The notes beneath the pieces were generated by a model. That model saw nothing but the letters and a program-made list of their open reading frames with translations, was not told the DNA's origin and did not search any database. Both the position numbers and the translations under genes were made by a program. DNA of 64,000 nt from Gloeobacter kilaueensis JS1. Lineage in GTDB: Bacteria; Cyanobacteriota; Cyanobacteriia; Gloeobacterales; Gloeobacteraceae. Positions 1 through 64,000 of the stretch are shown one piece after another. How positions within the stretch are numbered: the first letter of the stretch is position 1; the number at the start of each line of letters is the position of its first letter. Where the stretch lies: positions 2,542,001-2,606,000 of the forward strand of contig NC_022600.1 in NCBI RefSeq assembly GCF_000484535.1. Reading direction: 5' to 3'.

Positions 1-697
1 GCGTCGCCATCACCTGCCAGTAGCGGCGCAGGACGTGGGGACCGGCCCCGTTGGCCCGGATGTCGTCCAGGCCCACCAGCCGTTCTTCTAAAAAGCCGAA
101 TAACCCGGCGCTCGCCTGGCGCTCGGCGCGGATCGCCGCTACGGCCACGTGGCGCACGCGGCTGAGGGCATAGACGCCCAGGGCAGCAAAGAGCACCAGG
201 GCCAGCCCCGCCTGCCAGTTTTCTATCCAGACGGTGGCGATCGTACCTGCCAGCAACAGCGCCGCACCCATTACCCGCAACAGAAACTGCGAAAAAAAGT
301 TCGACAGGGCGGTAGTATCGCCGTCGATGCGCTCGATGAGTTCCCCCGGCGTGCGCTCGTGGTGAAAGGCCATCTCCAGCTGCAGACAGTGGCGGGCCAG
401 ATCGGCGCGCAACTGGTTGGTGGCCGTCCAGCCGACGTTTTCGCCCACCCAGACCACCGCCAGGGCACACAGTTGCTGTACCAGACCAACGGCAAGAAAC
501 ACCCCCCCAGATCCAAGGAGCACCGGCACCGGCGACCGGGCGAGGGCAGCGTCGATAAAAAAGCGCACCACCTGCGGATTGGCCAGTTGCAGGCCGACGG
601 TGGCAAAGAGCAAAAGGGCAAGTAACACCACCCTGGGCCACTGCGGCCAGAGATAAAGCGACAGGAAACGTCTGTACTGCTGAAAGGTCAGGAGCAT
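1..697 (-). CDS. ABC exporter, membrane-domain N-terminus (partial)
   Basis: The reading frame is open from an ATG at 697 to the left edge, so only about the first 232 residues are seen and the ATPase domain lies outside the window. The start MLLTFQQYRRFL is followed by hydrophobic spans and by a stretch with FHHERTPGELIERIDGDT, typical of the intracellular loop of type IV half-transporters (membrane domain fused to ATPase). It probably exports a lipid, peptide or drug as a dimer. The substrate cannot be told from this part. The next gene to the right is on the other strand. Confidence 0.8.
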   Translation of the reverse strand, partial: MLLTFQQYRRFLSLYLWPQWPRVVLLALLLFATVGLQLANPQVVRFFIDAALARSPVPVLLGSGGVFLAVGLVQQLCALAVVWVGENVGWTATNQLRADLARHCLQLEMAFHHERTPGELIERIDGDTTALSNFFSQFLLRVMGAALLLAGTIATVWIENWQAGLALVLFAALGVYALSRVRHVAVAAIRAERQASAGLFGFLEERLVGLDDIRANGAGPHVLRRYWQVMAT

Positions 698-1018
698 AAA
701 AAAATTCCCAAAAAGCGGCAAAAAACCAGCCACCGATCGAGCCTGCCCAGAAACAGTGCAGGCAGGCAGCGATGAAAGATAGACGCAAAAGACGGAGGAC
801 CGCGCCCTAAAGGCTGTCCAGCACGATCAAGATGAGCAAAAACCTAACGGTGGCGATCAGCCTGGGCGTTGCGGAGCGTGTAAATTGCGTACTTGAGCAT
901 CGTAAGCTCCTCCCCTGGGGGCCAGGGCTGTGCGAAAACCGCGACTTCGAGGCTAACAGAGCCGAGGATGAGGTGTCAATGCAGGTACATCCTGAGAAAA
1001 TGAGGATCGAGACAAAAG
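698..1018. other. Intergenic region between divergent genes
   Basis: This 321-base gap separates the ABC exporter (left, minus) from a DUF2808 gene (right, plus), so it should hold both promoters. I see no convincing gene, tRNA or strong terminator. An open frame starting at 832 overlaps the next gene in another frame, has arginine/proline-rich GC-biased content and is taken as spurious. Confidence 0.5.
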
Positions 1019-1603
1019 ATGCGAGAAAAAGCGATGAAAGCTCCAGCCTCTCTCCTCGCTGCCCTGCTCACCCTCGCCGCCCCGGCCATGGCCCAGAGCC
1101 AGCCTGCCGTCCCGCCTGCAGGGCCGACGGCCTTCGGCACCGCCCTGCAGCTCACCCGCGCCGCCGCTACCTTCGATTCGACGTACTTCTATCCGGCCAC
1201 CTACCAGTTCACGATCAAAATTCCGCCGGAGGCGCAGCAGGCGCTCGCCCGCGTCACGATCGCCCTGCCCGACAACTACGGCCCTGCCGGGGGCCAGCTA
1301 CCGGACCCGCGCGCGGTGACGGCGTTTTTGCCCACCGAACCGGAGGCGCAGCGGCCCCAGAGCCCGGAGCGGCTTTTGCCCGCCCGCGTGCGCCTCGAAA
1401 ACCAGGCGGTGGTGATCGACTTTAACGAGCCCGTACCGGCAGGACAGATCCTCACCGTCCAGTTCGACCAGATGCGCAATCCCCGGTTGGGGGGCACCTA
1501 TCTTTTTGATGTCAACGCTCTGCCCGCCGGTCCCCGGCCCGTCTCACAATTTGTTGGCTTTGGACGGCTGGTCTTCCGCGAGGGCGGCTTCCGCTTTCCT
1601 TAA
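1019..1603 (+). CDS. DUF2808 family exported protein
   Basis: A 194-residue protein with a signal peptide (hydrophobic SLLAALLTLAAPAMA, likely cut after AMA near residue 25). The body has the DUF2808 pattern of a cyanobacterial secreted family of unknown function: a predicted beta-rich domain with LPDPRAVTAFLPTEP and RNPRLGGTYLFDVNALP. A second ATG at 1034 (MKAPASLL) gives a more usual signal peptide and may be the true start. The window holds a paralogue at 47856-48410 with the same motif order. It converges on the kinase gene, with about 10 bases between stops. The function is not known. Confidence 0.75.
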   Translation: MREKAMKAPASLLAALLTLAAPAMAQSQPAVPPAGPTAFGTALQLTRAAATFDSTYFYPATYQFTIKIPPEAQQALARVTIALPDNYGPAGGQLPDPRAVTAFLPTEPEAQRPQSPERLLPARVRLENQAVVIDFNEPVPAGQILTVQFDQMRNPRLGGTYLFDVNALPAGPRPVSQFVGFGRLVFREGGFRFP

Positions 1604-1613
1604 AAAGCGCGAT

Positions 1614-3284
1614 TTACTGGTTGCCGGTGTAGCGGCCCAACTGCACCGTGCCCTGCTGGGCCGGGTAGTCCTGGTACGGATCGATTGCGTAGCTGCCGAC
1701 AAAGCGCTCGCGCGTACAGCGGGCCGTTACGCGCATGGTGAAGCCCTGGTCGAGCACGCCCGATAGTTCACAGATATTGCCCTGCCGGGTGCCCGTCAGG
1801 ATGCCGCTGCCCACCAGGGGCGGGGCAACTTTTAATTGGGCTGTGATCTGATCGCCGTCAATTTTCAAGGCGACGGCGGTCACCGCCTTCTGGCCGACGG
1901 TGGCGTTGAAGGCGGTCCCGGCGTAGATGATCTGCGTCGGCAGCCTGGCTGCTACTGTTGGCGGGGGTGCCTCCGGCTCCTCGACCGGAGCCGGCTGCGG
2001 TTTGGGGCGGGCAGCGATGCTCGGGGTCTGGCGGGGCGGCGCTTTTGGTGCTGTCGGTGCCGGTTTGCTCCTGGCGGCGGCCACCGGTTGCGCGACTTTT
2101 GGTGGGGGACTGGGGCTGGCCGGAGGTTTTTCGGCAGTCTTGATGGCCGGGGCCGGTTTTGGGGCGGCGGCAGTCTTTTTGGGCGCGCTCGTCACTTTTG
2201 GCTGTTGCGGCAGTTTTGGTTCCACCGGAGCCGGGGCGGGCGCTTTTGGCCAGAGGACCACCGCGATGAGAACGGCAGCCCCACCGAGGCCCGCAGCGAT
2301 GAGGGGCGAAAAGCCCCGGCGCGCTGGCGTGGCAGGAGGCCGCACCGGTGGGGGCTCGACTGCCGCCATTACCGTCGGCGGTACCACCTCGGTCGCCGCC
2401 CGGCCCTGGCTCTGCTGCCAGGCCAGCTCCAGTTGCTGGTAAAGAACAACAGCGTTCGCCGGGCGCGCCCTCGGATCTTTTGCCAGGCACTGCTGGACGA
2501 CCGCCTCGATCGCCGGTGGGATCATCGCCATCGTCCGGGGCGGGTCCATGTTGTGGGCCTGGTACCAGGCGGCGTAAGAATTTTCTTCGACAACAAAAGG
2601 AAAGTCCCCGCACAGCATCTCGTAGAGGATGAGGCCGAGGCTGTAGATGTCTGAGCTGGCCTCGACGCGCCGCCCCTGCAACTGCTCCGGCGAAGAGTAG
2701 CGGGGCGTGCCCATGTAGCCCTGGGTGAGCGAGGTCTGGCTGGCGGTCGAGGCATCGTACAGCAACTTAGCGATACCAAAGTCGAGAATCTTGACCCGCT
2801 CGCCCGTCTGGGCGTCCGGCAGCAAAAAGATATTCGCAGGCTTGAGGTCGCGGTGGATCACCTGCTGCTGGTGGGCGAGAGCCAGGCCGTCGCACAGTTG
2901 CCGGGCCAGAGCGATTGCCGCCGCCAGGGGCATTGCCCCCTCCCGCAGGCGCACCTCCAGACTGGTGCCCCGCAAGAATTCCATCATGTAGTAGGGCTGA
3001 TCGCGGTCTTCGAGCACCCCGTAGTCGCGGATCTGGACGATATAGGGGCTCTGCTCGCCCAACCGGGCGCAGATCGCCGCCTCGTCGCGAAAGCGCCGCC
3101 GGAGAATGTCGTTGTCGAGGCAGTTGGGAGCCAGCAGCTTCACCGCCGAGAGCAACGTCGGAATTTCGAGGTGCTCGGCCCGGTAGACCGCTCCCATCCC
3201 GCCGGAGCCGATGCGCTCGCTCAGCCGGTAACGGCCAATGACCCGGCCCAGCAGGGGGTCGCGCTGATTGGCAGGACTGTACAT
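1614..3284 (-). CDS. Membrane-anchored Ser/Thr protein kinase (Pkn type)
   Basis: A 556-residue eukaryotic-like kinase. Visible motifs are the Gly-rich loop GSGGMG (26-31), the VAIK-type lysine at about 49, HRDLKPAN (144-151), DFG (168-170) and a SPE version of the APE motif (198-200), so it should be active. A Pro-rich stretch leads to one membrane helix (about 325-345). A long Ala/Pro/Lys-rich linker then leads to a C-terminal domain of about 110 residues, probably outside the membrane, which may sense a ligand. The substrate is unknown. It is divergent from the TPR gene to its right. Confidence 0.9.
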   Translation of the reverse strand: MYSPANQRDPLLGRVIGRYRLSERIGSGGMGAVYRAEHLEIPTLLSAVKLLAPNCLDNDILRRRFRDEAAICARLGEQSPYIVQIRDYGVLEDRDQPYYMMEFLRGTSLEVRLREGAMPLAAAIALARQLCDGLALAHQQQVIHRDLKPANIFLLPDAQTGERVKILDFGIAKLLYDASTASQTSLTQGYMGTPRYSSPEQLQGRRVEASSDIYSLGLILYEMLCGDFPFVVEENSYAAWYQAHNMDPPRTMAMIPPAIEAVVQQCLAKDPRARPANAVVLYQQLELAWQQSQGRAATEVVPPTVMAAVEPPPVRPPATPARRGFSPLIAAGLGGAAVLIAVVLWPKAPAPAPVEPKLPQQPKVTSAPKKTAAAPKPAPAIKTAEKPPASPSPPPKVAQPVAAARSKPAPTAPKAPPRQTPSIAARPKPQPAPVEEPEAPPPTVAARLPTQIIYAGTAFNATVGQKAVTAVALKIDGDQITAQLKVAPPLVGSGILTGTRQGNICELSGVLDQGFTMRVTARCTRERFVGSYAIDPYQDYPAQQGTVQLGRYTGNQ

Positions 3285-3479
3285 GGCAGCAGAACAGGAC
3301 GCTCCGCTGCTATCTTACCTGCCGCGCCGCCGCCCTCTGGGCACCGGTCAGCCCTTGCTCACAAAGAACCGTTACATATACTACATAAATTCTGGACGCT
3401 GGCTGGGCCGGGGCGTAGCCTTGAGGGCAACTGTGTATCGCACACGACATTGCCCCCCACGCCTGGGATAGGAACGCCG

Positions 3480-4166
3480 ATGAAGATGATGGTTGTTGTC
3501 CAGAAAATGGCTCTCACTGCGGCGGCTCTGGTGCCGCTGTCTGGTTTTTCTTTACCGGCGGCTGCCGAGCCGCCGACCGTAACCCTCTATCTGCTGCAGT
3601 CCACGGCGTTTCGCTACTTTGAAGCAAAAGATTACTGGACGGAGGACTTTTTTGCCCGTGGCGTCGCTCAATACCAGTCAGGCAACCTCACCGGAGCGAT
3701 CCAGGCGTTCGATAGGATCATTGCTGAGCAGGCCGACGACCCGCTCGCCTACAACAACCGGGCAAACGCGCGCGCCGCGATGGGCGACCGACAGGGAGCG
3801 CTGGCAGATTACGACCGGGCGCTGGCGCTGGCACCGGATTATGGCTTTATCTACTACAACCGGGGCATCAACCGCTCCGCCCTGGGGGACCGGCAGGGAG
3901 CGCTGGCGGATTTTAGCGAGGCTCTGCGCCTGGAGCCGGACAACCTGGCGGCTTACAACAATCGCGGCATCGTGCGCTACCGCCTGGGGGACCGGCAGGG
4001 GGCGCTGGCGGATTTTGACCGGGCGCTGCAGATTGACCCACGCTACTTTCGCGGCTATCACAACCGGGGGATTGTCCGTGCCGGCCTGGGCGATTGGCAG
4101 GGAGCGGCAGAGGATGCCCGCAGCGCGAGCAGCATCCAGAAACCGGCGGGACGCGGTACAGACTAA
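3480..4166 (+). CDS. Exported TPR-repeat protein
   Basis: A 228-residue protein. The ATG at 3480, just after GGATAGGAACG, was chosen because it begins a signal peptide (MALTAAALVPLSGFSLPAAA); the frame stays open upstream but that part is not protein-like. The mature part has about five TPR units with the cyanobacterial pattern NNRANARAAMGDRQGALADY, NRGINRSALGDRQGALADF and so on, expected to form a helical scaffold for protein binding in the periplasm. Its stop overlaps the end of the convergent squalene synthase gene by 4 bases. The partner is unknown. Confidence 0.85.
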   Translation: MKMMVVVQKMALTAAALVPLSGFSLPAAAEPPTVTLYLLQSTAFRYFEAKDYWTEDFFARGVAQYQSGNLTGAIQAFDRIIAEQADDPLAYNNRANARAAMGDRQGALADYDRALALAPDYGFIYYNRGINRSALGDRQGALADFSEALRLEPDNLAAYNNRGIVRYRLGDRQGALADFDRALQIDPRYFRGYHNRGIVRAGLGDWQGAAEDARSASSIQKPAGRGTD

Positions 4167-5245
4167 GCCTGGACGGGCCGGGAGCTGTCGAAGTGGACCC
4201 AGCGCAGGAGGTAGGGCTGGGAGCGCACCTGATCTACCAGTTGCTGGATACCGCGATTGCTCAGCACTGTAGCGCTCCCGGCGACGATCAGCGATTTGAC
4301 TTCGGCGCGGGAGATCTTGACGGTGCCGCCACTGGTGAGCATCGCCGTCGAGCGGGTGATCTCGCGCAGGGTGGCGTAGGCAAACAGCATCGGCAAAATG
4401 CAAAATAACCGGATCGGCACCGCCTGGCGGGGAATCGCGAGCAAGTAGGTGAGGGCAGCGTCGAGGTCTGCCCAGGCCAGCTCCACCAGTTCAGCCAGGG
4501 CCGCCCGGTTTTTTTCGAGGTGGCTGTCACTCAGCAGCGTTTGCTGGCTGCTGCCGTGCTCGCGCAACGAGTGCTCGGGGATATAGATCGAATTTTCGTG
4601 CTCGGCGTCCCAGGCGATGTCCTTGAGAATGTTGACGGTCTGGAGCGCCTCGCCGAAGGCTTCGCAGTCGGCGAGCAGCGTCCTGTACCGGTCGTGGTCG
4701 ATGCTGCCGGAGTGTTCGTGCCAGAGATCGGTGAGCAGGTGACCGACGGTGCCGGCCACGTAGTAGCAGTAGTCGTTGTACTCTTCGAGGGTCTGGATGC
4801 GGATGCCGTGCGGGTAGAGGGTGACGAACTTTTTCATGCCCACGACCATCTCATCGACCCAGCGCTGGATGATCCGGCGGGTAGGTTCCGGCAGGGTGCG
4901 GTAGACCTGAAAGACCAGATCGGCGTGCTGGACGAGCTGGACGTGGGCACTCTCGCCGTTGACGCCTCCTGTCTCGCCTGGAAACTTATCAGCCGCTTCG
5001 GCTGCTTCGAAGCAGGCCATAAACCGGGCAAGCAGGCTGACTTTTTGGGATGCAGAGGCGATCGGGTCGTCTTCGAGGGTGTCGGCAATCCGCATCAGCA
5101 AATAGGAACAAAGCACCGCCCGGCCCAACCGGCCCGGCAGAAAGCGAACGCTGATCGCAAAAGTTCTCGAAACTTCGGGAAGAATTTCTTGACAGAACCG
5201 TAGAGCGGACTTTTGGTCCCTGTTCGCCTCACGGGCGCTCTGCAT
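4163..5245 (-). CDS. sqs: Squalene synthase
   Basis: A 360-residue head-to-head prenyl synthase that would condense two farnesyl diphosphates to squalene with NADPH. Both Asp-rich metal-binding motifs are visible: DTLED (55-59) and NILKDIAWD (205-213). The conserved YCYYVAGTVG (159-168) and the RLFCILPMLFAYATL segment are also present. The squalene-type motif DTLED and the nearby squalene-hopene cyclase favour squalene over phytoene as product. No obvious C-terminal membrane anchor is seen. The HpnC/HpnD/HpnE route is not present in this window. Symbol assigned by family. Confidence 0.88.
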   Translation of the reverse strand: MQSAREANRDQKSALRFCQEILPEVSRTFAISVRFLPGRLGRAVLCSYLLMRIADTLEDDPIASASQKVSLLARFMACFEAAEAADKFPGETGGVNGESAHVQLVQHADLVFQVYRTLPEPTRRIIQRWVDEMVVGMKKFVTLYPHGIRIQTLEEYNDYCYYVAGTVGHLLTDLWHEHSGSIDHDRYRTLLADCEAFGEALQTVNILKDIAWDAEHENSIYIPEHSLREHGSSQQTLLSDSHLEKNRAALAELVELAWADLDAALTYLLAIPRQAVPIRLFCILPMLFAYATLREITRSTAMLTSGGTVKISRAEVKSLIVAGSATVLSNRGIQQLVDQVRSQPYLLRWVHFDSSRPVQA

Positions 5246-5647
5246 TGTCTCTCACCCCTGGACACACCATATTGGAAATTTAGCCTACTTCAGCCTGGGA
5301 TGTTCCTGAACAATGAGCCGATTGTCCGGGTTCGTACTCGCAAACTGATCTCAGATAGATTTGCCCACCCAAACCGGCAGCAATAGCGCCGGGCGGAACC
5401 GAAAAATCCTGTGCCGCCGCACGCGCAGGTGCCCAGACGGCAACCGTGTCAAACACAAGTGAGCTTCTGAGCGCCCGGCTACCGGGCTTAACTGCAAGGC
5501 CACTAAGAGCATACAGGATTTGGTGATGATAAGTGTTCATGCCCATAGCTGGCAAAAATGAGACGACATTCAAGCAGATTCCGCAATTAAATGAAGCGAT
5601 TTTGGGGAAGCAACCGGCGCAATTAGCGCAAGAAAATGGGCGGGCCG
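5246..5647. other. Gap between squalene synthase and hopene cyclase
   Basis: About 400 bases separate two minus-strand genes of the same pathway. It contains a small possible reading frame (5280-5546, listed separately) and a short GC hairpin (GCCCGGCTACCGGGC, near 5478). The base composition is lower in GC than either neighbour. I see no RNA gene. Confidence 0.4.
5280..5546 (-). CDS. Possible small hypothetical protein
   Basis: An 88-residue frame (MGMNTYHHQILYALSG...) fills most of the gap between squalene synthase and the cyclase on the same strand. The frame is open further upstream into the cyclase gene, so the ATG at 5546 is arbitrary. No domain, convincing ribosome site or family is recognised. 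Its middle (AAAQDFSVPPGAIAAG) looks somewhat protein-like but could be chance. It may be a remnant or not a gene at all. Confidence 0.2.
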   Translation of the reverse strand: MGMNTYHHQILYALSGLAVKPGSRALRSSLVFDTVAVWAPARAAAQDFSVPPGAIAAGLGGQIYLRSVCEYEPGQSAHCSGTSQAEVG

Positions 5648-7561
5648 TTATCCAAAGCTGCGGCGATAGCGGCCAAGGGCAGTAAGGGGAAAGTGCTGCT
5701 GGTACAGGTGATACTTCAGGTAAAAGTGGCCAGGAAAACCGGTACCGGTAAAGTGGGCTTCGTCCCAACTGCCATCGCTTTTTTGGGTCGAAAGCAAGTA
5801 GGCGATGCCGCGATCGATGGCGGAGCGGGCGGGCATGCGGGTGACATGGGCCGCCTCGATAAGACCGATGAGCGCCCAGGCGGTCTGGGAAGCCGTGCTC
5901 GGTCCCTGGCCCATCAGCGAACGATCGTCGTAACTGCGGCAGGTTTCTCCCCAGCCACCGTCCGGGTTCTGACACTGCACCAGCCAGGCGGCGGCCCGTT
6001 CGATCGCCGCTCGCTCCTCGGGAGCGAAGGGAACGAGGGCGGCGATAACGCCGCTCGTGCCGTAGATATAGTTGACCCCCCAGCGGCCAAACCAGCAGCC
6101 CTCCGGCTCCTGGACGCGCCGCAGATAATCGAGGGCGCGACGGCGGCTTTGCGGGTCGATGGTGAGGGCAGTGCGACCGTACATTTCGAGCACCCTGGCG
6201 GTGACATCGGCGGTGTTCGGGTCGATCATCGCCTTGAGGTCGGCGTAGGGAAGGCTGTTGAGCCAGTGGGCGTCGTTGTCGATGTCAAAGGCAGCCCAGC
6301 CCCCCTCGCGGCACTGCATCGAGGCGACCCAGCGCTCGGCGCGGACCATTGCCTGGCGCTTGGCCACCTCGTCCGGGAGCCGCACCGCCTCCAGGGCCAT
6401 CACCACCACCGCCGTGTCGTCCACGTCCGGATAGTAGCGGTTGACAAATTCAAAGGCCCAGCCCCCCGGCGGCCCGGCGGTGTTCTTGATCGACCAGTCG
6501 CCGTAATCGAGGATCTGCTGGGTGAGAATCCACTCGCCCGCCCGCACCAGGGCCGGGTGATCCGGGGCGCAACCCGCATCGACCAGCGCCCGCATCGTGA
6601 GGGCGGTATCCCAGACGGGCGAGACGCAGGGCTGGACGCGGTAGGTGCTCTCCGTCTCGATGACGAAGCGGTCCACCGCCACCATCCCCCGCCGCACCAC
6701 CGGGTCGCAGGCGTCGTAGCCCAGACAGCGCAGCGCCAGCAGCGAGTTGAGCATCGCCGGGATGATCCCGCCCCAGTCGCCGCTCGCTTCCTGCCGCTCG
6801 ATCACCCAGCGCTCCGCCGCCCGCACCCCCTCTTCGCGCCAGGGGACAGCTCCCAGGCTCTCGCTCAGTTTGAAGACCCGGTCGAGATCGACGAAGAGGT
6901 TAGCGAACCAGTCGTCCGGGTGGCGGGGCAATTCAAAGCGGGCTTCGGCGCGGCCCTCGGCGTAGAGTTCATCGAGGGTGATCGCCGGGTCGGTGGCAAA
7001 GACCGGCTTGCGATCGAAGACGACAAGAAGCGGCACCGTGCTGCCCCGCGCCCAGCTCGACAACTCGTAGATGCTGACCGGCAGACCGGCAGGCAACAGC
7101 ATCGCCCAGGGGGGCAGCGAAGGGATGCCCCGCCAGTCGTAGCAGCCGATGAGGGCGAGGTGGATCTTGGTGAAGATGCGCGAGCGGCTGATGCCGCCCC
7201 GGCTCACGATAAATTCCCGCGCCCGCACCAGCGCCGGATGGGCAGCCGACAGCCCGAGCAGCTTCAAGCCCATGTAGGCTTCGATCGATGTGCTCAGATC
7301 GCCGCCGTCGCCATAAAAAAGTTCCCAGCCACCGTGGGCGCGCTGCTCGCCCAGCAGGTAGGCCGCCGCTTTTGTGAGCGCCCGCTCGCCGTCGGTCCCC
7401 CAGATCTTGTGCAGGAGAACGACCTCGGCGGTCATCGTCACATTCGATTCGAGTTCTGCCCACCAGTAACCGGCAGCGGATTGCCGGGCCAGTAGATGTC
7501 CCTGGCTCGCCTCGATCGCCCGCTCGAGCCGAACCTTCTCAACGCGCGGTTGAACCTGCAT
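5648..7561 (-). CDS. shc: Squalene-hopene cyclase
   Basis: A 637-residue class II triterpene cyclase that turns squalene into hopene at the membrane. The protonating Asp motif DVDDTA is at 379-384, and QW repeats recur (QCREGGWAAF, QNPDGGWGE, QKSDGSWDE). Length fits the family (about 630). The frame is open 35 codons upstream to 7666, but the extra part is Arg/Ser-rich and would overlap the divergent hpnB start, so MQVQPRVEKVRLERAIE at 7561 is preferred. With squalene synthase and HpnB this makes a hopanoid locus. Confidence 0.93.
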   Translation of the reverse strand: MQVQPRVEKVRLERAIEASQGHLLARQSAAGYWWAELESNVTMTAEVVLLHKIWGTDGERALTKAAAYLLGEQRAHGGWELFYGDGGDLSTSIEAYMGLKLLGLSAAHPALVRAREFIVSRGGISRSRIFTKIHLALIGCYDWRGIPSLPPWAMLLPAGLPVSIYELSSWARGSTVPLLVVFDRKPVFATDPAITLDELYAEGRAEARFELPRHPDDWFANLFVDLDRVFKLSESLGAVPWREEGVRAAERWVIERQEASGDWGGIIPAMLNSLLALRCLGYDACDPVVRRGMVAVDRFVIETESTYRVQPCVSPVWDTALTMRALVDAGCAPDHPALVRAGEWILTQQILDYGDWSIKNTAGPPGGWAFEFVNRYYPDVDDTAVVVMALEAVRLPDEVAKRQAMVRAERWVASMQCREGGWAAFDIDNDAHWLNSLPYADLKAMIDPNTADVTARVLEMYGRTALTIDPQSRRRALDYLRRVQEPEGCWFGRWGVNYIYGTSGVIAALVPFAPEERAAIERAAAWLVQCQNPDGGWGETCRSYDDRSLMGQGPSTASQTAWALIGLIEAAHVTRMPARSAIDRGIAYLLSTQKSDGSWDEAHFTGTGFPGHFYLKYHLYQQHFPLTALGRYRRSFG

Positions 7562-7658
7562 AGCTTCTGTGTTCCGTTCACTCCTTCTGGCCATTGTACC
7601 GGAGGAGTCCGCTCGCCTTGACCCCCACCGCTGGCGGCGAGACCGTAAGATAAGACCC

Positions 7659-8834
7659 ATGGACATTTTTGCCGCTGGTGTTGCATCGGGCGGGCTGGTT
7701 GCCTGGCTGGCGCTGCTCGCCCTGCGCGGGCAGTTCTGGCGCTCCGATTGCGTGCTCGATCCAGACGGGAGCGAACTGGAGGCGAGCGGAGCCTGGCCCG
7801 ATGTCTGTGCGGTCGTCCCGGCCCGCGACGAGGCGAGCGTGCTCTCTGAGACGCTGCCGACGCTGTTGGGCCAGCACTATCCAGGCCGGTTCTGGATCGT
7901 GCTGGTGGATGATCGCAGCAGCGACGGCACCGGCGATCTGGCGCTCGACCTCGCCCGGGAGTACGGCCAGAGCGAGCGGCTCACCCTCGTGCGCTCCGAA
8001 GCGCTTTTGCCGGGCTGGAGCGGCAAGCTCTGGGCGATGGCCCAGGGGGTGCGCCGGGGCGAAGCGTTCGCCCCCGAGTACTGGCTTTTTACCGACGCCG
8101 ATATTGCCCACCACCCGGACAATCTGGCGGCACTCGTGCGCCAGGCCCAGGCCGACCGGCGCGACCTGGTCTCCCAGATGGTGCGCCTGCGCTGCCGCAG
8201 CGTCTGGGAGGTACTGCTCATCCCAGCTTTTGTCTTTTTCTTTCAAAAGCTCTATCCGTTTAGCTGGGTGAACGATCCCGCCCAACCCACCGCCGCTGCC
8301 GCCGGGGGCTGCATCCTGGTGCGGCGGGAGGCGCTGGAGCGAGCCGGTGGCCTGGCTGAGGTGCGGGGCAGCCTCATCGACGACTGTGCCCTGGCAGCGG
8401 CCATTCAACGCAGTGGCGGCAGGCTCTGGCTCGCCCTCAGCCGCAGAACCCGCAGCCTCCGGCCCTACCCTGGCCTCGATTCGATCTGGAAGATGGTGGC
8501 GCGCACGGCCTTTACCCAGCTCGATTATTCGTTTGCCACCCTGGCGCTCACGGTTGGGGCGATGGGGTTTCTCTATCTGGCTCCACCGGTGCTTGCCCTG
8601 GTAGGACTGGTGACTGCCCAGCCGCCGGTGGCCTTACCGGCGCTACTCGCCTGGCTTTTGATGGCCGTCGCCTACCTGCCCACGCTGCGCTTTTACGAGC
8701 AGCCGCCCTGGCTGGCGCTGGCGCTGCCCCTCATCGCCGTGCTCTATGTGGCGATGACGATCGATTCGGCCTACCGCCACTGGCGGGGGGAAGGCGGTGC
8801 CTGGAAGGGCCGGGTGTACGGGGGCGACCAGTAA
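7659..8834 (+). CDS. hpnB: Hopene-associated glycosyltransferase HpnB
   Basis: A 391-residue membrane-bound family 2 glycosyltransferase. It has an N-terminal membrane helix, a GT-A domain with PARDEASVL, VDDRSSDGT and the metal-binding FTDADI, and four or so C-terminal membrane helices ending near AMTIDSAYRHW. The pattern matches HpnB, found next to squalene-hopene cyclases; its exact substrate is not settled. The ATG at 7659 (MDIFAAGVASGG) was preferred over an upstream one at 7569 that would overlap the divergent cyclase gene. The two genes share a roughly 100-base divergent promoter region. Confidence 0.88.
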   Translation: MDIFAAGVASGGLVAWLALLALRGQFWRSDCVLDPDGSELEASGAWPDVCAVVPARDEASVLSETLPTLLGQHYPGRFWIVLVDDRSSDGTGDLALDLAREYGQSERLTLVRSEALLPGWSGKLWAMAQGVRRGEAFAPEYWLFTDADIAHHPDNLAALVRQAQADRRDLVSQMVRLRCRSVWEVLLIPAFVFFFQKLYPFSWVNDPAQPTAAAAGGCILVRREALERAGGLAEVRGSLIDDCALAAAIQRSGGRLWLALSRRTRSLRPYPGLDSIWKMVARTAFTQLDYSFATLALTVGAMGFLYLAPPVLALVGLVTAQPPVALPALLAWLLMAVAYLPTLRFYEQPPWLALALPLIAVLYVAMTIDSAYRHWRGEGGAWKGRVYGGDQ

Positions 8835-8836
8835 AG

Positions 8837-8866
8837 TTGACACCGCTGCCTCCCATTTCTGATAAT
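8837..8866 (+). promoter_or_regulatory. Promoter of tRNA-Leu
   Basis: A consensus -35 TTGACA (8837-8842) is followed after 18 bases by GATAAT (8861-8866). The predicted start of transcription is about a dozen bases before the tRNA at 8885. It begins just downstream of the hpnB stop codon. Confidence 0.7.
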
Positions 8867-8884
8867 GGGAAAGTTCAAAAATTC

Positions 8885-8967
8885 GCGGTCGTGGCGGAAC
8901 GGTATACGCGCTAGCTTGAGGTGCTAGTGGAAGCAATTCCTTGAGAGTTCAAATCTCTCCGACCGCA
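8885..8967 (+). tRNA. tRNA-Leu (GAG)
   Basis: An 83-base class II tRNA. The acceptor stem pairs GCGGTCG with CGACCGC and the discriminator base is A (8967). The anticodon stem CTAGC/GCTAG encloses the loop TTGAGGT, giving anticodon GAG for CUC and CUU. A long variable arm follows (TGGAAGCAATTCCT) and then the T arm GAGAG-TTCAAAT-CTCTC. CCA is not encoded, since TTC follows. Confidence 0.95.
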
Positions 8968-8987
8968 TTCAAATCACCTTATCTTCG

Positions 8988-9353
8988 ATGTCTGCCCTGC
9001 CGCCCCTGAGCGAAGCCACTTTTTGGGAGATTCTTGGGGAGCAGATCCCCGATGAGACGGTGAATGCGCTTGTCTGGCACTACCTGGGCTACCGGCAAAA
9101 TAGTGACGGCTCCTGGGACAATTCCGGGGTCGATAGCACCTGGCAGCAGGAATACCCGGAACCGCCCGATTTTATCGCGAGCCGCCCGGCCACGATCAAG
9201 CTCACCCGCTCGATCGATCCGGCGGACAAGCAGCTTCTTAAAGAGCACTTAGGCTTCGGCGGCTACCAGGTGTCAGAACTGACGCCCCGCCGCACCCGCC
9301 GCGCCACTGCCGTCAACTGGCTGCTCGCCTACCTGCGCCACCACCCGCAATAG
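8988..9353 (+). CDS. DUF1823 family protein
   Basis: A 121-residue soluble protein with the strongly conserved cyanobacterial DUF1823 pattern: LVWHYLGYR near the N-terminus, YPEPPDFIASRPATIKLTRSI in the middle and HLGFGGYQV ... RRTRRATAVNWLLAYL at the end. The family is widespread in cyanobacteria and plastid-bearing organisms but its role is unknown. It lies 20 bases after the tRNA and before the yceI-like gene, all on the plus strand. Confidence 0.8.
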   Translation: MSALPPLSEATFWEILGEQIPDETVNALVWHYLGYRQNSDGSWDNSGVDSTWQQEYPEPPDFIASRPATIKLTRSIDPADKQLLKEHLGFGGYQVSELTPRRTRRATAVNWLLAYLRHHPQ

Positions 9354-9427
9354 GGGGCACCTTGCAGGGCCTGGACAGTTCTCTATAGTGGAGGTGCTTC
9401 CGCCCCCGCCTCCAGGAGACGCTCTGC

Positions 9428-10018
9428 ATGATTGCCCGTCGGTTTGCCTGGGTTCTGTTATTTACTGTTCTTGCCAGCTCTCCCGCTGCCCAGGCGGCGA
9501 CCAAGACTTTTACGATCGTGCAGGGGGTAGCTTCTTACACCGACCGCGACATCTTCGATGCCTGGACGGGCAAGACCAGCGACATCAAGGGCACGCTCAG
9601 CTACGACGATCAAAGCGGCGAGTTACTCAAAGGCGAAGTGCAGGTGGGCCTGGCCACGATCGACTCCGGCAACGGCGTGCGCGATGCGCGGATGCGCGCC
9701 GAATTTTTGCAGACCGACAAATTTCCAACCGCCAGCTTCAGCGTCGAGCGGCTCGAAGGCTTTCCAAAATTTTCCGAGTGGCGGCTCTGGGGACTCAAGC
9801 AGACCGGTCGGATCGTGGGACAGTTGACGATTCGCGGCATCACCCGGCCCGTCAGTTTCGACGCGGTTGCCGTTTTTTTGGGCAACGAACTGCAGATCAC
9901 CGCCAAAAGCCAGATCAAGATGAGCGACTACGGCATCTCGCCGCCGAGCATCGTCTTTGTCACCGTCGAAGATGGGATTGGCCTGCAGGTGCAGGCAGTG
10001 GCCAAGCCTTCTCCCTGA
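9428..10018 (+). CDS. YceI family periplasmic protein
   Basis: A 196-residue protein with a signal peptide (WVLLFTVLASSPAAQA) and a lipocalin-like YceI beta-barrel, which in family members binds isoprenoid or fatty-acyl ligands. Visible marks are RDARMRAEFLQTDKFPTASF in the first half and GQLTIRGITRPVSFDAVAVF in the second. A ligand linked to the nearby isoprenoid genes is possible but unproved. CCAGGAGACG precedes the ATG and gives a good ribosome site. It converges with purU, 7 bases between stops. Confidence 0.87.
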   Translation: MIARRFAWVLLFTVLASSPAAQAATKTFTIVQGVASYTDRDIFDAWTGKTSDIKGTLSYDDQSGELLKGEVQVGLATIDSGNGVRDARMRAEFLQTDKFPTASFSVERLEGFPKFSEWRLWGLKQTGRIVGQLTIRGITRPVSFDAVAVFLGNELQITAKSQIKMSDYGISPPSIVFVTVEDGIGLQVQAVAKPSP

Positions 10019-10025
10019 CGCCCTT

Positions 10026-10889
10026 TCACGTAAAGACGACGGTGCGGTTGCCGTAGATGAGCACCCGGTCCTCGATGTGCCACTTGACCGCCCTGGCGAG
10101 GACAATCCGCTCGAGGTCGCGGCCCTTGAGCTTGAGGTCGGCCACCTGATCGCGGTGGTTGACCCGCGTCACGTCCTGCTCGATGATCGGTCCCTCGTCC
10201 AGCGCTGCCGTGACGTAGTGGGCGGTGGCACCGATGACTTTGACGCCGCGCTCGTAGGCCCGCTCGTAGGGCGAAGCGCCGATAAAAGCAGGCAAAAAGC
10301 TGTGGTGGATGTTGATGATCTGCCCGCAGTAGCGCTCGACGAAGCGGGGGCCGAGGATGCGCATGTAGCGGGCAAGAACCAGAAAATCGGCCTGGCCCTC
10401 CAGCAGCGCCAGCATCCGCTCCTCCTGGCCAGCCTGATTGTCCCGGTCGATGGCAAACAGATAAAAGGGCAGGCCGTACCCGGCGGCCACCGCCTCAAGG
10501 TCGGGGTGGTTGCTGATTATCAGGGGAATTTTGACCGCCAGTTCCCCGGAGCGCCAGCGCCACAGCAGGTCGATAAGACAGTGATCGAGGCGCGAGACAA
10601 AGAGCGCCATGCGCTTGGGTTGGTCCGAGCGGACCAGCCGCCAGTCCATCTCGTAGTGGGCCGCGACCGGGGCGAAGCGGCTGGTGAAGTCTGCGTCGCC
10701 CTGCTCCGGCTCCAGGTAGAGAAATTCCAGCCGCATAAAGAAGACGCCCCCCAGCAAGTCGGTGCTGTGCTGGTCGGAGCGGACGATGTTGCCCCCCGCC
10801 TCCAGCACGCAGAGCGAGACAGCCGCGACGATCCCCTGGCGATCCGGGCAGGAGATGAGCAGGACGCGGGTGGGGGGAGCAGGGGGCAT
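10026..10889 (-). CDS. purU: Formyltetrahydrofolate deformylase
   Basis: A 287-residue enzyme that hydrolyses 10-formyl-tetrahydrofolate to formate and tetrahydrofolate. An N-terminal ACT domain (VLLISCPDRQGIVAAVS, residues about 8-85) is followed by a formyltransferase-like domain with INIHHSFLPAF and ATAHYVTAALDEGPI, containing the Asn-His-Asp catalytic set. It lies 6 bases after a small hypothetical gene that itself follows cphA, suggesting one transcript. Confidence 0.93.
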   Translation of the reverse strand: MPPAPPTRVLLISCPDRQGIVAAVSLCVLEAGGNIVRSDQHSTDLLGGVFFMRLEFLYLEPEQGDADFTSRFAPVAAHYEMDWRLVRSDQPKRMALFVSRLDHCLIDLLWRWRSGELAVKIPLIISNHPDLEAVAAGYGLPFYLFAIDRDNQAGQEERMLALLEGQADFLVLARYMRILGPRFVERYCGQIINIHHSFLPAFIGASPYERAYERGVKVIGATAHYVTAALDEGPIIEQDVTRVNHRDQVADLKLKGRDLERIVLARAVKWHIEDRVLIYGNRTVVFT

Positions 10890-10895
10890 GGACGG

Positions 10896-11315
10896 CTACG
10901 CGGAGGAGAGCGTCTTTGAAATCTGGCTATGGGCCATCGCTACGTTCGGATCGCGCTGAACGGCGGCGTCGTAGAGATCTTCTGAGTTGGCTCCGATCTC
11001 GGGCTTAAGGAGGTGGGCGACCCGCTCGATAAAGGCGGCGGTATCTTCTACCGTCACCGGTTCTTTGGCGTCCAGCCGCTCGTCGATCTCGACGATCAGC
11101 TCCGAGAAGGGCCGGAGCCAGGCAAACCAGCGGTGCTCGGTCAGCAGTTGGAGCATCTCGCCGCTACTGTTGACCCGACCGTAGGTGCGCTCGTAGGCGA
11201 TGCGTTCTGAATCGATCAAGGTCTTGTGCAGCCGGAGCAGGCCCTGGCGCAACTCGCTCAGGCGGCGGCGCGGCAGGTCCGAGGCCGGGCCGCTCGATGT
11301 TGAGGTGTGTGTCAT
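10896..11315 (-). CDS. Conserved hypothetical protein, all-helical
   Basis: A 139-residue soluble, mostly helical protein. The core RLHKTLIDSERIAYERTYGRV ... FAWLRPFSELIVEIDE resembles a hypothetical family I have seen in several bacteria, without a known function. AAAGGA lies 7 bases before the ATG. It sits between cphA (12 bases) and purU (6 bases) on the same strand, so it is probably co-transcribed with both. No catalytic motif is visible. Confidence 0.65.
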   Translation of the reverse strand: MTHTSTSSGPASDLPRRRLSELRQGLLRLHKTLIDSERIAYERTYGRVNSSGEMLQLLTEHRWFAWLRPFSELIVEIDERLDAKEPVTVEDTAAFIERVAHLLKPEIGANSEDLYDAAVQRDPNVAMAHSQISKTLSSA

Positions 11316-11327
11316 AATTTATCCTTT

Positions 11328-13967
11328 TTAACGCAAGCGCACCGGCTCGGAAGCTTCTTTGAAGCGGCTGATGATCTCGATGGTGCGCTGGACATCGGCT
11401 GGAAAGATAACGATCAGCTCTCCGGGGGCGGCTTTGCCCAGGGTCGTCTCGATCGCCTCGGTCTCAGCCAGGATGCGCTGGTAGGGCAGGTCGGGGTTGG
11501 CCTGCTCGATGCCCTCGATGATCAGGTCCGCCGTCTCGCCGCTGGCGCGGCCCCGCCGGTCGTCGTCTTCTTTGACGACCACCGCATCGAACATCCCCGC
11601 CGCCAAAAAGCCGAGCTTGCGCAGGTCGTTGTCGCGCCGGTCCCCGGCACCGCCGATCACCCCGATCTTGCGCGGGTGGTCCATGCGCTCGAGCACCCGC
11701 TGGATCGCCTCGTAGCCTGCGGGGTTGTGGGCATAATCGACCATCACCTCGTAGTTGCCCACCGTAAAGAGGTTCAACCGGCCCGGCGTCTGGGCGGCGG
11801 AGGGCACAAAGCTGCCGAGTCCAGCCCGGATGTCGTCGATTTTGACCCCGTGCAAGAAGGTGGCGAGGGTCGCCGCCAGGGCGTTCTGGATCATAAAGAC
11901 CGCCCGCCCGGAGAGAGTGACAGGAATATTGACCACCCGCTCGATTCTGAGCTTCCAGGCTCCCTTGAGAATCGAGATATAGCCGTCCTCGAAGACGGCG
12001 GCGGTGCCGCCCCGCTCGGCGTGCTCGATTAAAATCGGGTTTTTAGGATCGAGGCTGAAGTAGGCCACGGTGGCCTTGGCGTCGTGGGCCATATCCGCCA
12101 CCAGCGCGTCGTCGGCGTTGAGGATGGCGTAGCCGCCGCTATGGACCGACTCGGGCACCACCGACTTGACGCGGGCCAGATCTTCGAGGGTCTCGATGTC
12201 TTTGAGCCCCAGGTGATCCTCGGTGACGTTGAGCACGACGGCGATGTCGCACTCCGGAAAACCCAGACCTTCGCGCAGGATGCCGCCGCGAGCCGTCTCC
12301 AGCACGGCGCACTCGACGGTCGGGTCTTTGAGCACCAGTTGGGCGCTAAAAGGACCGGTCATATCGCCCGTCATCACCTTCTGGTTCTGGATGTAGACGC
12401 CGTCGGTGGTCGTGTAGCCCACCCGCACCCCCACTCCCCTGAGGATGTGGGCGATGAGGCGGGTGGTCGTCGTCTTGCCGTTGGTGCCGGTGATGGCGAT
12501 GATCGGGATGCGGGTGCGGGAGCCGGGGGGAAAGAGCATATCGACCACCGGCTCCGCGACGTTGCGCGGCAGACCCTCGCTCGGGGCGACGTGCATCCGA
12601 AAGCCGGGGGCGGCGTTGACCTCGATCACCGCTCCGCCCACCTCGGAGATCGGTTGTGAAATATCCGGACAGATAAGGTCGATGCCGCAGATATCGAGGC
12701 CGATGTTGCGCGAGACGCGCTCGGCCAAAAAGGCGTTATCGGGATGGAGGACGTCGGTGCGGTCGATGGCGGTGCCGCCGGTGCTCAAGTTGGCGGTGGA
12801 TTTGAGATAGCAGATTTCGCCTGCGGGCAGCACCGTCTCAAGGCTCAGGCCGCGCAGCTCCAGCAGGCGCTGGGTCATCTCGTCGGTGGCGATGAGGGTG
12901 AGCACGTTCTCGTGGCCGTAGCCCCGGCGCGGATCGCGGTTCACCCGCTCGATCAGCTCCTGGATCGTCGATTGGCCGTCGCCGGTGACGTGGGCTGGAA
13001 CCCGCTCGGCCACCGCCACGACCCGATGGTTGATTACCAGAATGCGGTAGTCGCGGCCAGTGATGTACTGTTCGACGATCACTTCTTTGGCTTCGCGGGA
13101 GAATTCCTGTGCCGCCTCGTAGGCGGACTGGGCCGTTGCCAGATCGCGGATGTTGACGGTGATCCCCTTGCCGTGGTTGGCATCGAGGGGCTTGATCACG
13201 ACCGGATAGCCGCCGATATCGGCGATTGCCTCTTCGAGTTCGCTGAGGCGGCGGACGGTGGTGCCCTTCGGTACCGGAATCCCCATCCCGCCTAGGAGTT
13301 TTTTGGTCGCTGTCTTGTCGGAGGCCAGTTCGGTGGCGATGATGCTGGTGTTGGTGGTCGTCGTCGCCTGGATGCGCTTTTGATGAATGCCGTAGCCCAA
13401 CTGCACCAGCGACTTTTCGGAGAGGCGGATGTAGGGGATGCCGCGCGCGAGCGCCTCCTCGACGATCGAGGCGGTGCTCGGGCCAAAGCGCACCTCCTCG
13501 CGGATCTCGCGCAGTTCCTGGATGTCTTGATCGAGTTCGTCGTACACCTCCCCCGCCGCCAGCGCCCGGCAGATGCGCACCGCCGCCCGTCCGGCGTAGC
13601 GGCCCGCCGCCTCCTCGACGTAGGAAAAGACGACGTTGTAGACGCCGTAGTGGGCCGTCTGGCGGGTGCGGCCAAAGGCGACATCCATCCCGGCCAGCGT
13701 CTGCAACTCAAGGGCGACGTGCTCGATGACGTGGCCCATCCAGGTGCCTTCTGCGACGCGCTCCATAAAAGCGCCGTCGCGCCCTTCTGAGCAGCCGTGC
13801 TTCATCAGGCTGGGCAGCAGGGCGAGCAGGCGGTCATAAAATCCGGGGATGAGATTGGTCGGTTTTTCTTCGAGTTCTTCGAGATCCAGTTGCATCACAA
13901 TCAGCTTGTGGCGTCGGATGCTCCAGTAGTTCGGCCCCTTCAAAGCCCGCGTCTGCAATATTCTCAT
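11328..13967 (-). CDS. cphA: Cyanophycin synthetase
   Basis: An 879-residue enzyme making the nitrogen store cyanophycin (poly-Asp with Arg side chains) from Asp, Arg and ATP. Domain order: N-terminal domain (1-160), ATP-grasp domain (about 220-470, with GGYPVVIKPLDANHGKG), then a Mur-ligase-like domain whose ATP loop GTNGKTTTT lies near residue 495. Length matches the family. No cyanophycinase gene is adjacent. It appears first in a run with a small hypothetical gene and purU. Confidence 0.95.
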   Translation of the reverse strand: MRILQTRALKGPNYWSIRRHKLIVMQLDLEELEEKPTNLIPGFYDRLLALLPSLMKHGCSEGRDGAFMERVAEGTWMGHVIEHVALELQTLAGMDVAFGRTRQTAHYGVYNVVFSYVEEAAGRYAGRAAVRICRALAAGEVYDELDQDIQELREIREEVRFGPSTASIVEEALARGIPYIRLSEKSLVQLGYGIHQKRIQATTTTNTSIIATELASDKTATKKLLGGMGIPVPKGTTVRRLSELEEAIADIGGYPVVIKPLDANHGKGITVNIRDLATAQSAYEAAQEFSREAKEVIVEQYITGRDYRILVINHRVVAVAERVPAHVTGDGQSTIQELIERVNRDPRRGYGHENVLTLIATDEMTQRLLELRGLSLETVLPAGEICYLKSTANLSTGGTAIDRTDVLHPDNAFLAERVSRNIGLDICGIDLICPDISQPISEVGGAVIEVNAAPGFRMHVAPSEGLPRNVAEPVVDMLFPPGSRTRIPIIAITGTNGKTTTTRLIAHILRGVGVRVGYTTTDGVYIQNQKVMTGDMTGPFSAQLVLKDPTVECAVLETARGGILREGLGFPECDIAVVLNVTEDHLGLKDIETLEDLARVKSVVPESVHSGGYAILNADDALVADMAHDAKATVAYFSLDPKNPILIEHAERGGTAAVFEDGYISILKGAWKLRIERVVNIPVTLSGRAVFMIQNALAATLATFLHGVKIDDIRAGLGSFVPSAAQTPGRLNLFTVGNYEVMVDYAHNPAGYEAIQRVLERMDHPRKIGVIGGAGDRRDNDLRKLGFLAAGMFDAVVVKEDDDRRGRASGETADLIIEGIEQANPDLPYQRILAETEAIETTLGKAAPGELIVIFPADVQRTIEIISRFKEASEPVRLR

Positions 13968-14134
13968 AGCTGAAAGTCAGTCCCGGCAAATCTGCCCGTC
14001 ATTTAACCGCCAGGAACCAGCATAACGTTCTATCAGCTTTGGGCGGTAGGCGCGGGCGGCTGTATCCCCGCTTGCTCACCAGAAGCCGGCGCGCGTGCTA
14101 CTAGTGAAGAGAAGCTTACGGAAGAGAGGACCCA

Positions 14135-14743
14135 ATGGCTTTTACCCTACCGCCTCTGCCCTACGACGAGAGTGCTCTGGCTCCCTATATCTCGGCTCAG
14201 ACGCTCAGTTTTCACTACGGCAAGCACCACAAGGGATACGTAGACACCCTCAACAAGCTGGTGGCAGGCAGCGAGGCTGAAAACACGCCGCTGGAAGAAC
14301 TGATCAAAAGTGTCCACGGCCAGCCCGACAAGGCGGCCATCTTCAACAACGCCGCCCAGATCTGGAACCACACTTTTTACTGGAACAGTCTGAAGCCGGG
14401 CGGTGGTGGCGAACCTACCGGCACGATCGCCGAACTCATCAAGGACGCCTTCGGCAGCTACGACGAGTTCAAAAAGCAGTTCATCACCGCCGGGACCACC
14501 CAGTTCGGCAGTGGCTACGCCTGGCTGGTCAAAGACAAAAATAGCGGCAAACTCTCGGTAATCAAGACGCCCAACGCCGAAACCCCCCTCACCGATCCGA
14601 CCAAGGTGCCGGTACTCACCTTCGATGTCTGGGAGCACGCCTACTACCTCGACTACCAGAACCTCCGGCCCAAGTACGAGGAGGCGGTGGTCGATCACCT
14701 GCTCAACTGGGAATTCGCCGAAAAGAATCTGGCGAGCGCCTGA
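14135..14743 (+). CDS. sodB: Superoxide dismutase (Fe type)
   Basis: A 202-residue dismutase that removes superoxide in the cytoplasm. Metal ligands visible are His27 (FHYGKHHKGYV), His79 (WNHTFYW), and the Asp and His of DVWEHAYYLDY near the C-terminus. The Gly/Gln features AGTTQFGSGYAW fit the iron form better than the manganese form. GAGAGGACCC precedes the ATG. It is divergent from cphA and ends at a strong intrinsic terminator. Confidence 0.93.
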   Translation: MAFTLPPLPYDESALAPYISAQTLSFHYGKHHKGYVDTLNKLVAGSEAENTPLEELIKSVHGQPDKAAIFNNAAQIWNHTFYWNSLKPGGGGEPTGTIAELIKDAFGSYDEFKKQFITAGTTQFGSGYAWLVKDKNSGKLSVIKTPNAETPLTDPTKVPVLTFDVWEHAYYLDYQNLRPKYEEAVVDHLLNWEFAEKNLASA

Positions 14744-14763
14744 ACTTTCCTGATCCACATTGT

Positions 14764-14798
14764 CCAGCGGGTAGTGGTTACCCGCTGGATGTTTTTTT
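14764..14798 (+). terminator. Intrinsic terminator after sodB
   Basis: A 10-base perfect stem (CCAGCGGGTA / TACCCGCTGG) with a 5-base loop is followed by a run of seven T (14792-14798). It lies 20 bases after the sodB stop. It also overlaps an apparent upstream start of the next reading frame, which is therefore rejected. Confidence 0.88.
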
Positions 14799-14836
14799 GG
14801 CGAGGACTACCCTGGAGAAAACCGTCATGCCCCGAT

Positions 14837-15490
14837 GTGACCAATCGGCCCTTTCCCGACCGCGCTGAAGCGGGCAAATTGCTGGCGGAGCGCCTGATGC
14901 ACTGTGCGGGCAGGCAGGATGTGCTGGTGCTCGGTCTGGCTCGCGGCGGCCTGCCGGTTGCCTTCGAGATTGCCCGCGCCCTCGCTGCCCGGCTCGATGT
15001 CTTGGTCGTGCGCAAGATTGGCCTGCCGGGCCAGCCGGAACTGGCGATGGGGGCGATCGCCCCGGCGGGTGTGCGCGTTCTCAATACCGCCATCATCCGC
15101 TCCTACCAGATCAGCGATGCGACCGTGGACGCCGTAGCCCAGGCGGAATTGCAAGAACTGGAGCGGCGCGAGCAACTCTACCGCACCGGCAGGCCCGCCG
15201 CACCGATCCGCGATCAGCAGGTGATCGTCGTCGATGACGGTCTGGCCACCGGAGCGACCATGCGCGCTGCCCTGATGTACCTGCGCGAGCAGCAGCCTGC
15301 CCGATTGATTGTCGCGATTCCCGTCGCCGCCCCTGCCGTCTTCGCCGTATTGCGGATGATATGTGACGAGCGCGTCAGCCTGCTCACGCCTGACCCATTT
15401 CACTCCGTCGGGTTCTGGTACGAGGATTTTTCGCAGACCACCGACGCCCAGGTGCAACAGTTGTTGGAGCGCGCCGCCCCATGGCAGTGA
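14837..15490 (+). CDS. Phosphoribosyltransferase domain protein
   Basis: A type I phosphoribosyltransferase of about 217 residues. The PRPP-binding loop VIVVDDGLATGATM is clear, as are LARGGLPVAFEIARAL and VRKIGLPGQPELAMGAI. The frame is open back to 14774, but that stretch lies inside the sodB terminator, so a GTG at 14837 (VTNRPFPDRAEAGKLLAERL) is chosen; it matches the usual family start. Members of this group often act on unknown substrates or are fused to hydrolases, so the base specificity cannot be given. Confidence 0.8.
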   Translation: MTNRPFPDRAEAGKLLAERLMHCAGRQDVLVLGLARGGLPVAFEIARALAARLDVLVVRKIGLPGQPELAMGAIAPAGVRVLNTAIIRSYQISDATVDAVAQAELQELERREQLYRTGRPAAPIRDQQVIVVDDGLATGATMRAALMYLREQQPARLIVAIPVAAPAVFAVLRMICDERVSLLTPDPFHSVGFWYEDFSQTTDAQVQQLLERAAPWQ

Positions 15491-15518
15491 CTGCGTAATG
15501 CCAGTGATAAGTAATGGC

Positions 15519-15542
15519 AGTGAAAGTGAAAGTGAAAGTGAA
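15519..15542 (+). repeat. Tandem hexamer AGTGAA x4
   Basis: Four perfect tandem copies of AGTGAA lie about 30 bases after the phosphoribosyltransferase stop. A similar AGTGA/AGTAA theme precedes them (15503-15520). Such short tandem repeats change length easily. Confidence 0.9.
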
Positions 15543-15630
15543 TAAGTAGACGAAGCAAAATAAGCGTCAGGTTTTGGGCTGGAGTGGGGAGCTGGTCGTT
15601 CTTTTGCTTTTTGGGTATTTGCTAAAACCG

Positions 15631-15722
15631 TCCCCCACCTCCCCATACCCCCCTGCCCCCCTCTCCCCTCCTTCCCCCGCCGGGGAAGGAGAGAAGAAGG
15701 GGGTTCACTGTAACTGGGCTGC
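15631..15722 (+). repeat. Dispersed GC-rich repeat, copy 1
   Basis: About 92 bases with a C-rich half, a central inverted segment (CCCCCGCCGGGG region) and a G-rich half ending in TTCACTGTAACTGGGCTGC. The reverse complement of 42419-42510 aligns along its whole length with scattered differences, and the last 20 or so bases are identical. Both copies lie between genes. It can fold into a long hairpin. Confidence 0.85.
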
Positions 15723-15747
15723 CGACGGGCCGGGTGCAGTCAGTCTT

Positions 15748-15823
15748 AGATTTGTCTCACTCCCCTCTCCCCTTGTGGGAGAGGGGCTGGGGGTGAGGGG
15801 TGAAATGGGTTTCAGATTTGTCT
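15748..15823. repeat. Small hairpin element with 10-base flanking direct repeat
   Basis: The sequence AGATTTGTCT occurs at 15748-15757 and again at 15814-15823. Between them lies a 56-base segment built around the inverted repeat CCTCTCCCC-TTGT-GGGAGAGG followed by a G-rich tail. The arrangement looks like a non-coding inserted element with a target duplication. The 10-base repeat could also be coincidence. Confidence 0.55.
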
Positions 15824-15888
15824 TATTTTTCTTCTGCTGCAAGGGACGCAGTGCTGCTTTGATTCAACGTTTAATTATCTGCGGGTAT

Positions 15889-17010
15889 CTAGACCCGCAG
15901 ATTGCGCTGCTCTGCCTCGGTGGGCGTCTCGTCTTCTAAACCCGCCCCGGTGGGCCGGGGAGCGACCCCCTGCTTTTCGCCTAGAAGCCCCTCGGGCCGG
16001 ATGAGCATTACCAGGATCATCGCCGCGCCAAAAAGAACGAGCCGGTACTCGGTAAAGCCCCTGAGCGCTTCGGGCAGAACGATCAAGATCAACGCCCCCA
16101 GCGCCACCCCCGGCACCGAGCCCATGCCGCCCAGGACCACCATCGAGAGCACCATCACCGACTCGATAAGAGTGAAACTGTCGGGGGAGACGTAGGTGAG
16201 CTGGCTGGCAAAGAGCACCCCGACCATACCGGCCAGCGCCGCCCCGGTGGCAAAGGCCAATAACTTCAGCCGCACCGTATCGATGCCCATCGCTGAGGCA
16301 GCGATCTCGTCCTCGCGGATCGCCACCCAGGCGCGACCGATGCGCGAACGCTTCAGGCGGCTGGTCATCCAGTAGATGCAACCTACAAAGGCGAGCGCAA
16401 TAAAATACAGCTGCAGCGGCTGATAGAGCGTGATCCAGCCAAAGCCCCCTGCGCTGAACCAGGGAATGGTCGGCCCCGGCACGTTGCTGATCCCGGCTGG
16501 CCCCTTGGTGAGCCAGTCGAGGTTGTTGAGCGAGATGCGGATGATTTCACCGAACCCGAGGGTGACGATTGCCAGATAATCGCCTCGCAGGCGCAGCGTC
16601 GGAGCCCCCAGCACCACCCCGAAAGCAGCTGCCAATAGAGCTGCCGCTGGTAGGGCCAGCCAGAAATTGAGGCCGTGGGAAAAGCCGATGGCGTAGGTGT
16701 AAGCGCCGACCGCAAAAAAGGCGATGTAGCCCAGATCCAATAGCCCCGCCATGCCGACGACGATGTTGAGCCCCATCGCGAGCACCATGTAGACCCCAAC
16801 CGTCACCGCCACATTCGCCAGGTAACTCGGCTGCGAGGTAAGTTGCATCAATACCGGAATAATCAACCCCACTCCCAGAAGACCGTAGCGCCTGAGCGGT
16901 TGGGGTAGAGCTTCAATCCATCTTTGAATCCGTTGCTGCACAAGTGGGCTCAACGCACAGGTCGGCAGGATTCTAGCATCGCTGGGGCTTCCCCCCTGCC
17001 AACAGCGCAA
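15889..17010 (-). CDS. livM: Branched-chain amino acid ABC transporter permease (LivM type)
   Basis: A 373-residue inner-membrane permease with about ten hydrophobic helices. Family marks are GLNIVVGMAGLLDLGYIAFFAVGAYTYA, LRLRGDYLAIVTLGFGEI and the EAA-like loop RIGRAWVAIREDEIAASAMGI. It would form the channel with LivH and two ATPases, none of which is in the window, so the genes for this transporter are scattered. The N-terminal 20 residues are poorly hydrophobic, and a later TTG or GTG start is possible. The gene starts 23 bases after the radical SAM gene. Confidence 0.88.
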   Translation of the reverse strand: MRCWQGGSPSDARILPTCALSPLVQQRIQRWIEALPQPLRRYGLLGVGLIIPVLMQLTSQPSYLANVAVTVGVYMVLAMGLNIVVGMAGLLDLGYIAFFAVGAYTYAIGFSHGLNFWLALPAAALLAAAFGVVLGAPTLRLRGDYLAIVTLGFGEIIRISLNNLDWLTKGPAGISNVPGPTIPWFSAGGFGWITLYQPLQLYFIALAFVGCIYWMTSRLKRSRIGRAWVAIREDEIAASAMGIDTVRLKLLAFATGAALAGMVGVLFASQLTYVSPDSFTLIESVMVLSMVVLGGMGSVPGVALGALILIVLPEALRGFTEYRLVLFGAAMILVMLIRPEGLLGEKQGVAPRPTGAGLEDETPTEAEQRNLRV

Positions 17011-17033
17011 GAAATTGCAAAGCAGATCAGCCC

Positions 17034-18341
17034 CTACGCACCCTGGCTTGCTTCCTGTGCCTCTATGTAAGCGAGAATCCGCTCTTTGTAGTTGTGCCGG
17101 AAACTGTCACAGCGATTGTCATGCAATACCGGATCCATCGCATGATGGGCACAACCACCCATACACACCGGCAGGGCGATACAGTTCGTGCATTCAGGAT
17201 CGGTGAATGGATCGTAGTTGAGCCACTTGTGTAATCGAGTGTTGCAGTTTTTGTAGTCGCTGATATGGCCAATCACCTCTTGTGGATTGCCGACGGAATA
17301 CGGGCACTTGTACAGTTCACCCTTGCTACCTACAATGAGTTCTTGAGAACGAACTGCCGTACAGGGCGTACCAACAGGTTTGGGCAACGAGGGCTTATCA
17401 AAACCGTAGCATTGAGCCAATTTCATAAACTCAAGCTTTATCTTCGCAAGCTCGATGTTGCTCAAGCAGCAGGAAGAGTAGCTAGCCGACGGTGCGGACG
17501 CTCCATCGTTGACGGCAACGATCTGTCCAGGATAGATGTGCAGCTTATCGCTCAGCCCCTCAGCCTGCAGAATCTGGAGAAGTTTCTCGACGTGACTCGT
17601 ATTCTCCTGGCTGAGGTTGACTCGAATAGAAACGGACAGGTAATTGACTGCATGATGAATGTTTGCAAGGATTTTCTTGAACGTGCCTTTGCCATTGACA
17701 AGAGGACGCATCAAATCATGGACTTCAGGCGGTCCATCAAGCGTGATTTGAGCTGTGGCTACCCGACGCTTACGTAAAAGGTCACAGGTTTGTTCATCCA
17801 GCAAATAGCCATTGGTAATTATGTCGGCAACATAGGTGACGCCTGCTCGATCACAGCGTTCAATAAATTGATCGGATAGAGCGAGCAGTTGCTCCTTGCC
17901 AAGTAAAGGCTCGCCGCCAAACCAGCAGACCTCAAATCGCTGAAGCTTTTCTATTTTTTCATCAAGGAACTGTAAAAGTGCCATCTGTACTTCGGATTGA
18001 AGTATCGAACCATGCTTGTCTTCAAAGCAGTAGGGACAGCTAAAGTTGCAACCTAGACTTGTAACGATAGTAAGACCAAGCCTTGGAGTATGGTGGCGAG
18101 TAGAGTGATATCTACTCGCCACCCACTTCACCTCATCAGCATTTTCAGGAATTATGACACGATTCTCGACAAGCTTTAGAAGCAGCTGCGGTGAAATACA
18201 GGCATCTTGAGAACTAGCGATAAAGCTCTGAAGTGCCTCGAACTCTGGGTGAGAAAGCCGGAAAAAACCTGAGGTGGATGTGTTGAATACATAGCTGAAA
18301 TGTACACGATGGATCCATATGTTGTACTTTGATTCCTGCAT
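17034..18341 (-). CDS. Radical SAM/SPASM peptide maturase
   Basis: A 435-residue radical SAM enzyme. The [4Fe-4S] site is CxxxCxxC at C98, C102 and C105 (CNFSCPYC), followed by FGGEPLL (141-147) and TLDGPPEVHD. The C-terminal SPASM domain supplies further cluster ligands (C346, C384, C387, C393, C397, C411; CTNCIALPVCMGGC). The first 95 or so residues look like the peptide-recognition region seen in RiPP maturases. The architecture predicts modification of a ribosomal peptide, probably the product of 18528-18860 upstream on the same strand. The chemistry (thioether, C-C or other crosslink) cannot be read off. Confidence 0.88.
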   Translation of the reverse strand: MQESKYNIWIHRVHFSYVFNTSTSGFFRLSHPEFEALQSFIASSQDACISPQLLLKLVENRVIIPENADEVKWVASRYHSTRHHTPRLGLTIVTSLGCNFSCPYCFEDKHGSILQSEVQMALLQFLDEKIEKLQRFEVCWFGGEPLLGKEQLLALSDQFIERCDRAGVTYVADIITNGYLLDEQTCDLLRKRRVATAQITLDGPPEVHDLMRPLVNGKGTFKKILANIHHAVNYLSVSIRVNLSQENTSHVEKLLQILQAEGLSDKLHIYPGQIVAVNDGASAPSASYSSCCLSNIELAKIKLEFMKLAQCYGFDKPSLPKPVGTPCTAVRSQELIVGSKGELYKCPYSVGNPQEVIGHISDYKNCNTRLHKWLNYDPFTDPECTNCIALPVCMGGCAHHAMDPVLHDNRCDSFRHNYKERILAYIEAQEASQGA

Positions 18342-18475
18342 CTCTCGCCTTTTATTGCTATCGAGCTGGTCAGTAGAGCTGAGAAAACGTCAGATTTCAT
18401 GCTAGGCTAAGCAATCCCTGAGCTATGACTCGAAGATCGGAGCTTTGATATTTACTCAGCTCCTATTATAGTAAG

Positions 18476-18495
18476 CAGTAACACGGGTATTACTG
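18476..18495 (-). promoter_or_regulatory. Hairpin between peptide and maturase genes
   Basis: CAGTAATACCCGTGTTACTG on the minus strand can form an 8-pair stem (one G-T pair) with a 4-base loop, between the 110-residue peptide gene and the maturase gene. No T-run follows; instead TATAAT (18470-18465) comes next. It may be a weak attenuator or RNA processing site that sets the peptide/enzyme ratio, or part of a separate maturase promoter. Confidence 0.35.
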
Positions 18496-18527
18496 TTTCA
18501 AAGTTGCAATAGTTTCGTTGGTATGGC

Positions 18528-18860
18528 TTACTTTGGTGGCCTTATACCCCCATTACAAACTTGGGGCTGTATACCCCCACCACACATACTCAGAAAATGA
18601 TCGAATGATGAGCCGCCCGCTTCCTGAATTTTTTTCGCAAGGGTTTCAATATCGACCGGTACTGATTTTTGGAGTGCTTGTAGCTCTGCACTACTCGGAT
18701 CAGTGAGATTGATTTTGCCCAGGCTGAGTTGGCTGGCGCTTTCGTCAGTAGGAGCAGTAGTGGTAGCTTCCGATGGTATAGCAGTAGCCGCGATCATGGC
18801 CGCGATCATACTGGCAGCCGCCAATAATGTAAGCAGATCTAACTTGGGATTCTTACGCAT
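18528..18860 (-). CDS. Small exported peptide, candidate RiPP precursor
   Basis: A 110-residue protein with an N-terminal hydrophobic helix (LLTLLAAASMIAAMIAATA, 10-28) behind a Lys/Arg start. A Thr/Ser-rich stretch follows, then an acidic amphipathic region (DIETLAKKIQEAGGSSFDHF), and it ends in CGGGIQPQVCNGGIRPPK (93-110). AGGGAG lies 8 bases before the ATG, so the gene is real. The Gly-rich two-Cys tail, the leader-like middle and the radical SAM/SPASM gene 186 bases downstream suggest a modified peptide core at the C-terminus. I know no family with this tail. The alternative is a small secreted protein with a disulfide. Confidence 0.6.
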   Translation of the reverse strand: MRKNPKLDLLTLLAAASMIAAMIAATAIPSEATTTAPTDESASQLSLGKINLTDPSSAELQALQKSVPVDIETLAKKIQEAGGSSFDHFLSMCGGGIQPQVCNGGIRPPK

Positions 18861-19126
18861 GTTGAGTGCTCCCTTGTGAGTACTTGACTTGAGGTTTAAA
18901 CTTTAATGATTTGCAGACTCGAAGTACAGCTCTGTAAGCTGTACTAGCAAGACAATACTCTACTGCTCTGGAGAATTCAATAGGCATATGTAAAGAGCAT
19001 TGTAAAGTTTTGTTTTTCTTGAGCCTTGTTTGTAAATCACAACATTACTCAGCCCCGACTGAAAAGCATATTTGGTAAATATGCTGTAAAAGTTGGCAAT
19101 TTCGCCTAGACGACAATGCATATCTC

Positions 19127-19333
19127 TTATCGGCTCCTTAGGGCAGGATCACACCTTTCGTTATATTGCATTTTATTATCAGGTTTAGCACCTTGTTGCT
19201 GAAGCCTATCAGCAATTTCGATGATTGCCCTGCGCACAGCATCAGGAAGATTATCCGCGTCATCAACACTGAGAGTGACTATTGCCTGATTGGCATTTGA
19301 CAGTTCGCTGGACTTTGCAGTTGGATCAGTCAT
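19127..19333 (-). CDS. Small protein coupled to the caspase-WD40 gene
   Basis: A 68-residue soluble protein (MTDPTAKSSELSNANQ...) with a central acidic strand/helix (VTLSVDDADNLPDAVRRAIIEIADRLQQQ) and a basic end, NERCDPALRSR. A perfect AGGAGGAA lies 6 bases before its ATG and overlaps the TAG stop of the 1707-residue caspase gene, so translation of the two is linked and they share a transcript. No family is recognised. It could be a regulator, a toxin or a proteolytic substrate of the caspase; these are guesses. Confidence 0.65.
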   Translation of the reverse strand: MTDPTAKSSELSNANQAIVTLSVDDADNLPDAVRRAIIEIADRLQQQGAKPDNKMQYNERCDPALRSR

Positions 19334-19345
19334 TGATTCTTCCTC

Positions 19346-22300
19346 CTAAGTATGGGGTTGTTGAGTAGAAAACTTTGAATCACAAAGACTTCGTTCTTTG
19401 CTCCTCAGATTTGCATTTAGTTGAAGATAGTCATATATCCATCTACAGGCTTTACTCGATAAGTCCTTCGTTGCAGATTGCCAGTTCCATAGTATTACTT
19501 TGCCATCGCCATCAGCAGAAACAATTTGTGAGCTATTGAGATTGAAGTCAGCAGTTCTTACTGCACTGTTTGAGTTCTGCAGTGTGGCGATCAAGAAACC
19601 TTCTGCATTCCAGATTTTAATGCTACCATCTCTGGAGCTTGAAACGATAGTGTGTCCATCTTTGCTAAAGTTAATATCGGTAACTTCTCTGTTGTGACCC
19701 TGAAGGTTTGCAATAAGCTTGCTGTCGTGGATTCTCCAGAGCTTAGCTGTTTGATCTTCGCTACTGGAAGCAAGAATAGCTCCATCAGGGCTAAAAGCGA
19801 GGCTTGTAACTACACCCGTGTGTCCTTTTAAGGTTTTTTTCGTTGAACCGTTCATATCTAATAAGATTACTGAGTTATTTTGGTTTGTTACTGCAATTAG
19901 TTTGCCATCAGGACTAAGAGCAATGGCAGGACCGGCTGCACAATCTCGAAAAGTTCTGATAAGAGTTCCGTCTTTGCGCCACAGCTTCACAGTTCCATCG
20001 GTACTGGCAGTAACGATTAAGCTTCCACTTGCTCCGTAGGCAACTGTGGAGACGGCACGTGTAAAGCCATTCAAGGTATGCAAAAGTTTTCCATCGGTTA
20101 AGCGCCAGATCCTAACTTTCAAGTTCTCGTAGGCTGCAGCAATCGTTAAGTTATCTGGGCTAAAACTGAGGGATGTTACTGTACCATCGGCCAGACTGCC
20201 GGTAGTTTTAAGCATTTTGATCAGTTTGCCATCCAGGTTCGTCAAGCGAATGATCTGATCAGTTCCTCCAGAGGCAACCAGTTTACCATCGGGACTAAAA
20301 CTAGCGACAGCATGGCCGCTATCATGGGTTTGGAGTCGGCGAACAAGTCCGTTGTCCATACTCCAAAGACGCATCGTACCATCTTCGCCAATGGAAACCA
20401 GTGATTTTCCACTGCGGTTAAACTTCAACTGGTGGATGCCACCTTGATGACCACGAATCGTTTCAACCAGATTGCCGCCCTCGGTATTCCAGATTTTGAT
20501 TGAGCTATCGTCACTTCCCGAGGCGAGCGAGCGGTTATCAGGGCTGAAAGCGATCGACCAGACGGCGTCCGTGTGCTCCTGCAAGGTTTTTAGAAGCAGG
20601 GTGTCACTGCTCTTCCATAGTTTTACAGTCTTATCCCAACTTGCTGATGCGATGAGCTTTCCATCGGGTGAGTAGCGAACTTTAAAGACAGTGTCTGTGT
20701 GACCTTTGAGCGTGTGCATCAAGCTGCCGTTCGCTAGATTCCAGAGCTTGATCTGCTTATCCGCACCTGAAGAAGCGAGAACGTGTCCATCTGGCCTGAA
20801 GCTGACGCTTGTCGCTCCGCCTTTGTGGGCGTTGAAAGTTTTAAGTAAGGTTCCGTTGTGAACGTTCCACAGTCTGACAGTGCCATCCCAACTCGCAGAA
20901 GCAAGGGTCTTGCTATCGGGGCTGAAGGCAATTTCCATCACACCGTCGGTGTGCCCGCGTAAAATCCGCAGCGGCTCCCCGCTAGCACTCCAGAGTCTGA
21001 TCGTGCCGTCCCGGCTGGAGGAGGCGAAGATGTTGCCCTGGGGGCTGTATTCGACGCAGTACACCCAATTCTCGTGGCCAGGCAGGGTCTTGAGTAGCTT
21101 GCCTTCAGGGCTCCAGAGTTTGAGCTGCCTTCCGGCGGTAGCGATGGTCTTTTCATCGTGACTGAAGCTGACGCCGCTGAGCCAGGCACCGTCCACCTGG
21201 ATGCGATTCATCTCCTGGGCGAGGTAGAGGATCTTGTTCAGCGTGTCCCTGGTGCTGGTCTTCAGGTCGTCCGGCACGCCAGCCGTGCGCTGCAAAAGCT
21301 GATTGGCCTTGATGCTCGCGATCAATGCTTCCAGTTGTTGGGAGGAAGCGAAGTAGCCGCCTGCCGAGGCGTTGAGCGCTTCGATCTCGCTGCGACGCGC
21401 ACTCTGGGTCTGCCCGTAGAAAAGAATGCCAAAGCCTAGAGCGGCTACGGCCAGAAGGACCATCAATCCGGCAATTCCCTGGGTGTAGCGCAGTTGTCTA
21501 TTGGCGCGGCGCTGTTGGGCGCGCTTTTCGGCGAGGCAGGCTTCGATGAACTGGCAAACTTCGGCGGAGAGTTCGTCGCTGTGGCGGGTATAGATTTCTT
21601 CGGCCTCAGCGAGGCGCACGCCGCGCAACAGAAAGTCCGGCTGAAAGGCACGCTGTCGCCAGAGCTGGGCCGCCTGCTCGATCTGCCGCTGGGCGCGCAG
21701 GCGGGTGCGGTTTTCATCGAGCCACCAGCGCAGGGTAGACCAGTAGCGAATCAGGATTTCGTGGGCGACTTCGACTGTGATTTCTTGCTTGAAGGCATCA
21801 AAGCTGTCGGCCTCGGCTATACCCCGGCTACGCCCGGCACTCTCGCTTGCTTCCGCCCCGACGACGACGAGCTTGGCCGCCGTCAGTGCCTGCAGCGTCT
21901 CCTCCACCAGGGGTGCAGGATAGCGCTCGACGCTTAATTCCGAGCGCGGGATGCGCCGTCGGGTGTCCTCGGTGCCCTCGCCCAACTGGGTGAGCGACAA
22001 AAAGATCCACCGGGCACACGCCTGGGACTCGGGGCTCAGGGCACTGTAGACCGCCTGGGCTTTGTTTTCGAGCGCTCCCCTCAAGCCCCCGATCTGCTGC
22101 TGGTAGCTCTGGAGGGTGAGGCCGCCGTCGGTGCGCTTCTCCCAGAGCTGTTCGAGGACGAATTCTAATAGAGGCAACTCGCCTGGTGACTGGGTCAACT
22201 CCTGCAGCAACACCTCTACCAGTTCCGGCTCGACGCCCAGGTTGACTTTTTGGGCGGGGCCGAGGATGACCTGGCGGTACTCCTGCTCGTTCAAGCAGGA

Positions 22301-24469
22301 GGGCACTAGTTCGTGGGAGCTGTTGAGGTAGGCGGCGAGGGCCGGAATTTCGAGGCAAGGAGCGATAAAGTCGGTTCTAAGTGTGACGACAAGCTTGAAG
22401 CGGTCGGCGGCGCAGAAGAGGGCACCGAGCAGCAAGTCGAGGAAGAGTTGGCGATCGGTAGGGGAGGCGAGGGTAAAGATCTCCTCGAACTGGTCGATGA
22501 CCAGAACGACCATCGGCTCGGGGCGCGTGCGCAGCCACTGCACAAAGCCTTCCGTTCCCAGGTGGAGCAGTCCCTCGATCCGCTCTTGATCGAGCGCACG
22601 TTCTCTGGGGGTGCCGCTGTCGGCCAGCCGTTGACTGAGGGCAGACAGGGGCTGCGCGCCCGGTTTGAAACTTTGAATCCACCAGTCCTGGGAGCCGGGC
22701 AGGTGCCGCCCCTGGCGCAGCTGGGCAATCAATCCCGCCTGGACGACGGAGGACTTGCCGCTGCCGGAAGCGCCGACCACTGCCAGAAAGGGAGCCTGGG
22801 CGATGTGCTGCAACAGCTGGCGGGTGAGCGCCTCGCGCCCAAAAAAATACGGGGCGTTCTGCTCGCCGAAGGCCCGCAGGCCCATGTAGGGGCAGATATT
22901 GAGGGCGGTGGTCCGAGCCTGCTGGGCAGTAGCAGCAAAATGGACCGGCAACACCTCGATCACGCTGGGCGGGCCGGACAGCTCGATGTGCAGGGCAAGA
23001 TCGCCCAGCGCCTGCAGCTGAAAGGCCCAGTTGGCTGCTGAAAGTCCCGCAGACGGTTCAGCCGCCTTGAGGGTGGCAAGCAGTGCCTGGGCAAAATGGT
23101 CGCCCGGACTGCTGGAGGCGATCAGGCACTGGCTGCGCCGGGCTCCGTTTCGCAACTGCTCGACCCATTCTTCGAGGGCAGAAGCTCCCGGACAGTCGAG
23201 AATAACCAGTTGCTGACCATTGCTGCAGCTGCGCAGTTCGCGATTCAACCACAGCAGGTGAATGCGCACGCCGTCTCCCAGTCTGAGCCAGCTATTTCCC
23301 TCCTCGTCGGTTTCAAGCTGCCCGCGCAGGTAGAGCACAACCGTTTCGCCCGTTGCGGCGGACGGGGAAAGATTGCCCGGACGCAAGATGGCCTGGATTG
23401 CCTCGCGCACCTGCCGCCAGTCGCTACTGGGTCGCGGCCAAAAATCCAGCTCGTCGAAGTTGCCCTTCTGGCGAAGCATGCGTCCCAGGGCCAGGGTGGT
23501 CTCCGCCTCATCTGCTAAAGCATCGATCACCAGGGCCCGGCGCGGTCGGGCCGCCTGCAGGCTGCTCGGGCGGGTGCCGATTACCAGTTCGCCGACAAAT
23601 TCGACGATCTTTTTCGGAGTCTGGAGCGAGTAAAGGGCGTGCTGCTCGCCGACGCCCCGCCGGGCGCGCTGGCTATTTTCGAGGCGCAGTTGCTGGTTGA
23701 CGTTGTCGATGTAGCGCAGGGTGCCGTGATAGACGTACTTGTAGAGGCCGTCCATCTCGATGAGCCCCTCGGCATTGGCCGCCTCGCCGCGCAGTCCGCG
23801 CATCAAAAAGTAGGTGAACACACCGTGGCCAAGGCCCGGAAACTCCCAGGACTGCTGATCCCGGTCGCAGGAGAGCATCGCGTAAAAGCCCCGGCTCTGG
23901 GCAGCGTACTCCCGCAGAGGTTCGACGAGGCCGGCGGTCGGATCGCTGCTGCTTGTTTCTGCGGAGGCGCTGCCTTGCAAGCGCAGGCTGCCGCTGTGGC
24001 AGGCGTCGAGCCAGACCAGTTGCTGCCGGGCCCGGCAATTGCCGAAGCGCAAAAGCAACTGCCGCAGACCCAGGCCGGTGTCGGTGAGGGCGTCGAAGCG
24101 GGTGTCCGCCAGGCAGAGTATTGTCTGAGCGCTCGCCGGATCGAGAACGCCGTGGCCACAAAAATAAACGAGCAGCGTGTCCTGGGGCATAGCCTCGGCG
24201 ACGATCCGATCGAGGCTGGCGGCGATAGCCCTGTGGGTGGGCGGACTCTTGGCAAAGTCGTGGTGGATCAGCAGTTCTTTATTAGGAAATGGTGCCGTCG
24301 CCTCCAGCAGCGCCTCGGCAATTCCCTCACAATCGGCAGCACAATAGCCGAGGGGGGCCAGCGGCGATTCTTGATACTGGTTGACGCCGATGAGCAACAG
24401 CCACAACTTCGCCTCACCACTGGTGAGGACGCGGGCGCTGCGGCTGCTACCGACGACACGAGGAGGCAT
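19346..24469 (-). CDS. Caspase / nSTAND ATPase / WD40 signalling protein
   Basis: A 1707-residue protein. An active-looking caspase (C14) domain occupies about 20-290, with catalytic His106 (CGHG) and Cys157 (DACHSG). A second caspase-like segment (about 305-500) keeps LVILDCPGAS but has VVLYLRGQL where the His motif should be, so it looks inactive. The nSTAND ATPase region starts at about 525 (CPYMGLRAFGEQNAPYFFGRE) with Walker A GASGSGKSS (566-574) and Walker B VLVIDQFEEI. One membrane helix lies near 993-1016, then about 14 WD40 repeats (about 1095-1675), enough for two propellers. The expected role is to sense a trigger, oligomerise through the ATPase and release proteolysis. The WD40 part is lower in GC than the N-terminal half. 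Confidence 0.9.
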   Translation of the reverse strand: MPPRVVGSSRSARVLTSGEAKLWLLLIGVNQYQESPLAPLGYCAADCEGIAEALLEATAPFPNKELLIHHDFAKSPPTHRAIAASLDRIVAEAMPQDTLLVYFCGHGVLDPASAQTILCLADTRFDALTDTGLGLRQLLLRFGNCRARQQLVWLDACHSGSLRLQGSASAETSSSDPTAGLVEPLREYAAQSRGFYAMLSCDRDQQSWEFPGLGHGVFTYFLMRGLRGEAANAEGLIEMDGLYKYVYHGTLRYIDNVNQQLRLENSQRARRGVGEQHALYSLQTPKKIVEFVGELVIGTRPSSLQAARPRRALVIDALADEAETTLALGRMLRQKGNFDELDFWPRPSSDWRQVREAIQAILRPGNLSPSAATGETVVLYLRGQLETDEEGNSWLRLGDGVRIHLLWLNRELRSCSNGQQLVILDCPGASALEEWVEQLRNGARRSQCLIASSSPGDHFAQALLATLKAAEPSAGLSAANWAFQLQALGDLALHIELSGPPSVIEVLPVHFAATAQQARTTALNICPYMGLRAFGEQNAPYFFGREALTRQLLQHIAQAPFLAVVGASGSGKSSVVQAGLIAQLRQGRHLPGSQDWWIQSFKPGAQPLSALSQRLADSGTPRERALDQERIEGLLHLGTEGFVQWLRTRPEPMVVLVIDQFEEIFTLASPTDRQLFLDLLLGALFCAADRFKLVVTLRTDFIAPCLEIPALAAYLNSSHELVPSCLNEQEYRQVILGPAQKVNLGVEPELVEVLLQELTQSPGELPLLEFVLEQLWEKRTDGGLTLQSYQQQIGGLRGALENKAQAVYSALSPESQACARWIFLSLTQLGEGTEDTRRRIPRSELSVERYPAPLVEETLQALTAAKLVVVGAEASESAGRSRGIAEADSFDAFKQEITVEVAHEILIRYWSTLRWWLDENRTRLRAQRQIEQAAQLWRQRAFQPDFLLRGVRLAEAEEIYTRHSDELSAEVCQFIEACLAEKRAQQRRANRQLRYTQGIAGLMVLLAVAALGFGILFYGQTQSARRSEIEALNASAGGYFASSQQLEALIASIKANQLLQRTAGVPDDLKTSTRDTLNKILYLAQEMNRIQVDGAWLSGVSFSHDEKTIATAGRQLKLWSPEGKLLKTLPGHENWVYCVEYSPQGNIFASSSRDGTIRLWSASGEPLRILRGHTDGVMEIAFSPDSKTLASASWDGTVRLWNVHNGTLLKTFNAHKGGATSVSFRPDGHVLASSGADKQIKLWNLANGSLMHTLKGHTDTVFKVRYSPDGKLIASASWDKTVKLWKSSDTLLLKTLQEHTDAVWSIAFSPDNRSLASGSDDSSIKIWNTEGGNLVETIRGHQGGIHQLKFNRSGKSLVSIGEDGTMRLWSMDNGLVRRLQTHDSGHAVASFSPDGKLVASGGTDQIIRLTNLDGKLIKMLKTTGSLADGTVTSLSFSPDNLTIAAAYENLKVRIWRLTDGKLLHTLNGFTRAVSTVAYGASGSLIVTASTDGTVKLWRKDGTLIRTFRDCAAGPAIALSPDGKLIAVTNQNNSVILLDMNGSTKKTLKGHTGVVTSLAFSPDGAILASSSEDQTAKLWRIHDSKLIANLQGHNREVTDINFSKDGHTIVSSSRDGSIKIWNAEGFLIATLQNSNSAVRTADFNLNSSQIVSADGDGKVILWNWQSATKDLSSKACRWIYDYLQLNANLRSKERSLCDSKFSTQQPHT

Positions 24470-24622
24470 AATTTCGGACCAGCAGTACTACCCGATAGTG
24501 GAGCGTCCTTCTTTTTATGCAGGCAATTTTTCTATTTATGAACAGTTAATGAGAGAATTTTTCTCCATTCAGGAGTTTTTGTAGTTCTTGCTACACCGTC
24601 GTAAGCTGCCGGGAAAGTCTGG

Positions 24623-26080
24623 TCACAACACTGGCGTGAGCAGGCGCGTGACTCGAACGGCGAGCTTGAACCAGAAGGGCTTCTTGCCGTAGTCGCTTAA
24701 ATCGACGGCGCGGGCGCGCTCAAAGTCTGCCTCCAGCATCTGCTCGACAGCGGCGATGAAATCCGGGTGGGCGACAAAGTTCATCACCTCGAAGTTGAGC
24801 AAAAAGGAGCGGTTGTCGAGGTTGACCGTGCCGACACCGGCCAGTTGCTCGTCGATCAAGACCACTTTTTGGTGCATAAAGCCGGGTTCGTAGCGGAAGA
24901 CGTCGATGCCTGCCAGGGCCAGCTCGTCGTAGTACGAAAAAGAACACAGGTACGGGCTGATGTGATCGGGGTGGCCCGGCAGCAGCAGCCGCACATCGAC
25001 GCCGCGCAGCGCCGCGAGCTTCAAAGCAGCCAGAATCGAATCGTCCGGCACGAAGTACGGGGTAGCGATCCAGAGCCGTTTTTGGGCGCGGCTAATCACA
25101 TCGAGATAAAAGAGGGTACAGGCGGGCTGCCGGTCCGCCGGTCCGGTAGGTAGAACGAACACGGCGGCGTCGGTCTTGAGGTCGGCTTTGACCGCAAAAC
25201 TGACATCGGGCAACTCGCGGGTGGCCCAGTACCAGTCCTGCAAAAAGCAGTACTGCAGACACTGCACCGACGGTCCACTGAGCTGGATATGGGTGTCGCG
25301 CCAGGGGCAGAGGCGCGGATTCTTGCTCCGGCCCAGGTACTCGTCGCCAATATTGAGGCCACCGACGTAAGCCTGCTCGCCATCGACCACCAGGATCTTG
25401 CGGTGGTTGCGAAAGTTGATCTGAAAGCGGTTGCGCCAGCCGCCGCGCGTGGTGCCAAAAGCTTTGACCTGGACGTTCTCCTTGCCCAGGGCATCGATGT
25501 AGTGGCGGGGCAACTTCTGGGAGCCAATCTCGTCGTAGAGAAAACAGACGCAGACGCCCTCCCTTGCGCGGGCAATCAGCGCGTCGCGAAAAAATCGACC
25601 AGTGTCGTCGTCCTCGACGATATAAGACTGGAGCAGGATATAGCGCTTTGCTGAGGCAATTGCTGCCAGCATCGCATCGAAGGTTTGCTTGCCATCGATT
25701 AACAATTTGACCGCGTTGCCCGAAGTAAACGGGATCAAAGAAAGGGCAGAAGCCAGCGATTGAAACTCGGTGAGCCTCTCTGCAGGGACAATTTTGAACT
25801 CCTGGATTTCTTCGAGTCCTTCGCGAATCAATTCCTGGTGCTCACGGTAGGCTTCGCGCACCACCGCGTTGTAGCCCAAAAATTTGTTTCTGCCCAGGAT
25901 CCAGTACAGCGGAATGGCAAGCCACGGGAAGGTGATCAAAGAAATGCTCCAGGCCACCGCTCCTTTGGAGGAGCGCACGTTCAATACAGCGTGGGCCGCG
26001 TTGAGAATGCCGGTGCTGTGGACGATGAAGACGATGGCACCGACAATATGGGGGAGGTAGCGACTCTCGATTCCAAACAT
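24623..26080 (-). CDS. cls: Cardiolipin synthase
   Basis: A 485-residue phospholipase D-type enzyme that joins phosphatidyl groups to make cardiolipin at the membrane. Two N-terminal membrane helices (about 8-65) precede the two HKD motifs, NHRKILVVDGEQAYVGGLN and MHQKVVLIDEQLAGVGTVN. The conserved STGILNAAHAV and YWILGRNKF fit the Cls group. It is followed on the same strand by an EEP hydrolase and an ankyrin gene. Confidence 0.9.
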   Translation of the reverse strand: MFGIESRYLPHIVGAIVFIVHSTGILNAAHAVLNVRSSKGAVAWSISLITFPWLAIPLYWILGRNKFLGYNAVVREAYREHQELIREGLEEIQEFKIVPAERLTEFQSLASALSLIPFTSGNAVKLLIDGKQTFDAMLAAIASAKRYILLQSYIVEDDDTGRFFRDALIARAREGVCVCFLYDEIGSQKLPRHYIDALGKENVQVKAFGTTRGGWRNRFQINFRNHRKILVVDGEQAYVGGLNIGDEYLGRSKNPRLCPWRDTHIQLSGPSVQCLQYCFLQDWYWATRELPDVSFAVKADLKTDAAVFVLPTGPADRQPACTLFYLDVISRAQKRLWIATPYFVPDDSILAALKLAALRGVDVRLLLPGHPDHISPYLCSFSYYDELALAGIDVFRYEPGFMHQKVVLIDEQLAGVGTVNLDNRSFLLNFEVMNFVAHPDFIAAVEQMLEADFERARAVDLSDYGKKPFWFKLAVRVTRLLTPVL

Positions 26081-26107
26081 GCCGGCAGCCTCGTCGTCGG
26101 GTGGCTT

Positions 26108-26938
26108 CTAGAGAGCTTCCGCCAGCCGGAAGCTTGCGAGCAGGGGCTTGTGGTCGGAGGAAGTGACCGCATCGAGCACCGTTGCGGCACTATTCTCCCG
26201 CAGGCCGCTGGCGAAAATATAATCGAGCGGCGGTGAATTCAAAAATCGCTTGATCTTCTGCCTTTCAACGGACGAGAACGCGGCAGAGTGCAGGTTGAAC
26301 TGCCGGCAAAACCGCTCAAGACAGGCAGCCCTGGAACGGCTCCAGGTATTAAAATCTCCCGATAAGATGACGGGTCCCCGGTGGCTCTGGATAATCGTCT
26401 GCAGGCTCGCCAGCTGGGCTTTGAACTTGCTTAAGTTGCTGAAATTGATCAGGTGGCAGTTGATGGTGAGCAGAGCCTGCTGGGTATCGTTGATCGCGTG
26501 GGTCGTCGCGAGCGAAATCTTCGGTGTCCTGGCAATCGGCTCAAAGTGTTCGGTCACGATCGACTCGGTAGCGAGGGTCTGGGCTCTGGCAGCGGTGAGA
26601 ATACCGGAGTAGGCCCGGTGGTGGGCGTCGATAAAATTGGGTGCAAAGTGCCAGTGCATTCCAGCCAGTTCAAGCGCCTGCTCCGCCTGGATCTCGAAGC
26701 GCACTTCCTGCAGCAAAATCAGATCGGGATTGTACTGCGCAACGATGGCGGCAAAATCCTCTGCCCAGCTTTGTTTGTAATTGTTCTTGGCGACATTCCA
26801 GCTCAGCACGCGAATGCGCGTGCGTTCAAGGCCCGTTGCCCGCACCGGCTTTCCGGCAATCGTCTTTTGCTGCGCCCGCACAAAGCGCCGCGCCGGTAAA
26901 AACCGTCTCAGCCACGGTTCGATCGGATGTTCTGCCAT
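26108..26938 (-). CDS. Endonuclease/exonuclease/phosphatase family protein
   Basis: A 276-residue protein of the EEP superfamily. Motifs in order are VLSWNVAKNN (metal site), LILLQEVRFEI (catalytic Glu), GDFNTWSR and the C-terminal SDHKPLLASF, so the metal-dependent phosphoesterase site is complete. Substrates in this superfamily range from DNA to phospholipids. The location directly upstream of the cardiolipin synthase on the same strand hints at a phosphodiester lipid substrate, as an inference only. No signal peptide is seen. Confidence 0.82.
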   Translation of the reverse strand: MAEHPIEPWLRRFLPARRFVRAQQKTIAGKPVRATGLERTRIRVLSWNVAKNNYKQSWAEDFAAIVAQYNPDLILLQEVRFEIQAEQALELAGMHWHFAPNFIDAHHRAYSGILTAARAQTLATESIVTEHFEPIARTPKISLATTHAINDTQQALLTINCHLINFSNLSKFKAQLASLQTIIQSHRGPVILSGDFNTWSRSRAACLERFCRQFNLHSAAFSSVERQKIKRFLNSPPLDYIFASGLRENSAATVLDAVTSSDHKPLLASFRLAEAL

Positions 26939-26953
26939 CCTTCCCTGTCAGTT

Positions 26954-27493
26954 TCAAGGCAGCGCTGCACCATCGCGCAGCAACTTCAGGATATCGTCTG
27001 GAGCCCTGCCTCCGGCATCGATCAACATCTGTAAGATGGGGCCGCGAATGCGGATGAGGGAGGAAACGTCGTTTTGCAGGACCGTGTCGGGCCGCGCCCC
27101 GTGGGCCAATAGCAGGCGGACCAGATTCTCCTGGCCGTCGTAGGCGGCGCGCTGGAGGGGGCTTGCCATTTGAGCGTTAGTTTTGAAGTTGACATCGGCT
27201 CCCCACTCCAGCAAAAGCCGGACCGCCTCATCGTCGTCTAGCTGCACGGCGGCGGCGAGGGGCGTCGTGCCAGTGCGCGTAAAAGCGTTCGGGTCTGCCC
27301 CCAATTCCAGCAACAGGGCGGCGATCGGCAGGTGGTGCGAACGGATCGCCTCGATGAGCGGTGTACTCTGGGGCAGCAACCACGGGGTAAGCCGATCGCG
27401 CTCGCCTTCGAGGCTGGCTCCCGCAGCCAGAAGACGCTGCACCAGCGGAAGGTTGCCTGCCTGGATCGCTCGATAGAAAGGGCTGGTGCTCAT
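26954..27493 (-). CDS. Ankyrin-repeat protein
   Basis: A 179-residue protein made of about four ankyrin repeats (STPLIEAIRSHHLPIAALLLELGADPNA, GTTPLAAAVQLDDDEAVRLLLEWGADVN and so on), capped by short helices. Ankyrin repeats bind proteins; the partner is unknown. It starts 16 bases upstream of the EEP gene and probably shares its transcript. No membrane segment or catalytic domain is present. Confidence 0.85.
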   Translation of the reverse strand: MSTSPFYRAIQAGNLPLVQRLLAAGASLEGERDRLTPWLLPQSTPLIEAIRSHHLPIAALLLELGADPNAFTRTGTTPLAAAVQLDDDEAVRLLLEWGADVNFKTNAQMASPLQRAAYDGQENLVRLLLAHGARPDTVLQNDVSSLIRIRGPILQMLIDAGGRAPDDILKLLRDGAALP

Positions 27494-27560
27494 CGCTCCA
27501 TCTCTGCTGCTGGAAGATGGTCGAACTCGTAGTAGGCTTTCATTTCAGGTGCCCTAGAGA

Positions 27561-28724
27561 CTATTCCGGCGGCAGCGCGTACTGGGCGACGATCTTTTTA
27601 GCGTATCTGGGGACGTGCCGCTCCAGCTTGCCGGGGTGGCGGCGGCGGACATAAAGGTAGTTGCGGGCAAAGTGCGAGTCGATCGAAAAGCGGGCGTACT
27701 CCAGTCCACGGGGGCCGATCTTCTCGATCACCAGCCCCATCAGCTTCGCTATCCACATCGGCAGCGTCACCGCCTGATCGTAGGCGGCGATGCCCTGCTG
27801 CACGGCAGCGAAGCGGTTGCCCGATTCGACGATCCGGCCAAATTCCAGCTCGTCGCGCACGAGATCCAGAAGCACCCGGCCCTGGGCGTTGCGCTCGACG
27901 ATCCACTGCCAGCCAAATTCTGCGCCCATATAGCCCACCACCAGATCCGCGAGGCCGTTGACGTAATCGAAACAGCTGAGGCAGGAAGGAGCGAATACCT
28001 CCTTGAGCGCCTTCGTGTTCAGACCAAAGAAAGGCACTTTTTCAACCGAGCCGTCGGCGTGTTTGAAGTGGACTCGAAAATCCTGCATGAATTCGTAGTG
28101 GACGACCGTTGCGGGCGAGCGGCTGGTCGTGTCGAGAAATTGCTGCAGGCCCTGGCGGGAGACGTTATCGACGCAGGGGGTGCCCAGAACGTAGAGCGCT
28201 TCGAGGCCCAGCCTGTCTTGAACGGTGCGCAGCGCCTGGATCTGACAGCCCACACCGATCGCAAGAAGCCGCCTTGTGCCGATTTTGGGAATCTCGTCTA
28301 AGACCGAGAGGTTGGGGCTGAGGGTGGGCTTGTTGACGCGGGCGGCGAGCACCTCGGCGGGCGTGCGGGCGAGCACGGGCCGGGGAGTGAAGCGGTCCTC
28401 GCTATCGGCGGCGACACAGAGCACCGTGTCCACCAGTCCGGTTTCGAGGGCGCGCATCCCGATCGTGCTTACGATGCCACTCCACTGCGCCCCGCTAACG
28501 GGCTGCCGCTTGCGGGCGGCGTACATCTGGCGATGCACCCCAAAGTACAGCTCGCGCTCGTCTTCGAGATCGCGCTCGCGCCCGTGGCTTTTGACCTCCA
28601 GTTCATCGACGTGCTGGGTGATAAAGGCGCAGGCCCACTTGGCATAGCGCAGGTAGCTGGTATCGCACAGACCGCATTCGCTGCACAGCTCAAGGGCGGG
28701 ACGATTTTTAGGCTTTGGATGCAC
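27561..28724 (-). CDS. bciB: Ferredoxin-dependent divinyl (proto)chlorophyllide 8-vinyl reductase
   Basis: A 387-residue protein of the F420 hydrogenase beta-subunit superfamily. The N-terminal CSECGLC (C14, C17, C20), further Cys pairs (CLSCFDY) and the starting pattern RPALELCSECGLCDTSYLRY match the cyanobacterial BciB group. BciB reduces the 8-vinyl group of divinyl chlorophyll precursors, using electrons from ferredoxin. The related enzyme 7-hydroxymethyl chlorophyll reductase is the main alternative. It is divergent from the ATPase/DUF4276 module. Confidence 0.85.
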   Translation of the reverse strand: MHPKPKNRPALELCSECGLCDTSYLRYAKWACAFITQHVDELEVKSHGRERDLEDERELYFGVHRQMYAARKRQPVSGAQWSGIVSTIGMRALETGLVDTVLCVAADSEDRFTPRPVLARTPAEVLAARVNKPTLSPNLSVLDEIPKIGTRRLLAIGVGCQIQALRTVQDRLGLEALYVLGTPCVDNVSRQGLQQFLDTTSRSPATVVHYEFMQDFRVHFKHADGSVEKVPFFGLNTKALKEVFAPSCLSCFDYVNGLADLVVGYMGAEFGWQWIVERNAQGRVLLDLVRDELEFGRIVESGNRFAAVQQGIAAYDQAVTLPMWIAKLMGLVIEKIGPRGLEYARFSIDSHFARNYLYVRRRHPGKLERHVPRYAKKIVAQYALPPE

Positions 28725-28864
28725 GCGCCTACCTGGAACGAAACGTCTGCAGTCTAGCGCAATCTGACTTTACTTGAGTTGGAGAACAGTCGGACAAACA
28801 GAGCAACCACCAAACTGCCCGATAAGTTATGCTATCCAGTGGTTGATTGGGGACAGATATCTCG

Positions 28865-30238
28865 ATGCTTACCCGGATCGAAATCGATGGATTCAAAACC
28901 TTCGAGGATTTTGGGATCGATATCGGTCCTCTGCTGGTAGTTCTAGGCCCAAACGCGACTGGCAAATCAAACCTCTTCGATGCCATCCGCTTTCTATCAA
29001 ACCTTGCTTCCAAAGATTTGCGTTCGGCAGTCAAAGGTTTGCGGGGAGAACCTCACGAACTTTTCCGTATTCAACCCGATGGCCAACCCGGTACAAAAAT
29101 GTCCTTTGCTGTGGAGTTGCTGCTTGAATCTAAAGCCACTGATCCGTGGGGGACACAAGTCCAAATTACTCATAATCGAGTCCGCTACGAAGTTGATATT
29201 GAACGGCGAATGGATGAAAAAGGTACGGAGCGACTGGTAGTTGTTAAGGAGGAAGCTATTCCTATCAATGCAAAAGATGATAGGCTCTTCGGCTCCTCTT
29301 TTCATGCGCCATCTAAACAATTTAGGGACACATTCATGCGATACAGCAGGAAAACCCCGTGGTTGACTACCGAACTTGAGGGTGTAAATGGTAAGCCGAG
29401 TTTCAAGATCTTTCAGGATGGAAGAGCAGGCAGGTTCCTGCTGGCTGAGGCAGCAGAAGCAACTGTTCTTTCCAGCATAACAACCACTGAATACAGGCAT
29501 CTCTACGCCATCCGCGAAGAAATGAATTCATGGAAATTCTTGCAACTTGACCCTGCTGTCATGAGATTACCCAGTTCAAAATTAGATGATGAGACCCTTA
29601 AATCTGATGGTTCAAATTTAGCCACTGTCCTGGCTCGAATTCAGATGGAGACTGCCAGTTCAACGCAACCGCAGGGTGTGTTAAAAGACATCGCAGCCGA
29701 TCTTTCATCGTTAATTTCTGGCATCATTAGCTTACAAGTGCGAGACGATAGAGTGAATAAAAGATACGAAGTAAACCTGTCTGTTCGAGAAGGCTATGCT
29801 TTAAGCTCCCGAATTGTATCCGATGGAACTTTACGGATACTTGCCTTGCTTACACTACTGCATGATCCGCGCCAGCGAGGGCTCATATGTTTTGAAGAAC
29901 CTGAAAATGGAATTCACCCTTACCGACTTAAGACACTGATAAATCGCCTACGAGAGTTAGTTACTAAGCCCTGGAACACTGATATTTCGTTCGAGGAGCC
30001 GTTTTCTCAAATTCTTATGAATAGTCATTCACCCGTCGTGCTTTCAAGCTTAGAAGAAGGTGAGAAGATGTTCTCTGATATGGTCAGCACTGTATCGCCC
30101 ACAGAGCAGGAAGTAGCTCGCAAAACACGCCTCAGACCTGTCAGGGACCAGGGTGAGCTTTTACCAGGTGAGAAACAAAATTACGTCAGTGCTTTTGAAG
30201 TTAAAAATTACCTGGACAGTGTAGATAGAGCCGGATAG
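28865..30238 (+). CDS. AAA (ABC/OLD-like) ATPase of a two-gene defence-type module
   Basis: A 457-residue ATPase with the SMC/RecF-like split head. Walker A is GPNATGKSN (28-36), a signature-like VSDGTLRILALL is followed by Walker B LICFEEPENGIHP, and the switch His lies in MNSHSP. There is no long coiled coil. The ATG at 28865 (MLTRIEIDGFK) with upstream GGGGA is preferred over one 18 bases earlier. The next gene starts at the base after its stop codon. ATPases of this kind, paired with TOPRIM-like nucleases, occur in anti-phage systems such as OLD, PARIS and AbiL. The gene is AT-richer than its neighbours. Confidence 0.85.
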   Translation: MLTRIEIDGFKTFEDFGIDIGPLLVVLGPNATGKSNLFDAIRFLSNLASKDLRSAVKGLRGEPHELFRIQPDGQPGTKMSFAVELLLESKATDPWGTQVQITHNRVRYEVDIERRMDEKGTERLVVVKEEAIPINAKDDRLFGSSFHAPSKQFRDTFMRYSRKTPWLTTELEGVNGKPSFKIFQDGRAGRFLLAEAAEATVLSSITTTEYRHLYAIREEMNSWKFLQLDPAVMRLPSSKLDDETLKSDGSNLATVLARIQMETASSTQPQGVLKDIAADLSSLISGIISLQVRDDRVNKRYEVNLSVREGYALSSRIVSDGTLRILALLTLLHDPRQRGLICFEEPENGIHPYRLKTLINRLRELVTKPWNTDISFEEPFSQILMNSHSPVVLSSLEEGEKMFSDMVSTVSPTEQEVARKTRLRPVRDQGELLPGEKQNYVSAFEVKNYLDSVDRAG

Positions 30239-30919
30239 ATGCGTTATCTAGGTTTAGCATTGTACGCCGAAGGCAAAACAGACTATAGCTTCCTTCCGCC
30301 GCTTCTACGTAGACTATCAGAGTCAATCTGCCTGGCGTCCGCCAACACTATAATTGATATTGGTGATGTACACCCACTTACCTTCAATCAGAGTCAAGTT
30401 ATTCATCCAGAACGAGATCACACCACTCGCGTAATCGAGCTTATTTGTAAAGCTCAAGGAGTTTTCAATATCCTCTTTTACCATACAGATGGAGCCGGCG
30501 ATTACGATGCTGCTTTTGAACAGCGATTTAGGCCAATCACTCTAGCTTACTGCGAACGTACTGACTCCCTGGACGAGAGGCTGGTTGCTGTCATTCCAAT
30601 TCGAGAAATGGAGGCGTGGACGCTCGTCGATGGCGATGCGATTCGTTCAGTGTTCGGTACTACCATGAGCAATAAAGAGCTGCAAGTTCCAGAGCCCTGT
30701 CACCTCGTAGAAAGCATTCCTGACCCCAAGCGTCATCTAGAGCAAATGTACACTCTCATCGTCGGAAGTGCAGTTCGAGCAAGGCGAGCGAAAGTTAGCT
30801 CATTTCTCAGTTCGCTGGGAGAATCCGTATCGCTGGAGGTACTACGATTGCTTCCAGCATTCAAAAAAATGGAAGAAGACCTGACTCAGGCTCTCTGCCA
30901 GCTTGGATATTTAAGTTAA
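30239..30919 (+). CDS. DUF4276 (TOPRIM-like) partner protein
   Basis: A 226-residue protein with the DUF4276 pattern. EGKTD (11-15) sits at the first strand, HTDGAGDYD carries acidic residues (D84, D88), and IPIREMEAWTLVD (119-131) is the usual signature. The acidic set resembles a TOPRIM metal site, so a nuclease role is likely. It begins immediately after the ATPase stop codon, so the pair is translated together. It converges with the carboxyltransferase gene. Which defence system this belongs to, if any, is not settled. Confidence 0.8.
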   Translation: MRYLGLALYAEGKTDYSFLPPLLRRLSESICLASANTIIDIGDVHPLTFNQSQVIHPERDHTTRVIELICKAQGVFNILFYHTDGAGDYDAAFEQRFRPITLAYCERTDSLDERLVAVIPIREMEAWTLVDGDAIRSVFGTTMSNKELQVPEPCHLVESIPDPKRHLEQMYTLIVGSAVRARRAKVSSFLSSLGESVSLEVLRLLPAFKKMEEDLTQALCQLGYLS

Positions 30920-30931
30920 TCGGTCACAGCA

Positions 30932-32461
30932 TTAGCGGGTCAGATAGATGCGCGTGCCGCCCAGCTCACAGGCGAAACTATCGAGGGTGGAAGCCTGAGC
31001 AAAGGCCCGCACCAAGTCGTTGATCGACTTGAGGTCGATCGGAAATTTTTTGACAGCTGGAGCCGGAGGCTGCCCGTCTCGGGCCTGAAAGTACTTTTTG
31101 GCCACCTGGGGAAACAGGGCGTAGGTGAGGGCGTCTTCTTCGCAGCGCGCCCATTGGGCACTCTCCTCGACGGCGCGCTCCCAGCCAGGTTCGAGGTCGT
31201 CGGCGGGGCGATGGGCGATAGGCTCGTGGCCGTCGGCGGTGACGCGGGCGTAGAGAGAATCGGCGATCGGGTAGGGCGGGCGGCCATAGCGGCCCAGCAG
31301 ATAGTCGCGCACCTCAGCCGGGATGATCTTGTAGCGTTCGCCGGTAAGGACGTTGAGCACGGCCTGGGTACCGACGATCTGGCTGGTGGGTGTGACCAGG
31401 GGCGGATAGCCCAGATCGGCCCGCACCTTCGGCAGTTCCTTGAGCACTTCTTGAAGGCGGTGGGAGGCGCGCTGCTCGTCGAGCTGGGCAATGAGGTTGG
31501 TGATCATCCCACCGGGCACCTGATGGGAGAGCACGCGGGTGTCGATGATCGTCTGACGAATCGGAGCGTTACCGGCGTCGCGGAAGATGCGCTCGAAGTA
31601 TTCGGCCACGTCGATGAGGGCATCGATGTCGAGTCCGGTGTCAAAGGGCGTATCGCGCAGAACGACCACCATCGTCTCGGTGGCCGGTTGGCTGGAGCCC
31701 AGCGCCAGGGGCGAGATCGCCGTATCGACGATGTTGGCTCCCTTTTGAATCGCCTCCCAGTAGGCCATCGAGGCCATCCCCGAGAGGGAGTGGGCGTGCA
31801 TCTGAATCGGCAGGGTGCCCACCACCGGGCGCAGAGCTTCGATGAGCCGACCCGCCGTGTCGGGCTTGAGCAGACCGGCCATGTCTTTGATGCACAGCGA
31901 ATCGACGCCCAGACCAACCAGTTCGCGGGCGACGCCGGTGTAGTGCTCAAGGTCGTGTACGGGACTTACGGTATAGACCAGCGTTCCCTGGACATGGGCT
32001 CCGCACTCCTTGCCGGTCTCGATTGTCCGCTGCAGGTTGCGCACGTCGTTGAGGGCGTCGAAGGTGCGGATGATGTTGATGCCGTTGGCCACCGAGCGCC
32101 GGATAAAGCGCTCGACGATGTCGTCGGGATAGTGGCGGTAGCCCAGGAGGTTCTGGCCGCGCACCAGCATCTGCAGCTGGGTGTCGGGCATCTCGCGGCG
32201 CAACACCTTGAGCCGCTCCCAGGGATCTTCGCCCAAAAAGCGGATGCAGGCGTCGAAGGTTGCCCCGCCCCAGACTTCCATCGAATGGAAACCGATGCGG
32301 TTCATGCGGGCTGCTACCGGCAGCATCTGGGCTGTCGTCATCCGGGTCGCCAGAAGCGACTGGTGCGCATCGCGGAAGGTCGTGTCGGTAACGCCGACTC
32401 GGGAGGGAACAGCGGAGCGCAGATCCCTCGCGCTATCGGAATCGACGGCGAGCGAACTCAT
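30932..32461 (-). CDS. Pyruvate/oxaloacetate carboxyltransferase domain protein without biotin domain
   Basis: A 509-residue carboxyltransferase resembling the oxaloacetate decarboxylase alpha subunit, pyruvate carboxylase subunit B and transcarboxylase 5S. The TIM barrel carries TDTTFRDAHQSLLATR near the start, FDALNDVRN, the metal-site region IQMHAHSLSGMA, and a PYC-type C-terminal domain. No biotinyl domain with MKM is present, so biotin would have to come on another protein. The trxA gene lies 29 bases upstream on the same strand. The physiological reaction is uncertain. Confidence 0.82.
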   Translation of the reverse strand: MSSLAVDSDSARDLRSAVPSRVGVTDTTFRDAHQSLLATRMTTAQMLPVAARMNRIGFHSMEVWGGATFDACIRFLGEDPWERLKVLRREMPDTQLQMLVRGQNLLGYRHYPDDIVERFIRRSVANGINIIRTFDALNDVRNLQRTIETGKECGAHVQGTLVYTVSPVHDLEHYTGVARELVGLGVDSLCIKDMAGLLKPDTAGRLIEALRPVVGTLPIQMHAHSLSGMASMAYWEAIQKGANIVDTAISPLALGSSQPATETMVVVLRDTPFDTGLDIDALIDVAEYFERIFRDAGNAPIRQTIIDTRVLSHQVPGGMITNLIAQLDEQRASHRLQEVLKELPKVRADLGYPPLVTPTSQIVGTQAVLNVLTGERYKIIPAEVRDYLLGRYGRPPYPIADSLYARVTADGHEPIAHRPADDLEPGWERAVEESAQWARCEEDALTYALFPQVAKKYFQARDGQPPAPAVKKFPIDLKSINDLVRAFAQASTLDSFACELGGTRIYLTR

Positions 32462-32490
32462 AGGACAACCCTCCAGGGCAGATGGACGGT

Positions 32491-32823
32491 TTATTTGGAG
32501 TCGATGTGCTTTTCGAGGGTGGTGGCGAGCGTAGTCTTGGGCACTGCGCCGACGACCATGTCAACTTTGGAGCCACCCTTGAAGACCATCAGCGTCGGAA
32601 TGCTGCGAATCCCGTACTGGGTTGCAATCTGAGGATTTTCGTCAGTATTGACTTTTACGACCTTGAGCTTGCCGCTATACTGCTGGGCGATCTCATCGAC
32701 CACCGGTGCCACCATCCGGCAGGGGCCGCACCAGGGAGCCCAGAAATCTACCAGCACAGGCAAATCACTCTCAAGAACCTCAGTCTTAAAGGTCGAATCA
32801 TGAACCGGCACTGCAGCTGACAT
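32491..32823 (-). CDS. trxA: Thioredoxin
   Basis: A 110-residue classic thioredoxin with the redox motif WCGPC (31-35), [11 protein letters not shown] and the cis-Pro segment [13 protein letters not shown]. It reduces protein disulfides in the cytoplasm, taking electrons from thioredoxin reductases. AGGAGC precedes the ATG. It is upstream of the carboxyltransferase gene and probably shares its transcript. Confidence 0.95.
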
Positions 32824-32911
32824 ACTTATGGTGCTCCTGATACACGATGCTTTCTCTCAGTTTATCACAGAGGGATCCAGGCCATAGCCGGGCCTGAGCA
32901 GCACAAAGAAG

Positions 32912-32943
32912 TTGAAAAGAAACCGCCCGGAGCGACCGGGCGG
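32912..32943 (-). terminator. Intrinsic terminator on minus strand
   Basis: CCGCCCGG-TCGCT-CCGGGCGG (minus strand, 32943 to 32923) forms a perfect 8-pair stem and is followed by TTTCTTTTC. It lies between mnmG and trxA, upstream of the trxA start, and comes after a second hairpin at 33030-33075. Confidence 0.7.
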
Positions 32944-33029
32944 ATCATGGTGTGAGGAGTGAACGGAAACATGCGTCTCCGCTACCTTCATTCTATGCGA
33001 TGCCGCAGCGTACTCAAAATCTTCCAATA

Positions 33030-33075
33030 AAGAAGGGCGCTTGGACTGTCCGCGTTTCGTCCCAGCGCCCTTCTT
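33030..33075 (-). terminator. Long hairpin, probable mnmG terminator
   Basis: AAGAAGGGCGCT and AGCGCCCTTCTT pair over 12 bases, with TGGAC/GTCCC nearly extending the stem. On the minus strand it is followed by TTATT. It lies about 80 bases past the mnmG stop. The stem's symmetric A- and T-rich ends make it usable in both directions. Confidence 0.65.
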
Positions 33076-33153
33076 CCATTCACCCCTCACTAATCTTGAA
33101 GTATAGGACCACCGGGCTGGCCTGTAAACCCTAAGATAGATTTTTTCATCATT

Positions 33154-35037
33154 TTAGGGGGAGGTTGGAGCCAGGGAGCGGCTCTGGTGAAGCTGCAGGT
33201 AGACGAGCAGGGCGTTGATGTCGGCGGGATTGACGCCACCGATGCGGCTTGCCTGGCCGATCGTGAGCGGACGGATGCGGGTGAGTTTTTCGCGGCTTTC
33301 TTGGGAGAGGCTGGTGAGCTTTTGATAGTCGAGGTTGTCCGGGATAGGCCGGTTCAACTCGCGGCTGGTCCGCTCGATTTGCTCGTTCTGGCGGTCGATG
33401 TAGCCGCTGTATTTGATCTCGATCTCGACATTATCGCGCACGGCAGAATCTAGATCCGGGCTGCCCTGGCCCAGAGCCTCAAGGTCGCAGGTGTGGACCC
33501 CCGGTCGCCGCAACAGTTCGGCGAGGGTGAGGGAACTGCCTTTGCCCACTGCCAGGTGGGCGGGCAGGTCGCGGGTGAGAATGCGCGTCCCCTCCAGGCG
33601 GCGCTGCTCGGTTTCGATCGCCTGGACTTTGCTTTGAAAAAGCGTCCAGCGCTCGTCGTCGATGAGGCCCAGCTGTCGGCCCAGGGGAGTCAGCCGCCGG
33701 TCGGCGTTGTCGGACCTGAGCACCAGGCGGTATTCGGAGCGGCTGGTGAGCATCCGGTACGGTTCGCGGATTTCTTTGGTGACCAGATCGTCGATCAACG
33801 TGCCGATGTAGGAGCCCTCGCGGGACAGCACGACCGGTTCTTCGCCTCTGACAAAACGGGCGGCGTTGATCCCGGCGACGATGCCCTGGGCGGCGGCTTC
33901 CTCGTAGCCGGTCGTACCGTTGATCTGCCCGGCACAAAAAAGCCCCGGCACCCGCTTGCTCATCAGCGTCGCAAAGCACTGCACGGCGGGCAGGTAGTCG
34001 TACTCAACGGCGTAGGCGGGCCGTAGCAGCGTGCAATTTTCTAATCCCGGCAGTGTGCGCAGCATCTGGATCTGCACCGGCTCCGGCAGCGAAGTCGAAA
34101 AGCCCTGGACGTACAGTTCGGGAGTGTCGCGGCCCTCGGGCTCGATGAAGATCTGATGGCTCTGTTTGTCGGCGAAGCGGACGATTTTATCCTCGATGCT
34201 CGGGCAGTAGCGCGGCCCTTTGGCATCGATGTCGCCGCTGTACATGGGCGAAAGGTGCAGGTGCTCGCGGATGATCCGGTGGGTGTGCTCGGTGGTCCGC
34301 GTCAGGTAACAGTTTTCTTGAGGGCGCTCGATCCAGGCGCGGGGGTCAAAAGAAAACCAGCGCTGCTCAGGGTCCGGCGGCTGGATTTCCATCCTGCCAA
34401 AATCGACCGTGCGCCGATCGACCCGAGCCGGGGTGCCTGTCTTGAGCCGCCCGGTCTCGAAGCCCAGCGACCGGAGCGTCTGGGTCAAGCCTTCGGCGGC
34501 AAATTCACCCGCCCGCCCGGCACTCGTTGACTTGCGGCCAATCCAGATGCGCCCGCCCAAAAAAGTACCGGTAGCGAGGATCACCGCCCGGCAGGCAAAA
34601 TGCACCTCAAAGAAGGTGCTCACGCCGCAGATGTCGTCGTTGCTGTCCAGGTGAATGTCGGTGATCTGGCCCTGGCGCAGGGTCAGGTTGGCGGTGTTTT
34701 CGAGCACCTGCTTTAGCTGGCGGGCGTACTCGCGCTTGTCAGTCTGAGCCCGCAGCGCCCAGACCGCCGGTCCTCGGGAATTGTTGAGCAGGCGCTTCTG
34801 GAGGTAGGTGCGGTCTGTAATCTTGCCAATCTCGCCTCCGAGGGCATCGACCTCGTGGACGAGCTGGGATTTGGCCGGACCCCCCACCGCCGGGTTGCAG
34901 GGCTGCCAGCCGATCGTATCGAGGTTCATCGTCACAAGCAGCGTCCGGCAACCGAGCCGGGCCGCCGCCAGGGCCGCTTCGGCCCCGGCATGGCCTGCGC
35001 CGACGACGACGACATCGAAGCGATCGAGATATTGCAC
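33154..35037 (-). CDS. mnmG: tRNA uridine-34 carboxymethylaminomethyl modification enzyme MnmG
   Basis: A 627-residue FAD protein that works with MnmE to modify U34 of certain tRNAs. The FAD-binding loop [10 protein letters not shown] lies at 13-22, [17 protein letters not shown] and [13 protein letters not shown] are conserved, and the C-terminal helical tRNA-binding region ends in [15 protein letters not shown]. Length is as expected. It is divergent from ycf54. Confidence 0.96.
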
Positions 35038-35095
35038 AGCCCGAGCCTAAAAAACGCTACCCTATTTTATCGTCGGGCATCGTACGGGGTAGCCT

Positions 35096-35413
35096 GTGGC
35101 ACAGACGTATCATTATCTGGCGGCGAGCGAGCGCTTTTTGCACGAGCACATCGTCGAAGAAGTGCTCGAAGAGCGCCGCCGCGACTACCTGGCGCGGAAT
35201 AAGCCCATCGACTTCTGGCTGGTGCGCGCCCCCGCTTTTCTAGAAGCACTGGGCGAGCACCGCTGCCCGCTCCCGGCGGCGGCAATCGTCTCGACGGACG
35301 GAGCCTTTATTCTCTGGTTGAAGCACCGGCTGCAGTACGTGCTGATGGGCAGCTTCGAGGCACCGAGTCCCGCCATCCCCGACCCGCTCGCCACCAGCGC
35401 CACCGTAAGATGA
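35096..35413 (+). CDS. ycf54: Ycf54, Mg-protoporphyrin ester cyclase subunit
   Basis: A 105-residue protein with the Ycf54 pattern: TYHYLAASERFL, NKPIDFWLVRAPAFLEA, CPLPAAAIVSTDGAFILWLKHRL and the end AIPDPLA. It is needed for the aerobic ring-forming step of chlorophyll synthesis together with AcsF. The start codon is GTG (35096), with GTACGGGGT before it. The ATG of the next gene overlaps its stop codon by 4 bases, so the two are translated together. Confidence 0.92.
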   Translation: MAQTYHYLAASERFLHEHIVEEVLEERRRDYLARNKPIDFWLVRAPAFLEALGEHRCPLPAAAIVSTDGAFILWLKHRLQYVLMGSFEAPSPAIPDPLATSATVR

Positions 35414-35976
35414 GACGCCGCCGGTATCTGGATCGTATGGTCCTGGCGCTTTTGGCTCTGGCAGTTTCCTCTGGCACCTGCCAGGCCGCCCAACCTTACC
35501 GGGACTTGATCTTGGGCTTTCAGTTCGTACCGCCGCCGGGCTGGGAGTTGGGCGAAGTGCGGGGCAAATTGGGCGAGGTGGCGCTCGTCTATCCGGCGGT
35601 GCGCGGCGCGGTGATTTTGCTGACCGTCAGGGCGAACGCCCGCCAGAAAGACGACGGCAAACCGGCCACCCCAGCCCAGCTCGTCGAGATTGGCCGCCTC
35701 TATCAGCAGCGCCTTGAGCGGGGCCAGTTGGGCAATACCTATAGAACGTTTCGTCTGCTTGACAGCGCCCCCGGCTACATGGGCAACTTCAACACCGCCG
35801 AGCTATTGTTTCGGGCCCAGCCGGCCCGCCGTTCCCTTACGGAGGGCCGCATCTTCGTCACCGTCGGAGGCGACATGGGCCGGTTGGTGACGATTTTGCT
35901 GGTCACTCCCGAACCCCTGTTCGCCCGGCTCAAGCCCGCCGTGGACGCAATTGCCCGCTCGTTCGCGCTGCTTTAA
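35410..35976 (+). CDS. Exported PsbP-like protein (tentative)
   Basis: A 188-residue protein with a signal peptide (MVLALLALAVSSGTCQA). The body (YRDLILGFQFVPPPGWEL ... VTILLVTPEPLFARLKPAVDAIARSF) has the strand order and ending of PsbP-like proteins, a fold linked to photosystem II and to other lumenal roles. The resemblance is moderate. Its ATG overlaps the ycf54 stop (ATGA), and its own stop overlaps the convergent aldo/keto reductase gene by 4 bases. Confidence 0.65.
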   Translation: MRRRRYLDRMVLALLALAVSSGTCQAAQPYRDLILGFQFVPPPGWELGEVRGKLGEVALVYPAVRGAVILLTVRANARQKDDGKPATPAQLVEIGRLYQQRLERGQLGNTYRTFRLLDSAPGYMGNFNTAELLFRAQPARRSLTEGRIFVTVGGDMGRLVTILLVTPEPLFARLKPAVDAIARSFALL

Positions 35977-37055
35977 CGCCGGTACTCGTCGCCGCAGTCG
36001 CCGATGATCCGAAACAGATCCTGCGAGCGCTGGAGGACGACGGCGATGCGCGTGCGATCGCCGCTGTCGAGGCTGAAACCGGCGGTGCGGGCATTGTCCT
36101 GCCAGTGATCGGCGAGGCCCAGGCGTGCTCCGACGATCACCCCGGCCACCGCCGGGCGGTCAAGGATATAGCGCGTCGCCACGTTCGCGATCTGAACTTT
36201 GTGTTTGTCGGCGATAAATTTGAGCACCCGCAACAGTTCTTGAAACAATCGCCAGCCGCCCCACAGATCGACCATCTGCTTGTACTTGCGCAAACTCGCG
36301 GTCGTGAGCTGGTCAGCCCTGGGTTCCGGCTGCTCAAGGTACTTTTCGCTGAGCAACCCTCCGAGCAAGGTGCCGTAGGCGAGCAACCTGACGCCGTTCG
36401 CCTCGCACAGCCGCACCATCTCGACTTCGGGCCGCCGGTCGATAAGCGAGTACTGCACCTGATTGGAGACGATCCGCACACCGGTCTTGAGGATAATTTC
36501 CAGCCGCCGGGTGTCGAAGTTGGTGAGGGCGAGGTGGCGGATCCGGCCTTCTCGCTGCAACTCGGCCAGGTGAGCGAGGGCTTCGAGATAGCTCAAATCG
36601 GCGTAGTCCCACCAGTGAAACTGCAACAGATCGAGAACCGGTGTGTCCATGCGCCTGAGGGAGACACCGATGGCCTGCTCCACGAGAGAGCGCGGCATCG
36701 GCCCTGGCCTTGGCACCCACTTGGTGAGGGCTTGAAGATTGGCGAGGGCTTCCGGGCCGCGCTCGGCTTTCAGGCGGCGGCGAAATTCGCCGATAAAATC
36801 TTCAGCCGGGCCGTAGTGATCCGCCAGATCGAAGGTTGTAAAGCCCGCGTCAAAGTACCGGCCCATCGACTCAAGCGCTGCCTGGGGCCGAATCGGGCCG
36901 TGGGCACCGCTCACCTGCCACAGGCCGGTCAAAATCCGGCAGATATTCAATCCGGGGGCAAGCTCCAGCCGCTCCGGTCCAGGTGGGTTCTCGGAAGCTG
37001 GAGGCGGCGCTTTTGCCTGGCTCACGGGCACTCTTCTCGCAACGAATACAGGCAT
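35973..37055 (-). CDS. Aldo/keto reductase
   Basis: A 360-residue NADPH-dependent reductase of the aldo/keto family, fold (beta/alpha)8. The catalytic set is visible: Asp and Tyr in FDLADHYGP, Lys in LTKWVPRP and His in LQFHWWDY. The nucleotide-binding end VAGVIVGARL is present. About 35 N-terminal residues rich in Pro precede the barrel, so the true start may be later. The substrate is not known. Confidence 0.85.
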   Translation of the reverse strand: MPVFVARRVPVSQAKAPPPASENPPGPERLELAPGLNICRILTGLWQVSGAHGPIRPQAALESMGRYFDAGFTTFDLADHYGPAEDFIGEFRRRLKAERGPEALANLQALTKWVPRPGPMPRSLVEQAIGVSLRRMDTPVLDLLQFHWWDYADLSYLEALAHLAELQREGRIRHLALTNFDTRRLEIILKTGVRIVSNQVQYSLIDRRPEVEMVRLCEANGVRLLAYGTLLGGLLSEKYLEQPEPRADQLTTASLRKYKQMVDLWGGWRLFQELLRVLKFIADKHKVQIANVATRYILDRPAVAGVIVGARLGLADHWQDNARTAGFSLDSGDRTRIAVVLQRSQDLFRIIGDCGDEYRR

Positions 37056-37138
37056 TTTATCGCGCCCCCCTGCCCCGGCAAAGTAAGCCAGATCCGGCTG
37101 GGCTTCTCGCCAAAACCAGCTAAAAACAGGGTTCTGAG

Positions 37139-38239
37139 CTACTGGAGCAACCTACAAATTTTGCGGACGTATCCGGGCATCGGGTAGGAGGGCCACTGCT
37201 CCGGCAAGGCCCAGATCTGGGGACGATGGGCGAACATCTCCGGCAATGTTGGAGGGTCAATCCAGCGCGCCCGCAGGACAAGGGCGTTCAAGATCCGGTG
37301 GGTAAATTCGTGTTCTACCCGTCCGGGAGAATCGAGCAGTTGCAGTCGCTCACCAAAGATGGACCGGATCAAGGCTTCGGGTTCTGCGCCTGCGGGCCAG
37401 TCTAGAAGCGGAAATTCCCAGAGCCCGGCAAGCAGCCCCCCCTCGGGCCGCTGCAGAAGCCAGTACTGGCCCTGATGCTCGATCGGAACGCTTATTGTGC
37501 GCAGGATTCGTCGCTCGGTGCGGGTAGCCCTCACAGGAAGGCGGGCCGGATCGCCCGTGTGCCGTCCGGCACAATCGGCCTGCCAGGGACAGAGCAGGCA
37601 TCGGGGCGTGCGCGGCAGGCAGACGGTAGCCCCCAGATCCATCAGCGCCTGGTTGAAGTCGCGGGGAAAATCGGGGTCGATGAGGGTGGCAGAAAAGTGC
37701 CAGAGTTTTGCCTCCGCCTGCCGATGAGGGTCGGCGACAGCAAAAAGCCGGCTCAGGACGCGGCGGACGTTGGCATCGAGGATGGCCTCGCACTGATCGA
37801 AGGCGCTGCTTAAGATCGCGGCGGCAGTGGAGCGACCGATGCCGGGCAATGCCTGCACCTGGGCAAGGGTGCGCGGAAAGGAACCGCCGTGCTGGGCTTG
37901 AATCTGCTGCGCCGCTTTTTGCAGGTTGTGCGCCCGCGCATAGTAACCCAGGCCCTCCCAGAGCTTGAGCACTGCGCCCGGCTCGGCTCGGGCAAGGCTT
38001 GCGATCGTGGGTAGGGTAGTGAGCCAGCGTTCGTAGTAGGGCAGAACGGTTTTTACCTGGGTCTGCTGGAGCATGATCTCAGACACCCAGATTGCATAGG
38101 GATCGCGGGTTTTGCGCCAGGGCAAATCGCGCCCGGACTGCCCGTACCAGGCTAGAAGTTGACGGCGCAACCGGCGCATCTGCTCGTCGAGGAGGACCAC
38201 CGAAAAATCGTTTCTCCAGACTTTTGACTGCTCCATCAT
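37139..38239 (-). CDS. mutY: A/G-specific adenine glycosylase
   Basis: A 366-residue DNA repair enzyme that removes adenine opposite 8-oxoguanine. The catalytic Glu lies in SEIMLQQTQV, the helix-hairpin-helix is LPGIGRSTAAAI followed by the Asp in LDANVRRVLSR, and the 4Fe-4S ligands are spaced C-x6-C-x2-C-x5-C (CLPRTPRCLLCPWQADC). A NUDIX-like domain for 8-oxoG recognition forms the C-terminus. The frame is open to 38449, but that overlaps the upstream gene and is not protein-like; ATG at 38239 (or 38236) is preferred. Confidence 0.92.
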   Translation of the reverse strand: MMEQSKVWRNDFSVVLLDEQMRRLRRQLLAWYGQSGRDLPWRKTRDPYAIWVSEIMLQQTQVKTVLPYYERWLTTLPTIASLARAEPGAVLKLWEGLGYYARAHNLQKAAQQIQAQHGGSFPRTLAQVQALPGIGRSTAAAILSSAFDQCEAILDANVRRVLSRLFAVADPHRQAEAKLWHFSATLIDPDFPRDFNQALMDLGATVCLPRTPRCLLCPWQADCAGRHTGDPARLPVRATRTERRILRTISVPIEHQGQYWLLQRPEGGLLAGLWEFPLLDWPAGAEPEALIRSIFGERLQLLDSPGRVEHEFTHRILNALVLRARWIDPPTLPEMFAHRPQIWALPEQWPSYPMPGYVRKICRLLQ

Positions 38240-38262
38240 CGAACGAACGCCGCCGAATGTTT

Positions 38263-38595
38263 TCAGGCGGTCGTGCGGCGGGCGGTCGTGAGCGGCAGGG
38301 CGTACAGTTCGGCGGCGCGCACCCGCCACAGTTCGTCTGAGATCAACCGCTCGCGGCCCGTGGCCACCAGCACCATCAACTGGGCCACCTCGTTGTCGAG
38401 GGCGTAGCCGCGCCGGACGGTCGCAGCAAAGTCGGCGACCGGTGGCCACTGCCTCGCCCCAGGCAGGTTGTAGCCTTCGGCGCGCAACAGCGAGAGCTTG
38501 AGCCGACAGGCCAGCAGCGTCGCCTGCTCCTCCAGACGCAGCGCCTGACGAACAGCGACGGGAGAGCGACCGGAAAGCTTGCGAGAAGGAGCCAT
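38263..38595 (-). CDS. Hypothetical protein upstream of mutY
   Basis: A 110-residue basic protein, probably helical (RQALRLEEQATLLACRLKLSLLRAEGYNLPGARQWP...). The ATG at 38595 (MAPSRKLSGRSPV) is chosen because a strong promoter lies just upstream, although the frame is open farther. It is 23 bases upstream of mutY on the same strand and probably shares its transcript. I do not recognise the family. Confidence 0.55.
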   Translation of the reverse strand: MAPSRKLSGRSPVAVRQALRLEEQATLLACRLKLSLLRAEGYNLPGARQWPPVADFAATVRRGYALDNEVAQLMVLVATGRERLISDELWRVRAAELYALPLTTARRTTA

Positions 38596-38623
38596 GACAG
38601 ATAAATTATGGTCGTTTGTCCAT

Positions 38624-38652
38624 ATTATAGGGTCAAATGGGACGTTTGTCCA
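38624..38652 (-). promoter_or_regulatory. Promoter with repeated operator-like box
   Basis: On the minus strand TGGACA (38652-38647) and TATAAT (38629-38624) are exactly 17 bases apart. The decamer TGGACAAACG covers the -35 box. It recurs (as ATGGACAAACG) just after the -10 box, near the expected transcription start (forward strand CGTTTGTCCA at 38613-38622 and 38643-38652). The promoter overlaps the last codons of the upstream glycosyltransferase gene and would drive the hypothetical gene and mutY. Confidence 0.7.
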
Positions 38653-39722
38653 GTGCGCGAGCGGGCACAGGCAAAAAACCATTCTTCAAAGCGACCGCCG
38701 AGGGCGGAAAGGGAGTAGTGGGCTTCGACGTGGGCGCGGCAGCGGGCGCGGTCGATCGCGGGCAGGCGGGCAATCGCGGCGACGAGAGCTTGCACGTCGT
38801 CGGGGGGGACGAGGTAGCCGGTGAGGCCATCTATGACCGTTTCCGCCGGGCCGCCGCGCTCGTAGGCGATTACCGGCACACCGCAGGCCATCGCCTCGAT
38901 GGCGACGTTGCCAAAAGCTTCGATCCACTTGGGAGTAAAGAGCATCCCGCTCGCCGTGCGCAGGATGCGCTGCATGGCGTCGGTATCAAAAAAGCCCCGG
39001 TAGTGGACCTCAGCTTGCGGGTAGCGGGAGCGGACCTGCTCGAAGTAGGCGCTATCCTGCATTCGGCCCAGAAGGTGCAGCGGCAGACCACTTACCGCCG
39101 CTGCCGCCACTGCGTCTTCCAATCCTTTTTCGGGGGCGATCCGGCCCACCCAGGCAAGCCAGGGCTCGGGCTCGGCGCAAAATTCGTACTCCGCCGGGTC
39201 GAGACCAAAGGGCAGGATGGTGAGCTTAGAAGCGAGCGGTCCGAAAGTTTGGGCCTGGCTTTTTGTGTAGACGGCGATCGTGCCGGGAAAGGCGGCGAGC
39301 ACCCGAGCCATCTCCTCGTCGATGCTGTCGAGCAGCGAGCCCATCGTGATCATGTGGGCCAAGGGAGTCCGAAAAAAAGGAGTCAGATAAAGGGGCAGCC
39401 AGTCGTAGCACCAGTTGAAGATCAAGTCATAGTCGTCCTGGCGGGCGCGGGCGGCCTCGAAGAGGTTGGCCAGCGTCGAAGGCTGGGGTAAGACGACCGG
39501 GCTGGTGCGACCCGTGTGCTGGGCGGAGCCAGGGGGCAGACCGGCAGGAGCGGCTACCAGGGGGATCTCGCCGGTGCGGCTCCCTTCGGGGGCGATAAGA
39601 TGCACCAGATGGCCGCGACGGGTGAGTTCGCGGGCGAGGGTGAGGACGTTGAACTCGACACCCCCGGCGGTGCCTGTGCCGAGGGGGCCGAGGGCGGAGG
39701 AGACGAACAACAGGCGCAGCAT
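38625..39722 (-). CDS. Family 4 glycosyltransferase
   Basis: A 365-residue GT-B glycosyltransferase. The N-terminal half has GTAGGVEFNVLTLARELTRRGH, the C-terminal half has LAWVGRIAPEKGLEDAV and the donor-binding EAFGNVAIEAMACGVPVIAYERGG. It uses a nucleotide sugar; acceptor and sugar are unknown. It follows an aldose epimerase-like gene by 13 bases on the same strand, pointing to a carbohydrate operon. Confidence 0.87.
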   Translation of the reverse strand: MLRLLFVSSALGPLGTGTAGGVEFNVLTLARELTRRGHLVHLIAPEGSRTGEIPLVAAPAGLPPGSAQHTGRTSPVVLPQPSTLANLFEAARARQDDYDLIFNWCYDWLPLYLTPFFRTPLAHMITMGSLLDSIDEEMARVLAAFPGTIAVYTKSQAQTFGPLASKLTILPFGLDPAEYEFCAEPEPWLAWVGRIAPEKGLEDAVAAAAVSGLPLHLLGRMQDSAYFEQVRSRYPQAEVHYRGFFDTDAMQRILRTASGMLFTPKWIEAFGNVAIEAMACGVPVIAYERGGPAETVIDGLTGYLVPPDDVQALVAAIARLPAIDRARCRAHVEAHYSLSALGGRFEEWFFACARSRTGQTSHLTL

Positions 39723-39735
39723 GGGCAGGGGATCT

Positions 39736-40605
39736 CTAAAGAAGTTCTCCCAGAATTGAAATCTGGGCGCTCAGCCGCTCGCCAGGTGGAACGTGCTGGA
39801 GATGATCGCCGGTATTGAGGGCGTTGCGGGGAGCCATCCAGGGTTCCAGGCAGAAAAAGGGCTTGCCCTGGAGCGTCCAGAAGACCAAGTAGGCGAACAG
39901 CGGATCGTACTCCAGAGTGAGCCGGTAGCCGTCGGCGGGACTGGTGACGGTCGCCCGCTGGCCGTTCACGTCCGTAAAGATCCAATCGACGGCGGGCGCG
40001 TCCAATGGAAAAACGCCCTGCCAGCGATCGGCATTGCCGCTCACCTGATCGACGTAGTGCCGGGCGGGTAGGGCAAACTGCAACTTTGATTTGTCACTGC
40101 AGGCAAAGTACGGATGGAACCCGGCGTACATCGGCATCGGGTAGTCCGAGAGGTTGGCGTACTCCTGGCGGATAGTAAGTTCGTTGCCGCGCAACAGATA
40201 GTGAAAGCGCAGCTCGAAGGGGAAGGGATAGTGCTCAAGCGTCGCTTCGGAACTGGTGAGCACCAGGGTGAGCCCGGCAGCGCCCACGGTCGATTCTTCG
40301 ATCACCTGCCACTCCAGCAATCGGGCCAGACCGTGCTGTTTGAGGGTGTAAGTTCGGCCCAGCGCCGTGTAGCTGTCGCCCGCCAGGTTGGCACAGATTG
40401 GAAAAAGTACCGGGATACCGCCGCGCACCGAGCGGGCCGGATCGCTAAACGTCTCGTAATCGAGGTAGAGCAGATCGTGCCCCGCCAGCCGAAAGCCCGT
40501 CACCATCCCGCCCCGGCCAGGGGCAATCTCGACAGCTGCGTGCGTTTCGGTATCGACGAGGCGGCAGCTCGCAAAAGGACCGATCTCGCGCTCGATATGA
40601 AACAT
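39736..40605 (-). CDS. Aldose 1-epimerase family protein
   Basis: A 289-residue galactose-mutarotase-like beta-sandwich protein. Family features are the conserved RGGIPVLFPICANL near the sugar site, YAGFHPYFACSDK with its catalytic-type His, and CLEPWMAPRNALNTG containing the Glu expected to act as base. It interconverts anomers of a hexose or hexose phosphate. It precedes the glycosyltransferase and follows the ferredoxin-like gene by 3 bases. Confidence 0.85.
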   Translation of the reverse strand: MFHIEREIGPFASCRLVDTETHAAVEIAPGRGGMVTGFRLAGHDLLYLDYETFSDPARSVRGGIPVLFPICANLAGDSYTALGRTYTLKQHGLARLLEWQVIEESTVGAAGLTLVLTSSEATLEHYPFPFELRFHYLLRGNELTIRQEYANLSDYPMPMYAGFHPYFACSDKSKLQFALPARHYVDQVSGNADRWQGVFPLDAPAVDWIFTDVNGQRATVTSPADGYRLTLEYDPLFAYLVFWTLQGKPFFCLEPWMAPRNALNTGDHLQHVPPGERLSAQISILGELL

Positions 40606-40608
40606 TGT

Positions 40609-41193
40609 CTACTCCAGCTTTGGTAGCAGCTCGCGCAGCAAAATCTCCGACGCTTCGGCGGGATCGACGCAGGTGTGCCGGGCCTTGGAAGGCATAATCA
40701 CCAGATTCGGCCCCTGCTTGCAGCGCTTCATGCAGCCGGTGGTCTCGACGGTGACTTTATCTTGCAACTCGTAGCGCTCGACGGTTTCTTTGAGCTGAGC
40801 AATTAACTGGCGGGCTCCCCGCTTGCAACAATCAGAACTCTTGCAGACCAGGACGCGGGTGGTGGGTGAAGCGGGGCCGCTCTGCGGCTGTACGGGTTCC
40901 AGTTCCGGTAGAGTCGGCGGAAGCGATTGTGCTCCTGCCAGAGCCGCTGCCTTCAGATGCAGAATCACCGTCGCCTTGAGGTAATAGTCGCCGTCGTCGT
41001 CTATCTTGAGCTTGCCGCGCACCTGGACGCGATCGCCGGGGGCGATGGTGCGGGTGAGCCGGTAGGACCACTCTTTGGGAAATTTGACAGTGAGCGCCCC
41101 CTCGGGTGTCGCCAGTCGGCAGCGGTTGATGAGCCCGTGTTTGCCCGCCACAAAAGCGAGCACCTCCCCCTCCAGTGTCCGGACTTCGCCCAT
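40609..41193 (-). CDS. (2Fe-2S) ferredoxin domain protein
   Basis: A 194-residue protein. The first part (GEVLAFVAGKHGLINRCRLATPEGALTVKFPKEW) looks like a small beta-barrel, and the second is a thioredoxin-like [2Fe-2S] ferredoxin with ligands in CKSSDCCKRG and TTGCMKRCKQGPN. It should carry electrons; the partner is unknown. AGAGGAAG sits 7 or so bases before the ATG at 41193, which decides the start over an open frame reaching 41289. Confidence 0.78.
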   Translation of the reverse strand: MGEVRTLEGEVLAFVAGKHGLINRCRLATPEGALTVKFPKEWSYRLTRTIAPGDRVQVRGKLKIDDDGDYYLKATVILHLKAAALAGAQSLPPTLPELEPVQPQSGPASPTTRVLVCKSSDCCKRGARQLIAQLKETVERYELQDKVTVETTGCMKRCKQGPNLVIMPSKARHTCVDPAEASEILLRELLPKLE

Positions 41194-41279
41194 GCGCTTC
41201 TTCCTCTGGTTCCTCTTCAAAGTAACATTGCGATCCAATCGCTGGTCGGGGGGCAGCCTGCCGGTACAATAGGAGGCTA

Positions 41280-41870
41280 GTGAACCCACTATCGAGATTC
41301 GCTCCTATGGTCGCGCTTCGCCATCAACTGCGTCAGGCTTTCGGTCAGCTCCAGGACAACCCCGTCGGCCTTGAGCGCAGCATCACAGAACCCGTCACCG
41401 AGGGACTCAATCACCTGCTGGCGAGCTTCTACACGCTCTATCACCAGTATCAAAAGCACCACTGGGTCGTCGAGGGCACCGAGTTTGGCGAGCTGCACCA
41501 GACTTTCGACGACTACGCCGGTGACACTCGCGGTTACGCCGAGGAGTTGGGCGAGCGCATCGACGGCCTGGGAGCGGTGCCGGTGAGCCGTCCGGCCCGC
41601 CTGCAGGAGATGTCCTGCTTCCAGCCCGAAGATGACGGCGTCTTCGACTGCCGGACGATGCTCGTCAACGACCTCGCAGCGGAGCAGTCGATCATCCGGC
41701 TGTTGCGCCAGCAGATCGCGACCGCCGGAAGCCTGGGCGACTATGCCACCGAGCACTACCTCAAGCAGGTGCTCCTGGGCACCGAGGAGCGGGCCTTTCA
41801 CCTCTCCCACTACCTGGCCGACGACAGCCTGGTGCTCGATCTCGACTTACCAACCAACGGCAACCGCTGA
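41280..41870 (+). CDS. Dps family ferritin-like protein
   Basis: A 196-residue Dps-type protein that stores iron and protects DNA from peroxide. The ferroxidase-site region YQKHHWVVEGTEFGELHQTFDDYAGDTRGYAEELGERIDGLG has the family's His/Asp/Glu spacing. AGGAGG lies 3 bases before a GTG at 41280; an ATG at 41307 has no such site, so the GTG is taken, although the short spacing is unusual. Divergent from the ferredoxin-like gene. Confidence 0.85.
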   Translation: MNPLSRFAPMVALRHQLRQAFGQLQDNPVGLERSITEPVTEGLNHLLASFYTLYHQYQKHHWVVEGTEFGELHQTFDDYAGDTRGYAEELGERIDGLGAVPVSRPARLQEMSCFQPEDDGVFDCRTMLVNDLAAEQSIIRLLRQQIATAGSLGDYATEHYLKQVLLGTEERAFHLSHYLADDSLVLDLDLPTNGNR

Positions 41871-42028
41871 GCTTCGCAGCCGCTTCATCTTCTCTTCAAG
41901 GGGCCTTCATAATCGCCCTTCTGCCCAGCGTTAGGCTGCGATCGGGAAAGAATGTGCTTTCCTGCCAGCGGCTTCCCCCCTCGTGCGCGTACTCCCGCAC
42001 TGCTGGCACATTCGCTGTGTTTGCTTGC

Positions 42029-42066
42029 AGAGGCGGCGTTTCCCTCCGGTTGCCGCCTCTTTCGTT
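42029..42066 (+). terminator. Terminator-like hairpin downstream of dps
   Basis: AGAGGCGGC (42029-42037) pairs with GCCGCCTCT (42052-42060) across a 14-base loop and is followed by TTCGTTTC. It lies about 160 bases past the dps stop. Confidence 0.5.
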
Positions 42067-42418
42067 TCGGCACCACTGGACAGGAAGAGAACCTCCGTCG
42101 GGCTTTTTTGGGGTGTCGGGATGGGAGCTGCAACCGAAAATCAAAGGGTATTACTGCTATTCGCCCGGCAGCCATTTCAGGCGCTATCCAGTGATTAAAG
42201 TTCAGCAGCCGAGTACTCCGATTGTTGAGATTGGCCTAAAAAATTATCAAACATAGCCATCGTCAAAAGCAGGCAAGAATTGCCCCTGGCAGTACCCCAG
42301 ACCTGCCCCAGATTCTGGATCGCCAAAAGGCGACGTGATACCCGGTTGCAGTTTATCTGCGCGAAAATAACCCTTCCTGCTCGCCCTCATCCCCTCCTCG
42401 CCCTTACCTATCCCGCCT

Positions 42419-42510
42419 GCAGCCCAGTTACAGTGAACCCCCCTCTTTTCTCCTCGCCCCGGCGGGGGCAGGAGAGAGGAGGGGGGCAGGGGGGTGGAGA
42501 GAGGTGGGGG
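42419..42510 (-). repeat. Dispersed GC-rich repeat, copy 2 (inverted)
   Basis: The reverse complement of this stretch matches 15631-15722. It starts with GCAGCCCAGTTACAGTGAAC, then a C-rich part, a CCCCGGCGGGG centre and a G-rich part ending in GGTGGGGG. Differences are mostly small changes within the C/G runs. Confidence 0.85.
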
Positions 42511-42596
42511 AAAAGCCCCCTTAAACTCCCAGCTGTTTGCAGATCAACCGCGAACTCAAAACCACGAAAGTATTGATTGCATTGGTATGAGCCCAT

Positions 42597-43340
42597 TTAT
42601 TGGCGGACGCGAGACCTGGTAGCCATCTCTCGACGCCTCTGCCCGCCAAACCTTGCAACAAGCATCAAAATCGCCATGCTCACTGCACCACCACCGGCTA
42701 TCGGCTCCGGGGTGGCTTGCACGCCACTCAGCGCAATCGTGTAGGGCAGTTCCACCAGCGGTTGTTGAGCCACAAGCTGTGGAGCATATCCTGCCAGTGG
42801 ACCGGCATCCGGGTTCGCCTCGATGATGCCCGGATGGAACTCCGCAGGGGCTGGCGGCTGCGGGAAGATCAATGTACGGCTCGCATCAACTGGCAACACA
42901 GGAGGAGCCGAGACCGAGACACCCAGATAGTAAAGCCCCGCCGCCAGGTTGCTCGCACTGAGGGTGGACTGCTTCACGGTGCTATCTGCATCGTCGTTGA
43001 AGATGATGCCATTGCCCTGGGCATCGTAAAGATAGAGTTGGGTATCGAAGTTCGCTCCGCCAACGGTGGAAGCGCTGAACGCCCCGCCTGTCAGCTCTAT
43101 CTCGAACAGATCTATCGAGTCTGTAAACTCATACGGCACGAACCCGCTCTCGACATTGCCACTGATGAACTGCAGCGGCGTACCGTCCATGGCCGTGTCA
43201 CTGACCGCCTGGGCGCTGGTGGGTAGGCTCCCGGCATCGCCTGATTCGGCATAGGTAAAAGCATGTGCCTGACTGCCCACACCGAGCAAGGCAGTAACGA
43301 GCACCAAGGACCAGGATATACGCAGTATCGAACGGTTCAT
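42597..43340 (-). CDS. Exported protein with PEP-CTERM-like sorting signal
   Basis: A 247-residue protein with a signal peptide (WSLVLVTALLGVGSQAHA). A beta-rich domain contains FDTQLYLYDAQGNGIIFNDDAD, typical of the DVUA0089 / pre-peptidase C-like group. The C-terminus has TPEPIAGGG, a hydrophobic helix (AVSMAILMLVARF) and a basic end (GQRRRE), the plan of PEP-CTERM signals cut by exosortases. The helix is followed by 13 more residues, longer than usual. Probably a surface or secreted protein; ligand unknown. Confidence 0.75.
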   Translation of the reverse strand: MNRSILRISWSLVLVTALLGVGSQAHAFTYAESGDAGSLPTSAQAVSDTAMDGTPLQFISGNVESGFVPYEFTDSIDLFEIELTGGAFSASTVGGANFDTQLYLYDAQGNGIIFNDDADSTVKQSTLSASNLAAGLYYLGVSVSAPPVLPVDASRTLIFPQPPAPAEFHPGIIEANPDAGPLAGYAPQLVAQQPLVELPYTIALSGVQATPEPIAGGGAVSMAILMLVARFGGQRRREMATRSRVRQ

Positions 43341-43596
43341 TGCCCACTGTAAAGTCTGTACGTTACTCTACCACATCCGTTGCCAACTTCAGGGCGGGTA
43401 AAAGCGAACAGTATATTGACGGCTGAGCCGGTCCGATTGCCAGAAGCGCAACCACTTGCAAAGCGTAGAAGTAAAGTTGATGGTGCAGAGGCACGAACTA
43501 CCAGCAGCTATTGCCGGTTCTTACAGTTATCAAAGCCGCCTGATGAGGAGGTTTCAGGCTCTTCCAGCTAAGCGCGTTGCGCATCTGGTGGGCTTC

Positions 43597-43995
43597 TTAG
43601 AGCACACCGGCGGCGCGCAGGCGGGCGTTGGCCCGCTCCTGGGCGGTTTTTGCCTGCAACAGTTCGCTCTTGTCCTGGCTGGTGGCAAGGGTCTGCTCGG
43701 CGCGGGCGAGGGCGGTGCGGGCGCGCTCGACATCGATGTTGCTGCCCAGTTCGGCGGCGTTGACCAGGACGCTCACCTCGTTGTTATCGACTTCGGCGAA
43801 GCCCCCGAGTACGGCGATCGGGATGAACGTGCCCTGCTTGCGCACCCGCATCACCCCGTTGCCGAGGCCAGTCAAAAGCGGCGCGTGGTTGGTGAGGATG
43901 CCCAATTGCCCGGTCAGACTGGGCAGGATCACCTCGTCTACCTGCTCGTCGTAGACCACCTTGTCGGGGGCGACCACCTTGATACTGAGAACCAT
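43597..43995 (-). CDS. atpC: ATP synthase epsilon subunit
   Basis: A 132-residue F1 epsilon subunit. The N-terminal beta-sandwich starts VLSIKVVAPDKVVYDEQVDEVILPSLTGQLGILTNHAPLL, and the C-terminal helices include RARTALARAEQTLA. It inhibits and couples rotation in F1. In cyanobacteria it usually follows the beta-subunit gene directly; here an E2 gene lies between them. Confidence 0.95.
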   Translation of the reverse strand: MVLSIKVVAPDKVVYDEQVDEVILPSLTGQLGILTNHAPLLTGLGNGVMRVRKQGTFIPIAVLGGFAEVDNNEVSVLVNAAELGSNIDVERARTALARAEQTLATSQDKSELLQAKTAQERANARLRAAGVL

Positions 43996-44014
43996 GACAC
44001 TCCCTCTTCAATCG

Positions 44015-45277
44015 TTATAAAGTCAACTGCTGCGGCGACTGCTCGACAAGTCGGGCCAGATCTTGCAGGAACTTTGCCCCGTCCGCCCCGTAGAAGACGC
44101 GGTGATCGCCTGAGAGGTTGACCTGCATCTGCTTTTTAATCGCGATGTGCCCTTCGCCCGTGACGACCACCGTCGGCTTAGAAGCGCCGATGGCGAGAAT
44201 CGCACTGGTGCCGGGGGGCACCACCGCATCGAAGCGATCGACGCCGAACATGCCCAGGTTGGAGAGGGTAAAGTTGCCTGTGGTGTATTCTTCGGGCTGC
44301 AACTTTTTGGTGCGGGCGCGCTCGACCAGCTCCTTCCACTCGCGCGAGAGGGTGTAGAGGTCCTTGCTCTCGGCGCTGCGCAGGACGGGGGTGATAAGCC
44401 CGCCTTCTTCCATCGCCACCGCCACTGCGACGTTGATCGCTGCATTTTTGCGCAGGCCCGCCTCCGTGTAGGTGGCGTTGACGAGCGGGTGCTTGAGGAG
44501 CGTCAGGGCAATCGCCTTGACCAGCAGCGTCGTCATCGTCACGCCCTTTGTCTTGACGCTCTTGTAGAGATCGTCGAGGGCGTCGGTGGCAATCGTGTAG
44601 CCGACTCTAAAAGTCGGGATGGCAAGGGACGCCTCCATGTTGCGGATCACCGCGCTCTGCAGGGCGCTGAAGGCGACCGGCCCGGCGGCAGTCGCCGGCG
44701 CTACTGGTGGAGTGACCGGAGGAGGGGGAGCCGCTCCGGCAACGGGCGGGGAGGCTGTCCGTCCGGCGGCAGCCCGCGTCACATCCTCGCCCACGATCCG
44801 GCCATTGGGACCACTGCCCGCAATGCCCGCCAGGTCGATGCCCAACTCCCCCGCCAGCCGGCGGGCGTTGGGAGAAGCGACGATCCGATTGCCGCCGTTG
44901 GGGGAGCTGCTCGTTACCTGCACTGCAATCGGGAGAGGGAGGGGAGGGGGAGCCGGTTCGCTTTTTGGCGCACTTACCGCCGGGGCCACCGCCGCCGCAC
45001 TGCCGCCCGGAGAACGCTTTTTGGCTTCTGCCACCTCTGCTTCGGTCTCAGCAATCAGGGCGATCACCGTATGAACCGGGGCGCTCTCGCCGTCACCAAC
45101 CAGGATGTTCGCCAGGATACCCGCGTCGAAGGACTCGACTTCCATCTCCGCTTTGTCCGACTCGACGATGAGCAAAATGTCGTCGCGCTCGATCGTCTCG
45201 CCTTCCCGCTTGCGCCAGGTAACGATCTTGCCCTCGGTCATCGTCGAGGAGAGCGCCGGCATGGTGACTTCTTTCAT
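44015..45277 (-). CDS. pdhC: Pyruvate dehydrogenase E2, dihydrolipoamide acetyltransferase
   Basis: A 420-residue E2 subunit. One lipoyl domain (lipoyl Lys42 in VESDKAEMEVESF) is joined by an Ala/Pro-rich linker to the peripheral subunit-binding domain (ASPNARRLAGELGIDL), and by a second Pro-rich linker to the catalytic domain with GDHRVFYGADGAKFL. It passes acetyl groups to CoA. The E1 and E3 genes are not in the window. It stands between atpB (102 bases upstream) and atpC (19 bases downstream). Confidence 0.92.
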   Translation of the reverse strand: MKEVTMPALSSTMTEGKIVTWRKREGETIERDDILLIVESDKAEMEVESFDAGILANILVGDGESAPVHTVIALIAETEAEVAEAKKRSPGGSAAAVAPAVSAPKSEPAPPPLPLPIAVQVTSSSPNGGNRIVASPNARRLAGELGIDLAGIAGSGPNGRIVGEDVTRAAAGRTASPPVAGAAPPPPVTPPVAPATAAGPVAFSALQSAVIRNMEASLAIPTFRVGYTIATDALDDLYKSVKTKGVTMTTLLVKAIALTLLKHPLVNATYTEAGLRKNAAINVAVAVAMEEGGLITPVLRSAESKDLYTLSREWKELVERARTKKLQPEEYTTGNFTLSNLGMFGVDRFDAVVPPGTSAILAIGASKPTVVVTGEGHIAIKKQMQVNLSGDHRVFYGADGAKFLQDLARLVEQSPQQLTL

Positions 45278-45379
45278 TGCTTATCTGCGTAACAAATCAG
45301 AACAAATACTATCACCCTCCGCAGATCCAGGCCGCCACTCCCGGCGGAGCAGCGGCCCAGGTGTACGGGAGCCCGTCGA

Positions 45380-46825
<1,446 letters not shown>

Positions 46826-46932
46826 TCAAGATACCTGGCAGTCAATTTAGCATAATTTGTAACAATCACCGCGCCAGACTCCCGGTAAGCCAAGCTAGAT
46901 GTGTAGACGGCTCGATTTGCCTGAGTGCCGCC

Positions 46933-47850
46933 ATGCCCTTTACTGCCACCGACACGACTGCCAAAAAAGTTCAGGCTGTGCTCTGGCTCACCCTGGTGGG
47001 CAACCTGCTGGTCCTGGTGATCAAAGCCGTACTGGGTTTTATGTCCGGTTCGCTGAGTCTGCTGTCTGACGCGCTCCATTCGCTTACCGACTCCGGCAGC
47101 AATCTGGTTGGCCTCTGGGCAATGGCCAACGCCTCGCCCACCCCCGATCGCGAGCATCCCTACGGCCACCAAAAATTCGAGACGATCGGTGCCCTCGCCA
47201 TCGTCGCCTTTCTGGTCTTTGCCTGCATCGAGATTCTCAAAAATGCCGTCGAGCGCATCGGTTCCGGCACCTCCCCGGTGGCGGTGACCGGCTGGACGCT
47301 CGTCGGAATGATCGCCGTGCTGGCGGTCAATCTGGCGACGACGCTTTACGAGCGCCGCCAGGGCGAAATTTTAAATAGCGAGGTGCTGCGCGCCGACGCC
47401 GAGCACACCCTGAGCGATGTCTGGGTGAGTGTGCTGGTGCTGGTGGGGCTGGTGGGCACCTGGCTGGGCTGGCGCTGGCTCGACATGGTGCTGGCCTTTC
47501 CCGTCGCCGCTGTGGTGTTATTCAGCGCCTGGCGGGTACTGCGGCGCAACCTGCCCCTGCTCGTAGACGAGCGTGCCCTCGATGTCCAGGCGATCGTAGA
47601 TGTTGCTTGTCGGGTGGCGGGGGTGGTGAGTTGCCACGACGTCGCCTCGCGGGGCGCACCGGGTCGGGGGCTTTTTATCGAGATGCACATGATCGTCGAA
47701 CCGGAGACGATTGTCGAAGCCCACCGGATCACCGATGCGGTCGAGGCAGCCCTTGCCGAAGCTTTTGGCCCGGTGCGGGTGACGATTCACCTCGAACCGG
47801 CGGTGGTCTTGAACGATCCCGAGCACCACCGCCACCTACCGGAGAACTGA
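46933..47850 (+). CDS. Cation diffusion facilitator transporter
   Basis: A 305-residue metal/proton antiporter with six membrane helices and a cytoplasmic C-terminal domain. Metal sites are visible in SLLSDALHSLTDSG (helix 2) and RADAEHTLSDVWVS (helix 5), with HPYGHQKFE between them. The HxxxD pairing in helix 5 is common in Zn or broad-range members; the metal is not certain. ATG at 46933 is chosen, as the upstream open frame reaches into the atpB promoter region. Confidence 0.9.
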   Translation: MPFTATDTTAKKVQAVLWLTLVGNLLVLVIKAVLGFMSGSLSLLSDALHSLTDSGSNLVGLWAMANASPTPDREHPYGHQKFETIGALAIVAFLVFACIEILKNAVERIGSGTSPVAVTGWTLVGMIAVLAVNLATTLYERRQGEILNSEVLRADAEHTLSDVWVSVLVLVGLVGTWLGWRWLDMVLAFPVAAVVLFSAWRVLRRNLPLLVDERALDVQAIVDVACRVAGVVSCHDVASRGAPGRGLFIEMHMIVEPETIVEAHRITDAVEAALAEAFGPVRVTIHLEPAVVLNDPEHHRHLPEN

Positions 47851-47855
47851 ACGCG

Positions 47856-48410
47856 ATGAAAGCTTTCTGGATCTGCTTGAGCCTGCTGCTGTCCGTTGCT
47901 CCGGCCACCGCCATCCAGCTCAGCGACGGCGAGAGCGCCTTCAATGGCCCCTTGCGCCTGCTGCGCGCCGCCGTCACCCAGAACACGGTCGAAAATTTTC
48001 CGGTCTACTACCAGTTTGCGATCGAGGCACCGGCAAAACTCGACGAACCCCTCGCCCGCATCGACATTGCCCTGCCCACCGAAGCCGGTCCTTACTTTGG
48101 TCTGTACCTGCCCAACCCGAATCAGGTGCGCGCCTTTATCCCAACGGACCCCTACGCCCAGAAGCCCCAGGAGGCCGCCCGGACACTGCCCATCGAGGCG
48201 ACGGTCAACCAGAGCCTCATCAGCGTTCGCTTTCTTGAACCAGTCGCCCCCGGCAGCGTCGTCACCGTCGAGTGGGGGCCGGTGCGCAATCCCAGCCTCG
48301 ACGGCAACTATCTGTTTTCGCTCACCGCCTTCCCGCCCGGCCCCGCGCCACGCGGCATGTATATCGGTATTGGGCGCATTGTCATCCGTTCCGGCGGCAA
48401 AGACGGTTAG
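47856..48410 (+). CDS. DUF2808 family exported protein
   Basis: A 184-residue paralogue of the protein at 1019-1603, with a signal peptide (WICLSLLLSVAPATA) and the same motifs: RLLRAAVTQNTVENFPVYYQF, PNPNQVRAFIPTDPYAQKPQ and RNPSLDGNYLFSLTAFPPGP. The GGAGAACTGAACGCG just before the ATG holds the ribosome site and overlaps the end of the CDF gene, so the two are probably co-transcribed. The family function is not known. Confidence 0.8.
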   Translation: MKAFWICLSLLLSVAPATAIQLSDGESAFNGPLRLLRAAVTQNTVENFPVYYQFAIEAPAKLDEPLARIDIALPTEAGPYFGLYLPNPNQVRAFIPTDPYAQKPQEAARTLPIEATVNQSLISVRFLEPVAPGSVVTVEWGPVRNPSLDGNYLFSLTAFPPGPAPRGMYIGIGRIVIRSGGKDG

Positions 48411-48715
48411 TGTGTCATAAATCCCCCAAATCCGTTGCCCACAACCTCCCGGATCGAGAATCAGGCGCTACAATCGGGGAGGTTTAAAAGGGTTATCAAT
48501 TCCTGGTCAGAATCGCGCACAAACTGACTGTTGGTGGAAGCCGTGGGCGTGTCAGGCTGGGCCTTGCTCTCCATGCGCTGGAAATAGGTACCCCCCTTGA
48601 GGTCGCATTTGACAGGTTCACTTCACCAAATGACCACCACACCGCTCTTCTTCAAAGGAGAGTATAACGAGTACTGTTTGTCCGTCCTGGAGCCCTTATC
48701 TATGAGGAGTGCAGC
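48411..48715. other. Promoter region of the principal sigma factor gene
   Basis: This 305-base gap precedes the sigma factor gene. I see no gene or strong terminator in it. The AAAGGAG motif near 48655 is too far from the start codon to act as its ribosome site; GGAGTGCAGC at 48705-48714 is a better candidate. Confidence 0.45.
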
Positions 48716-49927
48716 ATGACGCAGGCCAATAACGTTCTGGACGCTCTCCAGCAACCGACAATCGAGCTGGAGGCTCTGGCTTTGATGGCCGAGGAGGATG
48801 ATCCTTACGCAGGTCAGGCTCCTGACGCCGCCGATCTGGCCGACGCTGCCGCTGCCAGTCGGCCCTCGCGCAAGCGCAGCCGCGCCCAGCGCACCCATTA
48901 CACCGAAGATTCCATCCGCGTCTATCTGCAAGAAATTGGCCGCATTCGTCTTTTGCGCGCCGACGAAGAAATCGAACTGGCTCGCCAGATCGCCGACTTA
49001 TTGGGCCTTGAGCGGTTGCGCGCCCGGATGAGTGCGCCGGAGATGGCCGGCAGCGTCGAGGTGGTCGAACTGCTCACCGACGAGGAGTTGCTCGAAGAGA
49101 ACCTGCTCGCTTCCAGTGACGTGACCGAGAGCGAACAGGAATTGCGCCGCTGGGCCGAAGTCGCCGATGTGCCTTACGAGCAGTTTCGCGAACGGGTAGC
49201 GATCGGACGGCGCGCCAAGGACAAGATGGTGCAGTCCAACCTGCGCCTGGTCGTCTCGATCGCCAAAAAATACATGAATCGCGGCCTGTCCTTTCAAGAT
49301 CTGATTCAAGAAGGATCGCTGGGCCTGATTCGCGCCGCCGAAAAATTCGATCACGAAAAAGGCTACAAGTTCTCCACCTACGCGACCTGGTGGATCCGCC
49401 AGGCGATCACCCGCGCCATCGCCGATCAGTCGCGGACGATCCGCCTACCGGTGCATCTTTACGAGACGATTTCGCGCATCAAAAAGACGACCAAGCTCCT
49501 TTCGCAGGAGTTGGGCCGCAAGCCCTCCGAGGAGGAGATCGCCACCCGCATGGAGATGACGATCGAAAAGTTGCGCTTCATCGCCAAATCGGCCCAGCTG
49601 CCCATCTCCCTCGAAACGCCCATCGGCAAAGAAGAAGATTCGCGCCTGGGCGATTTTATCGAGGCCGACGGCGAGACCCCCGAGGACAAGGTGGCCAAGA
49701 ACCTGTTGCGCGAGGATCTAGAGGCGGTGCTCAATACCCTCTCACCCCGCGAGCGCGACGTGTTGCGCCTGCGCTACGGCCTCGACGACGGTCGGATGAA
49801 GACCCTCGAAGAGATTGGCCAGCTTTTTAACGTCACCCGCGAGCGCATCCGCCAGATCGAAGCCAAGGCGCTGCGCAAGCTGCGCCATCCCAACCGCAAC
49901 AGCGTCCTCAAGGAGTACATCCGCTAG
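48716..49927 (+). CDS. rpoD: Principal RNA polymerase sigma factor
   Basis: A 403-residue group 1 sigma-70. It has a short acidic N-terminus, region 1.2 ([28 protein letters not shown]), the complete region 2 ([26 protein letters not shown] and [18 protein letters not shown]), region 3 and region 4 with the helix-turn-helix [30 protein letters not shown]. The full set and the N-terminus fit the essential SigA, though a group 2 factor cannot be wholly excluded. The following gene starts 3 bases past its stop. Confidence 0.92.
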
Positions 49928-49930
49928 GGC

Positions 49931-52261
49931 ATGAGCGGCAAATGGCTCTGGGCCCATCTGGATCTGGGGCTACTGGCCGTCGCCTACGCGCTCTTGCTCG
50001 TTCTGCGCAACTCCTACACCGAGATTGCCGGTTGGCCCTGGTGCCTCGCTCTCCAGGGCTGCCTGCTCGTTGGGGCAATTATGGCCCTGCGCAGTGGCCG
50101 TCCCCTGGGCCAGCCCTTCGACGCCCTGGCAGGGGTGAGCATTGCCGCCGTCGCAGTGAGTGCCGCCCTCTCACCGGATCCGGAGCGCAGCTGGGGCTAC
50201 GCGGCGATGGTGACGGGCTACTTTGCGGTCCTCTACGGTCTGGTAGGCCGCTGGCCCCGCGATCGAAGTCTTCTGCCCTGGCTCGGGGCAGCCGGGGCGC
50301 TCTTCAGCCTGGCCGGGCTCTACCAGTTCTGGCAGTGGATCTTTTTGCCCCAGTGGCAGGCGGGCAAGCCCCTCAACCGCCTCATCAACAACATCTATCC
50401 GCTCGGCCACCACAACTTCAATAGCGGCCTGCTGTCGCTGCTGTTGCCGGTGATTCTCGCCCTCGTCTTTGAGCGCCGGGGTCCGGAGCGCGGGTTCTGG
50501 TTCGTCTGCCTGCTCATCGGCCTTGCCATGCTCTTTTCGACCCAATCGCGGGGCGGCTGGCTCGGGGTGCTGGTGGGCTGTGTGCTCGTCTGCCTGTTGA
50601 GCGTCCGCCTCAGCCGCCGCAACGGGCTTTTGCTCGCCGTCGCCCTGCCCGTCGTTCTGCTGGTGGCGGTGTTCTCGACCACCTTCGCAAGCTTCAAGCC
50701 CAAATTCTTTTTTGAAGGGCGCGACATCAGCACCGAGCAGCGCCTGATCTTCTGGCAGACGGGCGTCCGCCTCTGGCAGGACCATCCGCTCTTTGGCGTC
50801 GGGCCGGGGGTGACAGGTTTTGTCTTTCCGGGCTACCGCACCGACACCGACCCCTGGATGGCGCGGACTGCCCAGCAGTTGCACAACACGCCGGTGCATC
50901 TATTGGCAGAGACGGGGCTGGCAGGACTCCTCGCCTACATGGGCTGGCTCGCAGGGTGCAGCTGGATGCTCTGGCGGTGCCTGGGCCAGGCACGCCCGAT
51001 CGTCGCTGCCCTAGCCGGTGCCCTCGCCGGTTACGCCGTCTCCAGCCTCACCGACTTTCAACTTGAAAACCCGGCTATCAGCCTGACGCTCATCGCCCTG
51101 GTGGCTGAACTGGTCCGGCTCGCTCCCCCTCCCGCCTGGCAGCCTCCGTCCTGGTTGCGTCTTATCGGGGGAGGAGTGTTTCTTGTGTGGACAGCCTTCT
51201 GGCTTCGCAGCGACTGGGGCAGCTACCAGGCGGCCATCGCCTTTGCCCACCAGAACGATCCGGCAGCCTTCGAGGGGGCGATCACCCAGGCCCGGCGCAT
51301 CGACCCGGATCAGCCCTACTATCCCCTCGTGCAGGCCCAGGTCTTACTCGACGCGGCGCGCAAGTTAAGTCCTCGCGATCCGCGCCGGGCAGGCTGGATA
51401 CTTCAGGCATCCGAAGCTGCCGACCGGGCCGCCGCACTGCTTCCTACCGACCCTTACGCCCTCACCGTCGCCGGATGGTTGCACTACTACCGGGGCCAGT
51501 GGGCGTGGGCAAGCCGCCTTTTTGATCAGGCTCTCGCCCAGGATCCGACCACTACCGCCACGCTGCAACTGGGGGCCGGACTGGCCCTCCTTGCCCAGCA
51601 CCGGACGGAAGCCGCCCTGCCCCATCTGGTGGCGGAGATCGTGCTCTTTCCTGACCAGTGGATCGACGAGCGCTGGCAGACCGGCCCCCTGGGCCGCCTC
51701 GCTCCCCGCGTTGCCCGTAACGCCCTCGCTCTTTATAACCAGTTACTCAGCCGCTATCCAGGCGAGCACGACGCGCTCTATCAGCAGGCGATGCTGCTGC
51801 TCTGGCTGAACCAGCCCCTCCAGGCACTGCGCAAACTTGATGCGATGCCTGTCCGTCAGGGCGTGGAACCGGGGAACGTGCCCGTCGCCCTGCGGCTCGC
51901 CTGGCGCGTTGCTCCCTACCAGGCGCTCGGCGTGCGCATTCAGGCGCTCTGGAAATTGAGCCGCTTTGAAGAGGCCAGGGAAGCGCTCAGCTCCCTCGAT
52001 CGGCTCTCCCCCGCTTCTGCTGCCTGTTTGCGGGACGCTCTCATCGAAAACCAGTCCGTCGCCAAAGAGCGCTTTTATCTGGTGAACGGCCAGGATTATT
52101 TTTTGTTGCGCCGCATCGGCGGTCCTGTGCTCCAGTTTCCAGAACCTGTCCACTCTGAGACCTGGGCTTCGATGGATTGCGTCACCTTCGGCTACGACGG
52201 GCGCAACTGGCGGTTGCCCCAGGCCCAGAAGCTAATTTCTACACCTGTCTTGCAGCGATGA
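49931..52261 (+). CDS. O-antigen ligase/polymerase-like membrane protein with TPR tail
   Basis: A 776-residue protein with about twelve membrane helices in the first 430 residues and a Wzy_C/O-antigen-ligase signature (STQSRGGWLGVLVGCVLVC, then DHPLFGVGPGVTGF and NTPVHLLAETGLAGLLAYMG). The C-terminal half is soluble and TPR-like. Such proteins join polysaccharide chains to a lipid or protein acceptor, or polymerise repeat units. It is closely coupled to the sigma factor gene, 3 bases before, and overlaps the WYL gene by 4 bases. Confidence 0.82.
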   Translation: MSGKWLWAHLDLGLLAVAYALLLVLRNSYTEIAGWPWCLALQGCLLVGAIMALRSGRPLGQPFDALAGVSIAAVAVSAALSPDPERSWGYAAMVTGYFAVLYGLVGRWPRDRSLLPWLGAAGALFSLAGLYQFWQWIFLPQWQAGKPLNRLINNIYPLGHHNFNSGLLSLLLPVILALVFERRGPERGFWFVCLLIGLAMLFSTQSRGGWLGVLVGCVLVCLLSVRLSRRNGLLLAVALPVVLLVAVFSTTFASFKPKFFFEGRDISTEQRLIFWQTGVRLWQDHPLFGVGPGVTGFVFPGYRTDTDPWMARTAQQLHNTPVHLLAETGLAGLLAYMGWLAGCSWMLWRCLGQARPIVAALAGALAGYAVSSLTDFQLENPAISLTLIALVAELVRLAPPPAWQPPSWLRLIGGGVFLVWTAFWLRSDWGSYQAAIAFAHQNDPAAFEGAITQARRIDPDQPYYPLVQAQVLLDAARKLSPRDPRRAGWILQASEAADRAAALLPTDPYALTVAGWLHYYRGQWAWASRLFDQALAQDPTTTATLQLGAGLALLAQHRTEAALPHLVAEIVLFPDQWIDERWQTGPLGRLAPRVARNALALYNQLLSRYPGEHDALYQQAMLLLWLNQPLQALRKLDAMPVRQGVEPGNVPVALRLAWRVAPYQALGVRIQALWKLSRFEEAREALSSLDRLSPASAACLRDALIENQSVAKERFYLVNGQDYFLLRRIGGPVLQFPEPVHSETWASMDCVTFGYDGRNWRLPQAQKLISTPVLQR

Positions 52262-53247
52262 AGAAAAACCCTTCGCCCCGCCACTTTGAGCGCTTGTTAA
52301 AACTCGATGGCCTGATCCGCGAAGGACGGCCCTACACCGCTGCTCAACTGGCCGAAAAACTGGATGTAAGTGTCAGAACCGTTCAGAGTGACCTGGATTT
52401 TCTGCGTGACCGCTACGAAGCGCCCCTTGAAAATAGCCGCACCCAGGGCTTCTTCTACCGCGATCCCAAGTGGCGTCTGCCCCTGGTGCCCCTCAGCCAG
52501 GGCGAACTTTTTGCCCTGGTTCTCGGTAGCCGGATGCTCGAAGCGGCAGCAGGAGCTGCCTACTCCCAGGAATTGCAGTCGGCTATCGATCAGCTCACAA
52601 AACGCATGTCCGATCAAACCTGGGCGGACCTGCAGACGATCGTCGATGAGCGCTTCCAGTTCGGTGCGGGCGGCCTGCTCGACTTGAACCCGGAATTCTG
52701 GAAGCTCCTTGTGGAGGCGAGCAGCAAACAACAGCAAGTCGAGATGATGTATTACACCGCCAGTACAAACCAGCTCACCACCCGCAAGTTCGACCCGTAC
52801 CTGATGTATGTCTACCGGGGCACCAACCCCTACACGATCGGTTTCTGCCACAACCGGCAGGGCATCCGCGTCTTTCGGGTGGACCGCATCCGCCAACTGC
52901 GCCTCTGCCCGGAACACTTCGAGCGCGAGACGGACTTTCAACCCCAGCGCTACCTCGATACGGTCTTTCAGATCGAGGCGGGTGGCCAGCCGCAGCCGAT
53001 CGCCATTCACTTTTCTGCCAAAGTCGCTCCTTTTATCCGCGAGCGGCGCTGGCACCACACCCAGCAGATCGAAGCGCACTCCGACGGTTCACTCACCCTG
53101 CGCATGAGCGTGCCGGGGCTTTCTGAAGTAAAGCGCTGGGTGCTCGGTTACGGCGAAGATGCCGTAGTCGAGGGACCGCTGGAACTGGTGGAGATGATCC
53201 GCACTGCAGTCGCTAGGATGGCGGCAAGCTATCCGCCATCGCCATGA
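52258..53247 (+). CDS. WYL-domain transcriptional regulator
   Basis: A 329-residue regulator with an N-terminal winged helix-turn-helix (TAAQLAEKLDVSVRTVQSDLDFLRDRY, about 25-55) and a WYL-type effector domain (PYLMYVYRGTNPYTIGFCHNRQGIRVFRVDRI), then a WCX C-terminal extension. WYL proteins often control CRISPR and other defence genes by binding nucleic-acid-like ligands, so control of the downstream cas genes is plausible. The ATG at 52258 overlaps the previous stop (ATGA). Confidence 0.87.
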   Translation: MKKNPSPRHFERLLKLDGLIREGRPYTAAQLAEKLDVSVRTVQSDLDFLRDRYEAPLENSRTQGFFYRDPKWRLPLVPLSQGELFALVLGSRMLEAAAGAAYSQELQSAIDQLTKRMSDQTWADLQTIVDERFQFGAGGLLDLNPEFWKLLVEASSKQQQVEMMYYTASTNQLTTRKFDPYLMYVYRGTNPYTIGFCHNRQGIRVFRVDRIRQLRLCPEHFERETDFQPQRYLDTVFQIEAGGQPQPIAIHFSAKVAPFIRERRWHHTQQIEAHSDGSLTLRMSVPGLSEVKRWVLGYGEDAVVEGPLELVEMIRTAVARMAASYPPSP

Positions 53248-53849
53248 GCCCGCTCCTCGAAAGCCCTGCCCAGACACCCATTCGCTTCAAACTGCAACCG
53301 GTGCTCCGCCTGAACGACGATCAACTCTTCGACCTGTGCCAGCTCAACCGGGATTTGCGCATCGAACGTTCAGCCGAGGGAGAATTGCTGATCATGTCTC
53401 CGACAGGGAGTGAGGCAGGAGCCCGCAATTCCAGCCTTACTGGCCAGCTCTGGTTCTGGAACCGCACTCTGGGCCTGGGCCGCACCTTCGATTCCTCAGC
53501 AGGCTTTGTTCTTCCTGACGGAGCGATGCGCTCGCCTGACGCCGCCTGGATTCGCCGCGAGCGATGGGACGCTCTCAGTGCTGAGCAACGCCAGAAGTTC
53601 GCTCCCCTGCCGCCGGACTTTGTGGCCGAACTGCGCTCCCCCAGCGACCTGATTGCCGATCTCAAAGCCAAGATGCAGGCGTACATCGACAACGGTGTAA
53701 CTCTCGGATGGCTCATCGACCCCCAGACCCGGCAAGTCTGGATCTATCGGCCTAACCTGCCGCCGGAATTGCTGCAATCGCCTCTTTCACTTTCGGACCC
53801 GTTACTTCCGGGTTTCGTGCTGGACTTGGGGGATATCTTTACCGAATAA
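53244..53849 (+). CDS. Uma2 family (DUF820) protein, first copy
   Basis: A 201-residue PD-(D/E)XK-like nuclease-fold protein of the Uma2 family, very common in cyanobacteria. Conserved parts are LCQLNRDLRIERSAEGELLIMSPTG, SPDAAWIRRERW (putative metal Asp) and PDFVAELRSPSD (Glu of the ExK-like site), then GVTLGWLIDPQTRQVWIY. Function unproved. Its ATG overlaps the WYL stop by 4 bases. Confidence 0.85.
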   Translation: MSPLLESPAQTPIRFKLQPVLRLNDDQLFDLCQLNRDLRIERSAEGELLIMSPTGSEAGARNSSLTGQLWFWNRTLGLGRTFDSSAGFVLPDGAMRSPDAAWIRRERWDALSAEQRQKFAPLPPDFVAELRSPSDLIADLKAKMQAYIDNGVTLGWLIDPQTRQVWIYRPNLPPELLQSPLSLSDPLLPGFVLDLGDIFTE

Positions 53850-53859
53850 GGAGGTACCG

Positions 53860-54429
53860 ATGTCCACGGGCGAGATCCCGCAAGACCTCACCCCCCAGCA
53901 ATTTCTGGAATGGGAAGAGCAGCAAAGCGAGCGCTACGAATACTTTGACGGCAAAATCTACCACAGGACCGGCATCACTGTGGCCCACAACACGGTCTGT
54001 CTCAACCTGGGCTGTGAGATCAACAGCTACCTGCGCGGTAAACCCGGCTGGGTTTTCATGTCGGCCATGAAACTGCAGGTGACAGAAGACGGTCCCTTCT
54101 TCTACCCGGATGTCGTCGTCACCTGTGACGAGCGCGACGAGGGGCGCGACATCCTTCAGTACCCCTGCCTGGTCGCCGAGGCACTCTGGCCGAACACCGA
54201 AGCCTTCGATCGCGGTGACAAGTTCGCACAGTACCGCCGCATCCCAACCCTGCAAGAATACGTTCTGATCGACTGCGGACAGCAGAGCGTCGAGAGCTTC
54301 CGGCGCGACAACAGTTCCCCGAACACCTGGATCTGCCATTTCTATAGGCCGGGCTCAGTCGTCACCTTCGACAGTATCGGCCTGCGGCTACCCATCGACA
54401 CGATTTACGAGAAGGTCCGCTTTCAATAG
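53860..54429 (+). CDS. Uma2 family (DUF820) protein, second copy
   Basis: A 189-residue Uma2 protein differing clearly from its neighbour: LEWEEQQSERYEYFDGKIYHRTG at the start, FFYPDVVVTCDERDEG with the putative metal Asp, LVAEALWPNTEAFDRGDKFAQYRRIPTLQEYVLIDC later. It starts 10 bases after the first copy, with AAGGAGG before the ATG. A role near the CRISPR genes is suggested only by position. Confidence 0.85.
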   Translation: MSTGEIPQDLTPQQFLEWEEQQSERYEYFDGKIYHRTGITVAHNTVCLNLGCEINSYLRGKPGWVFMSAMKLQVTEDGPFFYPDVVVTCDERDEGRDILQYPCLVAEALWPNTEAFDRGDKFAQYRRIPTLQEYVLIDCGQQSVESFRRDNSSPNTWICHFYRPGSVVTFDSIGLRLPIDTIYEKVRFQ

Positions 54430-54640
54430 GCAATCTCAGACAAGAGCCGCGAAGAATCTATACCGAACTTTATCGAATCTTGACCTGAGTCTGAAGACAT
54501 TCAGGTTAATCTTTCTGAAATCTCCCGTGTAGAGGAAAAAGTCCTGCTTTCCGATCGACTCTGCAAAAAAGTTGCAGAGTTCGCTGATCCGAATTTGCAG
54601 ATCCCGCCCGTCAGGATAGAGACATCTCAGGAAACCACCC

Positions 54641-55279
54641 ATGACCGTTGTAGAACTGGACTTTGGCATTTCGGGCAGTAGTTTACCGGCAGACCACGGT
54701 TATCCACTTTTCAGTGCCCTCTCCGAGAGTGTGCCCGAGATCCACGAGGCGGACTGGCTCGGCATTCACACTCTTCCCGGCGTCAGAGATGGCCACGGCA
54801 GCATTACACTTCCTTCTTCATCGAAGCTGCGCCTGCGTCTGCCGATGGAGAAGATCCCGATTGTCTATCCTCTGGCCGGTAAGAAGATCTGCGTCGGCGA
54901 TTACACGCTGCGCCTGGGCATTCCCCAGATTCGGCTGCTTGCACCGGCGCAAACGCTCTGGTCGCGGCTCGTCGTTCTCAAACTGGCCGATTCAAAAGGC
55001 CAGACCGCAGAGCCGGAATCGTTTCTCGCTGGAGTGCAGCGCCAGCTCGAAGCGCTGTCGATCGCGGGCAAACCCAGCCTGGAGAAGGCAACCCAGAAGC
55101 CGGGACTGGACGCTTTCGCCCGCCGCGTGCTGCGGATCAAGGGCGTCACGATCACGGGCTACGGCATCTACGTTTCCGGCCTGAGCGACGAGGATTCGCT
55201 CAAGTTGCAGATTGCGGGCATCGGCGGGCGGCGGCGGATGGGTTGTGGGTTGTTCGTGCCTGTTGGAGGACAGTCGTGA
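54641..55279 (+). CDS. cas6: CRISPR-associated endoribonuclease Cas6 (MYXAN/Cmx6-like)
   Basis: A 212-residue Cas6 with the type of sequence called Cmx6. It shows VELDFGISGSSLPADHGYPLFSALSESVPE near the N-terminus and the Gly-rich nucleic-acid loop GGRRRMGCGLFVP at 195-207. It would cut the CRISPR transcript within repeats; the catalytic residue is not obvious, a known feature of this family. The cas3 GTG overlaps its stop codon. It is the only intact cas gene left in the window. The 211 bases before it hold no gene. Confidence 0.85.
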   Translation: MTVVELDFGISGSSLPADHGYPLFSALSESVPEIHEADWLGIHTLPGVRDGHGSITLPSSSKLRLRLPMEKIPIVYPLAGKKICVGDYTLRLGIPQIRLLAPAQTLWSRLVVLKLADSKGQTAEPESFLAGVQRQLEALSIAGKPSLEKATQKPGLDAFARRVLRIKGVTITGYGIYVSGLSDEDSLKLQIAGIGGRRRMGCGLFVPVGGQS

Positions 55280-56006
55280 AGCGCCTGCTCGCCAAGTCGT
55301 TCCAGAAAGACAAGTTCCCATCTCCTCCGGACTATGCCTTGTTGCTCCAGCACAGCAGAGATGTTGCTCAAGCCGGCCGTACCCTTGCAAGAACTGTTGG
55401 CGCTCCGCTACTGGCTGCTTGTGGCTTGCCGCAGGAATTGCTTCCTGCACTCGAAACGACCTTGATCCTGTGTGGCTGGTTACAAGACCTCGGTAAGGCA
55501 AACAGTCATTTCCAGACGATGGTTAGCAGTGCCCCAGAGGTGATACAGCTGCTACGCCACGAAACGGTGTCTGGAATCCTTGCAAAACTGGTTCCTGAAT
55601 TTCAAGACTGGTTGGCTCCCCTTGGCAATGAGACAGTGCATGTTGCCGTCTGGGGAGCAGTAGGTCATCACCGCAAATTTGACGAGGAAACGAGTCCCAA
55701 GCAAGCGCCGCAAGCCATGACGGTTCTGCTCAGCCATCCAGATTTCAATAGCATTCTTCAGGAGATGGCTCAGGATCTCGGTTTGGGACAGCCGCCTAGT
55801 TTTCAAAAGGACTTGGTCATCTCTCGCAGTCTCAAGGAAAAGGGCGATCTGGGAGCCCTAGAAGTCTGCCAGGAACTAACTACGCTCTTTGAAGATGAGG
55901 AAGAGGCGTTTGCCTCTGCAGCCCGGCGTCAGTTTGTTGCACTCGTAAAAGCCCTGGGTACAGCTGCTGATGTTGCAGCAAGTGCAATTGACTTGGCCCC
56001 GAATAA
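55276..56006 (+). pseudogene. cas3: cas3, 5' fragment (HD nuclease domain)
   Basis: The GTG at 55276 overlaps the cas6 stop by 4 bases. About 243 residues of a Cas3 HD nuclease domain remain: LQHSRDVAQAGR (His26), LQDLGKANSHFQ (69-80), LRHETVSG (His94) and AVWGAVGHHRKF (His131, His132). The His of the HD pair is Gln here (Q70-D71). The frame runs a few residues into the IS3-type element and stops at 56025. The rest of the gene continues beyond the insertion. The product, if made, is a truncated nuclease. Confidence 0.85.
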
Positions 56007-56044
56007 TGATCCGCTGAGAATGTGAGTTTCCAGCTTGGTTTTCC

Positions 56045-56833
56045 TTATCGTACAGGTGGATGCCGTTGCGGCGACAGCGGAGCCGCGATGGCATTCACCT
56101 GTTGCAAAAACTCCATCGGCGTTGCTCCTGCCAGGGCACTGTGCGGACGGTAGTGATTGTAATCCAGCCGCCAAGCCTCGACGATTCGTCTGGCATCCGG
56201 CACGCTCAAGAAGTAGTGGGCATTAAGACATTCATCCCGAAATTTCCCATTAAAGCTCTCGATGTGCGGCTTGTCCGTTGGCTTGCCCGGACGAGTGAAG
56301 GCGATGAGCACCCCACGCCGCGTTGCCCACTCCGCCAGTGCTCGACAGACGAACTCCGGCCCATTATCAACCAGCAATCGTTCCGGCAACTGCCGCTGGG
56401 CCGCCAGGGTTTCCAGCACCCGCACCACCCGCGCTGAGGGCAGGGAGGTATCGACTTCAATTTGTGGGCACTCCCGGCTGTAGACATCGATGATCGTCAA
56501 GGTCCGCAGTTTGCGTCCGTCGGCCAGGGCATCCTCGACAAAGTCCAGGCTCCATAGCTGGTTAGGGCGTTCTAAAGCCGGTGCTTCCGGCCTCCCAGAC
56601 GGTCGGAAGCGGGGTTTACGCTTTTTTGGGCGCACCAGCAATCCCTCCTTGGTGCACAGTCGGTAGATTTTCTTGGCGTTGACCAGCCTGCCTTCCCTTC
56701 TCAGCAGCAGTGTCAGCCGTCGATAGCCATAACGCGGACGTTCGGCAGCCAACTGCTTCAGCCGTGCTAGCAACACGGGATCTTCAGTGCGATGACCGAC
56801 TAACCGGGCGGTGGAGCGGTGCAACCCCAGCAA
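56045..56833 (-). CDS. IS3-family transposase OrfB (integrase domain)
   Basis: A 262-residue rve/DDE integrase. The HTH_21-like start is RPRYGYRRLTLLLRREGRLVNAKKIYRLC. The catalytic triad is recognisable in SLDFVEDAL (first Asp), LLVDNGPEFVC (second Asp) and KPHIESFNGKFRDECLN (Glu). The open frame continues upstream of the listed start towards the orfA end (…AAAYLQADLQVSQRRACRLLG), as expected if OrfB is made as an OrfAB fusion through a frameshift at A7 (56914-56920). It looks intact. Confidence 0.92.
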   Translation of the reverse strand: MLGLHRSTARLVGHRTEDPVLLARLKQLAAERPRYGYRRLTLLLRREGRLVNAKKIYRLCTKEGLLVRPKKRKPRFRPSGRPEAPALERPNQLWSLDFVEDALADGRKLRTLTIIDVYSRECPQIEVDTSLPSARVVRVLETLAAQRQLPERLLVDNGPEFVCRALAEWATRRGVLIAFTRPGKPTDKPHIESFNGKFRDECLNAHYFLSVPDARRIVEAWRLDYNHYRPHSALAGATPMEFLQQVNAIAAPLSPQRHPPVR

Positions 56834-56907
56834 CCGACAGGCTCGCCTCTGGGAAACCTGCAGGTCGGCTTGCAGGTAGGCGGCAGCCTGGCGTTTGGCT
56901 GCTGGGG

Positions 56908-57174
56908 TTAGAATTTTTTTGACAGCACCGCCTTGAGGGCATGAAGGTCGAGAGCTTGGTCGGCGACGATCTGCTTGAGTTTGCGGTTTTCTGCTTCGAG
57001 ATCCTTCAGGCGCTGAGCTTCAGAGATTTCCATTCCACCGTACTTGGCCTTCCAGCGATAGTAGGTCTGCTCGCTGATACCGTGTCTGCGGCATAGCTCT
57101 GCCACGTTAGCACCGGCCTGCCCCTCACCCAGGATGGCAATGATCTGTTCAGTCGTGAAACGGCTTTTCTTCAT
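56908..57174 (-). CDS. IS3-family transposase OrfA (HTH)
   Basis: An 88-residue DNA-binding subunit with helix-turn-helix (TTEQIIAILGEGQAGANVAELCRRHGISEQTYYRWKAKYGG) and a leucine-zipper-like tail (LKDLEAENRKLKQIVADQALD). Seven A residues close to its end (56914-56920, minus strand) make a likely slippage site for the OrfAB fusion. Belongs to the element at 56007-57226. Confidence 0.92.
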   Translation of the reverse strand: MKKSRFTTEQIIAILGEGQAGANVAELCRRHGISEQTYYRWKAKYGGMEISEAQRLKDLEAENRKLKQIVADQALDLHALKAVLSKKF

Positions 57175-57226
57175 GGTCTTCCTCGTCAGTGGTGTCGGCT
57201 GGAAGACTCACATTCTACGCGGTTCA

Positions 57227-57686
57227 CTTTAGCGGTTGCACGTCACAATCGCCCGCCAGGGTATGTCAGTAGAGAAGTACTCGCTGTTGCGTTTCATCGA
57301 GGGCGAGATTGCAGTCGGTGTTACAACTGCCGATTTAACTGGCCTGATTCACCGCTGGGCCTGGAGTAAAACCAAAGCGCCCAGAGAATCCTGGAACCTT
57401 GAACGGCTGCCAGAAGGCTTCGAGATTCGGCCATTCCAGGAGCAAGTGAGAGATTCTAACTCCTCACTCACACTTGCCAGAGCCGGATGTGGGTCTGGTA
57501 AGAGCCTGGCTGCATATCTGTGGGCACGGCGGTATTGCGAGAGTTACACAAAACAGGAGCGGCCCTTCCGACTGTTCTTCTGCCTTCCCACCACCGGCAC
57601 GACCACTGAGCATTATCGCGACTACGCCCTTGAGTGCGGCTTCCCGGCAGCCCTGGCCCATTCACGCTCAAGCGTTGATCTACAAA
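57227..57686 (+). pseudogene. cas3: cas3, helicase fragment
   Basis: Continuation of cas3 after the IS3-type element. About 150 residues remain: EKYSLLRFIEGEIAVGVTTADL, FQEQVRDSNSSLTLARAG, the Walker A CGSGKSLAAYLWA and LPTTGTTTEHYRDYAL (motif Ia). No initiation codon with a ribosome site is evident and an in-frame TAG occurs at 57230. The sequence stops at the end of an IS5-type element at 57687; all later helicase motifs are missing from the window. Confidence 0.85.
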
Positions 57687-58624
57687 AGACCTCTTGCATG
57701 AATCAGGCCAAGGCTGACAGGGACAGCTCGTAGTTGTAGATCCCTGCCAGCAAACTCAACCGCAGACCGAACCGGCGGCGACGATTGCGATACGGACCAG
57801 CCAAAATCCGAAACACCTTCAGACGCCGATTGACATGCTCCACCACTATCCGTTGACGCGCTACAGCCCGGTTCCCTCGCTTCTGCTCCACACTCAACTG
57901 CCCTCGTAGAGGCTTTTTGCTCGGGGTTTGGCTGTTGGCATGGACTTTCCTTAAACCCTGATAGCCCTTGTCTGCCAGACACTTCACCCAAGGAGCAAAA
58001 CGGGTGCGACTGTTTTTGAACACCCGCAAATCGTGGAGGCGACCACGGCTGCAGACGGTGCTGAGGATGCGGCGGCTTTTGGGCTCTACGACCAGTTGCG
58101 CTTTGAGGGTGTGGCATTTTTGTTTGCCGCTGTAGTAGTGCCTCTGCTTTTTTTGGGCCGTTCTATTGGCACTTCTGTCACATCGACAACGACCACTTCC
58201 AGTTGTACGTTCGTTTGAGCGCTTTGACGCGAAGGCAGCCGAAAGCGTCCGGATTGCACCAGCAGTCGCTCGACTTTGTGGACGATACGACAGACGGTCG
58301 ATTCGTGTAGAGCCCAGCTTTGAGCGATGTGAAAGTAGGTGCGGCCTGCCCCCCGGATGGGGGGTACTCCCGCGAGTACTGCAGGGCAAGCAGCAACTGG
58401 TCTTCGGTGGAGAGTTTGGCCTGTCCGCCACGCTTGCCGGTGCGCTCCAGAGCGGGTCGAAGGACATCGACCATTGCCTGGAAGGTTTCAACTCGCACAC
58501 CGCAGAGGCGTTTGAAGTCGGTGGGCTTGAGATGTTGGATATCCTGATAGCTCATCATCAGGGCAGAAAAGCAGTAGTGACCCTACTACTTGTGACCCAT
58601 CCCAGGCATTCATGCAAGAGGTCT
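57687..58624 (-). mobile_element. IS5-type insertion sequence joining cas3 to the CRISPR array
   Basis: A 938-base element with perfect 17-base terminal inverted repeats (AGACCTCTTGCATGAAT). Left of it is cas3 sequence; right of it, CRISPR repeat sequence begins abruptly at repeat position 8. No target duplication is present and the two flanks are unrelated. This is the pattern left when an element's insertion is followed by an adjacent deletion. Confidence 0.85.
57703..58558 (-). pseudogene. IS5-type transposase, frameshifted
   Basis: The coding region is split over frames. The N-terminal part starts MMSYQDIQHLKPTDFKRLC at 58558 and reads LALQYSREY. There follows an extra 20 or so bases with the palindrome CCCCCCATCCGGGGGG (near 58350), which shifts the frame from the expected RTYFHIAQSWALHESTVC. 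A second shift occurs at seven A (near 58150), a likely programmed site, into KQRHYYSGKQKCHTLKAQLV and the C-terminal part ending at 57703. The first shift should inactivate this copy. Confidence 0.8.
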
Positions 58625-60356
58625 AATCAGTGACTCCTTTCGGAGTTGAGCACGAGAGTCCGACGGATGATTTTGCTGCACCTTCTTCGCGATTCAATCA
58701 GTGACTCCTTTCGGAGTTGAGCACATTCACGCTCCTGCAAAGTATTGCCTGGGCCAACTGGCGATTCAATCAGTGACTCCTTTCGGAGTTGAGCACCGGC
58801 CACCATCGACGCCATCGGATCTGCGACGGTGAGCGATTCAATCAGTGACTCCTTTCGGAGTTGAGCACCAAACCAAGTACATGCTCAGACTCGGAAAACA
58901 TGCTGCGATTCAATCAGTGACTCCTTTCGGAGTTGAGCACCTCAGTGAATTGCTCATGATCTATCGAGGTCATGACGCGATTCAATCAGTGACTCCTTTC
59001 GGAGTTGAGCACGCTTTTGCTGGAGTTTCGCACCTCGCTAACAATCCGAGCGATTCAATCAGTGACTCCTTTCGGAGTTGAGCACGTTTTATTCCCGACG
59101 ATTTATTATCAGCAATTAATGGCGATTCAATCAGTGACTCCTTTCGGAGTTGAGCACAATTTGATCAAATCGCGGAATATCTGCAATACTTGATGCGATT
59201 CAATCAGTGACTCCTTTCGGAGTTGAGCACTAGTAGTCCCGTCCGAACTCGACCGGCCCAGAGTAGCGATTCAATCAGTGACTCCTTTCGGAGTTGAGCA
59301 CACATTGGCCGCGCCGCTGTCCGCCGGCTCAGCGCTGCGATTCAATCAGTGACTCCTTTCGGAGTTGAGCACATCCGCTTGTCCTGCGCCTCGACGAGCG
59401 TAGTCAGCTGCGATTCAATCAGTGACTCCTTTCGGAGTTGAGCACTTTATTACAATCCGTATTCAAGTGCTACCGCTTAGGAGCGATTCAATCAGTGACT
59501 CCTTTCGGAGTTGAGCACAGAACCAATCCGGCGGGTCTGAGATTTCCGATCGCACGATTCAATCAGTGGCTCCTTTCGGAGTTGAGCACTTTGGAGAGTA
59601 GAGATGCGCATTCCGAACGACTCGCGATTCAATCAGTGACTCCTTTCGGAGTTGAGCACCAGATTGTTCTGCTCGAAACCGAGGAGCACCTTCGGGGCGA
59701 TTCAATCAGTGACTCCTTTCGGAGTTGAGCACAGCCACTGCCCGATTTCCCAATCCGACCACTCGCGGCGATTCAATCAGTGACTCCTTTCGGAGTTGAG
59801 CACCCCAGACCGTGAGCATCTGGCGGGAGTACACGTTGGCGATTCAATCAGTGACTCCTTTCGGAGTTGAGCACGGGTGGAAGCGGGCGCAGTGGACAAC
59901 CTGGGCAAAGCGATTCAATCAGTGACTCCTTTCGGAGTTGAGCACTTGCCAGTGTTGGTTTTTTCGGGCGTAAAGAGCACGTGCGATTCAATCAGTGACT
60001 CCTTTCGGAGTTGAGCACGTGATAATACGGCGCAGGTTACGCGGCTTCTACTCGCGATTCAATCAGTGACTCCTTTCGGAGTTGAGCACAGAACCAATCC
60101 GGCGGGTCTGAGATTTCCGATCGCACGATTCAATCAGTGGCTCCTTTCGGAGTTGAGCACTAGTGCTCTGGCGCGGAGTAGTCGAAAAGCGTGCGGCGAT
60201 TCAATCAGTGACTCCTTTCGGAGTTGAGCACTGCTTCTTGCAGACATTCCGGGGTTAGGAGAAAATCGCGATTCAATCAGTGACTCCTTTCGGAGTTGAG
60301 CACCAGGAGACTGCAATCGCCGATCTTGATCGGGGGTGCGATTCAATCAGTGACTC
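58625..60356 (-). CRISPR. CRISPR array, 36-base repeat, 24 spacers
   Basis: 23 full repeats run from 58689 to 60303, spaced 70-73 bases. A left end repeat is truncated to its last 29 bases (58625-58653) and a right end repeat to its first 19 (60338-60356). On the plus strand the repeat begins GCGATTCAATCAGTGACTCC and ends TTTCGGAGTTGAGCAC. It holds a stem ACTCC/GGAGT; read on the minus strand the loop is GAAA and the repeat ends GATTGAATCGC, so minus-strand transcription is favoured. Spacers are 34-37 bases. Two repeats (59554 and 60125) carry the same two changes and follow identical spacers (59519-59553 and 60090-60124). No cas1/cas2 or effector genes lie nearby. Confidence 0.97.
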
Positions 60357-60466
60357 TGATCAGGCAGGATGCCGTAGCGATTGAGTACCAGTAGCGCACA
60401 GGTGGCCATGCGCACGGGCAACTCCTCCCACGGCTCGCCTTTTTGGGTAAGCGTCTGAAACTCGCG
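60357..60466 (-). pseudogene. Coding fragment next to the array, unidentified
   Basis: The minus strand reads about 36 residues of protein-like sequence (EFQTLTQKGEPWEELPV followed by RMATCALLVLNRYGILPDQ), preceded by an in-frame TAG at 60467-60469 and running into the truncated right-end repeat. It has the balance of residues of a real protein but no start. The parent gene is not recognised. It lies between the array and a degenerate repeat copy. Confidence 0.4.
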
Positions 60467-60484
60467 CTACATCGAGAGTAGTTT

Positions 60485-60519
60485 GTAATTCAATCAGTAA
60501 TTTTTCGGAGATTGAATAC
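60485..60519. repeat. Degenerate CRISPR repeat copy
   Basis: GTAATTCAATCAGTAATTTT followed by TCGGAGATTGAATAC resembles the array repeat with several substitutions and a small deletion. ATTCAATCAGT and TTTCGGAG are kept. It lies 128 bases beyond the last truncated repeat and suggests the array once extended further, or a second decayed array. Confidence 0.6.
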
Positions 60520-60698
60520 TTTGTGATGAGGGGAGCAGATTGATTCGATTTTCGCTCAGGATGCTGGTTTCACACAGGCGATGCTGATATTTTTCCCAGC
60601 TTGAAATATTTCTTTCAAGAGTATTCAGTCAAAAGATGGATGCTCTGGAGGTCAGCCTCAAGCAAGCTGTGGAGAATAGTTCTATTGGAGGCGCACAA
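60520..60698. other. AT-richer stretch between degenerate repeat and small gene
   Basis: No gene is supported here. The region is AT-richer than the flanks and may hold the promoter of the small gene at 60699. Together with 60357-60519 it makes a gap of about 340 bases without an intact gene, and no clear CRISPR leader with its own promoter could be defined. Confidence 0.4.
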
Positions 60699-60932
60699 AT
60701 GGAAGGGACTGCAACGAAAAAGACGGTCAGCGATCTCGAATATGATTTGCTCACCGTGCTCAAAGAAAAAGCCTGTGCTGTGACGGCATACGACACATAC
60801 ATTCGCGACGCCCAGAAGGTAGGATCGCAGCCCTGTGTCGAGCTGTTTCAGAAACTGCAGCAGCAAGATAATCAGTGTGCTGAGGAGTTGCGCCAGCACC
60901 TCACCCAGGTTATGCAAAAAGGCCGGATGTAG
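60699..60932 (+). CDS. Small helical conserved cyanobacterial protein
   Basis: A 77-residue protein (MEGTATKKTVSDLEYDLLTVLKEK...) predicted all-helical. It resembles a small cyanobacterial protein group with the pattern AYDTYIRDAQKVGSQPCVELFQKLQQQDNQ, perhaps ferritin-like half units. GGAGG lies 8 bases before the ATG at 60699, which decides the start over an earlier ATG at 60636. The function is unknown. It converges with carB. Confidence 0.65.
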   Translation: MEGTATKKTVSDLEYDLLTVLKEKACAVTAYDTYIRDAQKVGSQPCVELFQKLQQQDNQCAEELRQHLTQVMQKGRM

Positions 60933-61072
60933 ATTCCGGACTCCCAAAGTCGTGTAAACCGCATCCGAGTAGCGAGGGTAGGCAGGGTGGTCGCTGTAGC
61001 CTTAGAATCAGCCCTCTTGTAACCGTCACTGCTTGCGGTTCTGTGGGGCGCTGACGATGCTTCTCGCCTCCC

Positions 61073-64000
<2,928 letters not shown>

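Follow-up and report, generated by a model that had tools for sequence, protein, structure and literature searches.

We found that in Gloeobacter kilaueensis JS1 a radical SAM/SPASM peptide maturase and two small ORFs lie beside a gene for a caspase-STAND-WD40 protein, and that the propeller, the peptide gene, and most of the maturase diverge together among congeners. We propose a RiPP locus that is coupled to a caspase-STAND-WD40 protein tethered to the membrane and is organized as a swappable cassette, in which the modified peptide would be the ligand of the propeller. We give this explanation as a whole a probability of about 0.5. We are more certain of a RiPP cassette attached to a caspase-STAND protein than of the ligand step or of what the 110-amino-acid (110-aa) ORF is. 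Below, the window is the whole stretch of 64,000 nucleotides that was analyzed.

Table 1. Features of the locus, in window positions
Feature	Position	Strand	Basis
Caspase-nSTAND1 NTPase-TM helix-WD40 propeller protein, 1707 aa	19346..24469	minus	Domain profiles, motifs
Caspase domain, His/Cys dyad motifs YFCGHG and DACHSG intact	23726..24397	minus	Profile, motifs
nSTAND1 NTPase domain, P-loop GASGSGKSS (409.7 bits)	21647..22891	minus	Profile, motif
Predicted TM helix, residues 999-1017, basic N-side (N-in by charge)	21419..21475	minus	Sequence inspection
WD40 propeller, hypervariable between congeners	19490..21202	minus	Profile, congener comparison
Hypervariable cassette (propeller, precursor or precursors, first three quarters of maturase)	17350..21319	minus	Homology; boundaries transferred from congeners, approximate
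68-aa ORF, conserved-type candidate precursor, one-Cys tail NERCDPALRSR	19127..19333	minus	Position, leader homology, ribosome site
Leader stretch AIVTLSVDDADNLPDAVRRAIIEIADRLQQ of 68-aa ORF	19196..19285	minus	Comparison with Acidimicrobiia precursors
110-aa ORF, candidate extra substrate of this locus only	18528..18860	minus	Sequence, ATG start, ribosome site
Putative Sec signal peptide, residues 1-32 of 110-aa ORF	18765..18860	minus	Sequence and hydropathy; cleavage site by eye
Putative core, tandem 9-residue repeat CGGGIQPQV / CNGGIRPPK, residues 93-110 of 110-aa ORF	18531..18584	minus	Sequence
Radical SAM/SPASM peptide maturase, 435 aa, N-terminal RRE-like domain	17034..18341	minus	Family profiles, motifs, structure model
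RRE-like leader-binding domain, residues 1-82 of maturase	18096..18341	minus	Secondary structure of model; assigned by topology

The caspase-STAND-WD40 gene and its locus

Caspase-STAND-WD40 proteins are widespread among cyanobacteria, and to our knowledge a trigger has been described for few of them. All the relevant genes of the window locus are on the minus strand, and we found the caspase-STAND-WD40 gene, the small ORF or ORFs, and the maturase gene in the same order and on the same strand in four congeneric genomes. All four caspase-STAND proteins (window plus congeners) have the caspase dyad motifs, the P-loop, and the TM helix. Examined as a STAND/caspase conflict system, the window protein has a caspase effector with its active-site dyad fused to a STAND NTPase; it scored 124.9 bits against the EACC1-associated caspases (NF047832), below the cutoff of 140. 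The orientation of the propeller across the membrane is a prediction. We found no dedicated transporter or leader peptidase in the Gloeobacter loci and no Rfam match in window positions 15500 to 26500, and promoter and terminator scans gave matches that were not above chance.

The maturase and its candidate precursors

An earlier note on this DNA described an enzyme with CxxxCxxC and SPASM cluster ligands and took it for a peptide maturase, and we agree on both counts. The CxxxCxxC motif is C98, C102, and C105 (PF04055, 59.2 bits against a cutoff of 29.5), and the SPASM set is complete (C327-x13-G-x4-C346 and C384xxC387x5C393x3C397x13C411). C327, G341, C346, C384, C387, C393, C397, and C411 are invariant in 11 relatives, and the seven cysteines among them follow the SPASM pattern for two auxiliary clusters. 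The best library families were nearly all RiPP maturases (TIGR04463, then the Clo7bot, CefB, geopeptide, and FlmE/OhkG types), and the FxsB model was absent from the 25 best. The enzyme scored 280.5 bits for TIGR04463 (cutoff 525), 251.8 for Clo7bot (TIGR04334) and 202.2 for CefB (NF038107) (cutoff 600 each), and 56.8 for GrrM (TIGR04261; cutoff 310). Since the scores for all of these families, the geopeptide and FlmE/OhkG types included, are far below the cutoffs, we place it outside the named families, as a peptide-maturase-like enzyme.

In the structure model (mean pLDDT, 77), the N-terminal unit has three strands and three helices and is of the RRE kind. By both sequence and fold, the closest solved structure is CteB (PDB 5WHY/5WGG), which makes thioether formation the most likely chemistry. 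The maturase has relatives at 55 to 60% identity in three congeners (L018, L019, and L020), with a fragment in G104, and at 51 to 54% identity in two Acidimicrobiia (L004 and L005); plasmid relatives are all under about 34%. A phylum-wide profile search found, beyond the window, only one distant match at the threshold used.

The earlier note missed the caspase-STAND gene and also the 68-aa ORF. This ORF starts 12 bp behind the caspase-STAND gene, and its AGGAGG ribosome site (19342 to 19347) overlaps the stop codon of that gene. All three complete congeneric loci have a single small ORF (68, 111, and 89 aa) between the caspase-STAND gene and the enzyme, whereas the window has two; the 68-aa ORF is the positional equivalent of the congeners' ORF. 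A profile built from the Acidimicrobiia precursors matches its leader (p = 0.0017 against shuffles; pairwise p = 0.005 to 0.016); those precursors are Cys-rich and adjoin the enzymes 51 to 54% identical to the window's maturase. The small peptides of L018 and L020 are homologous to each other. Neither these two nor the G013 peptide matched the Acidimicrobiia profile significantly, so at those loci the precursor is assigned by position, not by sequence. The tails of the small ORFs vary strongly (FCRAYEPY in L018, FCKFYKPD in L020, and RCDPALRSR in the window's 68-aa ORF), and those of the Acidimicrobiia and G013 precursors have several cysteines, partly as C-x-x-K (five of five in G013). We suggest that the 68-aa ORF, rather than the 110-aa ORF, is the better candidate partner of the maturase. 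The search target is thereby corrected: as a substrate, the 68-aa ORF should be tried ahead of the exported-looking 110-aa ORF.

The 110-aa ORF was previously read as a peptide with a signal-like N terminus and a two-Cys, Gly-rich tail, fitting no described precursor class. Its features are as described, and our library search of the window's peptides gave no match to a known precursor family. A convincing ribosome site, AAGGGAG at 18869 to 18875, read from the sequence, precedes its ATG. The product has a basic N terminus, a strongly hydrophobic stretch by hydropathy (residues ~8 to 28), a signal-peptidase-like site between SEA and TT placed by eye, and a mildly acidic, leader-like middle, and it ends in ...MCGGGIQPQVCNGGIRPPK. 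This tail is a tandem repeat whose units are identical at 5/9 residues and 18/27 bases; when the last 40 residues were shuffled, 0.05% of the shuffles gave a 9+9 tandem as good as this one. The tail is plausible as a repeated core, in line with the earlier reading of a peptide core at the C terminus. As a conserved partner, the ORF did not hold up: it occurs in one genome only, with no recognizable homologue in 9 order-level or 291 class-level genomes, and the congeners that keep the maturase all lack it. What recurs is the enzyme with a small ORF, not the enzyme with the 110-aa ORF. Its leader matches the precursor family marginally (p = 0.003 with all eight peptides and 0.02 to 0.3 with subsets, in a post hoc profile comparison). 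A gap of 266 bp separates it from the 68-aa ORF, and the two may be transcribed separately.

In our estimate, the chance that the 110-aa ORF is a second, locus-specific substrate of the maturase is about even. It could instead encode an exported RiPP with a Cys/Gly core and be the enzyme's main precursor and actual partner, the 68-aa ORF being incidental. It is the ORF nearest to the enzyme and has a tandem-duplicated Cys tail, and exported Cys/Gly-repeat peptides adjoin distantly related enzymes in L023 and L024. However, it is missing from every congener that retains the enzyme, and it is the 68-aa ORF that has homologous leaders beside related enzymes of another phylum; we therefore consider this assignment unlikely. 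Another view is that only the 68-aa peptide is matured and that the 110-aa ORF, a newcomer to the cassette, encodes a small secreted protein that stays unmodified. In favor of this, the ORF has no homologue, a large upstream gap of its own, a weak leader match, and a signal peptide that the other precursors of the maturase subfamily do not show. Against it, the ORF is flanked by precursor and maturase, all on one strand, and its repeat core places Cys at the extreme C terminus. We regard this view as possible rather than probable.

The genome also encodes two YhhB/FxsB-like maturases (L002:1170-2649 and L003:808-2213), each with a small ORF of ~76 aa next to it; in L003 this ORF includes a hydrophobic segment. 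We rejected the 110-aa ORF as a substrate of these enzymes because its tail has no aromatic residue: CGGGIQPQVCNGGIRPPK contains no F, W, Y, or H. The exported peptides of L023 (1625-2119) and L024 (8843-9511), from two genomes of another cyanobacterial family, have repeats CDGGGSTNTGGCAASPIPG, fit no named family, and lie upstream of a TIGR04463-like maturase; the peptide is clearly confined to these two genomes. We did not accept homology between them and the 110-aa ORF: C/G repeats are common to both, but the sequences support it only weakly (p = 0.034 against the whole precursor family). Given these exported peptides beside distant enzymes, an exported precursor may nevertheless exist in the window.

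Related loci were also seen elsewhere. L004 (1161-11709; Acidimicrobiia) has three tandem Cys-rich precursors with a 54% identical maturase, and its neighbors are an FHA-ABC exporter, a GAF protein, a subtilase, and a kinase with a Kelch propeller. It looks like a fuller version of the same RiPP family, and its protease, signaling enzyme, and propeller parallel the window in a way that is suggestive only. L026 (7711-10972) has an 82-aa peptide ending in Cys (DDWTCVNVAC) and a related maturase, followed one gene further by a flavoprotein of the Cys-decarboxylase kind (CypD/CoaBC-like); radical SAM chemistry may be combined there with C-terminal Cys decarboxylation. In L032 (2789-3129), from a 1.9-Mb genome of the window's phylum, two near-identical 53-aa small ORFs with FGGNEPIKVECKGDGIVEVPTNPEKATMMLTVF tails stand in tandem directly upstream of a distant maturase relative. 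In L025 (1340-1609), from the family of the window organism, a 24% identical maturase is preceded by an 89-aa peptide whose tail contains GGRLCGGSGTCLAIF. On a Methylomagnum plasmid (L033:3750-10709), a "Cys-every-fifth" precursor (CefA), a TIGR04463 maturase, a radical SAM C-methyltransferase, and a 2OG-Fe(II) oxygenase follow in a row.

Divergence of the cassette among congeners

We compared the three closer congeners by DNA-level alignment; four genomes carry the locus. DNA identity was about 74 to 99% in the caspase-STAND half and 84 to 98% past the maturase end, with a trough of 39 to 73% between. Among congeners, the propeller, the precursor, and most of the maturase drop to 39 to 70% identity, and identity rises again at the maturase end and in the gene that follows downstream. 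At the protein level, the caspase-STAND half is 86 to 95% identical and the WD40 region 39 to 66%. Among the three closer congeners, dS was 0.20 to 0.56 in the caspase-STAND half and 0.34 in the downstream gene, and synonymous sites were saturated in the WD40 region and in maturase residues 1 to 330 (pS, 0.75 to 0.83). The G061 maturase is about equally distant from that of G013 (dN, 0.45) and that of the window (dN, 0.38), whereas the caspase-STAND half follows the species signal (dN, 0.08 versus 0.30).

As a control, we used ortholog pairs of caspase-STAND-WD40 paralogues that have no maturase. Both halves of these were equally high in identity (WD40, 93 to 97%; dS, about 0.1), although the control pairs are closer (dS, about 0.1 to 0.16) than the focal pairs (dS, 0.2 to 0.56). 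Since the controls show no drop, the strong divergence is special to the peptide-linked copy. Each Gloeobacter genome has several caspase-nSTAND-WD40 paralogues (L069 to L078), nearly invariant between species; one copy, L075, looks truncated and lies beside a transposase-like ORF. We dropped low G+C as a sign of a foreign cassette because it is just as low in several WD40 regions of the paralogues.

Recombination between repeats can alter WD40 sequences rapidly, which would suit relaxed selection or decay, rather than allele exchange, as the source of the divergence. We regard this as very improbable: the ORFs are all intact, the metal ligands and the caspase dyad are conserved, pN is much lower than pS, and identity returns at the maturase end. 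Saturated synonymous divergence with pN much lower than pS points to old intact alleles and exchange and not to decay or merely fast adaptive change. On these comparisons, the pattern appears to be that of an exchangeable receptor-peptide-maturase cassette, with exchange and unusual mutation weighed on few pairs from the four genomes. Linked divergence and exchange of this kind would also explain how a locus-specific ORF such as the 110-aa ORF can occur here.

Proposed mechanism and known systems

We propose that the N-terminal RRE-like domain of the maturase binds the leaders of small peptides encoded in the locus and that the enzyme crosslinks the cysteine or cysteines in the C-terminal tails of these peptides, thioethers being the most likely product. 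The conserved-type precursor would be the 68-aa ORF; the 110-aa peptide, as a locus-specific second, would be modified in the cytoplasm and then exported by Sec. The modified peptide would act as a ligand of the WD40 propeller, activating or silencing, and the state of the propeller would gate the STAND switch and the caspase. The joint divergence of propeller, peptide, and maturase on a conserved caspase-STAND half would be that of a swappable cassette. Joint divergence on a conserved half is as expected of a strain-specific signal/receptor pair in self or kin recognition or conflict, and the function may be that of a self or kin signal that gates the caspase. It is a tentative extension that modified peptide, maturase, and propeller are inherited as interchangeable matched types, each cell's own peptide setting or silencing its own death or stress switch. 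The propeller varies with the peptide gene and the maturase, and the sister proteins do not, which nominates a specific modified peptide as the ligand. The cassette allows a direct genetic test of the trigger of a caspase-STAND-WD40 protein.

Alternatively, the locus could serve anti-phage defense or abortive infection, with the propeller as the sensor of an invader and the modified peptide as a toxin or amplifier, a role proposed for FxSxx peptides in NTP-dependent conflict systems (PMC7159879). The caspase-STAND architecture and the coupling of peptide and maturase resemble those systems, and sensors are also diversified by arms races. Taken alone, however, such a system leaves unexplained why maturase and propeller diverge together when paralogous propellers do not, and we hold it as possible rather than probable.

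No paper that names TIGR04463 or describes this locus turned up in full-text literature searches. The coupling of a modified peptide to an NTPase conflict system is of a known kind; in the literature searched we found no description of the maturase subfamily, the fused partner, or the linked variation. The TIGR04463, Clo7bot, and CefB maturases, the top-scoring families, align with the window's enzyme over nearly full length, but the scores fall short (280/525, 252/600, and 202/600 bits) and the window's precursors fit none of the library's precursor families. CteB, the SCIFF thioether maturase, shares the layout of RRE, radical SAM, and SPASM domains; it is only about 20% identical to the window's maturase, and the SCIFF precursor and genomic setting are unlike the window's.

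Radical SAM-modified FxSxx peptides are coupled to NTP-dependent conflict systems (eLife 2020, PMC7159879), and in these FxsA/FxsB modules, as here, a radical SAM/SPASM enzyme and a small peptide are coupled to an NTPase-type system. In contrast, the window's tails end in RSR and PPK and lack FxSxx, the maturase is of another subfamily, no MoxR or vWA gene adjoins, and effector and sensor are one caspase-nSTAND-TM-WD40 protein. The GrrA/GrrM (OscA/OscB) cyclophane peptides are similar in that a cyanobacterial Gly-rich, exported-looking precursor lies beside a radical SAM/SPASM enzyme, but the window's maturase scores 57/310 for TIGR04261, and three-residue cyclophane chemistry requires an aromatic residue, of which the 110-aa tail has none. 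In the staphylococcal agr groups, the peptide, the processing protein, and the sensor region of the receptor co-vary between conserved flanks. The window cassette resembles agr in how it would work, with peptide, processing protein, and sensor region varying together; the two have no sequence relation, and the output is a caspase-STAND protein here and a two-component kinase in agr.

Follow-up and report, generated by a model that had tools for sequence, protein, structure and literature searches.

What does a pair of adjoining genes of atypical composition encode in Gloeobacter kilaueensis JS1, and does it act against phages? The pair lies in a 64,000-nucleotide window (bases 2542001-2606000) of a genome that consists of one contig of 4,724,791 bases. 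Gene A runs from ATG 28865 to the stop codon TAG 30236-30238 (an alternative start, TTG 28847, would make the product 6 aa longer), and gene B opens at ATG 30239, immediately 3' of that stop with a gap of 0, its frame ending in TAA 30917-30919. The abutting arrangement described at 28865-30919 in the initial annotation is thus confirmed. By its sequence profiles the pair is a further example of the catalogued candidate system HEC-01, for which an anti-phage role has candidate status. It is considered reasonably probable that the pair is an acquired HEC-01 module in which an ATPase gates a Toprim-like nuclease that acts on infection. The features that bear on this reading are collected in Table 1.

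Table 1. Features of the gene pair and its insertion site, in window positions
Feature	Position	Strand	Basis
HEC-01A: SMC/Rad50/OLD-type ABC ATPase, 457 aa	28865..30238	+	ORF, Pfam, PADLOC, model, structural matches
Walker A GPNATGKSN, protein A residues 28-36	28946..28972	+	motif reading, alignment
ABC signature SDGT, protein A residues 319-322	29819..29830	+	motif reading, alignment
Walker B CFEEPENG, protein A residues 342-349	29888..29911	+	motif reading, alignment
His switch NSHSP, protein A residues 386-390	30020..30034	+	motif reading, alignment
HEC-01B: DUF4276 protein, 226 aa, probable Toprim-like nuclease	30239..30919	+	ORF, Pfam, PADLOC, model, structural matches, profile bridge
Putative Toprim motif 1 EGKTD, protein B residues 11-15, E11 and D15 invariant	30269..30283	+	motif reading, alignment, profile comparison
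Putative Toprim motif 2, protein B residues 82-84, HxD replacing DxD	30482..30490	+	alignment, profile comparison
PIREMEAW, protein B residues 120-127, E125 and W127 invariant; candidate second metal ligand	30596..30619	+	alignment, OLD literature
DPK, protein B residues 162-164, K164 invariant; candidate catalytic lysine	30722..30730	+	alignment, OLD literature
Inserted segment, approximate extent, no terminal repeats found	28786..30930	.	congener comparison
Left flank, FrhB/FdhB-like protein, conserved in genus	27561..28724	-	relatives in congeners, Pfam
Right flank, pyruvate/oxaloacetate carboxylase-like protein, conserved in genus	30932..32461	-	relatives in congeners, Pfam

Protein A matches Pfam AAA_21 (6.5e-28) and protein B matches Pfam DUF4276 (6.1e-16), both above the gathering score. 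In PADLOC, the HEC-01A profile PDLC04184 covers residues 1-455 of protein A (1.3e-193) and the HEC-01B profile PDLC04210 covers residues 1-225 of protein B (4.1e-79); the second-best profile on protein A is also HEC-01A (1.3e-39), and all 11 PADLOC families matched by protein B are HEC-01B. No Pfam domain other than DUF4276 was found in protein B in a search to E 1, and its NCBIfam search gave no match, while the nearest NCBIfam to protein A is MADS3 (8.8e-40, 137.1 bits against an equivalog cut-off of 420). The assignment to HEC-01 follows from these PADLOC, Pfam and NCBIfam results. The defence-type pair proposed initially is upheld, since HEC-01A and HEC-01B are both matched at full length; of the PARIS, AbiL, OLD and Septu systems with which comparison had been suggested, the pair is by profile none, and the named match is HEC-01. 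HEC-01 is listed among the systems called in gut Desulfovibrio in a 2025 paper (PMC12724379), and an excerpt of a 2026 paper reports antiviral activity for several Hma-embedded candidates and names HEC-06 (PMC12988326). The word DUF4276 appears in no paper of the literature searched.

The pair occupies an AT-rich insert of ~2.1 kb, flanked on each side by a conserved housekeeping gene. The flank proteins are 86–88% (left) and 82% (right) identical to their counterparts in three further genomes from the genus, and the distance between the flank genes is 2207 bp here versus 186, 322 and 901 bp in these congeners. On the left, homology to the congeners breaks off around base 28785; on the right it begins again at the stop codon of the carboxylase gene, and the pair has no counterpart at this site in any of the three. 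The GC content of genes A and B is 0.457 and 0.473, and the GC3 of the pair is 0.42, compared with 0.66–0.80 in the seven flanking genes measured. The initial argument for acquisition from AT-rich composition therefore stands, and horizontal acquisition of the pair is supported by both its composition and its absence at the site in all three congeners. Transposon or integrase ends were considered as the borders of the insert and rejected, as only one direct and one inverted match, each of 8 bases and chance-like, occur between the borders. Carriage by a phage or plasmid was likewise rejected, since the matches were distant and confined to one of 50,697 phage records and one of 72,556 plasmid records, and the viral contigs searched yielded no confirmed relative.

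The same site holds other small genes in related genomes. In the congener with 901 bp between the flank genes it contains an RHH and PIN pair (vapBC-like, as read from the translation), and the end of this vapBC-like pair is present in the 322-bp congener, which points to a turnover spot of small modules. This setting raises the question of whether the A–B pair is itself a toxin-antitoxin or addiction module, in which A restrains the B nuclease and addiction, not phage defence, accounts for the persistence of the pair. Such a module would likewise consist of two co-translated genes, and the vapBC-like occupants of the site are in keeping with it; the strong PADLOC matches, the restriction-operon loci described below and the sensor class of the ATPase fit infection-gated defence instead. 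Addiction as the sole explanation is thus regarded as distinctly unlikely, with the qualification that being a toxin-antitoxin pair does not preclude being an abortive-infection system.

A scan of a genome collection with protein B identified 474 relatives, of which the best 80 were analysed. An A-type ATPase lies directly upstream of B in 78 of these best 80 of 474; one exception is at a contig end and the other is a single fused frame. In all 73 pairs of this set with settable starts the A–B gap is between -13 and +12 bp, and it is between -4 and +6 bp in 64 of the 73. Abutting genes are thus a rule of the family, from which we infer that A and B are co-translated and form a complex. In locus L108 (3534-5321) the ATPase and DUF4276 parts share one 595-aa frame, as a natural fusion or through a frameshift; L108 and L134 both resemble fused frames for which a sequencing frameshift is possible. 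In a quick tree of 82 ATPases, spanning 13 phylum-level groups, the window protein groups with eight rows, seven from cyanobacteria and one from Chloroflexi (SH-aLRT 96), and its closest relative in the tree set, from Symplocastrum torsivum, is 62% identical. A second, different HEC-01-like pair is present in the same genome (G000) at 3883356-3885475 (L049, 5357-7476). Its DUF4276 gene has an in-frame TAG that falls after the EAW motif and before the DPK motif, and intact relatives of this second pair occur in two of the three congeners.

The motifs ascribed to the ATPase at the outset (Walker A and B, signature and His switch) hold up in an alignment of 74 sequences, which includes 73 of the 78 upstream relatives. 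Residues G28, N30, G33, K34, S35, N36, S319, G321, E345, H388 and S389 are invariant in all 74, and the Walker B residue E344 is the same in 73. The predicted model of protein A (pLDDT 93.6, pTM 0.92) aligns to SMC, Rad50 and PtuA heads, with Z of 18–23 over 254–312 residues for the best 50 entries, and SMC and RecF profiles match the protein at the P-loop. Protein A is accordingly read as an ABC-type ATPase that should act as a dimer; dimeric action is established for this class. The kinship with SMC, RecF and Rad50 would also suit a DNA repair or recombination pair, in which a Rad50- or RecF-like ATPase and a nuclease perform a housekeeping role. The composition of the pair is atypical for such a role, the pair is missing at the site in all three congeners, and its distribution is sparse. 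Because the ATPase class is common, the HEC-01A profile matches 372 of 373 genomes, so only strong matches were counted; strong HEC-01B matches (about 80 bits or more) occur in just 6 of 386 genomes of the phylum, and any match at all in 33 of 386. A housekeeping repair pair is therefore the least probable of the explanations considered.

Protein B carries the motifs reported for it initially as a DUF4276 protein, EGxTD (EGKTD, residues 11-15) and REMEAW (residues 122-127). In an alignment of 73 sequences (the window protein and 72 of the best 80 relatives, with 8 partial sequences left out), E11, G12, D15, D84, P120, E125, W127 and K164 are invariant. The predicted model (pLDDT 94.3, pTM 0.91) has strands at residues 2-9, 39-47, 78-82 and 114-118 that alternate with helices, and the motifs follow strands 1 and 3. 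According to an excerpt of the OLD literature, Toprim domains have their invariant Glu at strand 1 and the DxD motif at strand 3, and the catalytic set of Bp OLD is E400, E404, D455, D457, T506, E508 and K562 (PMC6755086). In protein B, E11 follows strand 2-9 in 73 of 73 sequences, which is the position of the Toprim Glu after strand 1. Residues E11, D15, D84, E125 and K164 agree in kind and order with E400, E404, D457, E508 and K562 of Bp OLD; the pairing of E125 and K164 with E508 and K562 relies on that agreement and not on superposition. At the DxD position, D84 is present in all 73 sequences, and the first residue is His (H82) in 72 of them. Thus, the Toprim-like acidic residues of the earlier reading gain from the model, the structural matches and the profile comparisons described below, and they fall short at the first Asp of the DxD. 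Owing to this HxD, protein B is termed Toprim-like rather than a canonical Toprim.

Structure comparison leaves room for a second interpretation of B. In VIA, the protein B model aligns to PARIS 8ux9_A over 184 residues (Z 7.2, rmsd 5.4) and to the OLD C-terminal region 6nk8 over 171 residues (Z 6.7, rmsd 5.3), where a Z below 8 may reflect merely a common arrangement. The top rows, above AriB and OLD, are Argonaute MID domains, with Z up to 8.8 over 120 residues. Foldseek returned no significant match for the model (best E 0.03), and a search for sequence relatives in the PDB gave two matches, both with E > 0.05 and unrelated names. With MID domains ranking first and a best Foldseek E of 0.03, structure alone is indecisive on the Toprim fold. 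It is therefore conceivable that B is no nuclease but a regulator of A whose Rossmann-like or MID-like domain binds nucleotides or nucleic acid ends, an interpretation to which the absent Asp at the first DxD position would also lend itself.

Profile comparisons provide a bridge from HEC-01B to the OLD Toprims. First, HEC-01B matches a divergent DUF4276 set of 23 cyanobacterial proteins (23 of 24 loci) at P 1.5e-18. Second, this divergent set, in which the DxD is present, matches OLD-like Toprims at P 1.9e-5; the Glu and the DxD of the Toprim coincide in this alignment. Third, the B alignment combined with its divergent relatives matches DUF4435 (a set of 15 of 21 loci) at P 0.00013 and OLD at 0.0029. 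Direct comparison of HEC-01B is weak with OLD Toprims (P 0.027, probability 1.8%) and modest with DUF4435 (P 0.0013, probability 18.8%), and the divergent DUF4276 set alone matches DUF4435 weakly (P 0.011); with reversed templates as controls, P was 0.59 and 0.2. The PADLOC MAD4 profile matches seven places, five of them OLD-Toprim proteins and one a DUF4276 protein, and the seventh matched protein is found by the HEC-01B profile at E 4.2e-5. The Toprim reading is retained over MID on the motif positions, the aligned length, which is greater for AriB and OLD than for MID, and the profile bridge. These, together with the five invariant charged residues in Toprim/OLD active-site order, make a non-nuclease B quite improbable. 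Protein B is most probably a divergent Toprim-like nuclease with an HxD. The rank of the MID domains above AriB, the non-significant Foldseek result, the weak direct profile matches and the His in the DxD all weigh against the Toprim and defence readings.

The genomic setting of the relatives was surveyed in the 61 of 273 neighbouring ORFs that are tight and co-directional, with 80 of 110 distant ORFs, drawn from 176, as a control. Among the 61 tight neighbours, single specificity-subunit models match five and an MTase-like mad2 model matches six, with 220 families matched in all; among the 80 control ORFs 26 families match, and the 25 listed each match one protein. Four of the five specificity-subunit neighbours were traced to their loci. 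Relatives of hsdR, hsdS and hsdM are present at five of the 80 loci (best 80 of 474): hsdS and hsdM stand on either side of the pair in L077, L083, L084 and L085, and in L117 the pair is located beside hsd genes. These five rows group together in the ATPase tree (support 92, not starred), and their adjacency indicates that the restriction-operon loci represent one lineage. Tight neighbours are otherwise mostly non-defence genes, and other relatives adjoin housekeeping genes, like the window pair, whose immediate neighbours in a Pfam scan of seven flanking genes are housekeeping. The housekeeping neighbours here, the mostly non-defence neighbours elsewhere and the restriction of the operon loci to one clade count against a defensive role, as does a report (PMC12796447) that one archaeal class of OLD ATPases functions in the cell cycle rather than in defence. 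On balance the pair is probably defensive, and an anti-phage role is predicted for it.

It is plausible that the system operates as a guarded effector. Protein A most likely holds its partner B inactive and would sense a sign of infection; B, most likely a two-metal Toprim-like nuclease, would then be released or switched on by A, and the freed nuclease would cut host or phage nucleic acid and stop the infection, in the manner of AriA and AriB from PARIS. Within this scheme we infer Toprim catalysis by B, the A–B complex and activation by infection. According to an excerpt on PARIS, AriA senses phage proteins, whereupon an AriB Toprim dimer is released and tRNA is cut (PMC12409363); an excerpt on PrrC describes a protein silenced by its linked type I enzyme and triggered by an anti-restriction peptide (PMC2610378). 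By analogy with these systems and OLD, DNA cutting as in OLD appears as likely for B as the cutting of tRNA. A bolder proposal, which is rather unlikely, holds that HEC-01B is an unrecognised branch of Toprim with an HxD metal site and an RNA target, and that HEC-01 is a two-chain PrrC/PARIS-like guard that cuts tRNA and fires on restriction inhibition, one clade still residing in type I operons and the others standing alone.

Comparison with known systems places the pair closest in gene content to HEC-01 itself (PADLOC Hma-embedded candidate 1): both genes are full length, adjacent and in the same order, although the window pair stands alone between housekeeping genes and is not embedded in another defence system. 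As in PARIS, an ABC ATPase and a Toprim-like nuclease (a predicted fold in the case of B) are encoded on separate genes. AriB of PARIS is a DUF4435 protein, whereas B belongs to DUF4276, has no DUF4435 match in Pfam to E 1 and carries HxD for DxD. An excerpt of PMC10568477 describes PARIS as two genes, sometimes one fused gene, and OLD and GajA as single chains, the latter with the helicase gene GajB. The window pair shares with OLD and Gabija GajA an ABC ATPase, a predicted Toprim and matching kinds of catalytic residues, but it consists of two chains, and no helicase was found among the seven flanking genes scanned. MADS (MAD3 ATPase and MAD4) resembles the pair through the MADS3 match of protein A and the DUF4276 protein matched by the MAD4 profile; it differs in that protein A stays far below the MADS3 cut-off and B has no MAD4 match up to E 1, and the seven flanking genes scanned include no other MADS-like gene. 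In Septu the partner is PtuB HNH, unlike the DUF4276 protein here, and AbiLi matches protein A at 2e-17, far below HEC-01A, with B matching HEC-01B families only. PrrC and RloC share the control of a nuclease by an ABC ATPase, as proposed for HEC-01, but their nuclease domain is of another kind and on the ATPase's own chain. The linkage of PrrC to type I restriction-modification, as described in PMC2610378, is shared with one HEC-01 clade.

HEC-01 was already in the defence catalogue; what is added here is a testable effector model, consisting of five candidate catalytic residues, an unusual HxD site and near-obligate pairing with an ATPase. Two aspects are uncommon: DUF4276 read as a Toprim with HxD, and the occurrence of one clade in or beside type I restriction operons, which hints at what HEC-01 may guard. 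The insertion site, empty of the pair in close relatives, is a natural setting for judging the pair's effect.

Two further loci in the window were noted. An AT-rich region at 17034-18860 encodes a radical SAM protein (PF04055) adjoining an ORF of 110 aa that has no Pfam match and whose C-terminus contains Cys and Gly; these may be a peptide-modifying enzyme and its precursor. At 19346-24469, a 1707-aa protein combines an nSTAND1 NTPase with WD40 repeats, the WD40 part being AT-richer than the rest, and its N-terminus reads as caspase-like, so that a STAND-type sensor is possible.
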